Shown: positions 1-54,262 of the stretch, piece by piece
How the letters are laid out: the number at the start of each line of letters is the position of its first letter
Position numbering within the stretch: position 1 is the first letter of the stretch
Source: Robiginitomaculum sp.
GTDB taxonomy: Bacteria > Pseudomonadota > Alphaproteobacteria > Caulobacterales > Maricaulaceae
Reading direction: 5' to 3'
Assembly (NCBI GenBank): GCA_016763315.1
Contig: JAESTZ010000075.1
Coordinates: forward strand, 1 to 54,262
DNA: 54,262 nt
Made by a program: the position numbers and the translations under genes
Notes under the pieces: model-generated
Database searches by the model: none
What the model was told of the DNA's origin: nothing
What the model saw: the letters and a program-made list of their open reading frames with translations, nothing else

Positions 1-722
1 GGAGGTGGCGGAGGTGGCGGAGGTGGTGGTGGTGGTGGTGGTGGTGCAGCCTTCTTAGCGCCAAACTTATAGATAAGCTGTGCAAACACATCATGAGATG
101 AATAGTTACCAGTACTCACAGCACCGCCAGATGAACTAAAGCCCAAGCTTGGCGACTGAAAATACCGGTATCCAACATCCATAGTCCATTTATCGGACAG
201 ATCGATACCAAGACCAACCAGGCCATTCCACGCCCAATCAGTGTCTCTACTATTTGCTACAGCAAATGGATCAGCAGGGATGCCGAAGTTAGCTCCGGTA
301 TTCCCATTTTGATAACCCTGAGCAGAAATACTGGTTCTTGCAAAACCAGCACCAATACCGATATACGGCTTGATAGAATACCCTAAGTCAAAATCCCTAA
401 TCACATTAGCCATAACAGACCATGATTGGAAATCACTGGAACTTTCAGAGAAGTTTCCAACAGCTCCTGTATCGTTAAAACGCTGTGTCAGGTCGAAATC
501 GACGCGCCAATCATTTTGCAGGTATTTACCAAAACCAATGGTTGGGCGAAAGTCGCCCTGGGCGTTCATTACGCCATTCAAGGCACCGGATGCAGTCATA
601 GAATCAAGCGATCCATATCCTACGCCAGCTCTGGCATACCAGCCATTATCGCCAGCTAAGGCTATGCTTGGCAAAGTAACCAATGCAGCTATTGCTACTG
701 CTGAAAGTAAAGTTTTCCTCAT
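1..722 (-). CDS. OmpA-type outer-membrane beta-barrel protein (3' end outside window)
   Basis: The reading frame starts at the ATG at 722 and runs off the window at base 1, giving 240 residues. Residues 1 to about 22 form a signal peptide (basic MRK, hydrophobic core, cleavage after ALA). The rest has the alternating aromatic/polar strands of an opacity/OmpA-like eight-stranded barrel (for example WYARAGVGYG, FRPTIGFGKYL, WTMDVGYRYF), and the barrel ends with QLIYKFGAKKAA. It is followed at once by at least 14 proline codons, the usual hinge before a peptidoglycan-binding OmpA domain, which would lie outside the window. It should sit in the outer membrane and, if the C-terminal domain is there, anchor it to the cell wall. 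The terminal domain is inferred, not seen. Confidence 0.8.
   Translation of the reverse strand, partial: MRKTLLSAVAIAALVTLPSIALAGDNGWYARAGVGYGSLDSMTASGALNGVMNAQGDFRPTIGFGKYLQNDWRVDFDLTQRFNDTGAVGNFSESSSDFQSWSVMANVIRDFDLGYSIKPYIGIGAGFARTSISAQGYQNGNTGANFGIPADPFAVANSRDTDWAWNGLVGLGIDLSDKWTMDVGYRYFQSPSLGFSSSGGAVSTGNYSSHDVFAQLIYKFGAKKAAPPPPPPPPPPPPPP
3..44 (-). repeat. Proline-codon repeat (polyproline hinge)
   Basis: Fourteen consecutive proline codons of the OmpA-like gene. One part is built from 9-base units mixing CCA, CCT and CCG; the other is a pure run of CCA triplets. The run reaches the window edge, so its full length is unknown. Pure triplet runs are prone to change length in frame. Confidence 0.85.
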
Positions 723-936
723 GCTTCCCCTCCCGAGGTATTCCTCGAAACTAAGTTGTAAACGGCCCAAAAGTTACGACCAAAAAATACTATTTGAACA
801 AGTCGCTTATCAAAAACAACCCGCTTACTTAAATCATTACAATAACAGAACACATTTGGCTAGTAAAAACAGCCAATAACAAAGGGCTTTGCAGAATAAG
901 GGCAACGTGTTGTTTCAGCGCAACACATTCACCAAA

Positions 937-1374
937 TCACTCCAAAGAAATATCTTGTTTTTTCAAGCTTTGCGCCACTTCGGGTGGCATGTATTTCTCA
1001 TCATGCTTGGCTAATATGCGGGTAGCAACAAAAACACCGTCACTTCCCAGTGCCCCTTCAGCGATAACCCCCTGCCCCTCTCGAAACAAATCTGGGAGTA
1101 TTTTGCTATAAACAACAGGAATACTTGCATTAAAGTCAGTAATTCTAAAACTTAGCTGCAATCCTTCGCTTCGTTGAAAAGACCCGTCTTCCACCATACC
1201 ACCCAACCTGATGCTTTTGTCAGCCTCGTATTCTTCGGCCAATAATTCAGTTGGCGCGTAAAAATAAGAAATATTGTCTTTTAATCCTGCCATTGCCAAG
1301 ACCAAAGCAGCCACCAGAACCAGCAAGCCGAGCCCGAGAAAAGTCAATCGTCGATTTCTATTTCTAGGTTTCAT
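937..1374 (-). CDS. ccmE: Cytochrome c maturation protein CcmE (periplasmic heme chaperone)
   Basis: A 145-residue protein that takes heme from CcmC and hands it to the ligation complex in the periplasm. The start at 1374 gives the usual MKPRNRR-like beginning; an upstream TTG at 1389 would add five residues and is less likely. Residues 10-30 form one membrane anchor and the rest is an OB-fold. The covalent heme-binding histidine is H124 in the motif LAKHDEKYMPPE, with the conserved tyrosine Y128 four residues later. It faces away from ccmABCD, so the ccm genes here are split into two transcripts. ccmF/ccmH are not in the window and may lie elsewhere. Confidence 0.93.
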   Translation of the reverse strand: MKPRNRNRRLTFLGLGLLVLVAALVLAMAGLKDNISYFYAPTELLAEEYEADKSIRLGGMVEDGSFQRSEGLQLSFRITDFNASIPVVYSKILPDLFREGQGVIAEGALGSDGVFVATRILAKHDEKYMPPEVAQSLKKQDISLE

Positions 1375-1656
1375 AGCTTTACTATTCAAAGGATCGGTGA
1401 ATTTAACGAATGTATATATTATACGTTACCACAAAGCAGGCAATGAAAATTACACATTTTACATAACTTATCCCAAGAGATGCAAAACAACAACATTACC
1501 TAACAACCATTGACTTATACCCCGTACACCTGAAAAATGCGAAACGGCTTTCGGATATGTGTATTGATCCTAAAAAAGTTATACAAAACTCGAATGGCCA
1601 TTTCAAAAGATTTTCACCACCCCCTTTACTATAATATACAGCTATTTTCCAAAGCC

Positions 1657-2295
1657 ATGAACAAACATCAGACATGTACCATATCGGCCAAGAAAATAAG
1701 CTTTACGCGAGCAATGTGTACTATCTTTGCCAATGTGAGTTTTTCACTACAATCCAAAGAGATATTGATGGTACGCGGCGCAAACGGCTCCGGGAAAACC
1801 AGCCTGCTGCGAATTATAGCCGGACTTAACACCTCTTATAGCGGGCAGTTGCAACACAGATACAACAATAAACGTTGGCTTAACGGAGCCACTTCCGGCT
1901 CTATTGGCTGGCTAGGTCATAAATCAGGCTTAAAACAAGACCTTTCGGCAACCCAAAACCTTGCTTTTTGGAGTAACAAAGCCGAACAACACCCAGAAAT
2001 ATCCCAAGCTTTACAAAAAGTGGGATTGCTCAATATGCAGCAACGCCCAGTTCATACTATGTCGGCAGGACAAAAACAAAGATTAGCCCTTGCCAGACTT
2101 CTGTTAAGCAATAGTCCGTTGTGGATATTGGACGAGCCAAGTGCCAATCTTGACAGCGACGGAAGAAAACTGATTGAAGCCTTGTTACAACAACATAGCC
2201 AACAAGGTGGAATTGCTATCATTGCTTCTCATGATAATATAAACCCCACGGCTCCCACCAGCTACATAAAATTAGAGCAGGTTACAGCAGCATGA
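1657..2295 (+). CDS. ccmA: Heme exporter ATP-binding protein CcmA
   Basis: ATPase subunit of the CcmABCD complex that releases heme-loaded CcmE from CcmC. Walker A is GANGSGKTS, the ABC signature is MSAGQKQRLALARLL and Walker B is LWILDEPSANLD. The frame is open back to 1537, but the ATG at 1657 gives 212 residues, the normal family length. A TATAAT hexamer at 1630-1635 would place a transcript start shortly before it, which supports the internal start. No clear Shine-Dalgarno sequence is seen before either candidate start. The stop overlaps the ccmB start by four bases, indicating translational coupling. Confidence 0.93.
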   Translation: MNKHQTCTISAKKISFTRAMCTIFANVSFSLQSKEILMVRGANGSGKTSLLRIIAGLNTSYSGQLQHRYNNKRWLNGATSGSIGWLGHKSGLKQDLSATQNLAFWSNKAEQHPEISQALQKVGLLNMQQRPVHTMSAGQKQRLALARLLLSNSPLWILDEPSANLDSDGRKLIEALLQQHSQQGGIAIIASHDNINPTAPTSYIKLEQVTAA

Positions 2296-2951
2296 TGAGC
2301 CAGCTTAAACTTATAATCTTTCGCGATTTGTTGCTGGCGACCCGCTCCGGTGGTAATTGGGCGCAAGGAAGCATTTTCTTTATATTATTCATTATGTTAG
2401 CGGCGTTTGCGCTTGGCCCTGATCAAGCCGAACGAGGTTTTATTGCCCCGGCTCTGGTCTGGCTTGCGGTCACATTTGCCAGTCAATTATCTTTAAGCCA
2501 GTTGTTTAGTGAAGACTTAAATGACGGAAGTCTAGAGTGCTGGATTACAGACAACCGATCGCTTTCAATATATGTTATCGGCAAAGTATTCTCGCACTGG
2601 ATAAGTAATTTTGCACCAATACTTCTGCTTAGCCCTTTTGCAGCCGTTATGCTGGGTGCAGATATATCAAGCGCGCCAATTCTGATAGTCTCCCTTTTGG
2701 TTGGCGGGCCGGCAATGGTTCTTATAGGAGGCATGGCCTCAGCACTAACCGCAAATTTACGCGGCGCAGGACTATTAATTGTATTGATATCCGGGCCGCT
2801 ATTGGCATCACCACTGATATTTGGGGTTGGCGCAGTACAGGCCGGAACTATTAATAGCGTTGCGATGAAATTACTTGGCGCTATTTCATTGTTTTCATTG
2901 GTATTAGGTCCATTAATCTCGAGATTAGCCCTAAAAATCCACTTGGAATAA
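2292..2951 (+). CDS. ccmB: Heme exporter membrane protein CcmB
   Basis: A 219-residue inner-membrane protein with about six hydrophobic helices, the membrane partner of CcmA. Family features include the SGGNWAQ N-terminal segment, the QLFSEDLNDGSLE cytoplasmic segment after helix 2 and the late GAVQAG stretch. The start overlaps the ccmA stop, and ccmC follows 17 bases later, so the three form one operon. Confidence 0.92.
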   Translation: MMSQLKLIIFRDLLLATRSGGNWAQGSIFFILFIMLAAFALGPDQAERGFIAPALVWLAVTFASQLSLSQLFSEDLNDGSLECWITDNRSLSIYVIGKVFSHWISNFAPILLLSPFAAVMLGADISSAPILIVSLLVGGPAMVLIGGMASALTANLRGAGLLIVLISGPLLASPLIFGVGAVQAGTINSVAMKLLGAISLFSLVLGPLISRLALKIHLE

Positions 2952-2968
2952 TCGATAAGGAAATACAA

Positions 2969-3733
2969 ATGCTGTCATACTTTGCCAATCCAGTCAGGTT
3001 TCAAGCCTTAAGTAAATGGATTTCACCAATATTGGGAATAGGCGCAATTATACTGATTATTCCGTCATGGATAATGGCATTATTTATAGTGCCTGCTGAT
3101 TATCAACAAGGTGATACATTTCGGATAATGTATGTTCACGTTCCGGCGGTTTTTGCCGCCTCCGGCGCTTATGCATTTTTGGCAATAGCCAGTTTTTTCA
3201 GCTTTGTTTGGCGACATCCATTGGCAGATACCGCCGCTAGAGTTGCAGCTCCCATCGGTGCAGCATTTACCTTTTTAGGGCTGTTCACCGGAGCCTTATG
3301 GGGCAAGCCAATGTGGGGCGCCTATTGGGTATGGGATGCACGGTTAACCTCTACATTGGTAATGCTATTTTTGTTTTTAGGTTATATGGCAATCAGAGCG
3401 GCAATCCGCGATGAAAACTCCAGTGCCAGAATCGGCGCGATAGCTGCCATGGCCGGAGCAATCAACTTACCAATAGTCAAATATTCTGTTGAGTGGTGGT
3501 CGAGCTTACATCAATCCGCTTCGATTAGTCTTAGCGGTTCAGAAATTGATAACTCCATGTCGACAACCCTGTTTGTTGGCATAATCGGATATTTTTGCCT
3601 GTTTGGCTGGCTGGTGATCAACAACATGCTTAGCGAACTTGATGCTCGCAAAGCCAGAGCATTGGTAATTCGCTCATCAGACCAGCGACCATCTACCGCC
3701 AGCAAACAAATGACGGAGAACCCTGATGCCTGA
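2969..3733 (+). CDS. ccmC: Heme transporter CcmC
   Basis: A 254-residue inner-membrane protein that binds heme and loads it on CcmE. It carries the tryptophan-rich WWD-type motif (WGKPMWGAYWVWDARLTS) on the periplasmic side, flanking histidines in YVHVPAV and VEWWSSLHQ, and about six membrane helices. A basic cytoplasmic tail follows. ccmD starts eight bases before its stop codon. Confidence 0.94.
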   Translation: MLSYFANPVRFQALSKWISPILGIGAIILIIPSWIMALFIVPADYQQGDTFRIMYVHVPAVFAASGAYAFLAIASFFSFVWRHPLADTAARVAAPIGAAFTFLGLFTGALWGKPMWGAYWVWDARLTSTLVMLFLFLGYMAIRAAIRDENSSARIGAIAAMAGAINLPIVKYSVEWWSSLHQSASISLSGSEIDNSMSTTLFVGIIGYFCLFGWLVINNMLSELDARKARALVIRSSDQRPSTASKQMTENPDA

Positions 3734-3890
3734 ATTATTGGATTTTGGTAAAAACAGCATCTTCATCTGGACCTGTTATGGCATAACTATTCTTGTTCTT
3801 GGCTCTTTGGTTATAACAAGTTTACGCAAGAAAAAAATGACAAAAAGAGCATTAACCACAGTTCTAGATGAACAAAACAAAACAAAATAG
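3726..3890 (+). CDS. ccmD: Heme exporter small subunit CcmD
   Basis: A 54-residue protein starting with ATG at 3726, overlapping the end of ccmC in another frame. It has the typical CcmD layout: a short polar N terminus, one membrane helix (about residues 14-34) with an aromatic-YG motif at its entry (IWTCYGITILVLG), and a lysine-rich cytoplasmic tail (LRKKKMTKR). CcmD links CcmC, CcmE and CcmA in the complex. Position directly after ccmC supports the call strongly. No ccmI or ccmG follows. Confidence 0.87.
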   Translation: MPELLDFGKNSIFIWTCYGITILVLGSLVITSLRKKKMTKRALTTVLDEQNKTK

Positions 3891-4104
3891 ACAAACGTAT
3901 TATTTTAATCGGCCAGAATCAAAAACAGCACCATAATTGTTATTATTCAGCCACCTCGTTTTACCAGTTTTAGTTATCGACACATTTGCTTAACAACCTT
4001 GGAAAATTTTCGATTTAACGATCCACAAATCAACCATAACCCCCTTTTTTTCATCCTGTGACGATCCGTCGCATTCAAATTTAAGTAATAGCAAAATCGC
4101 CAGT

Positions 4105-4119
4105 TGCAAATGAGTTGCA
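4105..4119. promoter_or_regulatory. Putative iron-responsive (Fur/Mur-like) operator before feoAB
   Basis: A perfect inverted repeat TGCAA-ATGAG-TTGCA lies 18 bases upstream of the feoA ATG. The TGCAA/TTGCA arms resemble iron boxes described for alphaproteobacterial Fur/Mur proteins, and feoAB is a classic iron-regulated operon. The assignment is by resemblance and position only. Confidence 0.5.
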
Positions 4120-4137
4120 TTCGTGATTTATGCACGT

Positions 4138-4386
4138 ATGACCAACGAACCCACCAATTTAGATCAATTAGCGCAACACAAACCAGCACAAATCACTGGC
4201 TTTGAGCAAGGCAAAAAACCACTAGTCGAAAAGTTGCGAGAAATTGGTTTTGCCGAAGGCGACGAGGTGGAAATTTTGCATCGCGGTTTAATTGGCGGCT
4301 CCCCCTTGTGTGTACGCCTTAACAGTTCGATTATCGCACTTCGAAAAATAGAAGCTTCACAAATACAAATCGTTTTGCACCCATGA
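4138..4386 (+). CDS. feoA: Ferrous iron transport protein FeoA
   Basis: A small cytoplasmic SH3-like protein of 82 residues from the ATG at 4138; a GTG at 4123 would add five residues but lies almost against the operator-like dyad. Family features are the central VEKLREIGFAEGDEVEILHRG segment and the GGSPLCVRLNSSIIALRKIEA segment. FeoA assists FeoB. Its stop overlaps the feoB start by four bases. Confidence 0.92.
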   Translation: MTNEPTNLDQLAQHKPAQITGFEQGKKPLVEKLREIGFAEGDEVEILHRGLIGGSPLCVRLNSSIIALRKIEASQIQIVLHP

Positions 4387-6206
4387 ACATTAAGAGTATT
4401 GCACTGGTTGGTGCACCAAACACCGGTAAAACCACTTTATTTAACGCGTTAACCGGCGGTAGGGCTAAAACCGGAAACTACCCCGGCGTTACCGTGGAAA
4501 AACGAAATGGCATATATACCTCTAACAGTGGCAAACAATATGAGCTAATTGATTTACCGGGAATTTACGGCCTTTCCGGTCGCTCAACCGATGAAAAAGT
4601 TGCCTTGCAACATTTGCGCGGCGACATAAAAACTGCGCAAAAACCCGACATGATGTTGGCTATTCTTGATGCTGCGCGGTTACAAACCCATTTACATTCT
4701 ATCTTGCAATTCAAGCAGCTCGGCCTGCCGATGATACTGGTCTTGAACATGATGGACATGGCCGACAGAGACGGTTTGAAAATTGATCTTGAAAAACTCG
4801 AGCAATTACTTGGCTTTCCAGTTGTCGGCATTACCGCTTCGCGCAAAATGGGAAGAAAAGCATTAGAGGATAATTGGGACGAGTTACTGCAAAAAGCAAA
4901 ACTTCCAACTACTGCAGAAACCACCAAATTATCAGAACTACAACGCCAAGCCCGTAAAATAGCCAAAAACACCATTCAACAAACCTCAACCGGACGCGAT
5001 CTCACAAGGCTAATTGACCGCTTTACCTTGCACCCAATATTAGGTCCGATCCTGTTGCTGGCGATAATGTTCTTTATATTTCAAGCAGTTTACACATGGT
5101 CGGGTCTGCCGATGAGCTGGATCGAAGCCGGCGTTGGCTGGTTGCAGACAATGGCGTATGGAATTAAGATCGAATGGTTGGCTAGCCTGCTTGGTGACGG
5201 CATCATTGCTGGCGTTGGCTCAATATTGGTGTTTTTACCGCAAATCCTCATTTTATTCGGGTTTATCATAATACTAGAAGCCAGCGGCTATATGGCAAGA
5301 TCAGCATTTTTGGTTGACGGTTTAATGAGCAAAATAGGCTTAAACGGCCAAGCGTTAATCCCATTATTGTCCAGTTTTGCTTGCGCCATTCCCGGAATAA
5401 TGGCGGCGCGCAGTATCAAGAGCGAACGCGACCGATTAACCACAATCATGATTGCGCCATTGATGACTTGCTCGGCACGTTTGCCGGTTTATGCACTTAT
5501 AATCGGCGCATTTATCCCGAAAACCTCGGTCGGGCTTTTTAATCTTCCGGGGCTGGTTTTATTTACACTTTACATTGCCGGTATAATCTTTGCCATTTTA
5601 GTGGCTTTTATCTTACGCAAAACCGCAACCAAAGGCCCGCCACAACACTTATTGCTTGAATTACCGGGTTATATGATTCCGAAACTAATGGATTTTATCA
5701 TTGCAATATTATCCCGTGCTTGGGCATTTATTCGCAAAGCTGGCACGATTATTTTCGCTACATCGGTGGTTCTTTGGTTTTTAACCTCATTTCCCAAAGG
5801 CGGCTCCGGTATTCGTGATAGTTTCGCCGGAACACTTGGTTCATGGATTGAACCAATATTCAGACCAATCGGATTTTCACTAGAAACTGTGATCGCTCTG
5901 GTTCCAGGCATGGCCGCCAGAGAAGTGGTGGTTGCCGCTCTGGGTACTGTTTATGCGGTCAAGGGTAGCGAAGCAGAAATAGAAGCTGGCCTTGCCAGTG
6001 TTTTACAAAACGCATGGTCATTACCTTCGGCGCTTTCATTTTTAGCTTGGTATGTGTTTGCGCCACAGTGTTTTGCCACCATCGCCACGGTTCGAAGAGA
6101 AACCAATTCACGTAAATGGACAACTTTTATGGTGACGTACTTGTTTTTACTGGCATGGATCGCAGCATTTATTACGTTTCAGCTTTCAAGCCTATTGCTT
6201 GGTTAG
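4383..6206 (+). CDS. feoB: Ferrous iron transporter FeoB
   Basis: A 607-residue inner-membrane Fe(II) transporter. The N-terminal G domain shows G1 GAPNTGKT (residues 10-17), G3 DLPGIYGL and G4 LNMMD. The membrane part follows from about residue 215 with two gate regions: one holds the conserved cysteine motif [13 protein letters not shown], and [19 protein letters not shown] and [15 protein letters not shown] are further conserved stretches. It is shorter than the E. coli protein (773 residues), mainly in the linker and C terminus, as in many alphaproteobacteria. No feoC follows; the 3' end overlaps the convergent deoB gene by 35 bases. Confidence 0.95.
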
Positions 6207-7419
6207 CAATTGTTCCGGTGGGAAAACCTTTTAATCCCAACCATGCAGCACCGGTTGCCCCAATATCGGCAAATGTCTTGCGATGGCCAAGATCACCAGC
6301 AATTACATGTGCGCCATAAGCAATAAATGGCACAAATTCACGAGTATGGTCGGATCCGGGAAAAGTCGGATCACAACCATGGTCGGCGGTTAAAATCAAC
6401 AGATCACCCTCTTGCAAAGCAGCTGTTAGTTCCGGCAACCGCCGGTCAAAATACTCTAATGCTGTCGCATAACCGGTAACATCGCGACGATGGCCATACA
6501 GCATATCAAAATCAACAAAATTAGTGAAAATAAATGCTCCGTCTTTAGCGGTTTTCAACTCGGACAATGTGGCATCCATCAAACCATCAAGACCATAGGC
6601 GTTGACCTTTCGATCGATGCCACGACCAGCAAAAATATCCGATATTTTGCCGACGGCGATCATCTCGCCATTGCTTTGCGATACCTGATCAAGCAAGGTT
6701 TCGCTAACCGGCGGAACAGCTATATCCCGGCGGTTATTTGTTCGGGCAAAATCATTGGAATTATTGCCGTCAAATGGCCTGGCAATCACCCGACCAATAT
6801 TGTAAGGGTCAACTAATTTTCTGGCTATTGCACACAGATCATACAGCCGCTCAAGGCCAAATGATTGCTCATGAGCGGCAATCTGAAACACCGAATCCGC
6901 TGAAGTATAAACAATAGGCTTCCCTGATTTTATGTGCTGCTCACCAAGTTCTGTAATGATATCAGTACCCGAAGCATGACAGTTTCCAAGGAAACCGGAC
7001 ACACCGGATAAAACTTTAAGTTCTTCCAGTAACTCATTGGGAAATGTATTTTTTTTCTCCCTAAAGTAACCCCATTCAAACAATACCGGCGCACCCATAG
7101 CCTCCCAATGGCCGCTAGGTGTGTCCTTACCCTTGCTTTGCTCCTCGCAATAGCCATAACCACCGATAATTTCTCTATCTGTCCGCAAGCCCGGAGCATA
7201 GCGCCCGGTGGCTCCGGCATTGGCCGCACCTAAACCCAATGCCAACAGGTTTGGTATTTGCAGAAGCCCAGAACGGCCGCCAGCTTGATCGCACTTACCG
7301 GCGGCGCAGTGATCAGCAATATGTCCTAAAGTATCACCACCGGCATCGCCGAAACTGTCGGCATCAGGAGCCGCGCCAATACCCAATGAATCCAGTTCGC
7401 AAACAATCAGTCGTTTCAT
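6172..7419 (-). CDS. deoB: Phosphopentomutase DeoB
   Basis: A 415-residue cytosolic enzyme that interconverts (deoxy)ribose-1-phosphate and the 5-phosphate, linking the nucleoside phosphorylases to DeoC. Alkaline-phosphatase-fold metal motifs are visible: [19 protein letters not shown] at the N terminus with GGDTLGHI, and [19 protein letters not shown] near the C terminus. It is the last gene of the cdd-punA-deoC-ALDH-deoA-deoB operon and its first base coincides with the last base of deoA. Its tail overlaps feoB on the other strand. Confidence 0.95.
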
Positions 7420-8741
7420 TACGTAGGAACCCCGACACGGCTAATAACCGCTTTTGACAGTTCCGGTTTATCGCCAATCAAAATTGCTTGCTCGATACTT
7501 GTTTTGGCGATTTGTGCCGCTTCTTCTGAGGCAGCATGAATGGTACACAATTCATCACCAATAAATAATTCGTCGCCTATTGACGGTAGACCACTAAGAC
7601 CAACACTAAAATCAAGCTCATCACTGGCCACGCGCCGGCCACCGCCAAGTTCAACCACGCAAAGGCCAATGTCGCGGGTCGCTATCTTGCTGACCCAACC
7701 GTCGGCTTGGACTTTTACAACGCGGCGGACTTTGGCGGCAGGTAAATAATTATCCATATTTTGCGTAAAATCAACGGCTCCGCCCAATTCAGTAACCATT
7801 TTGGCGAAAACCTCCAAAGCACTGCCGTCTTGTAGCTTTGCGGTTACTTTTTGCAGGGCTTGCGTTGAGTTTTCACACAAACCTCCAAGCACCAACATTT
7901 CCGCAGCCAAAGACAATGTTACTTGTTCAAGCCTGGCATCACGATGAGTACCGCTTAGAAACTCGACCGCATTTCTTACTTCCAATGAATTACCGGCGGC
8001 GCTGGCCAATGGTTGATCCATATCGGTGATCAAGGCACTGGTACGAAGACCACAAGCATTGGCGGTTTCCACCAAATTTTGCGCAAGGTCTTTTGCCATG
8101 CCCATCGAAGCAGCAAATGCGCCAGAGCCTATTTTTACGTCCAGCACCAAACCACCAAGACCGGCGCTTAGTTTCTTTGACAAGATACTGGCAACAATTA
8201 AAGGAATTGATTCAACAGTAGCCGTTATATCTCTGGTCGCATACATCCGCCGATCCGCCGGAGCCAGATCATCGGTTTGGCCGATGATCGCACAACCGGT
8301 ATTGGCAATGACATGGCGTAATTTGTCCATTTCCGGGGTTGAAACATAACCGGGGATCGAATCCAGTTTATCCAAAGTGCCACCAGTATGACCAAGACCA
8401 CGTCCGGAAATCATCGGCACAAAACCACCACACGCCGCCACAATCGGAGCCAGCATTAGTGACACATTATCACCAACTCCACCGGTAGAATGTTTGTCTA
8501 GAACCGGGCCTTTATCGCTTAACTCTGACCAGTCAAGAACAGTCCCCGAATTGGCCATAGCCTTGGTCAAAGCGATGAATTCTTCGCGCTGCATACCATT
8601 TAAGAACACAGCCATTGCCAAAGCAGCGATCTGCCCTTCGGATACGGAATTATTGGTAACTCCAGTAATAAATTCTTCGATTTGTGATTGCGATAACACT
8701 CCGCCATCACGTTTGATGCGAATAATTTCTTGCACTAACAT
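7419..8741 (-). CDS. deoA: Thymidine phosphorylase DeoA
   Basis: A 440-residue pyrimidine-nucleoside phosphorylase that splits thymidine (and deoxyuridine) into base and deoxyribose-1-phosphate. The family signature is clear: [19 protein letters not shown] for phosphate binding, then [20 protein letters not shown]. An N-terminal helical domain (IIRIKRDGG, then the [10 protein letters not shown] segment) precedes the alpha/beta domain. The gene touches deoB downstream and starts five bases after the aldehyde dehydrogenase gene. Confidence 0.95.
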
Positions 8742-8745
8742 TTGC

Positions 8746-11121
8746 TTAGTCTCCGTAGGGAAGCCAGATATTCTTGACTTGCGTGCATTCGCGCAAGAAC
8801 TGTCTTCCCTCGCCAGTCACTGATGAAACCCAATCCCGCGAGTTGCCATTATTAACCCAAGTACGCTTGAGATTACCAATCGACAAAACTTCTGCATCTT
8901 TGCTGCCTTGCTTTGAGCCAAAATACCACAAACCATCAATTTGATCATGCTCTGCAAGAACTTTTGCCAGAGCTTCGCGCTCACCGGTAATGATATTTAT
9001 TGCACCAGCAGGAACATCGGAAGATTCCAATAAACTATAAAGATCAGTACCCAATAATGGATAACGCATTGATGGTATTAGTACAGAACAATTACCCATC
9101 GCCATTACCGGCGCAAACAATGAGACCATCGACAATAAAGGCATTTCATCAGGACAAATAATCCCCATAACGCCTAATGGCTCATTTACCGCCAGAGCCA
9201 CATTTCTTGATGGCGGAGTATGCACAAGTCCATCAAATTTATCAGCCCATGCCGCATTTGCGAACAATCTAGCGATTGATAATTCAACTTCACGGTTTGC
9301 TTGCGCCTTGGTTGCGCCAGTGGATTGCTGTAATCGTGCGGCGAATTCAGCAGCCCTAGCATCAAGGTTTTCCGCCATAAAATATAATATTTGCGCCCGG
9401 TTATAGGCAGTTCTGGCGGCAAAACCTGCGCTTGATTTATACGCGGCTTCTACCGCATTTCTTATGTCTTTGCGATTACCATCACCAACTCGGCCAATCA
9501 TTTGCCCTTGGGCATCGTAAACCGGCAAAGTTCCACCGCCATCAGGTCTTGCTTGTTTGCCGCCAACAAACATTTTTGGTGTCTGGTCAACGCCTGTCTG
9601 GTTTTGCTGTTCTTTTGCCGGTTTTGCAGCAGCAATTAAAGCCGAAGCATCTTTATTCCAGTCTAGTTTCGGTTTCAAATAGGCATACATTCCCTCAATG
9701 CCGCCTTCCCTGCCAAAGCCGCTCTCGCGATAACCGCCAAAACCACAAGCAGCATCAAACATATTGGCCCCATTGACCCAGACAATACCGGCTTTTATTT
9801 GCGTTGCCACTTCCAAAGCACGATTGATATTTTCTGACCAGATACTACAGGCCAAACCAAAACGGGTATTATTAGCCACGACCACGGCATCAGCTAGATT
9901 ACGAAAAGAAGTCACAGTTAAAACCGGCCCGAATATTTCCTCTCTGGCAACAAAGTTTGACGGCTCGACATCGCACAACAAAGTCGGCGGATAAAAACAA
10001 CCGTCCGCTGGAATATCAATATCCGGTTGCCAGCAAGTGGCGCCATCAGCCACACCCTTGGCGACCATTGATTTGATACGGTTTAACTGTACAGGATCAG
10101 CCACCGCGCCCATATCAATGGCTTTATCCAAAGGGTCACCAAGACGAAACTTACCCAAACGTAATTTGATTTTGGCAATTAGTTTGTCGGCTATGCCTTC
10201 TTCGACCAGCAAACGCGAGCCAGCGCAACAAACCTCACCCTGATTAAACCAGATGCCATCAACAAGTCCCTCAACGGCACTATCCAGATCTGCATCTTCA
10301 AACACGATAAACGGAGATTTACCGCCTAATTCCAACGTTAGTTTTTTACCAGTTCCGGCAGTTTGTTCACGCAACAACCTGCCAACCGGCGTTGAGCCAG
10401 TAAAGGCGATTTTCACCACATCAGGATGATTAACAATCAAACTACCGGTTTCGCCTTTGCCGGTTATAATATTGACCACACCAGCCGGCACACCGGCCTC
10501 AATGCAAAGTTCAGCAAAATACAGCGCACTGAGCGAAGTATATTCCGCTGGCTTTAGCACCACGCAATTACCCGCAGCCAATGCCGGAGCGATCTTCCAT
10601 GACAGCATCAAAAACGGGAAATTCCAAGGTATGATCTGCCCGACAACGCCCAAGGACTGTTGGTCGGATAGCTCGGTTTTTAATAATTGCGCCCAACCAG
10701 CATGATAATAAAAATGCCTTGCCGCCAATGGTATATCGGCATCTCTGGTTTCGCGTATCGGCTTGCCATTATCCAGTGTTTCAAGCACGGCAATAAACCG
10801 TGAGTTTTTCTGAATTAACCTCGCCAAAGCATATAATACCCGCGCCCTTTTATGCGGTGCCAGTTTTGACCAGTCAGCATACGCTGTATTAGCAGCCTTT
10901 ACCGCGGCATTGACCTGGGTTGAGCCAGCAGTAGAAATTTGCGCCAACACATCGCCATTGGCCGGGTTAGTGCTGTTGAAATAATCACCATTCTTTACCC
11001 ATTTCCCGCCAATAAAATGTCCAAAGCCGGTTTTCTTGGTTTGTAGCCAATCACGCACTTTTGCCGCATCTTCCGGCGCTGGCCCGTATTCCATATTCTC
11101 AAAAATCTCTGACACGCTCAT
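8746..11121 (-). CDS. ALDH16-type aldehyde dehydrogenase, active domain plus truncated second domain
   Basis: A 791-residue protein. Residues 1 to about 490 form a complete NAD-dependent aldehyde dehydrogenase with VLKPAEYTS for cofactor binding, the general base E264 in LELGGKSP, and the catalytic cysteine C298 in FNQGEVCCAGSR. Residues about 520-791 form a second, shorter dehydrogenase-like domain: IICPDEMP takes the place of the usual PWNFP segment, the cofactor lysine is replaced (SVLIPSM), and no catalytic cysteine motif is present. This matches the bacterial ALDH16 architecture. Lying between deoC and deoA, it most likely oxidises the acetaldehyde released by DeoC to acetate; the substrate is inferred from context. 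Confidence 0.9.
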   Translation of the reverse strand: MSVSEIFENMEYGPAPEDAAKVRDWLQTKKTGFGHFIGGKWVKNGDYFNSTNPANGDVLAQISTAGSTQVNAAVKAANTAYADWSKLAPHKRARVLYALARLIQKNSRFIAVLETLDNGKPIRETRDADIPLAARHFYYHAGWAQLLKTELSDQQSLGVVGQIIPWNFPFLMLSWKIAPALAAGNCVVLKPAEYTSLSALYFAELCIEAGVPAGVVNIITGKGETGSLIVNHPDVVKIAFTGSTPVGRLLREQTAGTGKKLTLELGGKSPFIVFEDADLDSAVEGLVDGIWFNQGEVCCAGSRLLVEEGIADKLIAKIKLRLGKFRLGDPLDKAIDMGAVADPVQLNRIKSMVAKGVADGATCWQPDIDIPADGCFYPPTLLCDVEPSNFVAREEIFGPVLTVTSFRNLADAVVVANNTRFGLACSIWSENINRALEVATQIKAGIVWVNGANMFDAACGFGGYRESGFGREGGIEGMYAYLKPKLDWNKDASALIAAAKPAKEQQNQTGVDQTPKMFVGGKQARPDGGGTLPVYDAQGQMIGRVGDGNRKDIRNAVEAAYKSSAGFAARTAYNRAQILYFMAENLDARAAEFAARLQQSTGATKAQANREVELSIARLFANAAWADKFDGLVHTPPSRNVALAVNEPLGVMGIICPDEMPLLSMVSLFAPVMAMGNCSVLIPSMRYPLLGTDLYSLLESSDVPAGAINIITGEREALAKVLAEHDQIDGLWYFGSKQGSKDAEVLSIGNLKRTWVNNGNSRDWVSSVTGEGRQFLRECTQVKNIWLPYGD

Positions 11122-11125
11122 TTTA

Positions 11126-12103
11126 TTATCCTATCGGGTGCCGGTTAGCGGCTGAATATCGTCCTGTTGCCTGATGCTCTAGTTGTCGTTCAATATCACC
11201 AAGCAAGCTGGACGCACCAAAACGAAAGAACTTGGGGTCAAGCCAGTCATTGCCCAGTTCTTCTTTGATCAACATAAGATAGACCAAAGCCAATTTCGCC
11301 GAGCTAACCCCACCAGCAGGCTTAAAACCAACCATATAGCCGGTGCGTTGGTGATATTCGCGGATCATTCGCATCATTATCAAGCTAACCGGCAAAGTGG
11401 CGTTCACGCCGTCCATTCCGGTTGAGGTCTTGATAAAATCTGCTCCGGCCATCATACAAACCATCGAGGCTTTCGCAACCTTGGTAATGCTACCCAATTG
11501 TCCCGTAGCCAAAATCGCTTTGACATGAGCATCGTCGCAGGCCTCTCTAAAAGCGCACATTTCATCGTATAATGCCTGCCAATTAGCGGTTAAAACATGT
11601 CGCCTGGAAATTACAATATCAATTTCTTGGGCGCCGGCAGCAACGCTTTCTTTAATTTCCGCCAAACGTAGATGAAATGGTGATAATCCAGCAGGAAAGC
11701 CTGTTGAAACTGCCGCAACCGGAATGTTTGATCCACGCAAAGCCTCTACTGCCACCTCAACCATGTCATGATAAACACAAATTGCACCGGTAGTGAGCTG
11801 CATATCTGGTACGCCTAAGCTCTCTAGGATATCACGCCGTACCGGATTGCGGGCTTTAGCACATAGCCTTCGCACCCTGCCCGGGGTGTCATCACCACTA
11901 AGCGTAGTTAAATCAATTACAGAAACCGCCTTTAACAACCAAGCAATTTGCCATTGTTTCTTGACCGAACGTCTTGCTCCATGACTGGCAATGCGTCGTT
12001 CAACTGCTGATAAGTTTATCCGTATTTCATCGACCCATGATGGATCAAAAGTCATTTTGGAATTACGAGCCTGTTGATCAAGACGGTGTATTTCAGCAAC
12101 CAT
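11126..12103 (-). CDS. deoC: Deoxyribose-phosphate aldolase DeoC
   Basis: A 325-residue class I aldolase that cleaves 2-deoxyribose-5-phosphate to glyceraldehyde-3-phosphate and acetaldehyde. The Schiff-base lysine lies in AGADFIKTSTGMDG and the second conserved lysine in VGFKPAGGVSS; the VKAILATGQLG strand is the usual second active-site segment. It is longer than the E. coli protein by an N-terminal extension of about 50 residues, a length seen in the longer DeoC group. The aldehyde dehydrogenase gene starts four bases downstream. Confidence 0.95.
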   Translation of the reverse strand: MVAEIHRLDQQARNSKMTFDPSWVDEIRINLSAVERRIASHGARRSVKKQWQIAWLLKAVSVIDLTTLSGDDTPGRVRRLCAKARNPVRRDILESLGVPDMQLTTGAICVYHDMVEVAVEALRGSNIPVAAVSTGFPAGLSPFHLRLAEIKESVAAGAQEIDIVISRRHVLTANWQALYDEMCAFREACDDAHVKAILATGQLGSITKVAKASMVCMMAGADFIKTSTGMDGVNATLPVSLIMMRMIREYHQRTGYMVGFKPAGGVSSAKLALVYLMLIKEELGNDWLDPKFFRFGASSLLGDIERQLEHQATGRYSAANRHPIG

Positions 12104-12157
12104 TTTTATAAGTCCTTGGTGTAAGGCAGCATATTATATCTGTTTGTTTTGCTTTTG

Positions 12158-12982
12158 TCAGCCAGCTAACGGGTTGTCATTAAAATCACGCAATAATGCA
12201 TCAAATAATTTCAAGATATTTTCCGAGCCCAGAGCAGCTTCGCGCATTGTGTGTTCGTGGCTTAATTCTTCATCGCGCATGCCAGCGGCATAATTTGTCA
12301 CCAATGACACCGCGCCAACTCTAAAGCCTTGCTTTCTAGCCAAAATGACTTCGGGAACTGTCGACATTCCCACCAGATCGCCGCCCAGTAAACGTATCAT
12401 GTTAATTTCTGCCGGAGTTTCAAAACTTGGCCCAGAATACCAAACATAAACACCCTCATGCAATTCAGCACCGGAAGTTTTAGCAGCTTCTCTTATTCGA
12501 TCGGCAATTTCATGATCATAGGCCTTACCAAGGTCGATAAATTGTGGCGGACGATGATCACCAATAAGCGGGTTTAGACCAGAAAAATTGATATGATCAG
12601 TGATAAGCGAGGCACTGGCTGGCGGCACATTTTCATGCACACTGCCAGCGGCATTAGTCAGCAATAAAACCCGACAGCCAATATGCCATAACACCTCTAA
12701 CGGCACCATCATTGCCGCCGGATTACCATCTTCGTAATAATGAATCCTTCCGGCCATCAAAGCCACATCAAGGCCGTTTATCTGCCCCAACACCAGATCA
12801 CCGGAATGAGAAGCAACTGTTGATACTGGAAATCCAGGAATATCAGCGTAAGGAATAACTATCTTGTCCGTAACTATATCGACAAGGTTGCCTAGGCCAG
12901 AGCCTAGAACTATTGCCAATCGTTGTTTTTTCTCGACCCTGCGTTCAATATATTCGACGGCTTTACTGATGACTGTTCTCAT
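12158..12982 (-). CDS. punA: Purine-nucleoside phosphorylase (trimeric type)
   Basis: A 274-residue enzyme that splits purine (deoxy)nucleosides with phosphate. Motifs of the low-molecular-mass trimeric family are visible: LAIVLGSGLGNL at the N terminus, ASHSGDL, the GRIHYYEDG segment, LLTNAAGSVH, and the base-binding VWYSGPSFETPAEINMIRLLGGDLVGMSTVPE. The ATG at 12982 was chosen over a TTG at 13003, because it lies 17 bases past the cdd stop and gives the usual MRTVISKAVEYI start. Second gene of the nucleoside operon. Confidence 0.93.
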   Translation of the reverse strand: MRTVISKAVEYIERRVEKKQRLAIVLGSGLGNLVDIVTDKIVIPYADIPGFPVSTVASHSGDLVLGQINGLDVALMAGRIHYYEDGNPAAMMVPLEVLWHIGCRVLLLTNAAGSVHENVPPASASLITDHINFSGLNPLIGDHRPPQFIDLGKAYDHEIADRIREAAKTSGAELHEGVYVWYSGPSFETPAEINMIRLLGGDLVGMSTVPEVILARKQGFRVGAVSLVTNYAAGMRDEELSHEHTMREAALGSENILKLFDALLRDFNDNPLAG

Positions 12983-12999
12983 TATTATTGTTCTTTCAA

Positions 13000-13386
13000 T
13001 CAAGTATCTGGCAAATCAAATCCATGCGGCAATAACTCGCCCATTGTATAAGTGTTTACTTCACCGGTTTCCAGCCCGCAATGCACCAATACAGATGCAT
13101 CTGCAAATTCAGCCAATCGCTGCCGACAACCACCGCAAGGTGTTCCGGGTTTTGCACCTTTAGTCATAACAAAAACCTCTTTAATTTGCTGCTCGCCAGC
13201 CGCTATCATTGCCGCAATGGCGGAAGTTTCCGCGCAATTACCTAATGGATAGGCTGCATTTTCAACATTGCAACCCGAATACACCTCACCGGAAGAACCG
13301 ATAATTGCTGCACCCACACTATAATTTGAATATGGCGCATAGGCTTGTTGCATGGCTGTTTTGGCGGCATTTGAAAGGTTTTGCAT
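13000..13386 (-). CDS. cdd: Cytidine deaminase
   Basis: A 128-residue enzyme of the small homotetrameric class that turns (deoxy)cytidine into (deoxy)uridine. The zinc site is complete: NVENAAYPLGNCAETSAI supplies one cysteine and the proton-shuttle glutamate, and PCGGCRQRLAEF supplies two more cysteines. It is the first gene of the nucleoside operon, so cytidine salvage feeds into the phosphorolysis steps downstream. No clear operator was found in the short upstream gap. Confidence 0.95.
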   Translation of the reverse strand: MQNLSNAAKTAMQQAYAPYSNYSVGAAIIGSSGEVYSGCNVENAAYPLGNCAETSAIAAMIAAGEQQIKEVFVMTKGAKPGTPCGGCRQRLAEFADASVLVHCGLETGEVNTYTMGELLPHGFDLPDT

Positions 13387-13450
13387 ACTAAGTTCTCACT
13401 AAAGCTAATCATCAAGATAAAGCCTGCAATCCAAAAAGCCAAGAAACTAA

Positions 13451-13489
13451 AAGCCCAACCACAGCTAAAGAATAGCTATGATTGGGCTT
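13451..13489 (-). terminator. Hairpin downstream of the carbonic anhydrase gene
   Basis: Two 17-base arms starting AAGCCCAA and ending TTGGGCTT match at 15 of 17 positions around a 5-base loop. On the minus strand the stem is followed by a T-rich stretch, so it probably ends the carbonic anhydrase transcript before the cdd operon begins. Confidence 0.7.
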
Positions 13490-13510
13490 GTTCAGTTTAG
13501 TTTTAGGTAC

Positions 13511-14410
13511 TTACTCAATAGCAGACAGCAACTCAGGAGCAGTTACCAACTGGCGAATACCATGAGACTTGGTTTCATTAAACACATTGCCTTTGGCTCC
13601 CCACTCATTGAGCGAGTTAATGTCAACCTTGACACACATTGGCCGCACACTCCAAGTTACTTGTAATGGCGAACATTTGGACTGGTTATAGCTAGGTCCA
13701 GTGGTTGAACCGCGAAACACCACCGGATCCCCAGAGTTTGCAGGAATAGCTTTGGCCTGATGTTTGCCATCAACCACATTGTCGTCATAGCCAAAGTTAT
13801 TGAAATTTAAAGCATTGGCATCATTGACTACAAGGAAAGTTTGCGCCTCAACTCGTAACAGTGGATCAGTACATGTATCACTTAAACATGAACCAAGGCC
13901 TTCGCCCGGAGTAATGTCACAACTTGTATGCACCCAATGCACTTCGATAGTATCGCCAGGCTTAACACCCTTAAAGCCGCCATCACCTTCAACAGGTGCA
14001 AGCTCTTCTGCGGTAAGCTCTGCGGTATCATTACAGGCATAACCGCCATTGCCGCTATCGTTCACGAACACTGAAAAGCCGGGACCCTTGTGTTCGGCGT
14101 TGGTGTGAGTATGGATATTACATAAATTTAGCTGGCTTGATGCCGGAGCCATAACAAAATCAACTGCGTTCAAACCAGTTTTGCTGGAAATATCACGCGG
14201 TGTTTGCGGGCCAAAAGTCAAACATAGGTCTTCTTTAGCAGCATCAGCAACAACAGCTTTTGTTTCTTCTACCGCAGCAACGATTTCAGTTTTTACTTCT
14301 GCCTTATCTTCCGAAGCGTCGTTGGTGACTTCTGATGAGGTTTCATTCGAGCAAGCTGCCAAAACCAATAGTGAAGCGGCGCCAATTAAAGAGTAGGTAA
14401 AAGTTTTCAT
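13511..14410 (-). CDS. Delta-class carbonic anhydrase-like lipoprotein
   Basis: A 299-residue exported protein. The lipobox LVLAAC puts the lipidated cysteine at residue 20, followed by a low-complexity acidic/alanine linker to about residue 58. The globular part has the delta-carbonic-anhydrase hallmark CNIHTHTNAEHKGPGFSVF (C96, H99, H101, E105, H106), then GNGGYAC, the HWVHTSC segment and a C-terminal CSPLQVTWSVRPMC segment. The family hydrates CO2 using a metal held by histidines; here it would act on the periplasmic side of a membrane. The start at 14410 has an AGGAAA Shine-Dalgarno; an ATG at 14446 in frame would spoil the signal peptide. It is a single gene between two terminator-bounded units. 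Confidence 0.8.
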   Translation of the reverse strand: MKTFTYSLIGAASLLVLAACSNETSSEVTNDASEDKAEVKTEIVAAVEETKAVVADAAKEDLCLTFGPQTPRDISSKTGLNAVDFVMAPASSQLNLCNIHTHTNAEHKGPGFSVFVNDSGNGGYACNDTAELTAEELAPVEGDGGFKGVKPGDTIEVHWVHTSCDITPGEGLGSCLSDTCTDPLLRVEAQTFLVVNDANALNFNNFGYDDNVVDGKHQAKAIPANSGDPVVFRGSTTGPSYNQSKCSPLQVTWSVRPMCVKVDINSLNEWGAKGNVFNETKSHGIRQLVTAPELLSAIE

Positions 14411-14690
14411 GCGAATCGTTTCCTGTTTGTGATTAATGTGTAACAAATGCTAGATGAAACGGAGAAAAACACCAGTGATATATGAAATTTCAAATATTTC
14501 TCTAAATGCTTACAATGAGCATTAAACGCGACAGCAAATTGCAATGGTTCTCAAAATTTACAGCCATTTCGCTAATATAGATAAAACTTTAGGTACTAAG
14601 TTTAATTGAATTTAGTTTGTGTTGGTTATTGTGACCTCGATAAACGTCAACAACGACAATAACAATAAAAAAAATATCGGGTGAAATATA

Positions 14691-15032
14691 ATGAAAATGA
14701 TCAAAAGAATAGCCGTTTGCACAGGTCTGGCATTTGCAGCAACCGCAATGTTTGCAGCTCCAATTGCTGTTGCTGAAGAAACTAAACTTGTCGCAAAGAA
14801 ACGCAGCGCTCCTGTCTACCCAAGAGGTGCCGAACGTCGAAAAATTGAAGGCCATGTTATTGTAACCTATAATGTCGACACCGAAGGTAAGGTAAGTGAT
14901 GTAGCCGTAGCCGAAGCCGTTCCAGCAGGCGTTTTTGATGATGCCGCTGTAAAAGCAGTTTCAAAATGGAAATATGAGCCACCTGCTAATACTGTCGAAG
15001 GTGCAAAAGCTAAGATTTCTTTTCGTTTATAA
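14691..15032 (+). CDS. Secreted TonB C-terminal-domain protein without membrane anchor
   Basis: A 113-residue protein with a cleavable signal peptide (residues 1-28, ending AVAEE) and a single TonB C-terminal fold: APVYPRGAERRKIEGHVIVTYNVDTEGKV, then AAVKAVSKWKYEPP. A full TonB has an uncleaved membrane helix and a proline-rich spacer; both are missing. It should be periplasmic and may bind an outer-membrane receptor or another partner; it is unlikely to transmit energy by itself. An SD-like GGGTGAA lies before the ATG. It is a one-gene unit closed by the hairpin at 15071. Confidence 0.75.
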   Translation: MKMIKRIAVCTGLAFAATAMFAAPIAVAEETKLVAKKRSAPVYPRGAERRKIEGHVIVTYNVDTEGKVSDVAVAEAVPAGVFDDAAVKAVSKWKYEPPANTVEGAKAKISFRL

Positions 15033-15070
15033 CGCTTCTCTAAAACCCCCAACTGACATTTTGTCACTTT

Positions 15071-15104
15071 AAAGGCTCCTCCGTCCATCGGATGGAGCCT
15101 TTTA
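15071..15104 (+). terminator. Rho-independent terminator after the TonB-domain gene
   Basis: AAAGGCTCC pairs with GGAGCCTTT around an inner CCG/CGG stem, followed by TTTATT. It lies 38 bases past the stop codon of the TonB-domain gene. Confidence 0.8.
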
Positions 15105-15183
15105 TTAACCATTTCCGGTAAGGCTAAACCAACATAAATTTTAAACAAACGGTGTAACTGATCTTTCGGGGGATTTAATCATC

Positions 15184-17226
15184 ATGGACTTTAGTTTACC
15201 ACGCAAAATTAGCACCAACCTGCTATTAGCTTTCGGAACTGTTGCGACCTTTACCATCATAGCCGTAGGGATAGGCTTATGGAACAATGCAAACACTTCA
15301 GCAGTGCAAAAAGAAATCAGCACAATTCATTTAGCCAATCTTGATACATCGCTAAAACTAACAGTCACCGGCAGTTCTTTTTTAAGCGCAGTATCCCATT
15401 TAGAGCGAGCCATAACACTTGATGAAGCAAAAGCCGGACTTGAACAAGCGACAAAACTAAACCAAGACCTGCATATGCTTATTGGTATGGTTGCCAAATC
15501 ACAAACCGGTGAAAGTGGAATTGCCGACAACCTGTCACAGCAAGCACTGGCATTTCCGGCTCTAGTATCCGATCTTGAAAAGCTTGTAACCGAGCAACTA
15601 AATAGAAAATCCAGTATAAACCAAGCGTTCACTGTCGCCGGCTCATTACGTCAGGATCTTAACACTATACTGGAAAAGCAATTAGAAACAGCCGACGAAT
15701 TCGACATAGAATCTCTCTTGCGAATACTGATGTCAGCAAATGTCATAAACGTAACCTATGCCGAAGCAATTGCCAGCGACTCGCTATCGCAAATATCCAA
15801 AATTGAATATACATTCACCAACGCAGCCAGTGAGTTAAGATCTAATGCCGCTATAATGGGGCCTGCCTTATCGAATGAAATAAAGGAGAAAATTTCATCT
15901 CTTAGCGCTATTGGCCTTGGCGAGAAGTCCATTTTTGCACTGCGAAAAACCGAATTGGTGAAACTGGCGATGATTGAAGACAAAGTATACGAGCTTCAGG
16001 ACATAACCGCTCTGCTTGATGAAAACGTCTCTTTATTTGCTGACCAGACTCAACAAGCAGCAATCCTTGCCGGAGAAAGAGCATCAAAAGCAGCAGCTAC
16101 CGGGCAAGTATTCCTGATATTGATGGCAATAGCCAGCATTGTAGCAAGCGCTTCTATTGTATGGTTTTATGTTGTTCGTAATGTTGCACGGCGTTTAACC
16201 GAAATGAGTAATACCATGCAACAACTTGCCGATGGCGATTTGTCTGTACCGGAGATTACTATCACGCAAGACGAAATCGGCGACATGGCAAAATCACTTA
16301 GTGTATTCAAAAGCAACATGATCAAGACCAAAAAGCTTACAGAAGAGCAACAATTAACCGCCGAAGAGCGCATAAAACGCGGCGAAAATCTATCCAAAAT
16401 GGTTGAAGTATTTGATGTAAATATCACGGGGTTATTACAGTCGATTGACGTTTCCATGGACGAATTAAACTCTAGCTCTATCAGCATGAGCGATGTAGCG
16501 GAAAGCGCCGCAGGCAGAGCCAGTTCGGTTGCCTCGGCCTCTGATATGTCAGCGCAAAATGTTCAAGCCGTAAGTGCCGCAGCCGAAGAGCTCTCAGTAA
16601 CAGTTGATTCCATCTCAACCCAAGTTAAAAGATCAGCAGAAGTCGCAGCGAATGCAGTAAAAGAAGCAACAAAAACCACTACCCAGATGAACGAATTGCA
16701 AGAAGTAGCTGGTGGTATTTCCAAGGTAACAGCCCTGATCAACGACATTGCCGAACAAACCAATTTACTGGCATTGAATGCGACTATCGAGGCCGCAAGA
16801 GCAGGTGATGCCGGAGCAGGATTTGCCGTAGTTGCTTCTGAGGTTAAAAGCCTTGCATCGCAAACAGCCAAGGCAACGGAACAAATCTCAACCCAGATTG
16901 ACCAGATGCAGTCTTCGACCAGTAGCGCCGCACAGTCGCTTTCAGGTATTCAAAACATCATTCAAGAGCTGGCAGAAAACTCGGATTCGATTTCCAATGC
17001 TTTGAACGAACAACGACAAGCAACTCAGGAAATTGCCTCTAGCGTAGTACAAGCATCAGAAGGCACCGCCGAGGTCAATCACAATATCAGCGGCCTTAGC
17101 GAGTCAGCTACCGAAGTTGGCAACGTTTCCTCGGAAGTCAAAAATGCTGTAGATAACCTTGCTGAACAAAAGCAGCAGCTTCGCTCACAGGTGGATAAAT
17201 TCTTGGCCGACGTACAAGCAGCTTAA
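15184..17226 (+). CDS. Methyl-accepting chemotaxis protein
   Basis: A 680-residue transmembrane chemoreceptor. Residues 11-31 form the first membrane helix; residues about 32-300 are a helical periplasmic sensor with no recognisable Cache fold, probably a four-helix type; the second membrane helix lies at about 303-328 ([20 protein letters not shown]). A HAMP domain follows ([19 protein letters not shown]), then the signalling domain with the hairpin tip [21 protein letters not shown] strong GGGGGA Shine-Dalgarno precedes the ATG. It stands alone, with no che genes nearby, so ligand and pathway are unknown. No CheR/CheB-binding pentapeptide is seen at the C terminus. Confidence 0.93.
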
Positions 17227-17270
17227 GTTTAACCTATCTCTTCGCACCCCCCTCTTCACGCCTTTGCTGG

Positions 17271-17287
17271 GCGGGGTTGAACCCCGC
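17271..17287. repeat. GCGGGGTT-G-AACCCCGC palindrome (copy 1 of a dispersed repeat)
   Basis: A perfect 8-bp inverted repeat with a single central base, 44 bases past the chemoreceptor stop. A closely related palindrome lies at 39248-39267. It may act as a terminator stem for the chemoreceptor, but no T-run follows. Confidence 0.7.
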
Positions 17288-17432
17288 TCACATTGGCATA
17301 ACTGTGAAATTTTATTCAGCTACTGCTCCCACATTTTGTTCCGAGTTTATTTTTGCACACTCCTTGAATGTACCAGCTTTGTTCTTAGATATACTAGAGC
17401 AAATAGTAAATAACACGAGGATATATTGCCTT

Positions 17433-17840
17433 ATGGAAAATGAAATTGAAATTTATCGCCAAAGGTATGAGACGTACCGTCATTTAGACAAGCTACGTTG
17501 GCAGATGTTACAAATTACTGTCGCCATAGGATCTATATTTGCGTTAATTTTAAGAACAACGAATGGTGCACCTGAGTGGTGGTTTATCGGTGGACTAGGG
17601 CTGGCGCTACTTGCAAATGGGTCTGCAATGCTTCGTATTAACAACGGTATCAAAGAAAATGGGAGGGTTTTGCAAGAATTTGGAAAAAAAATTGGAGATA
17701 TATCAATCCCGAACATCACTCCAAAATGGAATGCTTCCTCTCATTGGTTAGCAATTTTAATTTTATTATTCGGTGGTGCATGCCTGATTTTCGCAGCCAC
17801 GAAATTCAATCAGAATATTATCGGAGGTTTAAGTGCATAA
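17433..17840 (+). CDS. Small three-helix membrane protein, partner of the TIR gene
   Basis: I do not recognise the family with certainty. The 135-residue protein starts with a charged, probably helical segment (residues 1-23, rich in E, R, Y), followed by hydrophobic helices at about 25-41, 48-66 and 104-122, with a polar loop (71-100) between the last two. The ATG at 17433 has a GAGG 12 bases upstream; the frame is open further back but without signs of coding. It overlaps the TIR gene start by eight bases, so the two are translated together. Small membrane proteins next to TIR proteins often act as effectors in phage defence (as in the 2TM effectors of SLATT type or type II Thoeris); that role is inferred from context only. 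Base composition is more AT-rich than in the flanking genes. Confidence 0.7.
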   Translation: MENEIEIYRQRYETYRHLDKLRWQMLQITVAIGSIFALILRTTNGAPEWWFIGGLGLALLANGSAMLRINNGIKENGRVLQEFGKKIGDISIPNITPKWNASSHWLAILILLFGGACLIFAATKFNQNIIGGLSA

Positions 17841-18462
17841 AGTATTTATTAGTTACCACCATAAAAATGATCAAACATACAAAAATTATCTGGTGGATTT
17901 GAATAAATCTTTCGATATTTTCATTGATAAGTCAGTAAATACGAATGACATCTCAGACAGTCTTACACCACAAACCATTAGAAGAAAAATTCGTGATGAA
18001 TACCTTAAAGATTCAACAGTTACAATTTTACTCGTTGGAACAGAAACACAATACAGGAAACATATTGATTGGGAGCTTAAATCCAGCATGATTGATGGCC
18101 AAATCAATAAAAAATCCGGCATACTCGTAATAACACTACCCTCCCTCAATTGCACCTCGTGGATAACTGCCCACGCTGGCGAAAAAGAGAAAATTTATCG
18201 TGAGTTCCATAATTGGCGTGAGATTGAGACTAAATCTGCTGAAGCCCAAAACTTCTCTGCAATGCCAGAAAGGATTATTGATAATATAGTTAATCCTAAC
18301 GCAAATATATCAATAGTTCCATGGGACAGAATTGAAAACAACCCTAAGAACCTAGCTTGGTTAATTGAGGCAACTGCAAATTCCAGACGAACAAATGCAT
18401 ATGATCTTATACTTCCTATGCAAATGCGTGATTATAATCGACCGTTTGCAAGTTTCATATAA
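17833..18462 (+). CDS. ThsB-like TIR-domain protein
   Basis: A 209-residue soluble protein starting with GTG at 17833; a GGAGG at 17823-17827 with five-base spacing fixes this start. The N-terminal half is a TIR-like fold of the MTH538/ThsB type: KVFISYHHKNDQTYKNYL (strand A), FDIFIDKS (strand B), TVTILLVGTETQYRKHIDWELKSSM with W80-E81 at the place of the usual catalytic glutamate, and KSGILVITLPS. The C-terminal 80 residues have no recognised domain. Family members make NAD-derived signals or degrade NAD upon infection. Together with the overlapping membrane protein it forms an isolated two-gene module, convergent with tdh. Confidence 0.8.
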   Translation: MHKVFISYHHKNDQTYKNYLVDLNKSFDIFIDKSVNTNDISDSLTPQTIRRKIRDEYLKDSTVTILLVGTETQYRKHIDWELKSSMIDGQINKKSGILVITLPSLNCTSWITAHAGEKEKIYREFHNWREIETKSAEAQNFSAMPERIIDNIVNPNANISIVPWDRIENNPKNLAWLIEATANSRRTNAYDLILPMQMRDYNRPFASFI

Positions 18463-18489
18463 TATATAAGTAATAATCTTATAGGCTCA

Positions 18490-19512
18490 TCACCAATCCA
18501 ATATAACCTTACCGCTTTCACCGCTTCGCATTTTGTCAAATCCCGCCTGAAAATCGTCTATCGCATAATGATTGGTGATGATGCCATCGACACTCAATCC
18601 TGATCCCAACATGGCCAGCATTTTGTACCAAGTTTCAAACATTCTGCGGCCATAGATCGCCTGTATGGTCAAAGCTTTACCGACAATCGTGCCCCAATTG
18701 ACGCGCGTTTCCCCCGGTGGAATGCCGAGCATGGCGATTTTACCGCCCATCACCATGGTATCGGTCATTTGTGCAAAGGCCGGTTCGGCGCCAGACATTT
18801 CAAGCCCGACATCAAAGCCCTCGCTCATGCCCAGCTTGTACATTACATCTCGTAAATCCTCATTTGCGACATTGACCGTTCGCACATCTGCCAGATTGGC
18901 CGCCAAATCAAGGCGGGACTGGTTTATATCGGTAATCACCACATGACGAGCGCCGGCATGACGGGCAATTGCCCCTGCCATCGCACCAATTGGCCCGGCG
19001 CCGGTGATCAATACGTCCTCGCCGACCAGATCAAAGGTCAGCGCCGCATGGGTGGCATTACCAAGTGGGTCAAGGATTGCCCCGACATCATCGGACACAT
19101 GTTCAGGCAATGGCACCACGTTAAATGCCGGCAGTGCCAGATATTCGGCAAAGGCACCATCAATATTGACCCCCACCCCTTTGGTATCAGGCGAGAGATG
19201 CCATTTGCCTTCGCGGGCGGCGCGGGAGCGATCACCAACCACATGACCTTCACCGGAAACCCGCAAGCCGACCTTGTGACGGGTTACATTGCTGCCCAAT
19301 TCGACGATCTCACCCATAAACTCATGGCCGGTAATCAATGGAACCGGTACGTTTTCTTGCGCCCACTGATCCCAGTTATAGATATGAATATCAGTACCGC
19401 AAATTGCGGTTTTTCTGATCTTGATTAACACTTCATCATGGGCAGGTTTGGGCACCGGCACGTCTTGCATCCATATGCCGACCTCAGGTTTTACTTTAAC
19501 CAGTGCTTTCAT
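18490..19512 (-). CDS. tdh: L-threonine 3-dehydrogenase
   Basis: A 340-residue zinc-dependent medium-chain dehydrogenase that oxidises L-threonine to 2-amino-3-oxobutyrate with NAD. The catalytic-zinc cysteine is C38 in [14 protein letters not shown], followed by [10 protein letters not shown]; the NAD site is [16 protein letters not shown] and the acidic end of the next strand [10 protein letters not shown]. The four structural-zinc cysteines of the E. coli enzyme are absent: the lobe reads [21 protein letters not shown]. The gene starts on the last base of kbl and the two form an operon. Confidence 0.95.
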
Positions 19513-20717
19513 CAGATAACTCCCAATTCCTTGCCAACCCGCGTAAAAACAGCAATGGCAAAATCTATTTGTTCCGTGGTGTGTGCCGCCGACATTTGCG
19601 TTCGGATCCTTGCTTCGCCTTTTGGCACAACCGGAAATGAAAACCCGATCACGTAAATGCCTTGCTCTAGCAATTTTGCCGCCATATCTTGCGCCAATTT
19701 TGCGTCCCCTAACATTACCGGAATTATCGGATGTTCTCCGGGGGTAAGGTCAAAGCCAGCAGCACTCATACCAACCCTAAAACGCTTGGCATTGGCGAAC
19801 AGTTTCTCGCGCAATTTACCGCCATTTCTTACCAATTCCAGCGATTTACTGCCGGCAGTACATAACATTGGCGGCAGTGCATTGGAAAACAGATATGGCC
19901 TAGAGCGCTGACGCAACATATCAAGCACCTCTTTGCGACCCGACACATAACCACCAGCCGCGCCACCAAGCGCCTTGCCCAAGGTTCCGGTAAGTATGTC
20001 CACACGCTCCAGCACGCCGCAATGCTCTGGCGTACCACGACCGCCTTTGCCCATGAAACCGACAGCATGACTGTCATCAACCATGGTAATTGCACCATAT
20101 TTATCAGCCAGATCGCAAATTGCCGGCAAATTGGCAATGATTCCGTCCATCGAGAACACGCCATCGGTGGCAATGATGATGTTTCGTGCATTATCAGCAA
20201 CAGCTTCTTTGAGCTTGGCCTCAAGATCAGCCATATCATTATTGGCATAACGATAGCGTTTGGCCTTGCACAAACGAATACCATCAATGATCGAAGCATG
20301 GTTCAAACTATCAGAGATAATCGCGTCTTTAGCGCCAAACAACGGCTCGAACAGGCCGCCATTGGCATCAAAACAAGCCACATAAAGCAAGCTATCTTGC
20401 TTGCCAAAAAATTCAGATAATTCGCGCTCCAGTTTGGTATGAACGCTTTGCGTGCCACAGATAAAGCGCACCGAAGCCATGCCAAATCCGGCACTGTCCA
20501 AACCGTCTTTGGCAGCTTTTATCAGTTCAGGACTGTCAGCAAGGCCAAGATAATTATTGGCGCAAAAATTGACCACCATCGGCGGCGTTCCAGATGCGGC
20601 CTCAACGGAAATTTCCGACGATTGCCTTGTGGTAATCACTCGTTCAGATTTGGTCAATCCGGCGGCCTCGATACTGGCCAGTTCCGAAGTAAGGTGACGG
20701 TAAAATGCTTCACTCAT
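19512..20717 (-). CDS. kbl: Glycine C-acetyltransferase (2-amino-3-ketobutyrate CoA ligase)
   Basis: A 401-residue PLP enzyme that splits 2-amino-3-oxobutyrate with CoA into glycine and acetyl-CoA, completing threonine breakdown with Tdh. The pyridoxal lysine lies in [18 protein letters not shown]; the [15 protein letters not shown] and [12 protein letters not shown] motifs are typical of alpha-oxoamine synthases. The ATG at 20717 with AAGGAA upstream gives the usual MSEAFYRHL start; the open frame extends 17 codons further but runs through the leader hairpin. Confidence 0.95.
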
Positions 20718-20729
20718 TATAGAATTCCT

Positions 20730-20770
20730 TGATGGTTTTTGGATTCGCGTTTTTACGCGATTAACCATCA
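20730..20770 (-). promoter_or_regulatory. Nested hairpin in the kbl-tdh leader, abutting the Shine-Dalgarno sequence
   Basis: On the minus strand TGATGGTT pairs with AACCATCA (8 bp) and encloses TCGCGT-AAAA-ACGCGA (6 bp, 4-base loop). The AGGAA ribosome-binding site begins directly after the outer arm, 12 bases before the kbl ATG. It may control kbl translation or serve as an operator; no known riboswitch is recognised. Confidence 0.5.
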
Positions 20771-20909
20771 GCTTACTGCCTCAATTGCAGAAGTAAAAGC
20801 CACTTACAGCAACTAGGGATTTTCAAAACAGCAAAGCAAAAAAATCTACCACTAGTTTTGAACGATTTCCCACTGGATAGTTAAGTAAAGAAACTTAGTA
20901 AAATAAAAT

Positions 20910-22058
20910 TTACAATATTAGCGACTTGCCAACCGGCAGGCGAGTTGCCCGATGAATATGAACATTCATTACCAGACCAAAGCCGATCATCATCGCCAAC
21001 ATTACGGTTCCACCATACGATATAAGTGGCAAAGGAACGCCAACTACCGGCAGTAATCCGGTAACCATTCCCACATTAACCAATACATATAACCCCAATG
21101 TCGCGGTGATACCGCTAGCCAGCATTCTTCCAAAATTCGATCTGCAGCGAATGGCTATATAAAATCCGACAATGATCACCATGAAGTATAAGCTGAGCAC
21201 ACCCATGGAGCCAAAAAACCCGAATTCTTCGCCAACCATAGTAAAGATAAAATCGGTTTGCTTTTCCGGTAGAAAATTCAAACTGGACTGACTACCATTC
21301 AAGAAACCTTTACCGTCCACACCTCCAGAGCCAAGAGCAATTTTTGATTGCAAGATATGGTAACCGGAACCAAGCGGGTCGTCTTCGGGGTTTAAAAATG
21401 TTCTGATCCGTCGCCACTGATATTCTTTAAGTCCAAACCTCATAAACAATGGCAAACCGATTACCAGAGCCAGACAACCGGCAAGAATTATTCGCCAATT
21501 CAAACCGGCCAGAAAAATCATCGAAACACCAATAGCACCGACTAAAATTGCAGTCCCCAGATCCGGTTGCTTTAAAACCAAAAACAATGGCGCAGCAACC
21601 ATGGCAAATGGCACTAGCAGATCCCGAAACCTGTTTAGTTCTCCCGACGTGTGCAAATATCGCGATAAACCTAAAACCAGTGCCAGCTTCATCATTTCCG
21701 AGGGTTGCAACCTTATTGGCCCAATATCCAGCCACCGCTGCGCACCCATCGCCGTAACACCAAAAAACTCGACCCCAAGCAGTAGAACCAGCGCCATTGC
21801 ATAAATCGGATAGGCCAGAACCATCCACACCCGTATATCAACCAGAGCCAATGCCAGCATCAAAAATAAAGCAAAAGCAAACCGAATAATATGACGAGAG
21901 GAATATGGCTCGAAACTACCACCACTTGCCGAATATAGCATTACCATTCCGATTAATGCCAAAGTACTAAGCAGAAGAACCAACAGCCAATTGATGCGGG
22001 CAATTTTATCGCCTAATGAAAGAGTAACTTCAGGGCGGGCAACTCTAAGAAAACTCAC
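20910..22058 (-). CDS. rodA: Rod-shape peptidoglycan polymerase RodA
   Basis: A 382-residue SEDS-family glycosyltransferase with about ten membrane helices that polymerises peptidoglycan strands together with PBP2 during elongation. Family marks include GAQRWLDIGPIRLQPSEMMKLALVL, the KQPDLGTAI segment, the large periplasmic loop (EYQWRRIRTFLNPEDDPLGSGYHILQS begins it) and LPLISYGG near the C terminus. It overlaps the mrdA stop by four bases and is the last gene of the mre-mrd operon. Confidence 0.95.
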   Translation of the reverse strand: MSFLRVARPEVTLSLGDKIARINWLLVLLLSTLALIGMVMLYSASGGSFEPYSSRHIIRFAFALFLMLALALVDIRVWMVLAYPIYAMALVLLLGVEFFGVTAMGAQRWLDIGPIRLQPSEMMKLALVLGLSRYLHTSGELNRFRDLLVPFAMVAAPLFLVLKQPDLGTAILVGAIGVSMIFLAGLNWRIILAGCLALVIGLPLFMRFGLKEYQWRRIRTFLNPEDDPLGSGYHILQSKIALGSGGVDGKGFLNGSQSSLNFLPEKQTDFIFTMVGEEFGFFGSMGVLSLYFMVIIVGFYIAIRCRSNFGRMLASGITATLGLYVLVNVGMVTGLLPVVGVPLPLISYGGTVMLAMMIGFGLVMNVHIHRATRLPVGKSLIL

Positions 22059-23911
22059 AGCATCTCACCGTTTTTGTTTTCTGCATCCGTAAGAGAAGCC
22101 CTTTGCTCAAGAGCGTATTTCAGTATTTTCCTTGCCCTTGGGGCGGCCACAGCCGAGCCACTGCCACCATGTTCAATAACAACAGAAATTGCGAATTGTG
22201 GTTCATCTAAAGGAGCATACCCAACAAATAAAGCATGATCCCGTAATTTCCAAGGCAGGTCTTTATTCTTACGCACCTTATCATCGCGTTCTTCTTGGCT
22301 AATACGGCGAACCTGCCCTGTTCCTGTTTTACCGGCCCAAAGAGTGTTGTTTCCATCTATACCTTTTGCCGTATAGGCTGTTCCCCACGGCTTGTTCACC
22401 ACACTGGCCATACCGTTTCTGGCAATAGCCAATGCTGTATTGGAAAAGCCGAGTTCGTTTTGCACTATCACTTGCTGCGAGGATTGATATTGCAAAGTAG
22501 GTTTGACGTTCTTACCAGTGGCAATTCTGGCGGTCATAACCGCTAGCTGAATTGGTGTGGCAGCCAAATACCCCTGCCCTATTCCGGCAATAAGTGTTTC
22601 ACCTTGCGCCCACGGCAAATCAAATCTGGCTCGCTTCCACGCCTGACTAGGCACCAGCCCAGAAGAGCCTCCACCAAGATCCAAATCGAAATTTGTACCA
22701 AACCCGAACTTCAATGCAGACTCATGAATCCGATCAATTCCCAGACGTTTGGCCAGCTCGTAAAAATATGTATCGCAGCTAACACCAATCGCTGAATTAA
22801 GGTCTATCAATCCGTGTCCTCGCCGTTTCCAACAATGAAAAACACGGTCGCCAAGTTTAATTTTTCCAGTGCAACGAATACGCTCCTTTGGATCAACCAG
22901 CCCAGCATCATAAGCTGCCATAGCCACCACCATCTTGAAACAGGAGGCCGGCGGATAACTGCCGCCAATGGCTTTATTGAATAACGGCTTGTACTCATCA
23001 GCAAGAAGCGCGTTATAATCCTTGCTCGAAATACCCTTGGCAAATTTGTTCGGGTCAAACGAAGGTGTTGAAACCAGTGCCATTAATTCTCCGGTCTTCA
23101 CATCAAGAACGCATGCCGCCCCACTAGTTCCGTCAAGAGCTTGCATGGCGATATTTTGTAACTTGCGATCCAAAGACAACCGAATTGTTTTTCCTGTGTC
23201 TGCCCGGGTTCTCACATCAGGTAATTCTCGAATTACTCTCCCCAATGCGTTGACTTCATATTTCAGTGCTCCGGGTTTTCCGCGTAGCTCAAGATCAAAA
23301 TTTCTTTCAACTCCTGTACGGCCAACCCTAAAGCCGGGGTGTCGTAATAATGGCTGATTATCCACCACTTGCCCGGGTGGAACCCGTCCTACATAGCCGA
23401 TTATATGCGCTTGCGCTTCACCTAAAGGGTAATTTCTCACCTCACCGACCTCGGGCATTATCCCCGGCAGGTCTGGCAACCACATATTTATTTTGGCAAA
23501 TGTATTCCAATCCATATTTTCAGCAACTCGTATTGGTGAAAACGGATCACGGCTGGCAAAATCTTTACGTATCTGTGCTTGTCGAGAGCTTGATAATTCA
23601 AAAAAACCTGACAACCGTGATAACAAAACATCCAGATCACCCACCTGATGAGGCATTAGTAATAAGCGAAAATTATCGGAATTAGCCGCCAGAACTCGCC
23701 CTTGCCGATCGACTATTTGCCCGCGACTAGGTACTAATAGTCGGTAATTGAACTGGTTTTCTTCGGCCAGCCCCCGATACTTGTCCGAATCTAATACCTG
23801 TAATTTATACAAACGCGCTGAAAGGCCTACGAACCCTAAAAGTCCAGCGCCACCAAAAATCAATGCCCGCCGGGTAAATCTGTTATTATATTCATCATCA
23901 GAATTATACAT
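22055..23911 (-). CDS. mrdA: Penicillin-binding protein 2
   Basis: A 618-residue peptidoglycan transpeptidase of the elongasome. Residues 14-34 form the membrane anchor; the pedestal domain follows (SRGQIVDRQGRVLA); the transpeptidase domain holds the SxxK motif as SCFK in YPPASCFKMV, SxN-type SCD in GVSCDTYFYELA, and KTGT in WAGKTGTGQV. It pairs with RodA, encoded just downstream. Confidence 0.96.
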   Translation of the reverse strand: MYNSDDEYNNRFTRRALIFGGAGLLGFVGLSARLYKLQVLDSDKYRGLAEENQFNYRLLVPSRGQIVDRQGRVLAANSDNFRLLLMPHQVGDLDVLLSRLSGFFELSSSRQAQIRKDFASRDPFSPIRVAENMDWNTFAKINMWLPDLPGIMPEVGEVRNYPLGEAQAHIIGYVGRVPPGQVVDNQPLLRHPGFRVGRTGVERNFDLELRGKPGALKYEVNALGRVIRELPDVRTRADTGKTIRLSLDRKLQNIAMQALDGTSGAACVLDVKTGELMALVSTPSFDPNKFAKGISSKDYNALLADEYKPLFNKAIGGSYPPASCFKMVVAMAAYDAGLVDPKERIRCTGKIKLGDRVFHCWKRRGHGLIDLNSAIGVSCDTYFYELAKRLGIDRIHESALKFGFGTNFDLDLGGGSSGLVPSQAWKRARFDLPWAQGETLIAGIGQGYLAATPIQLAVMTARIATGKNVKPTLQYQSSQQVIVQNELGFSNTALAIARNGMASVVNKPWGTAYTAKGIDGNNTLWAGKTGTGQVRRISQEERDDKVRKNKDLPWKLRDHALFVGYAPLDEPQFAISVVIEHGGSGSAVAAPRARKILKYALEQRASLTDAENKNGEML

Positions 23912-23919
23912 TAGTTCAC

Positions 23920-24486
23920 CTAGCTCAGCCGTCCATGATGAAAATCGTATAATCGACGGGATTGCTGGGTAGAGCGCAATAAACTGCCATAAAGTTTACT
24001 GGCCAAAGGGTAAACAAAAAACGTCGAAGCCCCCTGAGCCAGTAAATGCGCCCAGTCCACCTTCCACCCCGAAGATATAATGCCCGCCAAGGCCGCAGCA
24101 AAGACAGCCAAGATAACCATCAAGCCGAAACCTGCCCACAACATACCACTACCTCTGCCTGAAAATGCATCACTTTGCGTGGTCATTACCGCATAGGCAA
24201 ACAGATAGGTAAATGCCCATAATCCTAACGGCCCGCCAGTGAGCAAATCCTGAGTTACTCCAATACCGAACACTACAATCGGCGGCATCATCTTTGGGCG
24301 GGCCATTGCCCAGAAAAATATCGCCATCAAGGGAAATAACGGCATAGGAATATACAATTGAAAAAACCTTATCGGGGCAACATAGATCAACAACCCAGCC
24401 AGTGACACCAAGGTAGGAACACCTATCCATGCAATAAGCCCCACACGCGCAGCAACTGATGATAAACGGGTTATTCCTGTACTCAT
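23920..24486 (-). CDS. mreD: Rod-shape-determining protein MreD
   Basis: A 188-residue inner-membrane protein with about five helices. The sequence has the family pattern IPMPLFPLMAIFFWAMARP followed by GIGVTQDLLTGGPLGLWAFTYLFAYAVM. It overlaps mreC by four bases and precedes mrdA by eight, which makes the assignment firm although MreD is poorly conserved. Confidence 0.92.
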   Translation of the reverse strand: MSTGITRLSSVAARVGLIAWIGVPTLVSLAGLLIYVAPIRFFQLYIPMPLFPLMAIFFWAMARPKMMPPIVVFGIGVTQDLLTGGPLGLWAFTYLFAYAVMTTQSDAFSGRGSGMLWAGFGLMVILAVFAAALAGIISSGWKVDWAHLLAQGASTFFVYPLASKLYGSLLRSTQQSRRLYDFHHGRLS

Positions 24487-25388
24487 TGCCCCATACTCTC
24501 AGGTTCAGTATCGGCAATATTATCTTCGGCAATTTCCTGCTCAGGGGTAATCACTAATGGTCGGCTTAACACTTGCACAAAGTCAACTATGGCTAAATTT
24601 GCATATAATTTTACTTGGAAATTACCACCCTCGCGTTTTGGCGCAATAACCTCTCCCACCAACAGGCCAGATGGCAGCACTCCATCATCACCCGAAGTAC
24701 TTATTCTAGTACCAATTTTAGGCACAAAGCCCTCGCCAACATAGGTTAATTCAGGAAAGCGTGTATTATTGCCCGATATAATTGCTCTGGAAGTTGCACC
24801 TTCAAAAGTCACTGGCACTCTGGAATTCAAATCATTCAGGAATAGTACTCTGGAAGAATTCCTGCCTACAGTAACAATTCGCCCGATCATACCTTGTGGA
24901 TTAACTACAGCTTGGCCGACAACTATACCCTTGGTTCTTCCTACCCGTAACAGTCCCGAGCGAACAAACGGCCCTCTGGCCTCGGCAATCATACGGGCAG
25001 ATACTACATTAATATCGGTTTCGCCTTGCATATTGAGTAATTCTTCATAGCGCAGGATTTTACCATGCAAAGCGTGTGACAAAGCTTCCCATTGCCGTAA
25101 ATTTCGGTTTTCTTTTTCCAGCTCGCGAAGCCTAGCGGCGGAATTCCAATATGAAGAAATCCATTTTCCAGCGTTTTGCAGGCCAGACAATGGCAAGTCA
25201 ATCACTTGCATTGCCGGAGAAGCCACTTCATCGGCCACCTCACGAATACCTTCAAAAGCAATTTCATCACCAGAGCGGTTATTGACGGCCAACATGACAA
25301 CCGAGATCAAGATCAGGAAAACCAAAGAAGCTTGCGTCCAGAACCCGCGCAACCATGTAAATGGACTTGTTGAACGTCGTATCGCCAT
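24483..25388 (-). CDS. mreC: Rod-shape-determining protein MreC
   Basis: A 301-residue bitopic protein: a membrane helix at about 15-34, a coiled coil at about 78-108 (WNSAARLRELEKENRNLRQWE), then the two periplasmic beta-barrel domains with VNPQGMIGRIVTVGRNSSRVLFLNDLNSRVPV. It links the cytoplasmic MreB to PBP2 outside. An acidic tail ends the protein. The gene lies 36 bases after mreB. Confidence 0.95.
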   Translation of the reverse strand: MAIRRSTSPFTWLRGFWTQASLVFLILISVVMLAVNNRSGDEIAFEGIREVADEVASPAMQVIDLPLSGLQNAGKWISSYWNSAARLRELEKENRNLRQWEALSHALHGKILRYEELLNMQGETDINVVSARMIAEARGPFVRSGLLRVGRTKGIVVGQAVVNPQGMIGRIVTVGRNSSRVLFLNDLNSRVPVTFEGATSRAIISGNNTRFPELTYVGEGFVPKIGTRISTSGDDGVLPSGLLVGEVIAPKREGGNFQVKLYANLAIVDFVQVLSRPLVITPEQEIAEDNIADTEPESMGQ

Positions 25389-25424
25389 TTAGTAAGGCTG
25401 CTCCTTCATTATTGGCCACAGACC

Positions 25425-26483
<1,059 letters not shown>

Positions 26484-26581
26484 TTATTGATCAGACCAAC
26501 ACTAGGTTATCCATATATGATTGATTTGTAGTGTTCTGCTGTGGATTGCGCTAGGGATCAAGGGCTAATCCATAACTTTAC

Positions 26582-27289
26582 TCACCTTAGACTATTTCCT
26601 TTGCTTTTCCAAGCTTTACCTAACAGCCATATAACCAACACAGCTATTGCCGCCAAAGCGAAAAATGCCATGACTAGAAATATGCTTTGCTGGCGAGAAA
26701 ACACCAATAAACCCTGACCAACGAAAGCTATAGCGATTATTTTTGGCGCTATACCAATAGCCGTACCAGTAACAAATTGAATAAATTTTGCTCTTGATAC
26801 TCCCAATGCCAAATTAACAAATATAAACGGCCCCGAAGGAACCACCCTAACTAGAAGCGATGACCAAAATCCATTTTTACTAACGAATTCAACTACTTTA
26901 TTGATTTTACCTCCGCTAAACCGCCGCAAAGGATCCGCGCCGGTCAATCGCCCAAGACAAAAATGAAGGCTGGCGGAAACCATAGTGCCAGACCATGAAA
27001 GTATTGCCCCATCAACCGAACCAAAAGCAAAAACACAAGCAGCGATCAACACAAATTGCGGCACTGCAATCATTCCCATCACAACAAAGGTCACAATTAC
27101 AGTGGGAAAACTAAAAGGGTTACCTCTTATTTCCAGAAGTAATTTCTCTATTGACTGCGCGTCCGGCGCAAAGCCGGTAAACAGCAAATACACTAAGCCT
27201 GCCAACAAGATTAAGAATATGACTAACCGCAATCGGCTAAGCCATAAGCTCATATTGGATTTGGGTGTTTGCGATGTAAGCTTCTTCAT
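26582..27289 (-). CDS. TVP38/TMEM64 (DedA-like) family membrane protein
   Basis: A 235-residue inner-membrane protein with the SNARE-associated/VTT domain: an N-terminal helix, PTVIVTFVVMGMIAVPQFVLIAACVFAFG, the re-entrant GRLTGADPLRRFSGG segment and SLLVRVVPSGPFIFVNLALGVSRAKF. Relatives move or flip lipid carriers across membranes; the substrate here is unknown. The gene overlaps miaA by four bases. Confidence 0.85.
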   Translation of the reverse strand: MKKLTSQTPKSNMSLWLSRLRLVIFLILLAGLVYLLFTGFAPDAQSIEKLLLEIRGNPFSFPTVIVTFVVMGMIAVPQFVLIAACVFAFGSVDGAILSWSGTMVSASLHFCLGRLTGADPLRRFSGGKINKVVEFVSKNGFWSSLLVRVVPSGPFIFVNLALGVSRAKFIQFVTGTAIGIAPKIIAIAFVGQGLLVFSRQQSIFLVMAFFALAAIAVLVIWLLGKAWKSKGNSLR

Positions 27290-28215
27290 TTTCCACGCTC
27301 GGATTGCAAGGGATCAACAAAGTCCCAATTATTGGCTCTACCACGCGCCCACGTCATTTGCCGCTTGGCATATCTTCGGGAATCACGTTTGGCTAAATCA
27401 CAGGCCTCAGTTAGTGAAATATCTCCGTCCAGGTATCTGCCGAGCGGCACAAACCCGATAGACTTATGCAGAGCAATTGATTGATCCTCTGATTTACTTT
27501 TGAAGGCTTTCACCTCTTCTAACGCGCCATTTTGTATCATTGCATCAAACCGGCGATTGATCCGCTCGTATAGAACATCACGATCGGGCAGCAATACCGT
27601 TCCTTGCCATTCATTAGCAGCCAATACCGGAATAGTCGTCTGTTGAAATGAAGTAAGGGTTTTACCTGTCTCCTCAAAAACACTTAAAGCCCTAATCAAT
27701 CTTTGCCGGTCAAAACCTTGAATCTTATCGGCACTAACAGGGTCCACCAGTTCAAGCTTTGTGCGCACAGCAGCTAAACTATCTTCGGCAATCAACAGTT
27801 CGATATCTAATATTGTTTGCCGGCTAATTTGCGGAATTTTCGCTAATCCCCTAGTCAAAGCCTCAAAATATAACCCAGTACCACCGACTAATATTGGCCT
27901 GTTTCCTCGGGCGATTATTTCGTTGATCAATTTTAATGCTGCCTCAAGCCATTTACCTACCGACCAGCGTTCACTTGGTTCAACAGCGCCAAATAAATGA
28001 TGGGCAATACCGGCTCGCTCTGAAATGGTCGGTAATGCCGTAAGGATTGGCAATCCTGAATAAATCTGCATTGAATCAGTATTAATAATCTCCCCGTTAA
28101 CCCGTTTTGCCAATTCAATAGCAAAATTAGTCTTTCCGCTTGCAGTCGGTCCGTAAACCAGCAAAATGGGATCAGAATTAGAAATGAAACGAACCTTCCA
28201 ATATGGTACAAACAC
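27286..28215 (-). CDS. miaA: tRNA dimethylallyltransferase MiaA
   Basis: A 309-residue enzyme that adds a dimethylallyl group to A37 of tRNAs reading UNN codons. The P-loop is VYGPTASGKTNFA, followed by the INTDSMQIYSGLPILTA loop and GTGLYFEALTRGLAKIP; the C-terminal RQMTWARG motif is also present. Its ATG at 28215 and the serB ATG at 28203 face away and overlap by 13 bases, so one of the two may start further in, or both share a very tight divergent promoter region inside each other's 5' ends. Confidence 0.94.
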   Translation of the reverse strand: MFVPYWKVRFISNSDPILLVYGPTASGKTNFAIELAKRVNGEIINTDSMQIYSGLPILTALPTISERAGIAHHLFGAVEPSERWSVGKWLEAALKLINEIIARGNRPILVGGTGLYFEALTRGLAKIPQISRQTILDIELLIAEDSLAAVRTKLELVDPVSADKIQGFDRQRLIRALSVFEETGKTLTSFQQTTIPVLAANEWQGTVLLPDRDVLYERINRRFDAMIQNGALEEVKAFKSKSEDQSIALHKSIGFVPLGRYLDGDISLTEACDLAKRDSRRYAKRQMTWARGRANNWDFVDPLQSERGK

Positions 28216-29063
28216 TTATCATCGTTAGCAAAGCCGGACACCCTGATCTGGCAGTTGCTAAAACCCTGCTACAATCTATTGGTTTTGTTTCAGGTTCGCA
28301 ATTACTCAAAGATCAGGCAATGCAGTTTAGTGGCAATTCCAGCCATAGCCAAGTATCAACTATCTTGCAGCCCCTTAAAATTGACTGGTGCTTACATGAA
28401 ACATTACTGCGCCCAGCAGATATTCTGGTTTGCGATATGGACAGCACAATTATCGGGCAAGAATGTATTGACGAGATGGCTGATCTGGCAGGTGTTGGCG
28501 AAGCCGTTCAGGCAATCACCAAAGCAGCAATGCACGGGGATTTAGAGTTTTCCCACTCCTTATCGGAACGAGTAGAGCAACTGGCCGGGCAAAGTAAAAA
28601 CATCCTAGATGAATGCTGGAACAATCGAATTACCATAAACCCGGGCGCAAAAACCCTGATTGCCACTATGAACAGGCTTGGTGCCAAAACAGCTCTGGTT
28701 TCCGGGGGCTTCACATGGTTCGCAAAAAGAGTGGCGCAAGCAGTGGGGTTTTCAGAATATCACGCTAACCAACTAGAATTTGATGGCTGCAAATTGACCG
28801 GCAATGTCATTGGCGAGGTAATTGATGGTGTTGCAAAGCTAGGCCACTTATCACGACTGTCGAAAGGCGGCAAAATAACTTGCGTTATTGGCGACGGAGC
28901 CAACGATTTAGCAATGGTAAAGGGCGCAAATATTGGTATTGCTTACCATGCCAAACCAATATTAGAGCAATCGGCCAACGGAATTATTCGCCATACCGAT
29001 CTCAGTACCACTTTGCTATTTCAAGGGGTGTTGCCGAAAAATTGGGTTTTTATCGAAGAGTAG
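28203..29063 (+). CDS. serB: Phosphoserine phosphatase SerB
   Basis: A 286-residue HAD-family enzyme making serine from phosphoserine. The nucleophile aspartate lies in VCDMDSTIIGQECIDEMA; later motifs are ALVSGGFTWF and IGDGANDLAMVKGANIGIAYHAKP. An N-terminal ACT-like segment of about 75 residues precedes the catalytic core. It ends one base before the convergent protease gene. Confidence 0.95.
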   Translation: MVQTLIIVSKAGHPDLAVAKTLLQSIGFVSGSQLLKDQAMQFSGNSSHSQVSTILQPLKIDWCLHETLLRPADILVCDMDSTIIGQECIDEMADLAGVGEAVQAITKAAMHGDLEFSHSLSERVEQLAGQSKNILDECWNNRITINPGAKTLIATMNRLGAKTALVSGGFTWFAKRVAQAVGFSEYHANQLEFDGCKLTGNVIGEVIDGVAKLGHLSRLSKGGKITCVIGDGANDLAMVKGANIGIAYHAKPILEQSANGIIRHTDLSTTLLFQGVLPKNWVFIEE

Positions 29064-30449
29064 TCAAGGGCGAATGGCCAAACGCAAAGTCTCTCCACGT
29101 CTATTGACCAGCACCAGAACAGGCCTCCCAGATTGAGCACTAGCAGCCTTAGCTCTGGCTTTAGCCTCGTCAATAGTAGTTACATCTGTCCAGGCAATTT
29201 GCTCTATCATATCGCCAACATGAATTTTACTGGCCGCATCGGAACCTTCGCGCACCGATAATACCACTAAACCTTTTACCGAGGAACGAATTGAATATTT
29301 TCTACGTAATTGCGCATTTGGAACTGCCAGTTCCATATCCAGGACCATTTCCGCTCCACCAGCTTCATTTTCATAAACACCGGTATCAATGTCAAACTTA
29401 TCTTGTTTTAGAAGATCAACACTTACTTTAATTGTTTTTGGTTTACCCTCGCGAATTAACAATACCTCGACAACACTTCCGGGTTTAGCTTTTGCAGCCA
29501 ATGTTGTTAGAATTCGCGAATCTTCTACGGACTTGCCGGCAAATTCAATTATCAAATCACCGGCCTGAATGCCTGCTTCTTCCGCTGGCCCATCAACAGT
29601 AACACTAAACACCAATGCCCCCGAAGCTAGCCCAAGACCATAGCTTTGCGCCACAGCTTTGCTAACTGATTGCACACTTACTCCGATCCAGCCGCGTTCA
29701 ATAAACCCGTATTCAAGTAATTGCTCGACAATCTCCAAGACAAGATTGGAAGGAATGGCAAAAGCAACCCCGACTGATCCACCTGATGGTGATAAAATAG
29801 CCGAGTTAACCCCGATCACATCACCGCTCATATTAAATAATGGGCCACCAGAGTTACCTCGGTTTATCGCCGCATCAGTTTGAATAAATTGATCATAGTT
29901 ACCAGAAGAAATATCACGATTACGAGCAGATATTATACCCGCCGAGACCGAGCCACCAAGCCCGAACGGATTACCAATAGCCAATACCCACTCACCTGTT
30001 AGAGCTTCATCTGAATTACCCAGATTTACAAATGGCAAATCCTGCTCCGGAAACACCCGCAAAACCGCCAGATCGGTTGCCGGATCACGACCAACAATAT
30101 TTGCAGTCAAAACCGTGCCGTTCGAAAAAGTCACCTCAACAGTATCAGCGTTTTCAATCACATGATTATTGGTAATAATTATGCCTTTCGGATCAATTAC
30201 AAATCCGGAGCCCATCGAGTTGGCAGTACGGTTTTCCGACCCGAAATAATCGTTGAATTTCTCGATTGCAGAACCTTCGGGGAAACGTGGCATTTCCCCT
30301 TTTATCACTTGACTGGTCGATATATTTACCACAGCCGGTGAAAGCCGCTTGGTAAGTTCCGCAAATCCATCAGGAGCCGGATGCCCGTAAACAACAATCG
30401 GCGCCATCAAAACAACGAATACAATGACTATCAAACGACTAAAATTCAT
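29064..30449 (-). CDS. DegP/DegQ-type periplasmic serine protease
   Basis: A 461-residue envelope protease/chaperone. A signal peptide covers residues 1-22. The trypsin-like domain has the triad H96 (TNNHVIENAD), D126 (PATDLAVLRV) and S200 (NRGNSGGPLFN). Two PDZ domains follow, the first starting near FIERGWIGVSVQSV and the second near MVLDMELAVPNAQLRRKY. It degrades or refolds damaged periplasmic proteins. Which Deg subtype it is cannot be settled from sequence alone. Confidence 0.93.
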   Translation of the reverse strand: MNFSRLIVIVFVVLMAPIVVYGHPAPDGFAELTKRLSPAVVNISTSQVIKGEMPRFPEGSAIEKFNDYFGSENRTANSMGSGFVIDPKGIIITNNHVIENADTVEVTFSNGTVLTANIVGRDPATDLAVLRVFPEQDLPFVNLGNSDEALTGEWVLAIGNPFGLGGSVSAGIISARNRDISSGNYDQFIQTDAAINRGNSGGPLFNMSGDVIGVNSAILSPSGGSVGVAFAIPSNLVLEIVEQLLEYGFIERGWIGVSVQSVSKAVAQSYGLGLASGALVFSVTVDGPAEEAGIQAGDLIIEFAGKSVEDSRILTTLAAKAKPGSVVEVLLIREGKPKTIKVSVDLLKQDKFDIDTGVYENEAGGAEMVLDMELAVPNAQLRRKYSIRSSVKGLVVLSVREGSDAASKIHVGDMIEQIAWTDVTTIDEAKARAKAASAQSGRPVLVLVNRRGETLRLAIRP

Positions 30450-30558
30450 GGAATATACCTTGGTAAATTGAGTTTCTGGTCACACCAATAACGAAGACTA
30501 GAGCCTTTCCGAAAAAGTGTGAAGCGGTTTTTGGATAAGTTGATGGGTCGCAAATAAA

Positions 30559-30602
30559 AAGTATACTAAAAAACCGTTCAATTCGGTATTTTTAGTATAC
30601 TT
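30559..30602 (-). terminator. Terminator of the fliL-fliM-DUF6468-motE operon
   Basis: AAGTATACTAAAAA...CCG pairs with CGG...TTTTTAGTATACTT in a long AT-rich stem with a 7-base loop, followed on the minus strand by TTTTATTTG. It overlaps the stop codon of motE. Confidence 0.8.
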
Positions 30603-31296
30603 ATCCGCCTACTGGCTCGGAAGTGTCGAGCAATGCTTCAGCATTGGCTGGTCTGGAAAACTGTTCAGCCATGCGCACAGTAAGCCTAGATGCTTTAGCC
30701 GTATTCATTGCTGCCAGAACCTTGGCCATTGACTGGGGCTTCATACGAGTTGCTACTTGCAACAAGACTTTTTCGTCAAGTGTATTAAAAATCACTGCTG
30801 CTGATTTTGCCTTCATCGCTTCATAGGTTTTAACCACAACAGCCATGCGCGCCTCTTCTTGTTCGTCAAGCAAACCGATCCGCTCGTCATATTTGGCGAT
30901 AGCTGCATCAATACGCTGCAACCGGTCATCAAGTTGCGCCTCGGACAATGCTATCACAGCCTCGCGGGTGGCAAGGTCATTCTCACGCACATCAAGCTCT
31001 TCGCGGCGCTGGCTAAGACGCATAACCACCCGTAACTCCTGCTCGCTTAATCCGGCTTGTTCGGCAAAACCCGGTGCTTTACAAGCCTGCGCCTCGGTAG
31101 GTTCAGGTTCAGCGGTTATATCAGGCATAGACCTTTTAGTCGGAGTTTTTGGCTTGTTGTTTTTCGGCTCGGCAGCCGCCCATGCCGGTTGCACAGGATT
31201 AAGCGATGATAATAATCCATCGGAAATTGACAATACTTTAATTGCCACCAAGCCAATGCTAAGGATAGCCAAAATTGCGAATAAACGAATTGCCAT
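30601..31296 (-). CDS. Flagellar motor chaperone MotE-like protein
   Basis: A 231-residue protein with an N-terminal membrane/signal helix (residues 5-24), a charged low-complexity region, a coiled coil at about 85-155 (REELDVRENDLATREAV...LDDRLQRIDAAIAKYDERI), and a C-terminal MgtE-N-like fold (KSAAVIFNTLDEKVLLQVATRMKPQSMAKVLAAM). This layout matches MotE, which stabilises MotC/MotB assembly in alphaproteobacteria. Its place at the end of the fliL-fliM cluster supports the role. Confidence 0.82.
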   Translation of the reverse strand: MAIRLFAILAILSIGLVAIKVLSISDGLLSSLNPVQPAWAAAEPKNNKPKTPTKRSMPDITAEPEPTEAQACKAPGFAEQAGLSEQELRVVMRLSQRREELDVRENDLATREAVIALSEAQLDDRLQRIDAAIAKYDERIGLLDEQEEARMAVVVKTYEAMKAKSAAVIFNTLDEKVLLQVATRMKPQSMAKVLAAMNTAKASRLTVRMAEQFSRPANAEALLDTSEPVGG

Positions 31297-31298
31297 GT

Positions 31299-31688
31299 TT
31301 ATATAGCCCTTTTCAAACGATCCATCAGCCCATCGGAATTAAGCTCTTTTTCACCTTCACTCAAAGGTAAAATACGATCCTGACGCGACTTGCCGCCAGA
31401 CCTGCCGTCAGATCTATACGTTCCGGCTTGCAATTTCCCGGTTAGCCCCTTGGCCTCAATAATATTTTCTTGCAACTCTACGGTAACTTGCTCGCTAGTT
31501 TTTGCCAGGCGGTGAACACTTTGCTCGGCGGCAAGACTGACCTGTACCAGATCCTGTATTGACTGCCGGACACCATCTTGTCCGGATCGTAACGCCTTTA
31601 ATCGCCGATCAAGTATAAAACAATAGCCGATGGTAATTACCAGCAAAATACTCACAAGAATTTCAAAGCCTAAAGATAATGTCATCAA
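31299..31688 (-). CDS. DUF6468-type flagellar-cluster protein
   Basis: A 129-residue protein with one N-terminal membrane helix (residues 7-26) followed by a short helical region (LKALRSGQDGVRQSIQDLVQVSLAAEQSVHRL) and a basic, disordered tail. Proteins of this kind lie between fliM and motE in many alphaproteobacteria. Function unknown; a role in the flagellar motor is inferred from gene order. It overlaps fliM by four bases. Confidence 0.75.
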   Translation of the reverse strand: MMTLSLGFEILVSILLVITIGYCFILDRRLKALRSGQDGVRQSIQDLVQVSLAAEQSVHRLAKTSEQVTVELQENIIEAKGLTGKLQAGTYRSDGRSGGKSRQDRILPLSEGEKELNSDGLMDRLKRAI

Positions 31689-32860
31689 GATTTCCCCAGT
31701 AACTGCTTGGCAGTATGTGAATTCACCAAAGGTTTAGTTACACGAACCGCCACATTATGTCCTTTACGCCCGATTTTAGCAGTTGCTACCGGAACTTCCC
31801 CGCAACGAATACTGATGTCGCTGTCTGGTGTAACATTGAGCATAATAGTATCACCAACTTTCAAATTCATTACGGTTGAAAGCGGAGCCTGATAATCATC
31901 AAGAACTGCCTGCACATCAATAGCTGTTGTCCATAATTGCGAAGCCAAGTGGCTTTCCCAAATATTATCTCTGCCAAATTTTTCTCCCATAAATTGCTGT
32001 AACAACAATTTTCTGATTGGCTCAAGCGTCGAATATGGCAACATAAGTTCAATCCGGCCGCCGCGATCTTCCATATCAATCCGCAAACGAACCAAAATCG
32101 CTGCATTAGCCGAACGAGCAATAGCTGCAAAACGTGGATTGGTCTCGATACGATCCAGTGTGAAATCCACTTTAGTAAGCGGAGCAAAAGCTCGCTGCGC
32201 GTCTTCCAGCACCACTTTGATCATTTTTTGCACTAATTGCCGTTCAATCGTGGTGTATGGTCGCCCTTCAACCCGCATGGCGGCAGTGCCTCTATGTCCA
32301 CCGAGCAAAACATCAACAATTGAATAAATAAGGTTCGAATCAACAGTTAACAATCCATAATTATCTAATTGCTCGGCACGAAAAACAGCCAGAATTGCCG
32401 GCAATGGGATAGAATTAAGGTAATCACCAAAACGTATCGATGAAATATTATCAAGGCTGACCTCGACATTATCCGAAGTAAAATTACGCAATGATGTAGT
32501 CATCATTCTAACTAGGCGATCAAAGACAATCTCCAACATTGGCAGGCGTTCATAAGAAACCAGACCGCTATCTATAATCGCCCGAATACCGCTATCACTA
32601 TTGTCATCGCCTTCAGAGCCGTCAAACCCCAAAAGATTATCAATCTCATCTTGATTGAGAATACGCTCGGAACCGGGACCTTCGGCTGTGGCATCAATAG
32701 CTGTGTCCGCGCTATCATCACCAACCATTGCCTCCCATTCAGCGGCAAAAGCATCATCATCGCCCGTAGCACCACCTGATGATTCAGCAGGCGCGGTTTT
32801 TTCGCCAGCTTCAGCTTCCCACTCAGCCATCATTGCTTCTTGATCTGGATCACCGGACAT
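31685..32860 (-). CDS. fliM: Flagellar motor switch protein FliM
   Basis: A 391-residue C-ring protein. The CheY-binding motif ILNQDEIDNLLGF lies at residues 67-79, then the middle domain (YERLPMLEIVFDRLVRMMTTSLRNFT...) and the C-terminal SpoA domain (PLSTVMNLKVGDTIMLNVTP). Unusually, about 65 acidic residues precede the CheY motif and contain the AEWEA motif twice (12-16 and 40-44). It lies between fliL and the DUF6468 gene in one operon. Confidence 0.95.
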   Translation of the reverse strand: MSGDPDQEAMMAEWEAEAGEKTAPAESSGGATGDDDAFAAEWEAMVGDDSADTAIDATAEGPGSERILNQDEIDNLLGFDGSEGDDNSDSGIRAIIDSGLVSYERLPMLEIVFDRLVRMMTTSLRNFTSDNVEVSLDNISSIRFGDYLNSIPLPAILAVFRAEQLDNYGLLTVDSNLIYSIVDVLLGGHRGTAAMRVEGRPYTTIERQLVQKMIKVVLEDAQRAFAPLTKVDFTLDRIETNPRFAAIARSANAAILVRLRIDMEDRGGRIELMLPYSTLEPIRKLLLQQFMGEKFGRDNIWESHLASQLWTTAIDVQAVLDDYQAPLSTVMNLKVGDTIMLNVTPDSDISIRCGEVPVATAKIGRKGHNVAVRVTKPLVNSHTAKQLLGKS

Positions 32861-32863
32861 AAG

Positions 32864-33433
32864 CTAATTCACCAATAGTTTTTCAATTAAAACGTCATTC
32901 ACATGTGCCGGCTGCACCGCGAGATTAACTCGTCGCAACAGCTCCAGCCGCAAGCGATAATTACCGGCAGAGCCTTTAATGTCCTCAACCCGTAATTCGC
33001 GCAAAAAAGATTGATAATGATCAATTACACGCGGCAGAAGCGCATCAAGTGTTTCAATAGTTTTTTCGTCAGGAACTTCCAATTGCATCTTAATTATTAA
33101 CACCAGTTGCTCGCCATCAGTTTCACCGGAAATATTAACCAATATGTCCGGCATTTGATAAAATAACGGGATTTCCGCTTCAGCCAGTTTGGCATCTTTA
33201 GCAGCATCTTCAGAAATAATAGGATTACCGTGCTCATCCAAGGCAATCTCTGATTCTTTATCTCCCCCCATGAACATCAGGCCACCGGCCACAGCAAGAA
33301 GCAAAACGATTACCGCCGGTAACGCAATAAAAAGTAACATCTTTTTCTTGGATTTTTTAGGTGCACCTTCCTCATCAGCACCATCTTCAACCTTGGCTTC
33401 TTCTTCTGGTTTTTTGTCTGCCATGCCCGGCAC
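32864..33433 (-). CDS. fliL: Flagellar basal-body protein FliL
   Basis: A 189-residue bitopic protein that sits next to the stator. A charged cytoplasmic tail (residues 1-32, acidic then KKSKKK) leads into a membrane helix at about 33-53, then the periplasmic stomatin-like domain with FYQMPDILVNISG and ALLPRVIDHYQSFLRELRVEDIKGSAGNYRLRLELLRRVN. First gene of the fliL-fliM-DUF6468-motE operon; fliM starts three bases later. Confidence 0.93.
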   Translation of the reverse strand: MPGMADKKPEEEAKVEDGADEEGAPKKSKKKMLLFIALPAVIVLLLAVAGGLMFMGGDKESEIALDEHGNPIISEDAAKDAKLAEAEIPLFYQMPDILVNISGETDGEQLVLIIKMQLEVPDEKTIETLDALLPRVIDHYQSFLRELRVEDIKGSAGNYRLRLELLRRVNLAVQPAHVNDVLIEKLLVN

Positions 33434-33597
33434 TCCATATTACAGTAGTTATGTGCCTACTTATGAAGATTTATGGTTAAGGAGGTGTTGCTAAATCAGG
33501 AATTTCCTGCCGGGTAGTAGGACATTGATTGCCGAGCAGCAAAGCATATAGCACACAACAAAACACCTATACCACTGATATATAAGAAATTATTCAT

Positions 33598-33613
33598 TGG
33601 CACACTCCATGCA
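33598..33613 (+). promoter_or_regulatory. Putative sigma-54 promoter for flgF
   Basis: TGGCAC at 33598-33603 and TGCA at 33610-33613 keep the GG and GC elements exactly ten bases apart, as in the -24/-12 consensus, with two mismatches at less conserved positions. The predicted transcript start lies about 50 bases before the flgF ATG. Sigma-54 control of rod genes is known in Caulobacter. Confidence 0.6.
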
Positions 33614-33672
33614 AGGTTAGCCGTAACACTAAGCGTGAATTGCGCTTAAACAACAGCAAAAGGCTTGAAGTT

Positions 33673-34410
33673 ATGGAAAATGCAATGATGGTGGCATTAT
33701 CGCGACAAATAACTTTACGCCGTGAACTATCCATTACAGCTAACAATCTAGCCAACATGTCCACTGCCGGCTTTAAAGTTGAAAAAATGCTGTTAGCAAA
33801 CAACCCTAGTAAATCAGCTAACCATTCTGATGGCCCGCAAAAAATCAACTTCGTTCAAGACTGGGGTATATCTCGTAACTTCTCGGATGGGCGAATCGAA
33901 GTCACCAGCCGGCCAATGGATATGGCGTTGGTTGGGCCAGGTTTTTTTGTTATCGAGACAGAGCAGGGCGAGCGGTACACCAGAGATGGCCGTTTTGATG
34001 TTGACGAAACAGGAACCTTAGTAAGCTCTGATGGCAATCCTGTGCTTGATGACACAGATTCACCGATACTACTTGATGCCTTTGGCAGCAGCCCAGAAGT
34101 AAGTAAAGATGGTACGGTTTTTGTCGCCGGAGCAGAGGTTGCACGATTGAAAATCGTTGAATTTACCCAACTTGGTCAATTAAAAAAAGATGGCTCCGGA
34201 CGCTATTCTGCCCAAGAAGGAGCCGAACAAAAAATCATAGAGAACCCGAAAATTATGCAAGGGTTTCTTGAGCGATCCAATGTCGTTCCGATTCTTGAAA
34301 TCAGCAAAATGATCGAAGTAACACGGGCATATAAATCAGTAACAAACATGTTGAAATCTCAAGAAGATAACAGCAGGGACGCAATCAAACGCCTTGGTCG
34401 TGTCAGATAG
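33673..34410 (+). CDS. flgF: Flagellar proximal rod protein FlgF
   Basis: A 245-residue axial protein from the ATG at 33673, giving the family start MENAMMVALSRQ; the open frame reaches back to a TTG at 33640 without support. The rod motif SITANNLANMSTAGFKVEKM lies at the N terminus, GFFVIETEQGERYTRDGRF in the middle and the D1-type C-terminal helix (VTRAYKSVTNMLKSQEDNSRDAIKRLGRV) at the end. flgG follows 21 bases later. Confidence 0.94.
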   Translation: MENAMMVALSRQITLRRELSITANNLANMSTAGFKVEKMLLANNPSKSANHSDGPQKINFVQDWGISRNFSDGRIEVTSRPMDMALVGPGFFVIETEQGERYTRDGRFDVDETGTLVSSDGNPVLDDTDSPILLDAFGSSPEVSKDGTVFVAGAEVARLKIVEFTQLGQLKKDGSGRYSAQEGAEQKIIENPKIMQGFLERSNVVPILEISKMIEVTRAYKSVTNMLKSQEDNSRDAIKRLGRVR

Positions 34411-34431
34411 TAAAAATAGGGAGTAACGGTA

Positions 34432-35220
34432 ATGCGTGCACTTAATACAGCAGCTACAGGAATGTTGGCACAACAGCTTAATGTTGAAGTCATTTCAAAT
34501 AACATAGCTAATATGAACACAACCGCCTTCAAACGACAGCGGGCAGAGTTTCAGGATTTGATTTATCAAAGCATTGAGCGTCAAGGAGCCAGCTCATCTG
34601 ATGCCGGCACCGTGGTTCCAACCGGTGTGCAAATTGGTCTTGGTGTAAAAGCTGGCTCAGTTTATCGAATTACCGAGCAGGGAAACCTTACCCAAACCGG
34701 TAATAAATTCGATTTGGCGATTGCTGGCGAAGGGTATTTTGTAGTTCAGCTACCTTCGGGTGAAGATGCATATACCAGAGCTGGCAATTTCGCTGTTGGC
34801 CCTGACGGACAGCTTCTTACCGAAGATGGTTATATAGTGTCACCGGGAATCACCATTCCGCAAGATTCAACCGATGTTATAATTTCGCAACAAGGACAGG
34901 TGCAGGTAATTAGCCCGGGTCAAACCGCTCCGACGATTGTTGGGCAGCTGGAATTAGCAACGTTTTTCAACCAAGGCGGTTTGGATCCGCAAGGGGATAA
35001 TTTGTTTAAAGAATCGGCGGCTTCTGGGCCAGCAAGTCTTGGGACACCCGGTGTCAGCGGTTATGGCCGAATATCCCAAGGATTTATTGAAGCAGCAAAT
35101 GTTAATGCCGTACAGGAAATCACAGCATTAATTCAAGCGCAACGAGCTTATGAAATGAACTCCAAAGTAATTTCTGCTGCTGATGAAATGTTATCAACCA
35201 GCGCCAATTTACGTCGATAG
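34432..35220 (+). CDS. flgG: Flagellar distal rod protein FlgG
   Basis: A 262-residue rod protein starting MRALNTAATGMLAQQLNVEV with the ISNNIANMNTTAFKRQRAEFQDLIYQ motif, central GYFVVQLPSGEDAYTRAGNF and C-terminal NAVQEITALIQAQRAYEMNSKVISAADEML. It is the usual length. A GGGAG lies before the ATG. Confidence 0.97.
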   Translation: MRALNTAATGMLAQQLNVEVISNNIANMNTTAFKRQRAEFQDLIYQSIERQGASSSDAGTVVPTGVQIGLGVKAGSVYRITEQGNLTQTGNKFDLAIAGEGYFVVQLPSGEDAYTRAGNFAVGPDGQLLTEDGYIVSPGITIPQDSTDVIISQQGQVQVISPGQTAPTIVGQLELATFFNQGGLDPQGDNLFKESAASGPASLGTPGVSGYGRISQGFIEAANVNAVQEITALIQAQRAYEMNSKVISAADEMLSTSANLRR

Positions 35221-35229
35221 GAAAACAAT

Positions 35230-36228
35230 ATGGCTCATAGAGTTGATCAAACAAACATCCGCCGCAAATTTGGCATTTTTGCTCTTGCAGTGTTATTCCT
35301 TGTGGTTTCTGCTTCGCTGGTATTTGCCGAGAATTCAACAGACACGGCCAAGACAGAACCGTTGCAATTACGCTCCAACATTGTGGTGGACGGAGAAACC
35401 ATCACCTTTGGAGATTTATTTTCCAACTCTGGGGATATAATGTCTATTGTCATATCAAACTCCCCTGCTCCTGGTCGCAAGCTCACATTAAGTCCATTGG
35501 CTCTTTCACGATTGGCCACGGATAATGGCCGCCAATGGAGTAATATTGCTGGCATCCGGCGGATATTAGTCAAGCGTTCTGGACACAGGTTAAACAATCA
35601 CGAATTAGCACAATTGATCAAAGATGAAATGCGTGCCAATGGCACAGGCGGGCATTTCGATATAATGATTAGCTCTGGTGCTGCAGGCATTTATGTACCT
35701 GCAAATGATGGCGGCATGGCCTATATGCAAAGCGTAGATTTCAATCCGTCAAATGGTGGTTTTATCGCTTCTCTAATACCTTATGACGGCGCCAATGCAG
35801 TAACTTTACGTGGTCGTGCTTGGGCTATGAAACAAATCCCTGCATTAAACCGAACAATGAGTGCCGGAGAGATAATAAGTGCTGATGATATAAGCTGGAT
35901 TTCCACCCGGGCGGATAGACTAGGGGTCAACCCGATTTTGGAAGAAGAACAACTGGTGGGCAAGGCAGTGCGTCGTTCATTACGGCCAGAAACTCCCATT
36001 AGACTTCAGGACGTTAAAACACCTGATATGGTGTCCAAAGGCGAGCTTATAACTATTGTCTATGAATTGCCGGGACTGCGATTAACGGCACGCGGCAAAG
36101 TGTTAGCCAATGCCGGCGACGGAGAGATTGTTCGAGTGGTTAATTTATCCTCTAACCGAACTATAGAAGTAATAATAACGGGCCCCGGTAAAGCCGTGGC
36201 TATTTCAACACAAATCCTGGGTGGGTAA
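35230..36228 (+). CDS. flgA: Flagellar P-ring assembly chaperone FlgA
   Basis: A 332-residue periplasmic protein. The signal peptide ends near residue 34 (LVVSASLVFAEN). The SAF domain and C-terminal barrel follow, with NRTMSAGEIISADDISW, GKAVRRSLRPETPIRLQDVKTP and LTARGKVLANAGDGEIVRVVNLSSNRTIE. FlgA helps FlgI form the P ring around the rod; flgI itself is not in this cluster. It is longer than the enterobacterial version at the N-terminal side. Confidence 0.9.
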   Translation: MAHRVDQTNIRRKFGIFALAVLFLVVSASLVFAENSTDTAKTEPLQLRSNIVVDGETITFGDLFSNSGDIMSIVISNSPAPGRKLTLSPLALSRLATDNGRQWSNIAGIRRILVKRSGHRLNNHELAQLIKDEMRANGTGGHFDIMISSGAAGIYVPANDGGMAYMQSVDFNPSNGGFIASLIPYDGANAVTLRGRAWAMKQIPALNRTMSAGEIISADDISWISTRADRLGVNPILEEEQLVGKAVRRSLRPETPIRLQDVKTPDMVSKGELITIVYELPGLRLTARGKVLANAGDGEIVRVVNLSSNRTIEVIITGPGKAVAISTQILGG

Positions 36229-36230
36229 TT

Positions 36231-36953
36231 ATGAAAAAAGCAATTTTATTGGCGATTTTAGCATTACCACTGGCCAGTTGCGGTACATTTGATCGCATCA
36301 AAAACATTGGCAAAGCCCCAGAACTCACCCCGATGCAAAACCCTGATGCAGTTTATGGCAAGCGCCCGGTGGTTATGCCAATGCCGGTAGCCAAGCCAGA
36401 AAATAATCAAGCTAATTCTTTGTGGCGTGCCGGAGCGCGAACTTTTTTCAAAGACCAAAGAGCTACAAATATCGGCGACATTTTAACCGTTTCAATCAAC
36501 ATTTCCGACTCGGCTAATGTTAGAAACACTACCGAACGCACTAGAACCAGCGCCGAAGATTCTGACCTGACAAATTTTTTCGGCCTTGAGAACAAACTTG
36601 GCAGCATCACCCCCGGCTCGGTCACATCGCTTGGCTCTACCAGTTCCAACAAAGGAGATGGTAGTGTGGTTCGTTCTGAAACCATCAACTTGACTGTTGC
36701 CGCAGTGGTTACGCAAGTTTTGCCAAACGGCAACATGGTGATCGCTGGCCGCCAAGAAGTTCGCATCAACCACGAGGTTCGCGATCTGTTGATTTCCGGC
36801 ATGGTGCGCCCCGAAGACATCTCATCAAGCAATGTCATTGCTCATACGCAAATCGCCGAAGCACGAATTTCTTATGGTGGCAGAGGTATTATCTCTGATG
36901 CGCAAAATCCACGCGCAGGGCAGGAATTATACGATATATTATTCCCTTTTTAA
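36231..36953 (+). CDS. flgH: Flagellar L-ring lipoprotein FlgH
   Basis: A 240-residue outer-membrane lipoprotein with lipobox LASC (cysteine at residue 17). Conserved parts are SLWRAGARTFFKDQRATNIGDILTVSI and NMVIAGRQEVRINHEVRDLLISGMVRPEDI, ending GRGIISDAQNPRAGQELYDILFPF. It starts two bases after flgA and its end overlaps the convergent msrQ by 15 bases. Confidence 0.96.
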   Translation: MKKAILLAILALPLASCGTFDRIKNIGKAPELTPMQNPDAVYGKRPVVMPMPVAKPENNQANSLWRAGARTFFKDQRATNIGDILTVSINISDSANVRNTTERTRTSAEDSDLTNFFGLENKLGSITPGSVTSLGSTSSNKGDGSVVRSETINLTVAAVVTQVLPNGNMVIAGRQEVRINHEVRDLLISGMVRPEDISSSNVIAHTQIAEARISYGGRGIISDAQNPRAGQELYDILFPF

Positions 36954-37571
36954 TTGGCCAATTCGTTTTTTTGCACTGAAATAAATACGCCAAGCAAATA
37001 ATACCAGTAATACACCAAAATGTAGCCACGGCCCCGGCTGATTACCTTTGGCCATAAAGAAGTAATGCAGCACACCCAATATAGCACTGATATAGACCAG
37101 CTTATGCAGCCTCGACCATCGCTTTGGCCCTAATCGCCTGAGCATTGCCTTGGTTGAAGTCAGAGCCAACGGAATCAACAAAACAAAACCTATCATTCCA
37201 AGAGTGATATAAGTGCGTTTAGCTATGTCTTTCAGCAATGCCGAGAGCGAAAACAATAAATCCATTCCAAAATAAGATAACAAATGCAGGCTTATGTAAA
37301 AGAACGCAAACAGACCAACCATTCGCCGCAATTTTGTCAGCCACGGCATTCGCAACATTTGACGCAAGGGAGTTACCGCCAATGAAAGCAGTAATACTCG
37401 CAAGGAAGTATCTCCCAAGAACCGGTTAGTGGCCTCAATAGGGTTAGCACCTAATGAGCTGATTTTGCCGGTAAACAGCAAACTCCATTGCCAAAGAAGC
37501 CAAAGAAATGGCAAGGACAAAGCAATAAACAGCAACAGTTTTAACCAACGCAACCTGGACTTGGACATCAA
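36939..37571 (-). CDS. msrQ: Heme-binding membrane subunit MsrQ
   Basis: A 210-residue b-type heme membrane protein of the YedZ/ferric-reductase-like family, with about six helices; candidate heme ligands are in FFYISLHLLSYFG and LHKLVYISAILGVLHYFF. It passes electrons to MsrP. The gene overlaps msrP by four bases. Confidence 0.93.
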   Translation of the reverse strand: MMSKSRLRWLKLLLFIALSLPFLWLLWQWSLLFTGKISSLGANPIEATNRFLGDTSLRVLLLSLAVTPLRQMLRMPWLTKLRRMVGLFAFFYISLHLLSYFGMDLLFSLSALLKDIAKRTYITLGMIGFVLLIPLALTSTKAMLRRLGPKRWSRLHKLVYISAILGVLHYFFMAKGNQPGPWLHFGVLLVLFAWRIYFSAKKRIGQLKRE

Positions 37572-38533
37572 TAATTTCGTTTCAAATCCATACCGCGATA
37601 AAGCTCGGCAACGGCATCGCCATAACCATTAAAAACTTCTGTTTCACGGCGGTTAAACAATGACGAAAAGCTGCCGCCGCCGATCACCCGTTCCGATGCC
37701 TGACTCCAACGCGGATGGTCAACATTCGGATTTACATTAGAGTAAAACCCGTATTCCTTTGGCGCAGATTTTTCCCAAGAAGTTGCCGGTTGTTTTTTAA
37801 GAAATCTAATCTTCACAATAGATTTAATCGACTTGAAACCGTATTTCCACGGTACAACCAACCGCAAAGGTGCGCCATTTTGGTTGGGTAATTCACGACC
37901 ATATAACCCGGTAGCCAAGAACGTAAGATCGTTCATTGCCTCGTCCATGCGCAACCCTTCCACATAAGGCCAGTCCAGAACCGGCCACCTTGTTCCGCGC
38001 ATTTGCGACTTATTGAACTTGGTTACAAATTGCACATAACGAGCATTGGAATTTGGCTCGAGCCGCGCCAGAATTTTGCGCAATGGCACTCCCACCCAAG
38101 GGATCACCATTGACCAGCCCTCCACACATCGCAAACGGTATACCCGCTCTTCCAACTCGTCTTGGCGGATCAAATCTTCAATGGCAAGTTTTCCGGTTTT
38201 TGCCGCCTCACCCTCAACGGTAATTGTCCACGGATCAGTGACCAATGAATGAGCATACTTGGCAGGATCACTTTTATCAGTGCCGAACTCGTAGAAGTTA
38301 TTATAACTGGTAACCAGATTTTCTGGTGTAAGTGGATCCGCAATAGTATAATCGGATTTCTTGAAAGCCAGCGTCTCTCGTGTGGATTGCGGCTTACTCT
38401 TTGCCAATGCCGATCCACCAACCAAACTGGCGGCCAAACCAAGCCCGCCAATGATATGACGGCGGTTCAGATATAACCGCTCAGGTGTGGTTTGACTTTC
38501 TTTTAACTGCCAAGGTTTTGCTATCCGGATCAT
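37568..38533 (-). CDS. msrP: Periplasmic methionine sulfoxide reductase MsrP
   Basis: A 321-residue molybdopterin enzyme that repairs oxidised methionine in envelope proteins. A twin-arginine export signal is visible (LNRRHIIGGLGLAASLVGG). The molybdenum-ligand cysteine is C136 in LRCVEGWSMVIPWVGVPL; the ending NPNVDHPRWSQASERVIGGG and DAVAELYRGMDLKRNY are typical. It forms an operon with msrQ. Confidence 0.95.
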   Translation of the reverse strand: MIRIAKPWQLKESQTTPERLYLNRRHIIGGLGLAASLVGGSALAKSKPQSTRETLAFKKSDYTIADPLTPENLVTSYNNFYEFGTDKSDPAKYAHSLVTDPWTITVEGEAAKTGKLAIEDLIRQDELEERVYRLRCVEGWSMVIPWVGVPLRKILARLEPNSNARYVQFVTKFNKSQMRGTRWPVLDWPYVEGLRMDEAMNDLTFLATGLYGRELPNQNGAPLRLVVPWKYGFKSIKSIVKIRFLKKQPATSWEKSAPKEYGFYSNVNPNVDHPRWSQASERVIGGGSFSSLFNRRETEVFNGYGDAVAELYRGMDLKRNY

Positions 38534-38939
38534 AATCCTGCCTCATATTGAAGAATGACAATATAAAGCAGACGAAATAAAATTTACCAGTAAAAGATTA
38601 CCGGATCACGCAATGTTTATACTGCCGTGAATATTCTGTCATAAAATCTGTAAAAATTTCAATCTCATAATAGTCAATAAAAACAAATTCTCTCATTTTC
38701 ATGGTTTTCCCAACGGATATCTAAGCAAAAGTTAAGAAAAAATGATACCAGCTTCACGGTGGGTAGATGCGTTCACCAAGAACAACCGCTTACAAAACCC
38801 ATGTTTTACTGAGCTTATCGTATATTCACCATGTCAAACAGCCGCAAACAGATAGTTTATGATCTGCTGCAACACCATTATAGCAGTTGTGTTAGTGATG
38901 GGTGCGTTTGAAACTTATCCCCGCCGGCTGATTGCTAAC

Positions 38940-39056
38940 AAGGGTGAATAAGGGTCAAATAAGGGTGCAATCTTTGGCAATTAGCCCTTGGCTCAGATAA
39001 CCTCTTTGCCAATGATTGCTAATTAAGGGTTATCCTCTAAGGGTCACCTGACCCTT
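38940..39056. repeat. Cluster of AAGGGT heptamers with one perfect palindrome
   Basis: AAGGGTG/C occurs at 38940, 38950 and 38961 with 10- and 11-base spacing, again as AAGGGT near 39024, and ends in the perfect dyad AAGGGTCA-CC-TGACCCTT at 39039-39056. Spacing of one helical turn suggests protein binding sites; function unknown. Confidence 0.6.
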
Positions 39057-39086
39057 GTTTGCACTTAGCGCAAAGCAACCAACATC

Positions 39087-39213
39087 CAGCCCCTAATCCC
39101 GACCTTCTCCCTATGGGAGAAGGGGCGCAGCGGAAATGTTATTGCTCTTCTTCAAAACACCACGAGGCGGATTCCTGCTCCCCGCTGGGGAGAAGGCTGG
39201 ATTGAGGGGGCTT
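39087..39213. repeat. Pair of facing CCTTCTCCC-type intergenic repeats
   Basis: The left copy (39087-39123) reads AGCCCCTAATCCCGACC and runs into the perfect hairpin CCTTCTCCC-TAT-GGGAGAAGG. The right copy (39177-39213) is the same unit in opposite orientation, ending GAAGGCTGGATTGAGGGGGC. The unit resembles the widespread C-rich palindromic intergenic repeats of proteobacteria. Confidence 0.7.
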
Positions 39214-39242
39214 AAATAATTGTAATTAAGAATACCCAACAA

Positions 39243-39272
39243 TGCCAGACGGGGTTTGAACCCCGTCCGGCA
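39243..39272. repeat. GACGGGGTT-TG-AACCCCGTC palindrome (copy 2 of a dispersed repeat)
   Basis: Perfect 9-bp arms around a two-base centre, extended outward by TGCC/GGCA. The core is almost the same as the palindrome at 17271-17287. Confidence 0.7.
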
Positions 39273-39420
39273 ATGACCGGCTGATCATTTTCACCATTCA
39301 CCTTGATCCCCTTACAAGGATGGATACCGGCTCAAGTCCTCAAGTAGCGAAGCGGTAGGACATTAGAAAAGGCCGGCATGACGAGACGTGGCTATGGCAA
39401 ATCCATCGTTGCAATTCCTA

Positions 39421-39459
39421 CCATTGTCATACCCAGACTTATTCTGAGTATGACAATGG
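39421..39459 (-). terminator. Terminator hairpin of fhs
   Basis: CCATTGTCATAC and GTATGACAATGG are perfect 12-base arms around a 15-base loop that can itself pair (CAGA/TCTG). The hairpin lies three bases past the fhs stop. It also resembles a common alphaproteobacterial palindromic repeat, so it may be a repeat doing a terminator's work. Confidence 0.65.
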
Positions 39460-39462
39460 CAA

Positions 39463-41142
39463 TTAAAACAGACCCTCAACCAGACCATCATCATTTAGCC
39501 TAATCTTTTCTGCGGCTGGTACTCGCGGTAATCCGGGCATGGTCATCACCGCACCACAAACTACGACAATGAAGCCAGCACCAGCAGAAAGGCGCACTTC
39601 ACGTACCGCCAAATCATGACCCGTTGGCGCACCGATCAAAGTCGGATCGGTCGAAAACGAATATTGAGTTTTGGCAATGCACACTGGTAAATGTCCAAAG
39701 CCAGCATCTTCCCACGCGGCTAATTGCTTTTTAACCTTAGCATCCATGGAAACCGAACCAGCGCGATATATCTCGGTGGCGATAGTTTCAATCTTTGCGA
39801 TCAAGCTTTGCTCATCAGAATATAGCGGCGCGAAATTGGCTTGATTTTTTTCGATAAGCTCAACAGTTTTTTGCGCCAGCTCTTGCGTTCCTGCCGAGCC
39901 TTCTGCCCAATGATTAGCCTCGATAGCTTCAACGCCCAAGGTTTGGCAAAATTCTTGTAATGCCGATAATTCAGCATCAGTATCAGCATGAAAACGGTTA
40001 ATTGCTATCACCACCGGCAGACCAAATTTGCGAATGTTTTCAATATGGCGCTGCAAGTTTTCACAGCCAGATTTAACCGCCGCCACGTCTTCTTCTGCTA
40101 ACTGATCCTTGGCTTTACCGCCATTCATTTTTAAGGCTTTGATGGTTGCAACCAACACCACAGCATCAGGGCGCAATCCTGCTTTGCGGCACTTAATGTC
40201 TAGAAACTTTTCGGCACCAAGATCAGCCCCGAACCCGGCCTCGGTCACAACATAATCAGCCAGCTTTAAGGCGGTTTTAGTGGCAATAGCCGAGTTACAA
40301 CCATGGGCGATATTGGCAAATGGCCCGCCGTGAATAAACACCGGATTGTTTTCCAGTGTTTGTACTAAATTAGGGGCGAATGCGTCTTTGAGCAATACAG
40401 TCATTGGCCCATCAGCCTTGATGTCTTTGGCTAAAACTAGCTTGCCGGATCTGGTTTCTGCTACCACCATCTCGCCCAGACGCTTTTGCAAGTCCTTTAA
40501 GTTCTCAGCTAAACAAAAAACCGCCATCACTTCGGAAGCCACAGTAATGTCAAAGCCACCTTGACGGGGAAAACCATTTACCGGCGAGCCAAGCGAAGTC
40601 ACCACTTCTCGTAACGATCGGTCATTCATATCCAAACCGCGCCGCCAAGAAATTTTTCGCAAGTCTATATCCAGATCATTACCCCAATAAATATGATTAT
40701 CTATCATCGCCGCCAGTAAATTATTGGCCGCACCAATGGCATGAAAATCGCCGGTAAAATGTAAGTTTATCTCCTCCATCGGCACCACTTGAGCATAACC
40801 GCCGCCAGCAGCACCGCCCTTCATGCCAAAACAAGGGCCAAGCGATGGCTCGCGCAGACACATCATAGTCTTTTTGCCGATTTTGTTGAGGCCATCACCA
40901 AGACCGATCAAAGTTGTGGTCTTGCCCTCACCCGCCGCAGTAGGGGAAATAGCCGTTACCAAAATCAATTTGCCGTCTTGCTTATCTTCTTGTTGAGCAA
41001 CCCATGACAAGGAAATTTTCGCCTTGTCATTGCCATAAGCGGTTACGGCACTGGCCGGTATTTCCAACTTCTCTGCAATCTTGGTAATTGGCTGCATATC
41101 AGCAGCTCTAGCGAGCTCAATATCGGATTTTGTATGGCTCAT
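39463..41142 (-). CDS. fhs: Formate-tetrahydrofolate ligase
   Basis: A 559-residue enzyme that charges tetrahydrofolate with formate using ATP, supplying one-carbon units. The P-loop-like [20 protein letters not shown] motif (here [14 protein letters not shown]) and the [30 protein letters not shown]-terminal segment are typical. The ATG at 41142 with upstream GGGAAA gives [14 protein letters not shown]; the longer open frame begins inside the hairpin at 41192-41229. Single gene with its own terminator. Confidence 0.96.
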
Positions 41143-41191
41143 AATTAATTTCCCAGATGGTTTTGTTTTTTTACAGTAAAGACCAAAACCA

Positions 41192-41229
41192 ATAAAACCG
41201 CCATGACTTTTTAGCCATGACGGTTTTAT
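41192..41229 (-). terminator. Terminator downstream of the EF-hand gene
   Basis: Two 16-base arms (ATAAAACCG... and ...CGGTTTTAT) match at 14 positions around a 6-base loop. It lies between the EF-hand gene stop and the fhs start. Confidence 0.7.
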
Positions 41230-41288
41230 CGAGTGCAAAGCACCAACAACGGCAACCGGGAGTAAAGATATATCGCTGTATTCGGAAG

Positions 41289-41954
41289 TTATTTTTCTTC
41301 GTCTATATTGATGATTTTCTTGATTTTAATATGGCGGATAGCCCGGTTATTAGCTTTAGCCGCAAATTCTTTTTCAGTTACTTTGCCATCACCGTCTTCG
41401 TCCAGATCCTGAAACTGATCAACCATTCTATTGCGTTGTTTTGCCATCCACAGGTTTTCATATTCAGAAAGACTCAAGGAGCGATTACGGTTTTTATCGT
41501 ATTTTGACATTTCTTTGGCTTTGGCGGCCTTAATTTCATCTTTTGAAACTTCGCCATCATCATTGGTATCCCATTCCATGTTATGTCCGAAAAATCCGTC
41601 AAGATTGGTCAAAGCAGACAATCCGGCAAGACTTCCGCCATCGAAATTAAAGCTATTCCCGTCTTTCAAGAAAAAACTTTTCGCCATAATTGGACTATCA
41701 CCAGAATGAACCATAAACTTTACCTTACCTTTATTGCCTCCAATTCCGGATAAAAGTCTCATTATTTTGCCATTAGTTCCGGTAATTTCCATCGAACCAA
41801 CGCCATCACAATCGCCTTTTTTTGTCACCTCGCCATCGACTACTTTTATTTCACAGCGCTTTTCTTTGATTTCTTTCTTGTCTTCAGCCAATGCTGCGCC
41901 AGCGAATAAAATCGCCAAGACAGAAGCTCCGAATAGTGTTGTTGTAAGTTTCAT
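41289..41954 (-). CDS. Secreted EF-hand calcium-binding protein
   Basis: A 221-residue exported protein with a signal peptide (residues 1-23, ending AALA). The C-terminal half holds EF-hand loops: [12 protein letters not shown] and [12 protein letters not shown] are complete, [12 protein letters not shown] is a weaker middle loop with N and S at coordinating positions. The N-terminal half (30-110) has no recognised fold. The start at 41954 gives the signal peptide; an earlier in-frame start adds eight residues. It faces away from a two-component system across a 180-base gap with two 9-bp repeats, so it is a likely target of that system. Confidence 0.85.
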
Positions 41955-42021
41955 GATTGTTCTCCTTGCTAATTTCAATAACCGCAGAATAGCCCTATCT
42001 CATAAGCTTGCATGGCTAACT

Positions 42022-42051
42022 TTGTCGCAAGTACCGGCTGAATTGTCGCAA
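42022..42051. promoter_or_regulatory. Two TTGTCGCAA repeats 21 bp apart between the EF-hand gene and the two-component system
   Basis: TTGTCGCAA is present at 42022-42030 and again at 42043-42051, in direct orientation, exactly two helical turns apart. Each unit is itself a TTG-N3-CAA dyad. The position between divergent genes suggests a binding site for the OmpR-type regulator encoded next door. Confidence 0.5.
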
Positions 42052-42134
42052 AATGTAACCGCGCCGACTTTATTGCGATAATGTGGACAGTTTTTCACGT
42101 TCACCCATACAGGTTTTACGACTATACTGGAGTT

Positions 42135-42857
42135 ATGAAAACCGAGCCGCATATTTTAGTTGTTGATGATCACCGCGACATTCGTGACCTCGTAGCGCGC
42201 TATCTTAAGCGGCACGGGTTTAGGGTTAGTTCTGCCGCAGATGGAACACAAATGAAGCAATGCTTGCGTAGCGGTGATTTTGACCTAATAGTATTGGACA
42301 TAATGATGCCCGGCGATGACGGGCTGACACTATGTCGTAACAACTATCAAAATGATGGCCCGCCGGTGATCCTGCTTACCGCAATGGCCGGTGAAACCGA
42401 TCGTATTGTCGGCCTTGAAGTCGGGGCTGATGATTATCTGGTAAAGCCGTTTAACCCTCGTGAATTATTGGCACGGATACGCGCTGTTTTACGGCGTTCA
42501 AACAATGCGCAGCAAAACAAATTATCCAGCAATCACGTAAAAGGCTGGCGTTTTGATCAGTGGAAACTGTTCTCCAGCGGTAGAGTTCTTATTGCCGCAG
42601 ACGAAACAAAACAAAAACTGTCCAGCGGCGAGTATAAGGTGCTAAGTGCACTCTTGGAGCGGGCGAACACTGTATTAAGCCGCGATCAGTTACTGGACAT
42701 TTGCCATGGTCGAGACGCACGAGCCTTCGAACGCGCTATCGACAATCAAATATCGCGATTACGCGGCAAAATTGAACAAGATCGCAATAACCCCTTGTTG
42801 ATCCAGACTGTTTGGGGTGATGGTTATAAACTTTGCGCCGAAGTGAAAATGTTATGA
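42135..42857 (+). CDS. OmpR-family response regulator
   Basis: A 240-residue transcription factor. The receiver domain holds the acidic pair in VVDDHRDIRD, the phosphoacceptor aspartate in IVLDIMMPGDDG and the lysine in VKPFNPRELLAR. The winged-helix DNA-binding domain covers about residues 140-235 with LSSGEYKVLSALLERANTVLSRDQLL and GDGYKL. ATG at 42135, preceded by GGAG. The stop overlaps the kinase start by four bases. Confidence 0.94.
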   Translation: MKTEPHILVVDDHRDIRDLVARYLKRHGFRVSSAADGTQMKQCLRSGDFDLIVLDIMMPGDDGLTLCRNNYQNDGPPVILLTAMAGETDRIVGLEVGADDYLVKPFNPRELLARIRAVLRRSNNAQQNKLSSNHVKGWRFDQWKLFSSGRVLIAADETKQKLSSGEYKVLSALLERANTVLSRDQLLDICHGRDARAFERAIDNQISRLRGKIEQDRNNPLLIQTVWGDGYKLCAEVKML

Positions 42858-44284
42858 GAGTATTATTTCCCCAAAGTTTGGCCGGACGGTTGATATTCTG
42901 GCTATTAGCCTCGTTATTAGTCGTACAAGTGGGCTTTATGTTGTTTCAGGAATATGATCGCAGACAAGACGTGTTACGCGCTGTTGAAAAAGGTACCGCC
43001 TCGCAAGCAATTTCCATTGCCAGAATTCTAGAAAATGTAGAGCCGGGAAGCTGGCCTGATGCTGTAATTAAATCATCGAATAAAGAGCTAAGCTTACGGG
43101 TTGATGTTGATCGCCGGTTTATTGAATTGCGTGCACCTAGAATCATAGTTCATAATAAAGAAGTAATAAAAGAAAAACTGGAAAAAGCACTTGAAGTGCA
43201 CTCCGGTTCAACAATCGAAAACATTCGAATTCACAAAATAGATAAACCTAACATTTTGTTTGATAAAGAATTTATAGAAACCCGTAATGATCTCCCAGTT
43301 TCATCTTTTTCGTTTTTTATGCCAGATAATTTATCCGCAACACCGGCTTCAAATATTCGCGGAGTTTCTGTAAAACTGGTCGATGGAAGATGGTTAAACG
43401 CCGACATTCGCCATAATTCAGTGATAGCATTTAAATGGCAGGATTTCATACCGCTTATGGCTAGTGCGGTATTACTAATACTAGTGGTTATTATCGTCGT
43501 TAATTTGGAAACTAGATCTTTGCGCACTCTTGCAATAGCCGCTGACCGGTTGGGACGAGGCGAAAAGCTTGATCCATTACGTGAGGCTGGACCAAAAGAA
43601 ACCAGAGTTGCCTTACGAGCCTTTAACCAGATGGGGGACAGGATTAGCCGGTTTGTCCGTGACCGCACCCAGATGTTAGCCGCAATGTCCCATGACTTAC
43701 GCACTCCGTTGACTTCTATGCGCTTGCGGGTTGAAGAATTGGAAGATGAAACTTTGCGGGCGCACTTGATCAACTCAATCGAAGAAATGAAACAAATGGC
43801 CGAAGCTAGTCTAGAGTTTGCCAGAGCCGATGCAATTGATGAACCTAGTCTGCAAACCGACCTTGGTGCTTTGGTTAATGATCTGGTCGAGGAATTCCAA
43901 AAGTTCGGGCAAACAGTAGAGTTATCAACCACCGCCCCTATTATGATAGTAATTCGTCCTCTGGCAATAAAACGGGCTATCCGTAATTTAATTGAAAATG
44001 CAGTGCGTTACGGCAATCAGGCAGAAATAAGCATAAACAAAACCAATACTAAAACTATCATACAAATAATAGATAAAGGGCAAGGGATCGCTGAAGCTGA
44101 CCTTGAAAGGGTTTTTGAGCCATTCACCCGATTAGAAACTTCGCGCAATAGAGAAACCGGTGGAGCAGGATTAGGTCTGTCCATCGCCAGATCAATCATC
44201 AACAGCCATGGCGGAGAGCTAACTTTAACTAATGCTGAACAAGGCGGGCTAATAGCAACGGTTACTTTGCAAAACAGCCTATGA
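42854..44284 (+). CDS. Sensor histidine kinase (EnvZ-like)
   Basis: A 476-residue inner-membrane kinase partnered with the preceding regulator. Membrane helices lie at about 10-30 and 200-222, enclosing a periplasmic sensor of about 170 residues. HAMP follows, then the phosphoacceptor histidine in MSHDLRTPLTSMRLRVEELE, the N box RAIRNLIENAVRYG, G1 IDKGQGI and G2 GGAGLGLSIARSI. The signal is unknown; the neighbouring EF-hand gene hints at a divalent cation or envelope cue, which is inference. Confidence 0.94.
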   Translation: MRVLFPQSLAGRLIFWLLASLLVVQVGFMLFQEYDRRQDVLRAVEKGTASQAISIARILENVEPGSWPDAVIKSSNKELSLRVDVDRRFIELRAPRIIVHNKEVIKEKLEKALEVHSGSTIENIRIHKIDKPNILFDKEFIETRNDLPVSSFSFFMPDNLSATPASNIRGVSVKLVDGRWLNADIRHNSVIAFKWQDFIPLMASAVLLILVVIIVVNLETRSLRTLAIAADRLGRGEKLDPLREAGPKETRVALRAFNQMGDRISRFVRDRTQMLAAMSHDLRTPLTSMRLRVEELEDETLRAHLINSIEEMKQMAEASLEFARADAIDEPSLQTDLGALVNDLVEEFQKFGQTVELSTTAPIMIVIRPLAIKRAIRNLIENAVRYGNQAEISINKTNTKTIIQIIDKGQGIAEADLERVFEPFTRLETSRNRETGGAGLGLSIARSIINSHGGELTLTNAEQGGLIATVTLQNSL

Positions 44285-44290
44285 AATAAC

Positions 44291-45460
44291 TCAACCGCTT
44301 TCAGCAAATAATTCACGGCCTATCAACCAGCGGCGAATTTCCGAAGTCCCGGCACCGATCTCGTATAATTTTGCATCACGTAACAAACGCCCCGTAGGGT
44401 ATTCATTGATATAACCGTTCCCGCCTAATACCTGTATTGCCTCCAACGCCATCCATGTACCGGCTTCGGCGGCATACAAAATAGCTCCGGCAGCATCTTT
44501 GCGCGTAGTTTTACCAGCATCACAAGACTTTGCCACCGCATAAACATAAGCCCGCGTTGCATTCATTTTAACATACATATCGGCCAGCTTGCCCTGCATT
44601 AACTGAAACTCGCCAATCGCTTTGCCAAATTGCTTGCGGTCATGAACATACGGAAGCACAATATCCATACAGGCTTGCATTATTCCGATTGAACCAGCCG
44701 CCAGCACAGTGCGCTCATAATCAAGCCCCGACATTAAAACACCAACGCCACCACCAAGCGGCCCCATTATGTTTTCTTCTGGTACTTCACAATCTTCAAA
44801 CACCAACTCGCAAGTATCCGAGCCGCGCATGCCAAGTTTGTCCAGCTTTTGAGCCGTGGAGAAACCCTTCATGCCTTTTTCAATAAGAAACGCAGTGATA
44901 CCTCTAGAGCCGGCCTTTGCATCGGTTTTGGCATAGACCACCAGCACTTCGGCTTCGGGACCGTTGGTGATCCACATTTTATTACCGTTAAGGACGTAAA
45001 CATCGCCTTTTTTTTCAGCTTTTAGCCGCATAGAGACCACGTCTGATCCCGCTCCGGTTTCCGACATAGCCAATGCACCTACGTGTTCTCCGGAAATCAA
45101 TTTTGGTAAATATCTCGCCTTTTGTTCCGGTGTAGCCCAACGGCGGATCTGATTTACACACAAATTAGAGTGCGCCCCATAGGACAACCCTACCGAGGCC
45201 GAAGCCCGACTTATTTCTTCCATAGCCAACACATGTTCAAGATAACCAAGGCCGGAGCCGCCATCTTCTTCATCAACTGTAATAACCAACAGCCCCAATG
45301 CCCCCATTTGCGGCCACAAATCACGCGGAAAAGTATTGCTTTTATCAATACCTTCGGCTCTAGGAGCGATGCAGTCAGAAGCAAAGTTACAAACAGTATC
45401 ACGGATCATATCGGCAGTTTCGCCGAGCTGAAAATCAAAACTTGGTGCGGAATTTTTCAT
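44291..45460 (-). CDS. ivd: Isovaleryl-CoA dehydrogenase
   Basis: A flavin acyl-CoA dehydrogenase of leucine breakdown, oxidising isovaleryl-CoA to 3-methylcrotonyl-CoA. Marks of the family are [39 protein letters not shown], and the isovaleryl-type catalytic glutamate in [12 protein letters not shown], together with [21 protein letters not shown]. Three ATG codons in a row open the frame (45466, 45463, 45460); AGGTGA lies directly before the first, so the third gives the best spacing. No other leucine-degradation genes are next to it in the window. The 3' end lies six bases from the convergent kinase gene. Confidence 0.9.
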
Positions 45461-45468
45461 CATCATTC

Positions 45469-45493
45469 ACCTGTACATTGCTGCGCTACAGGT
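45469..45493. promoter_or_regulatory. ACCTGTA-N11-TACAGGT dyad over the ivd ribosome-binding site
   Basis: A perfect 7-bp inverted repeat whose arm overlaps the ivd Shine-Dalgarno sequence, in the gap between divergent ivd and the TadG-like gene. Such a dyad could be a repressor operator; the protein is unknown. Confidence 0.45.
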
Positions 45494-45608
45494 TTCAAGA
45501 ACAAGAATTTTAATGATTACTGAAACACATCATTAACGAGGTTTATCAGCGGCATTTTAATTCCCGGCAGCGATAATGAATATCAAAATAAATGGTGGAA
45601 TATGAGCC

Positions 45609-46862
45609 ATGTCCAATATAGATAAAAAAATAGCAAGTTATTTTCGCAAGTTTGTTAATGATCAATCTGGCAGCACTGCAATACTTTTTGCAATCACTTT
45701 GCTAGCGGTCATTACACTTACCGGAGTTGCCTATGATTTTTCCAGATCACAAAGTGCCAAGACAAGTTTACAAAACGCCGCTGATGCCGCCGCCTTGTCT
45801 ATTGCTCGTGACCCTGACACCAGTTTGCAAAACCTTACCACCAGAGCCAGTGATTTTTTTAATGCCAATATGCAAGGACAAAGCTTTGGCCTAGATCATA
45901 CAATTACCGCCACCGAACTTGAAGGAGGCATCGGCGTCAGAGTGGAAGTATCAACAGAAATTGCAACTACTATTGCCAGTCTAGCAGGATTTGACACGAT
46001 TAAAGTCAAGACTTTTGCCGAGGTGTTATATTCTGCATCCAAAGTAGAACTGGTACTGGCTTTGGATAATACCGGCTCAATGGGCTGGAATGGTAAAATC
46101 GGTACTTTACGAGAAGCAGCCAGTGACCTTGTTGAAAAATTACTCCCTGAAGGATCTGCCGAGGATAATGTCAAAATTGGCGTGGTTCCGTTTAACTATA
46201 TGGTACGATTGCCGACTAGTTATAAAAATAAAAACTGGATGAAATTTAATCTGGTTGGAGCTAATTCATGGCATGGATGTATTGCGCCCCGCAAACCACC
46301 ACATGACACAAGAGACAGCAATCCAAATACCAATGCCAAAAAGTTCATCGCTCTACCCGGCAATGGCTGCCCCGAACAAGCATTAATTCCTCTTACCAAT
46401 GATCGACAATTATTATTGCAAACAATAGATCAAATGGAGGCGCAAAACTGGACCTATGTACCCGAAGGCCTGGCTTGGGCATGGCGGGTATTGTCCAAAA
46501 AGAAACCATTACGCGAAGGTGTGTCGTATAATGACGAGGACTGGACAAAAATCATTATTTTGATGACTGATGGCGCCAATACAGTTGAATGGGATTGGCC
46601 AAATAATATTCCTCACGAAACCACCGGCACGTCCAGCAATCAAGGTGACAATGCAACTGAAACTTTATGCCAAAGAATAAAGAACAAGGACATATATATC
46701 TACACTATCGCCTTTGAGGTAAACAACAACAATACCGAGCAAATGTTAGAAGATTGCGCCACCGAGCCTGATATGTATTTTGATGCCGAAAATCAGGCGC
46801 AACTAATTGCCGCTTTTGCCAAGATAGCTGGTGACATAACCAATTTGCGCCTCAGCAGATAA
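45609..46862 (+). CDS. TadG-like protein with von Willebrand A domain
   Basis: A 417-residue exported protein. The N terminus has the Tad-pilus pseudopilin-like segment FVNDQSGSTAILFAITLLAVITLTGVAYDFSRSQSAKTSLQNAADAAALS, i.e. a membrane helix preceded by a basic cytoplasmic tail. The vWA domain starts near residue 150 with the metal-binding motif DNTGSMG and includes IILMTDGANT. TadG-type proteins help pilus (holdfast/adhesion) systems. It stands apart from other tad genes here. The gap to spmX (convergent) is 13 bases. Confidence 0.87.
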   Translation: MSNIDKKIASYFRKFVNDQSGSTAILFAITLLAVITLTGVAYDFSRSQSAKTSLQNAADAAALSIARDPDTSLQNLTTRASDFFNANMQGQSFGLDHTITATELEGGIGVRVEVSTEIATTIASLAGFDTIKVKTFAEVLYSASKVELVLALDNTGSMGWNGKIGTLREAASDLVEKLLPEGSAEDNVKIGVVPFNYMVRLPTSYKNKNWMKFNLVGANSWHGCIAPRKPPHDTRDSNPNTNAKKFIALPGNGCPEQALIPLTNDRQLLLQTIDQMEAQNWTYVPEGLAWAWRVLSKKKPLREGVSYNDEDWTKIIILMTDGANTVEWDWPNNIPHETTGTSSNQGDNATETLCQRIKNKDIYIYTIAFEVNNNNTEQMLEDCATEPDMYFDAENQAQLIAAFAKIAGDITNLRLSR

Positions 46863-46875
46863 ATAATTCAAGGGA

Positions 46876-48318
46876 TTATTTCTTAGGCTTTGTAAGCAGA
46901 AAATATACCGCAACCAACGTCAGTAGAATACCAATTCCGGCCAAACCGGGACCCTTTACCATATCGCTTAAAGTAACGATAAGGCCTGCTTTTTGAGTTC
47001 CAAAAACACCAGCAGTAATTAAAATCAACCCGGCAATTCCCATTAAAACAAATATAATGGAATTTCGTTTTTCCAGCACTTCAAACGGTTGCTCATTTTG
47101 AACCGGCAACTCGTTTGTTAAATTTTCAGGCACTAGCTCATCATAATCGGCAAATGGCGGAATATCCTCTTGCGGTTGGCTTACCTGATCCAGAACTAAC
47201 ACATTTTCCAGATTATCTTCTTCCAGAGCAATGTTTTCATCAGACAGATCATCACTGGTAATTTCTTCTGTAGTTTCTTCTGTAGTTTCTTCTGCAACGG
47301 CCTCCACTTCCGGCATTGGCGGAATATCATCAGCGGAAGGTTCAGTTTTTATTTCGTCAGCAGCCGGCAAATCAGAACTTTGCGGTTCATGAATTTCCTT
47401 GGCTAAATCTTCGGTAGCTGTAGCGGGTACATTAATGGCTATTTGCGCTATTCTTCCGGAAATTTGCTCGGCAAGTTCACCAACCGGATCATTTTTCTTT
47501 TCAGGTTGGAATACATCACCAATGGGAACCAGCTCATCAGTACCAGTAGCCTTTAATTCATCTTCTTCTAACTTGCCGGTTGATTGTGGATCATTTGCGT
47601 TAGCTACCTCTTCTTGGTCATCATCAGAAAAATGATAATCATATTCTTTTTCTTCATTAGAAGCAGTAAAAACAGGAATTACTTCTTCCATGGCGCTATT
47701 TTCGGTCAGCAAAGAACCAAGTGCCGCAGAATTTGACAAATCAATCGCAATTTCTTCTACAACTTCTTCGGCTGCTTGTTGTTTTGCATCTTCGGTGATT
47801 TTGCATTCCAACTCTGAATCCTTCCTGGTATGCAAAATCGAGCTAGGTGCTAATACAACCCCCTCTTCCACATTCAGGAACAATGCTTTTTCAGCTGTCC
47901 GGCGACGCACCAGCGCATCAATTATAATTTCTCGCCCACCAAGGCTTGCTTTGCGCCAGGCATCAAACGCAGATGCAGCACTTAATAATTTTCCCTCATT
48001 AATGAAACGCACAACTTCGGAATTAGTGAAATTATCAATCCCAATATTAAAAGCCAAAGACAATAAAGCGTCCATTTGCGATTGTGAAACCGGAGCAAAA
48101 ATACAACTGGAAACTTTCACAGCCAAATTGCCCATATCCCAGATCAATAAATCTTCTGCGTCCGATTCTGATACAACTGCGCCCTTTTTAGCTGAAACAG
48201 TATGACCATAACCAATCACCCACACCCCATTAGGCAGAAGTGTTGCTAAAGCCCGAAATCCTTCAAAAGCCTTTACCAGCTTCAGTCCTGCATCGGAAAT
48301 TATAGTGTTTTTTGTCAT
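46876..48318 (-). CDS. spmX: SpmX-like polarity protein (degenerate GH24 muramidase, two C-terminal helices)
   Basis: A 480-residue membrane protein. Residues 1-150 are a T4-lysozyme-type (GH24) domain: the catalytic glutamate is kept (E19 in KAFEGF), but the positions of the other two residues of the catalytic triad are leucine (L28, for Asp) and valine (V34, for Thr). Residues about 165-417 are a long acidic, low-complexity linker with Glu/Thr repeats. Two membrane helices follow at about 420-440 and 457-476. This is the layout of SpmX, a pole organiser derived from a phage lysozyme that recruits the DivJ kinase in Caulobacter and places stalks in relatives. The phage-type lytic role is thus unlikely. 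Confidence 0.85.
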   Translation of the reverse strand: MTKNTIISDAGLKLVKAFEGFRALATLLPNGVWVIGYGHTVSAKKGAVVSESDAEDLLIWDMGNLAVKVSSCIFAPVSQSQMDALLSLAFNIGIDNFTNSEVVRFINEGKLLSAASAFDAWRKASLGGREIIIDALVRRRTAEKALFLNVEEGVVLAPSSILHTRKDSELECKITEDAKQQAAEEVVEEIAIDLSNSAALGSLLTENSAMEEVIPVFTASNEEKEYDYHFSDDDQEEVANANDPQSTGKLEEDELKATGTDELVPIGDVFQPEKKNDPVGELAEQISGRIAQIAINVPATATEDLAKEIHEPQSSDLPAADEIKTEPSADDIPPMPEVEAVAEETTEETTEEITSDDLSDENIALEEDNLENVLVLDQVSQPQEDIPPFADYDELVPENLTNELPVQNEQPFEVLEKRNSIIFVLMGIAGLILITAGVFGTQKAGLIVTLSDMVKGPGLAGIGILLTLVAVYFLLTKPKK

Positions 48319-48365
48319 AATTCAGTCTCACAACGAAACAGTTTGGTTGTTTCCCTTCCTGTCCT

Positions 48366-48381
48366 TGCAAGCTATAGGCCG
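48366..48381 (-). promoter_or_regulatory. Putative sigma-54 promoter for spmX
   Basis: On the minus strand CGGC and TTGCA keep GG and GC ten bases apart; the TTGCA element is perfect while the -24 element is partial (CGGCCT for TGGCAC). The predicted start lies about 37 bases before the spmX ATG. In Caulobacter spmX depends on TacA and sigma-54, which fits. Confidence 0.5.
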
Positions 48382-48385
48382 AAAT

Positions 48386-49321
48386 TCATAACTCCGGCTG
48401 TAACCGTAGTATTTCAACTGAATTCATTGAAGTAAAACTGGCATAAAACCCGCCACCGGAACCGCCACCAATTACATACAGATCAACACCCAAAACAGTT
48501 GCACCAGCTCCGGTTCGTGGCGCAATCATATCACCATGCCTTGACCATTGATCAGTTTGCGGATCATAGATCCAATAATCCTTCAAGGTCTGCCCGCGAC
48601 CGCCACCTCTACCACCCATAACATGAATTTTCCCAGCAAAAACAGCAGTTGCATGACCCGAGCGCGGAATTGGTAATGGTGCCCCTTTGCTCCAAACTCC
48701 TGTCTCGATATTATATATGTCCACCTCGCCAGTTGGCGCGCCAGAAAACCCGCCGGCGATCAAATAAATATTACCGTCAACAATATCGGCCGTAGCAGCC
48801 CTTCTAGCAGCAGGCCCACCTTCTATAAGTTGCCAGATATTTTCAGCCGGATTGAAAACCGCCATTTGACCGGAAATGTCACCAGAACCACCAATAGTGA
48901 ACAGCTTTCCAGCCCCAGCAACCATGGCAAATGCCGCTCTGTTTCCAGGCATTGCCGGAGCCGGTTGCCACTCACCGCTAATCTCGTCAAACTTCCACAT
49001 TTCGTTACCGGCAAGACCTTTGCCACCTGCAGGATAGCCACCTGCCGCGTACAAGACTCCATCTAACGCTGCCAGCCCGAACTGCTCCAGACCTACGGGC
49101 AAATCCGGCAGGCTGCGCCAAACCTTAGCAACAGGATTGTATCGTTCAGAAGCACTCATTGGCGCTAATCTTCCGGCACCACCGATAGCATAAATTTTAC
49201 CATCCATTTCCACTACAGATAAAGCAGCTCTGGCAGTTTCCATTGGCGAGCCTTCGCGCCATGTTTGCGCAAAGCTAAGCGTTGGAAATAAAAACAATAG
49301 TATCGCAAAATAAAAACGCAC
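48386..49321 (-). CDS. Secreted Kelch-repeat protein
   Basis: A 311-residue exported protein: signal peptide at residues 1-18 (MRFYFAILLFLFPTLSFA), then six Kelch blades, each with a GG pair followed by a tryptophan ending (YAIGGAGRLAPMSASERYNPVAKVWRSL is the first; YAAGGYPAGG, FTIGGSG, YLIAGGFSG, HVMGGRGGG and YVIGGGSGGG mark the others). The GTG at 49321 has a strong GAGGAG nine bases upstream and replaces a TTG at 49345. Beta-propeller; partner unknown. It follows mgtE by 13 bases and may share its transcript. Confidence 0.85.
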   Translation of the reverse strand: MRFYFAILLFLFPTLSFAQTWREGSPMETARAALSVVEMDGKIYAIGGAGRLAPMSASERYNPVAKVWRSLPDLPVGLEQFGLAALDGVLYAAGGYPAGGKGLAGNEMWKFDEISGEWQPAPAMPGNRAAFAMVAGAGKLFTIGGSGDISGQMAVFNPAENIWQLIEGGPAARRAATADIVDGNIYLIAGGFSGAPTGEVDIYNIETGVWSKGAPLPIPRSGHATAVFAGKIHVMGGRGGGRGQTLKDYWIYDPQTDQWSRHGDMIAPRTGAGATVLGVDLYVIGGGSGGGFYASFTSMNSVEILRLQPEL

Positions 49322-49334
49322 TTTTAAAAACTCC

Positions 49335-50741
49335 TCAACTAACAAGAACTAATGCTGCCAATCCTAAAAACACAAAAAAACCAACAATATCAGTTACTGT
49401 TGTAACAAATACACTCGAAGCCACTGCAGGGTCTGCTCCAAGGCGTTTCAATCCAAGCGGCACCAAAATTCCGGCAAAACCAGCAACCAAATGATTTATT
49501 ACCATAGCAGAAGCAAGAATTAACGCCAATGGTAACGACTTGAACCATACAAATGTAACCAAGCCCATGATAATGGCAAAGATAAGGCCATGCACCAGCC
49601 CGGCAACCATTTCGCGAACAATTATCCTGCCGGCATTAGCTTTGGTGATTTCACGCAATGCCAACGCCCTTACCGCCACTGTAAGTCCCTGAGTAGCTGC
49701 ATTTCCGCCCATTGAAGCAACGATAGGCATCAGTACTGCCAAAGCAATGATTTTCTCCATTGAGGCGTCGAAAATAGAAATAACCATAGAGGTCAAAACA
49801 GCCGTAGCCAGATTTACTATCAGCCATGGAGCGCGACTTAGAACCACATCTTTGACTGTATCGCCTAAGCCAGCCTCGTTGACACCGGCCAAAGACAATA
49901 AGTCTTCAGTATGTTCGTCATGCATTACCTCAACCATATCATCTATGGTTATCATGCCGACCAAACGACCGCTTTGATCGGTAACCGGAGCAGAAGGAAG
50001 GTCATATTTTTCAAACATATAGGCGGCATCCTCTTTATCGGTTTGTTGTGTTACGGCAATTTGCACCGGCGACATTAATTCACTAAGCGGCGTGTTGCTT
50101 TTTGCTCGTAATAAAACCGGCAGAGCAACCAAACCGACAACATGATAAGACGGGTCAACAACATAAACTTCGTAAAACGTATCCGGCATCGTAGTATCAT
50201 CAGACTGGCGTATATTGTTTATCGCCTGCTCGACATTAAAAAAGGCCGGAACAGCAACGAATTCACGTTGCATCAATCGCCCGACGCTGTCTGGCTCAAA
50301 GGCTAAAGATGTTTCAAGGGCTTGGCGTTCTTTTGGATTTACCGACTTTAGAACCTCATCACGAAATTCAGCCTCCAGTTCCTCGACCACCTGTATAGCA
50401 TCATCTGATTCCAACGCCCCAATGGCATCGGCAACTGTCTTGGCATCAAGAATTTCAACAATTTTTTCCAATACCGGATCTGACAATTCAGCCAGAATTT
50501 CACCAGTAAAAACATCTGGTGCGAAACTGGCCAACTGACGTAACTGGTCATTGGATAATTGTTCTATAACATCGGAAGCATCGGCGGCGTGCAAACTGGC
50601 TAGAGCAATCTTTGCTGCTTGGGGATCATTATTTGATAAAGAACGACAGAGATCTTCCAGCGCAACTGAATCAATTTCAGTGCCACTGGTCTGATCAATA
50701 TCAGTTTCTTGCTTTATAATGTCTTTCATCATCTGAACCAT
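49335..50741 (-). CDS. mgtE: Magnesium transporter MgtE
   Basis: A 468-residue homodimeric Mg(II) channel. The N-terminal alpha-helical sensor domain (residues about 30-150, superhelical repeats such as LASFAPDVFTGEILAEL) is followed by a CBS pair (about 155-285, with LMSPVQIAVTQQTDKEDAA and APVTDQSGRLVGMITIDDMVEVMHDEH), and five membrane helices with the pore segment MPIVASMGGNAATQGLTVAVRALA. The Kelch gene follows closely. Confidence 0.96.
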   Translation of the reverse strand: MVQMMKDIIKQETDIDQTSGTEIDSVALEDLCRSLSNNDPQAAKIALASLHAADASDVIEQLSNDQLRQLASFAPDVFTGEILAELSDPVLEKIVEILDAKTVADAIGALESDDAIQVVEELEAEFRDEVLKSVNPKERQALETSLAFEPDSVGRLMQREFVAVPAFFNVEQAINNIRQSDDTTMPDTFYEVYVVDPSYHVVGLVALPVLLRAKSNTPLSELMSPVQIAVTQQTDKEDAAYMFEKYDLPSAPVTDQSGRLVGMITIDDMVEVMHDEHTEDLLSLAGVNEAGLGDTVKDVVLSRAPWLIVNLATAVLTSMVISIFDASMEKIIALAVLMPIVASMGGNAATQGLTVAVRALALREITKANAGRIIVREMVAGLVHGLIFAIIMGLVTFVWFKSLPLALILASAMVINHLVAGFAGILVPLGLKRLGADPAVASSVFVTTVTDIVGFFVFLGLAALVLVS

Positions 50742-50816
50742 TTTCTTAAGCCAGAGACATGAATGTCAACACGGCCTAGAATCATGATCATAAACTACAT
50801 AGTCAGATGCAGGTGA

Positions 50817-51518
50817 TTAACTTTGCGTAGAATCAGTCTTGTTTTGCTGATTATTGGTTTTGATTATTTTATATCCTACATAGATCAAAAATAGGCCAAT
50901 GAGTTCAGTTACATACAGCACTTCTACATGACCCATACGGGTGAATGTTCCGCCAATACCGGGCAATAAAGCTCCAATAGCAATAAACACATTCCCCTTA
51001 AACCGGGCTTGATGATCGGATAAAGCATAATACTTCAAAGCTGAATAAATTGCTCCGCCAACCAAGAAAATCATTGCATAAATATTGATCGGTATGGAAA
51101 ATAATCTAATCCACTGCCACTCGAACACCCGACCAGTTAACTTATCTTCAAACCCGATGGGAAGAGCTATAGGCGAGAGCATTACGCAAACTGCCGCAAT
51201 AACAATAGTCGATACAATCAATATAGTTGTAGCATGAGCAAATTTTCGGTTCATCAACAAATAAACCGAACCTTGCGCCAATGGAAAACCGCCAAGCAAG
51301 GCTCCGACAATATACCAGAATTTGGTGTTTAACTCACTCCAGCCAAATAACACATTGACACTTTCGGTCAATGTTCCCAGGCCAAAAGCAATCACACCAA
51401 TAGTCCACCACATCAAATAAGTGGTTTTACTTCTTCGGTAATGCAGTAAAATCTCGCGAGCGAAAAACACCGCCCCGATTGTGGTCAAAATAGGTATATA
51501 TTCAACAAGATTGGACAT
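50817..51518 (-). CDS. Seven-helix membrane protein of unknown function
   Basis: Not recognised. A 233-residue protein from the ATG at 51518 (an earlier in-frame start at 51536 adds six residues) with about seven hydrophobic helices: 10-22, 34-53, 66-86, 93-115, 136-158, 178-198 and 203-222. Between helices run short polar loops such as HYRRSKTTY; the C terminus is polar (KTNNQQNKTDSTQS). Charged residues within helices are few, so it is not an obvious transporter. It lies between mgtE and the R-M island, on the backbone side of the left repeat. Confidence 0.65.
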   Translation of the reverse strand: MSNLVEYIPILTTIGAVFFAREILLHYRRSKTTYLMWWTIGVIAFGLGTLTESVNVLFGWSELNTKFWYIVGALLGGFPLAQGSVYLLMNRKFAHATTILIVSTIVIAAVCVMLSPIALPIGFEDKLTGRVFEWQWIRLFSIPINIYAMIFLVGGAIYSALKYYALSDHQARFKGNVFIAIGALLPGIGGTFTRMGHVEVLYVTELIGLFLIYVGYKIIKTNNQQNKTDSTQS

Positions 51519-51684
51519 AGCAAAACTCACGAGCAATATAATTTGTGCTGGTTATGACACTAAACCAGTTTAGGAGCCAGCCAAAAAAACACAAACAGAA
51601 TCCAAGGTGATGTTCGGTATTTATACGAGGCAATAATAAAAAACCGTCACAAGGCTGCTGTTAGGCAGGGTTGAAACCTAGTAA

Positions 51685-51711
51685 AAATGGTGGGCGATGA
51701 GAGGCTCGAAC
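51685..51711. repeat. Left attachment repeat (displaced tRNA-Val 3' end)
   Basis: 27 bases identical to 54098-54124, including CCA, the acceptor arm and most of the T arm of the tRNA. Beyond the terminal GAAC the two copies diverge at once. Confidence 0.85.
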
Positions 51712-51865
51712 ACGCGTTTGAAGGTTTTGAGGACAAGAAAGTAGACCTTAAAGAATAACGATTTGATTAGTTAAACGTCGCTTCTAGAAATATGGGCACG
51801 ACAGAGATTGAATCTAGCGCTTTATCTTCAATCTTATTGACATTGAAACTGAATCCCTAGATGAT

Positions 51866-51891
51866 GACTTTACGTACCAATCAAAGTAAAG
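51866..51891 (+). promoter_or_regulatory. Putative controller-protein operator before the methyltransferase
   Basis: GACTTTACGTA (51866-51876) also occurs before the controller gene. Here it forms a dyad with a downstream GTAAAG (CTTTAC-N12-GTAAAG) that reaches the AAAGGA Shine-Dalgarno at 51888-51893, so a bound protein would repress the methyltransferase. Confidence 0.5.
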
Positions 51892-51903
51892 GATTCCGTT
51901 TAG

Positions 51904-52797
51904 ATGTCGCTACAAGAACTTAAAGAAAAACTAGGAATTCCATACTACGAGGATGAAGATATTCTGATTTACTCTGGAGATTGTTTGCATTTGCTAGACA
52001 AGGTTGACCCTGCATCAATACCTCTAACAGTAACATCTCCTCCCTATAATATAGGTAAGGAATATGAAAAAATATTAAAGACAGATGACTATGTAACTTG
52101 GTCTTCCGAGTGGATTAGTAAAATCCATCGAATTACGTCAGAGAACGGGGCATTTTGGCTAAATTTGGGATATATTCCTCTCGATGGAAAAGCTAAAGCA
52201 ATACCGCTTCCATACCTCATATGGCAGCATGTTCCATTTTTTCTGATTCAAGAAGTAATTTGGAATTATGCCGCTGGTGTCGCGGGGCGTTTGTTTTTTT
52301 CCCCAAGAAATGAAAAATTTCTTTGGTATGTGAAAGACTCCGAAAACTATACATTTAACTTGGATGATGTTCGAGATCCGAACGTCAAGTACCCAAATCA
52401 AAAGAAAAACGGAAAGTTAAAGTGCAATCCACTTGGCAAGAACCCAACTGATGTCTGGCAAATTGCAAAGGTAACCTCAGGTAAGAATCGTTCTTCTAAA
52501 GAACGAACTGCACATCCTGCACAATTCCCAATTGAATTAGTAAAGCGAATTATTCTGGCATCCAGCAACACAGGAGATATTGTATTAGATCCCTTTTTGG
52601 GATCAGGTTCTACTTTGGAAGCGGCCATCAGAACAGGAAGAGAAGCCGTCGGAATCGATATAGAGCCTCAATATCTAGAAATAGCCATTGATCGCATCAA
52701 AAAAGTCAGAGAACAGATTATTTTGGAAAAAAGCCAAAAAAGCCTATTTGATGAATTAAGTCCTCGGGAAAATGATTATAAGCTTCAAGCGGGCTAA
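51904..52797 (+). CDS. DNA (cytosine-N4)-type methyltransferase of a type II R-M system
   Basis: A 297-residue beta-class enzyme (catalytic motif before the AdoMet motif). Motif IV is TSPPYN at residues 44-49, with the serine typical of N4-cytosine enzymes; motif I is DPFLGSGST at 229-237, near the C terminus. AAAGGA precedes the ATG by ten bases. The partner endonuclease is of ScaI type, so the likely target is AGTACT with N4-methylcytosine; that is inferred from the family. Its 3' end overlaps the convergent endonuclease gene by 42 bases. Confidence 0.9.
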   Translation: MSLQELKEKLGIPYYEDEDILIYSGDCLHLLDKVDPASIPLTVTSPPYNIGKEYEKILKTDDYVTWSSEWISKIHRITSENGAFWLNLGYIPLDGKAKAIPLPYLIWQHVPFFLIQEVIWNYAAGVAGRLFFSPRNEKFLWYVKDSENYTFNLDDVRDPNVKYPNQKKNGKLKCNPLGKNPTDVWQIAKVTSGKNRSSKERTAHPAQFPIELVKRIILASSNTGDIVLDPFLGSGSTLEAAIRTGREAVGIDIEPQYLEIAIDRIKKVREQIILEKSQKSLFDELSPRENDYKLQAG

Positions 52798-53352
52798 TGC
52801 AGCCCCAATAGACGCTTGCTGTCCAGTGGACTTTGCTTGCCCTTTCCAATCATCATCGTCTATCCACCCAAACCGGATTTTCTTAATCTCATTTGATTTG
52901 TCATCTTCTTTTGGCAACTTGTAGTTTATTACTAAATAGTAGCCAGAACGATGTTTACTTCTATTGGCTGACCGGTGGCCTGTGCTCCTATTGCCGTAAA
53001 GACCTGTATTGCTGGATGACGTTTTAATCTCGAATGAGAAATAATTATCATCTTTCCGAACAATGTCTTTTTCAGTTTTTGTCTCTCCACCTCGCCAATT
53101 TGAACAGATATTGTGCAGTCGAACAGCAATAAGCTTTTCTAAAATGACGCCAGTTGCCTGCGCGGGTAGAAAAATATCGGAACCAATTTTGATACTATCA
53201 TCTCCGAAACTCGATGTATAAATGTCATCCCACGCATCATGAACAACTTTTACGATTAAATCGTTATCTAGGGGAAAATCGTCTACGAGTTTTTTGGTGA
53301 TACTTAGCCATTCAGACTCATCGCAATCCACATATGGTGAAGTTATCATCAC
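52756..53352 (-). CDS. ScaI-family type II restriction endonuclease
   Basis: A 198-residue PD-(D/E)XK nuclease. The catalytic residues appear as D96 in EKDIVRK and E108-I-K110 in FSFEIKTSSSNTG. Family-specific stretches are ITSPYVDCDESEWL at the start, the GNRSTGHRS segment, KHRSGYYLVINY, and IRFGWIDDDDWKGQAKSTGQQASIG near the end. This pattern is that of ScaI relatives (recognition AGTACT). It starts within the last codons of the controller gene (four-base overlap), and so depends on it. Confidence 0.85.
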   Translation of the reverse strand: MMITSPYVDCDESEWLSITKKLVDDFPLDNDLIVKVVHDAWDDIYTSSFGDDSIKIGSDIFLPAQATGVILEKLIAVRLHNICSNWRGGETKTEKDIVRKDDNYFSFEIKTSSSNTGLYGNRSTGHRSANRSKHRSGYYLVINYKLPKEDDKSNEIKKIRFGWIDDDDWKGQAKSTGQQASIGAALARLKLIIIFPRT

Positions 53353-53579
53353 TTTACCCCCTCCAATAATTTTTCAGGGGGGACATCAAGCGCACGTGCA
53401 ATACGTACGATGTTGATTAAACTAATATTACGTTCGCCACGTTCAACACCGCCAATATAGGTCCGGTCTAACTCACACGCCAAAGCAAGGCCTTCTTGCG
53501 ATAAGCAGAGCTTATTTCTAAATTCACGCAAACGAGAACCAAAAGCCAACTTGATATTTGATAAACTATCCGAATCCAT
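53349..53579 (-). CDS. Controller (C) protein of the R-M system
   Basis: A 76-residue XRE-type helix-turn-helix protein: RLREFRNKLCLSQEGLALACELDRTYIGGVERGERNISLINIVRIARALDVPPEKLL. This is the pattern of C proteins, which delay endonuclease expression until methylation is complete. The gene precedes and overlaps the endonuclease gene. Its own promoter region has a matching operator, so it should regulate itself. Confidence 0.88.
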   Translation of the reverse strand: MDSDSLSNIKLAFGSRLREFRNKLCLSQEGLALACELDRTYIGGVERGERNISLINIVRIARALDVPPEKLLEGVK

Positions 53580-53608
53580 CTATCCATTTGATCTGATAAG
53601 AGGACAAT

Positions 53609-53629
53609 AAGTCCACGGACTTTACGTAT
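53609..53629 (-). promoter_or_regulatory. Putative C-box before the controller/endonuclease operon
   Basis: The perfect dyad AAGTCC-AC-GGACTT (53609-53622) runs into GACTTTACGTA (53618-53628), the 11-mer that also lies before the methyltransferase. Its start is 30 bases upstream of the controller ATG. A second loose dyad (GGAC/GTCC) lies on its gene-proximal side. Confidence 0.6.
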
Positions 53630-54097
53630 CTTTTATTGGTGATTTTGTCGCAAATTTTGGTATATTTGGTATCTATACACCTCTACGTAGACGATTTATA
53701 GATTATCAAAAATAAAGGGGAAAAGTTTGCCAACGGCTTAAGCAAACAGCTAGGGGATGCAACGCGATAATTGGTAAAACCTCCCCCAAACACCTGAATC
53801 GATGAACCGACCAACAGGTACCAAGAGCAAGTCAACAAAGTTTCATTTTGTGTCAGTGGGTAACCACCCTTTCGGTAGATTGGCGGGAGAATTGAGCCAT
53901 TCAAAGTGCGATTTGATAAGTTGGTCAAACACCTGCTTGTGTTTCCTGCAACCCTTTGAAGTTTCTAGTTTTTAAGTAGACCGACCTTTAAGCAAACCGT
54001 CCGAAGGCTCATATTTTCTACGTACATTTCATGCTGTCAAAACACCATCCTTGAACACAAAAAACTACCTTACCGGCTATTTGCACAAGAAATAGAG
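53630..54097. other. Non-coding part of the island between the C-box and tRNA-Val
   Basis: About 470 bases without a convincing gene. A minus-strand frame of 81 codons spans 53683-53928, but it has no ribosome-binding site and a composition unlike the neighbours (many Ser, Pro, Tyr), so I do not call it. No integrase fragment is recognised in any frame. Confidence 0.6.
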
Positions 54098-54124
54098 AAA
54101 TGGTGGGCGATGAGAGGCTCGAAC
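54098..54124. repeat. Right attachment repeat (3' end of tRNA-Val)
   Basis: The three bases next to the tRNA and its first 24 bases from the 3' end, identical to 51685-51711. Confidence 0.85.
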
Positions 54125-54176
54125 TCCCGACATCCACGGTGTAAACATGGCGCTCTACCAACTGAGCTAATCGCCC
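54101..54176 (-). tRNA. tRNA-Val (anticodon UAC)
   Basis: A 76-base cloverleaf on the minus strand: acceptor GGGCGAT/ATCGCCC, D arm GCTCAGTTGGTAGAGC, anticodon stem CCATG/CGTGG with loop TTTACAC (anticodon TAC), variable loop, T arm GGGAG-TTCGAGC-CTCTC, and encoded CCA. It is the insertion target of the adjacent R-M island and remains intact. Confidence 0.95.
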
Positions 54177-54262
54177 TTACCAGCATTGCTGACAGGAAAA
54201 CGGAATATGACTATTCCGCAGAAAACTGCAAGTTAAAAATGAAAAAGGGCCAGCAAAAGCCA

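Follow-up and report, generated by a model that had tools for sequence, protein, structure and literature searches.

The locus

The window, that is, the whole stretch of DNA analysed here (54,262 bp), is the entire contig C52 of a Robiginitomaculum sp. genome that is 2.52 Mb in size, split into 122 contigs and 92% complete. At the right end of the window lies an intact tRNA-Val(TAC) gene (54101..54176, minus strand), and the contig ends 86 bp past this gene. The 3' end of the tRNA gene is duplicated: an exact 27-bp direct repeat occurs at 51685..51711, distal to the gene, and at 54098..54124, inside and just beyond it, and extension of the match gives 30 of 32 bp. By our own assignment of the repeat limits to tRNA positions, the repeat runs from the T-arm through the CCA and includes the last base of the 5' T-stem, the T-loop, the 3' T-stem, the acceptor strand, the encoded CCA and a TTT. 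The window contains 13 same-strand repeated 20-mers; 8 of these come from the 27-bp repeat, and the others, 5 in number, result from tandem overlaps (22-27 and 47262-47275).

The repeats bracket three genes, in agreement with the first-pass annotation, which had described a methyltransferase, an endonuclease and a controller within about 2.4 kb flanked by a duplicated tRNA-Val end. The DNA methyltransferase M (297 aa; 51904..52797, plus strand) matches PF01555 (N6_N4_Mtase; 1.6e-57) and contains an SPPY motif, which presumably fits N4-cytosine methylation, as of M.ScaI. The restriction endonuclease R (198 aa; 52756..53352, minus strand) is convergent with M, the ends of the two genes overlapping, and matches the RE_ScaI family (PF09569; 8.7e-51) over its length, which bears out the earlier designation of the system as ScaI-like. 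The controller protein C (76 aa; 53349..53579, minus strand), which overlaps the start of R, contains an HTH_3 domain and matches the PADLOC Control_protein model (1.1e-24). The cassette is thus a type II restriction-modification (R-M) system of the ScaI family with a controller, in which all three frames are open. R shares the D..ExK residues (EKD..., FEIK) with its plasmid relative, and on our reading these form the putative catalytic site. The system is predicted to work as an ordinary type II pair, in which M would methylate the host DNA and R would cut unmethylated DNA. AGTACT, the putative recognition sequence, shows no avoidance in the window (5 observed vs 5.5 expected), although 54 kb is too little to be informative; the figure is compatible with recent acquisition as well as with lack of enzyme activity, and settles neither.

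The rest of the insert is non-coding and consists of a left end of 192 bp (51712..51903; 36.5% GC) and a right end of 518 bp (53580..54097), where we recognised neither a gene nor remains of an integrase. Together, these gene-free ends total 710 bp, which we judge to be more than the cassette needs. Both contain candidate control sites. A C-box-like stretch that includes AGTC-CGTG-GACT lies upstream of C (53602..53628, minus strand) and has the GACT consensus given in the relevant part of PMC3758141. The 11-mer GACTTTACGTA occurs at 53618-53628, upstream of C, and again at 51866..51876 (plus strand), upstream of M, where it might be a C half-site at the M promoter; a promoter-like TTGACA-N17-GATGAT precedes it at 51837-51865, a kind of site found 7 times in the stretch vs 5.6 times in shuffles, that is, near chance. 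In the Esp1396I system, as described in PMC3758141, the methyltransferase gene and the endonuclease gene are each preceded by GACT-box operators of the C protein. Judging from these sequence motifs, both promoters of the cassette are probably under C control: C would activate its own expression and that of R late and would probably repress M via the shared GACT operators.

The empty site and the precision of the insertion

The state of the tRNA-Val locus without the insert is preserved in another member of the genus, G009, the genome of which is rated 73% complete. The left flank of the insert (window 49323-51711) aligns by blastn with positions 4-2391 of the G009 locus at 85% identity, the homology stopping at 51711, and the right flank (window 54098-54262) aligns with positions 2365-2529 at 97%. 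The two alignments overlap at positions 2365-2391 of the G009 locus, which are exactly the 27 bp; therefore, the event is a precise, clean insertion of 2,413 bp. On the usual order of events, the copy at 51685..51711 would be the 3' end that the host gene had before the insertion pushed it aside. The host gene flanking the insert on the left (239 aa; 50817..51536, minus strand), which in G009 adjoins tRNA-Val, is present in 3 of the 61 genomes examined, the source genome included. One of its carriers, G027, was considered as a second empty site and rejected, its 3.7-kb locus containing no tRNA.

More broadly within the genus, the 24-bp core (with up to 2 mismatches) is present as a single copy in 16 of the 17 other genomes and is absent from the remaining one, and R was not found in the 98 other relatives examined. 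The single-copy state therefore is probably ancestral, the empty site itself being known from G009 only. In G145, copies of the core lie at two contig ends, which we take to be one locus split by the assembly. No relative was seen that carried the left copy, other than the tRNA end itself, without the R-M genes, the observation that the first-pass annotation had named as one that would speak against an island.

Given the fragmentation of the assembly and the end of the contig so close to the tRNA gene, one could suspect that two contigs were joined artificially through the 27-bp tRNA end. We consider this highly improbable: both outer flanks match one and the same G009 locus, and a foreign cassette with a tRNA end on both sides would in any case be an att-bearing element.

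The T-arm-to-CCA end of a tRNA gene is a classic integrase att site. A different route, insertion by homologous or illegitimate recombination accompanied by a long target duplication, with no site-specific recombinase involved, was put forward for R-M systems by Kobayashi's group, and the target duplications reported in the pertinent part of PMC3031569 are long and variable. For the present locus, a single case, such a route appears improbable because the duplicate coincides with the T-arm-to-CCA end of a tRNA gene, a target seldom hit by chance. There is good evidence for site-specific integration at tRNA-Val, and the recombinase responsible was most likely of the tyrosine type. Among the features typical of genomic islands at tRNA genes, the insert shows bracketing by a duplicated tRNA 3' end and has an empty counterpart in a relative.

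Composition and relatives of the cassette

Another such feature, deviating composition, is seen in the GC content of the island, although not in the GC3 of its genes. The GC content is 39.8%, below that of every other 2,413-bp segment sampled in steps of 200 bp (41.6-49.5%, mean 45.2%), and the GC3 values of the island genes (0.32-0.38) fall inside the range of seven host genes (0.31-0.45). The island is probably foreign DNA. The RE_ScaI family was detected only in the source genome in each of three overlapping sets of 99, 385 and 398 genomes, all of which include it, and in none of 14 control genomes. Pattern scans of genome contigs with a few short R peptides, an insensitive approach, gave 43 and 51 matches, none of which was confirmed as a relative. 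The insert as a whole has no blastn match among phages and matches plasmids with just part of the M gene, in two E. coli plasmids, at 73% identity.

The closest annotated relatives of the system are found on E. coli plasmids, NZ_CP104531.1 (4.5 kb) and NZ_CP063352.1 (7.75 kb). These plasmids carry the three genes in the same order as the island, with C-R convergent to M and the same overlaps, and the encoded proteins are 57% (M, NZ_CP104531.1), 50% (C) and 37-39% (R) identical to those of the island. When the C-R-M genes of the plasmids themselves were used as the query against 5,426 E. coli genomes, only 2 matched, through those same plasmids, and none on the chromosome. In these relatives, the system resides on small plasmids, whereas the version described here is inserted at tRNA-Val. 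A tblastn search with R retrieved 2 plasmid records and no match in the GenBank phage collection.

In a viral collection, an alignment of R matched two contigs. An alignment of M matched 304, and R is also encoded in 6 of the best 80 of these (L083, which is the same contig as L065, and L084-L088). Two pairs of these loci, L084/L087 and L085/L086, show equal identities and bit scores, so that about four are distinct; in L088, the match to R is limited to 113 residues. Genes for phage proteins lie nearby, namely, terminase and portal domains in L085, a capsid protein in L087 and a terminase in L088. Hence the ScaI-like pair is carried as phage cargo in places, and a phage or a phage satellite is a plausible vector for the island; the link to phages owes in part to the use of a viral collection as the search target. 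As a separate observation, one of these viral contigs (L085) also encodes a reverse transcriptase domain (PF00078) at 12187-12843.

Recombinases of the source genome

The feature that would be expected of an autonomous island, an integrase of its own, was not recognised. In line with the first-pass annotation, no recombinase is recognisable within the island: the profile search of the source genome detected no match to PF00589 or PF13356 inside it, and tblastn with the integrases IntA, IntB, IntC and that of G158 produced only chance matches (best E 0.8). On the same results, a decayed integrase in the non-coding ends was considered and rejected.

Elsewhere in the genome, there are five PF00589 matches, two of which we read as XerD and XerC from their sequences and neighbours (the XerC-like gene, at 1459-2402 of locus L008 on contig C85, is divided between two frames). 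The remaining three are on contig C19, to which the PF13356 matches are also restricted. This contig encodes IntA (398 aa) and IntB (453 aa), each with an Arm-DNA-bind_3 domain, as well as a type III R-M system, and contains copies of the 3' end of tRNA-Thr(TGT) at 2190-2239 and 11402-11428. The tRNA-Thr gene itself lies at the end of contig C68, and C19 2190-2309 has a match in G009 beside the tRNA-Thr gene of that genome. Positions 1-11428 of C19 appear to comprise two adjoining tRNA-Thr-linked islands, that with IntB including the type III R-M system and that with IntA including small ORFs of 91 and 108 aa which, by eye, resemble a toxin-antitoxin pair; beyond the tRNA-Thr copies are an oxyR-like and a catalase-like gene, likewise identified by eye. 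The genome also encodes five serine recombinases, two in larger frames of 554 and 346 aa (C63 2861-3301 and C93 603-1025) and three small ones.

The first-pass annotation had called for an integrase that recognises the tRNA-Val end, and integrases of the tRNA type are indeed present, at tRNA-Thr rather than at tRNA-Val. Because IntA and IntB lie beside copies of the tRNA-Thr end, these integrases appear to be tied to this other tRNA, and they were set aside as the source of an integrase acting in trans. The ends of the Thr and Val tRNA genes share a T-arm stretch, and cross-use by IntA and IntB is thus possible.

These observations bear on the idea that the island is a non-autonomous unit, an R-M cassette with att sites that is mobilised in trans and kept by post-segregational killing. 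Such a unit could draw on the tRNA-linked IntA and IntB; one of the tRNA-Thr copies on C19 (11402-11420) starts at the T-arm, like the repeat of the island. The ends of the island are also rich in repeated 8- and 9-mers, the numbers of which were reached in 5 and 7, respectively, of 200 mononucleotide shuffles; several of the repeated words, however, are part of the C operator. Weighing against mobilisation in trans, the best match of the 27-mer on C19 has 6 mismatches, and the island ends match C19 at no better than E 1.6 once the tRNA core itself (E 0.002) is set aside. Moreover, a search of its own genome located the island only once, and RE_ScaI was not detected in the other genomes examined. 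With this balance, we regard mobilisation in trans as rather unlikely.

The tRNA-Val end in other genomes of the order

The core was searched for in 299 genomes of the order, including the source genome, with up to 3 mismatches allowed, so that shorter or more divergent cores are missed. It is present in 114 genomes, with two matches in six of them, and in 5 of the 114, a second same-strand tRNA-Val end lies on the same contig: in the source genome, G158, G1060, G056 and G1097. Between the copies, an integrase was seen in G158 and in none of the other four. The G158 element (2911-12678 of locus L071, on contig C1; 9.7 kb) encodes, besides the integrase, a portal protein, a prohead protease, a capsid protein, an HNH protein and a terminase, and brings to mind capsid-forming satellites.

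In G1060, the 1.3 kb between the copies (2728-4051 of locus L072, on contig C30) contain only small ORFs, the largest of which, of 152 aa and the only one searched, has no Pfam match. The distance from tRNA-Asp to tRNA-Val is 1.37 kb in this genome vs 88 and 749 bp at the two tRNA-Val loci of G1084, each of which is a complete gene on a contig of its own; G1060 thus likely carries an insert at tRNA-Val. An insert of this kind, with no large ORF, is what a unit moved in trans might look like. The cores in G158 and G1060 are about 45 bp long and extend to the anticodon loop; accordingly, we infer that they reflect events separate from that in the window and another class of integrase.

G056 and G1097 each have one tRNA-Val gene and, at a distance of 112-113 bp, a further copy of its 3' end that stands alone; the sequence in between is similar in the two genomes. 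The bare copy of G1097 has 3 mismatches to the query, and the copies end within 1 base of the T-loop limit of the window repeat. Tandem tRNA genes were rejected as an explanation, each stretch having one tRNA-Val gene plus a bare copy, and the bare copy is possibly the scar of an island. The searches of the genus, the order, plasmids and phages revealed no larger element that shares the 27-bp core.

Origin of the island

We read the island as similar to a CIME (cis-mobilizable element): it retains attL and attR, the integrase having been lost or never having been present. Of the two origins that the first-pass annotation had offered, the last remnant of a larger element and a mini-island moved in trans, we lean, with some confidence, towards the former; the latter loses ground given that the resident integrases are at tRNA-Thr. 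The reduced remnant of a larger tRNA-targeting element is favoured because small leftovers in which no integrase is visible occur at this tRNA end, the island turned up only once in the sequences searched, and its long ends hold no genes. There are points on the other side as well. Nothing in the ends can be recognised as a decayed gene for an integrase, a phage protein or conjugation, which makes the case for reduction an argument from absence, and the elements in G158 and G1060, with their longer cores, are not of the parent type. The compactness of the island, its three intact genes, its identical repeats and its clean insertion as 2,413 bp suit a mini-island moved in trans equally well.

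For the favoured remnant, the following sequence of events can be proposed. A larger element, perhaps a prophage or a phage satellite, as suggested by the occurrence of relatives of the R-M pair on phage contigs, would have integrated at the T-loop/3' end of tRNA-Val(TAC). Its recombinase, most likely a tyrosine recombinase, would have restored the tRNA with the element's copy of the 3' end, so that the copy of the host came to lie at 51685-51711. Loss of the integrase and of most other genes would have followed, leaving attL, attR and the R-M cassette as a CIME-like mini-island. The genes left between the att sites encode an R-M system, a type of system known for addiction, and its presence as the only cargo agrees with the view that, when islands decay, cassettes of this kind are the last to go.

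A more speculative possibility, to which we assign a low probability, is a minimal self-keeping hitchhiker that consists of no more than a C-regulated R-M system between att ends of the tRNA type, is moved by the integrases of other elements and is kept by post-segregational killing. If moved in trans, the island would rank among the simplest of the mobile units that use a tRNA site.

Comparison with known elements

In the literature searched, we recognised no arrangement of an integrase-less R-M island at a tRNA gene, and several known kinds of elements share parts of it. CIMEs are defined, in the section of PMC5704250 concerned with them, as elements that have lost integration and transfer genes and retain attL and attR, and the same source mentions type II R-M systems as possible addiction systems of IMEs. 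The island likewise has attL and attR without recognisable integration or transfer genes. CIMEs also descend from an ICE or an IME; the island, distinguished by its size of just 2.4 kb and by a type II R-M system as its sole cargo, can be called CIME-like by its structure.

Among the prophages covered in the pertinent part of PMC2647930, remnants at tRNA genes are as small as 2.6 kb, and there is a precedent for a T-loop inside an att site. The closest in size, prophage 05 at tRNA-Cys of P. fluorescens Pf-5 (2.6 kb), is, like the island, a tiny remnant at a tRNA gene, but is listed there with an integrase (Yes*), whereas the island has no recognisable integrase and an intact R-M system. The tmRNA/tRNA islands described in PMC12595487 resemble the island in the direct repeats at the tmRNA/tRNA end, the phage-defence cargo and the lack of transfer genes; unlike the island, they encode a tyrosine integrase, which was required for excision in the one tested.

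Finally, the CALIN and MITE hitchers discussed in PMC11389934 also consist of cargo between recombination sites without a recombinase of their own, but these sites are attC or IS ends, whereas in the island they are tRNA att sites. Should the tentative notion of a self-keeping hitchhiker be correct, the island would be the equivalent of a MITE or a CALIN at a tRNA site, and the G1060 insert of 1.3 kb might belong to the same group. Set against these systems, the island is an ordinary kind of element in an unusually small form, very small and precisely bounded, with an empty site as the control.
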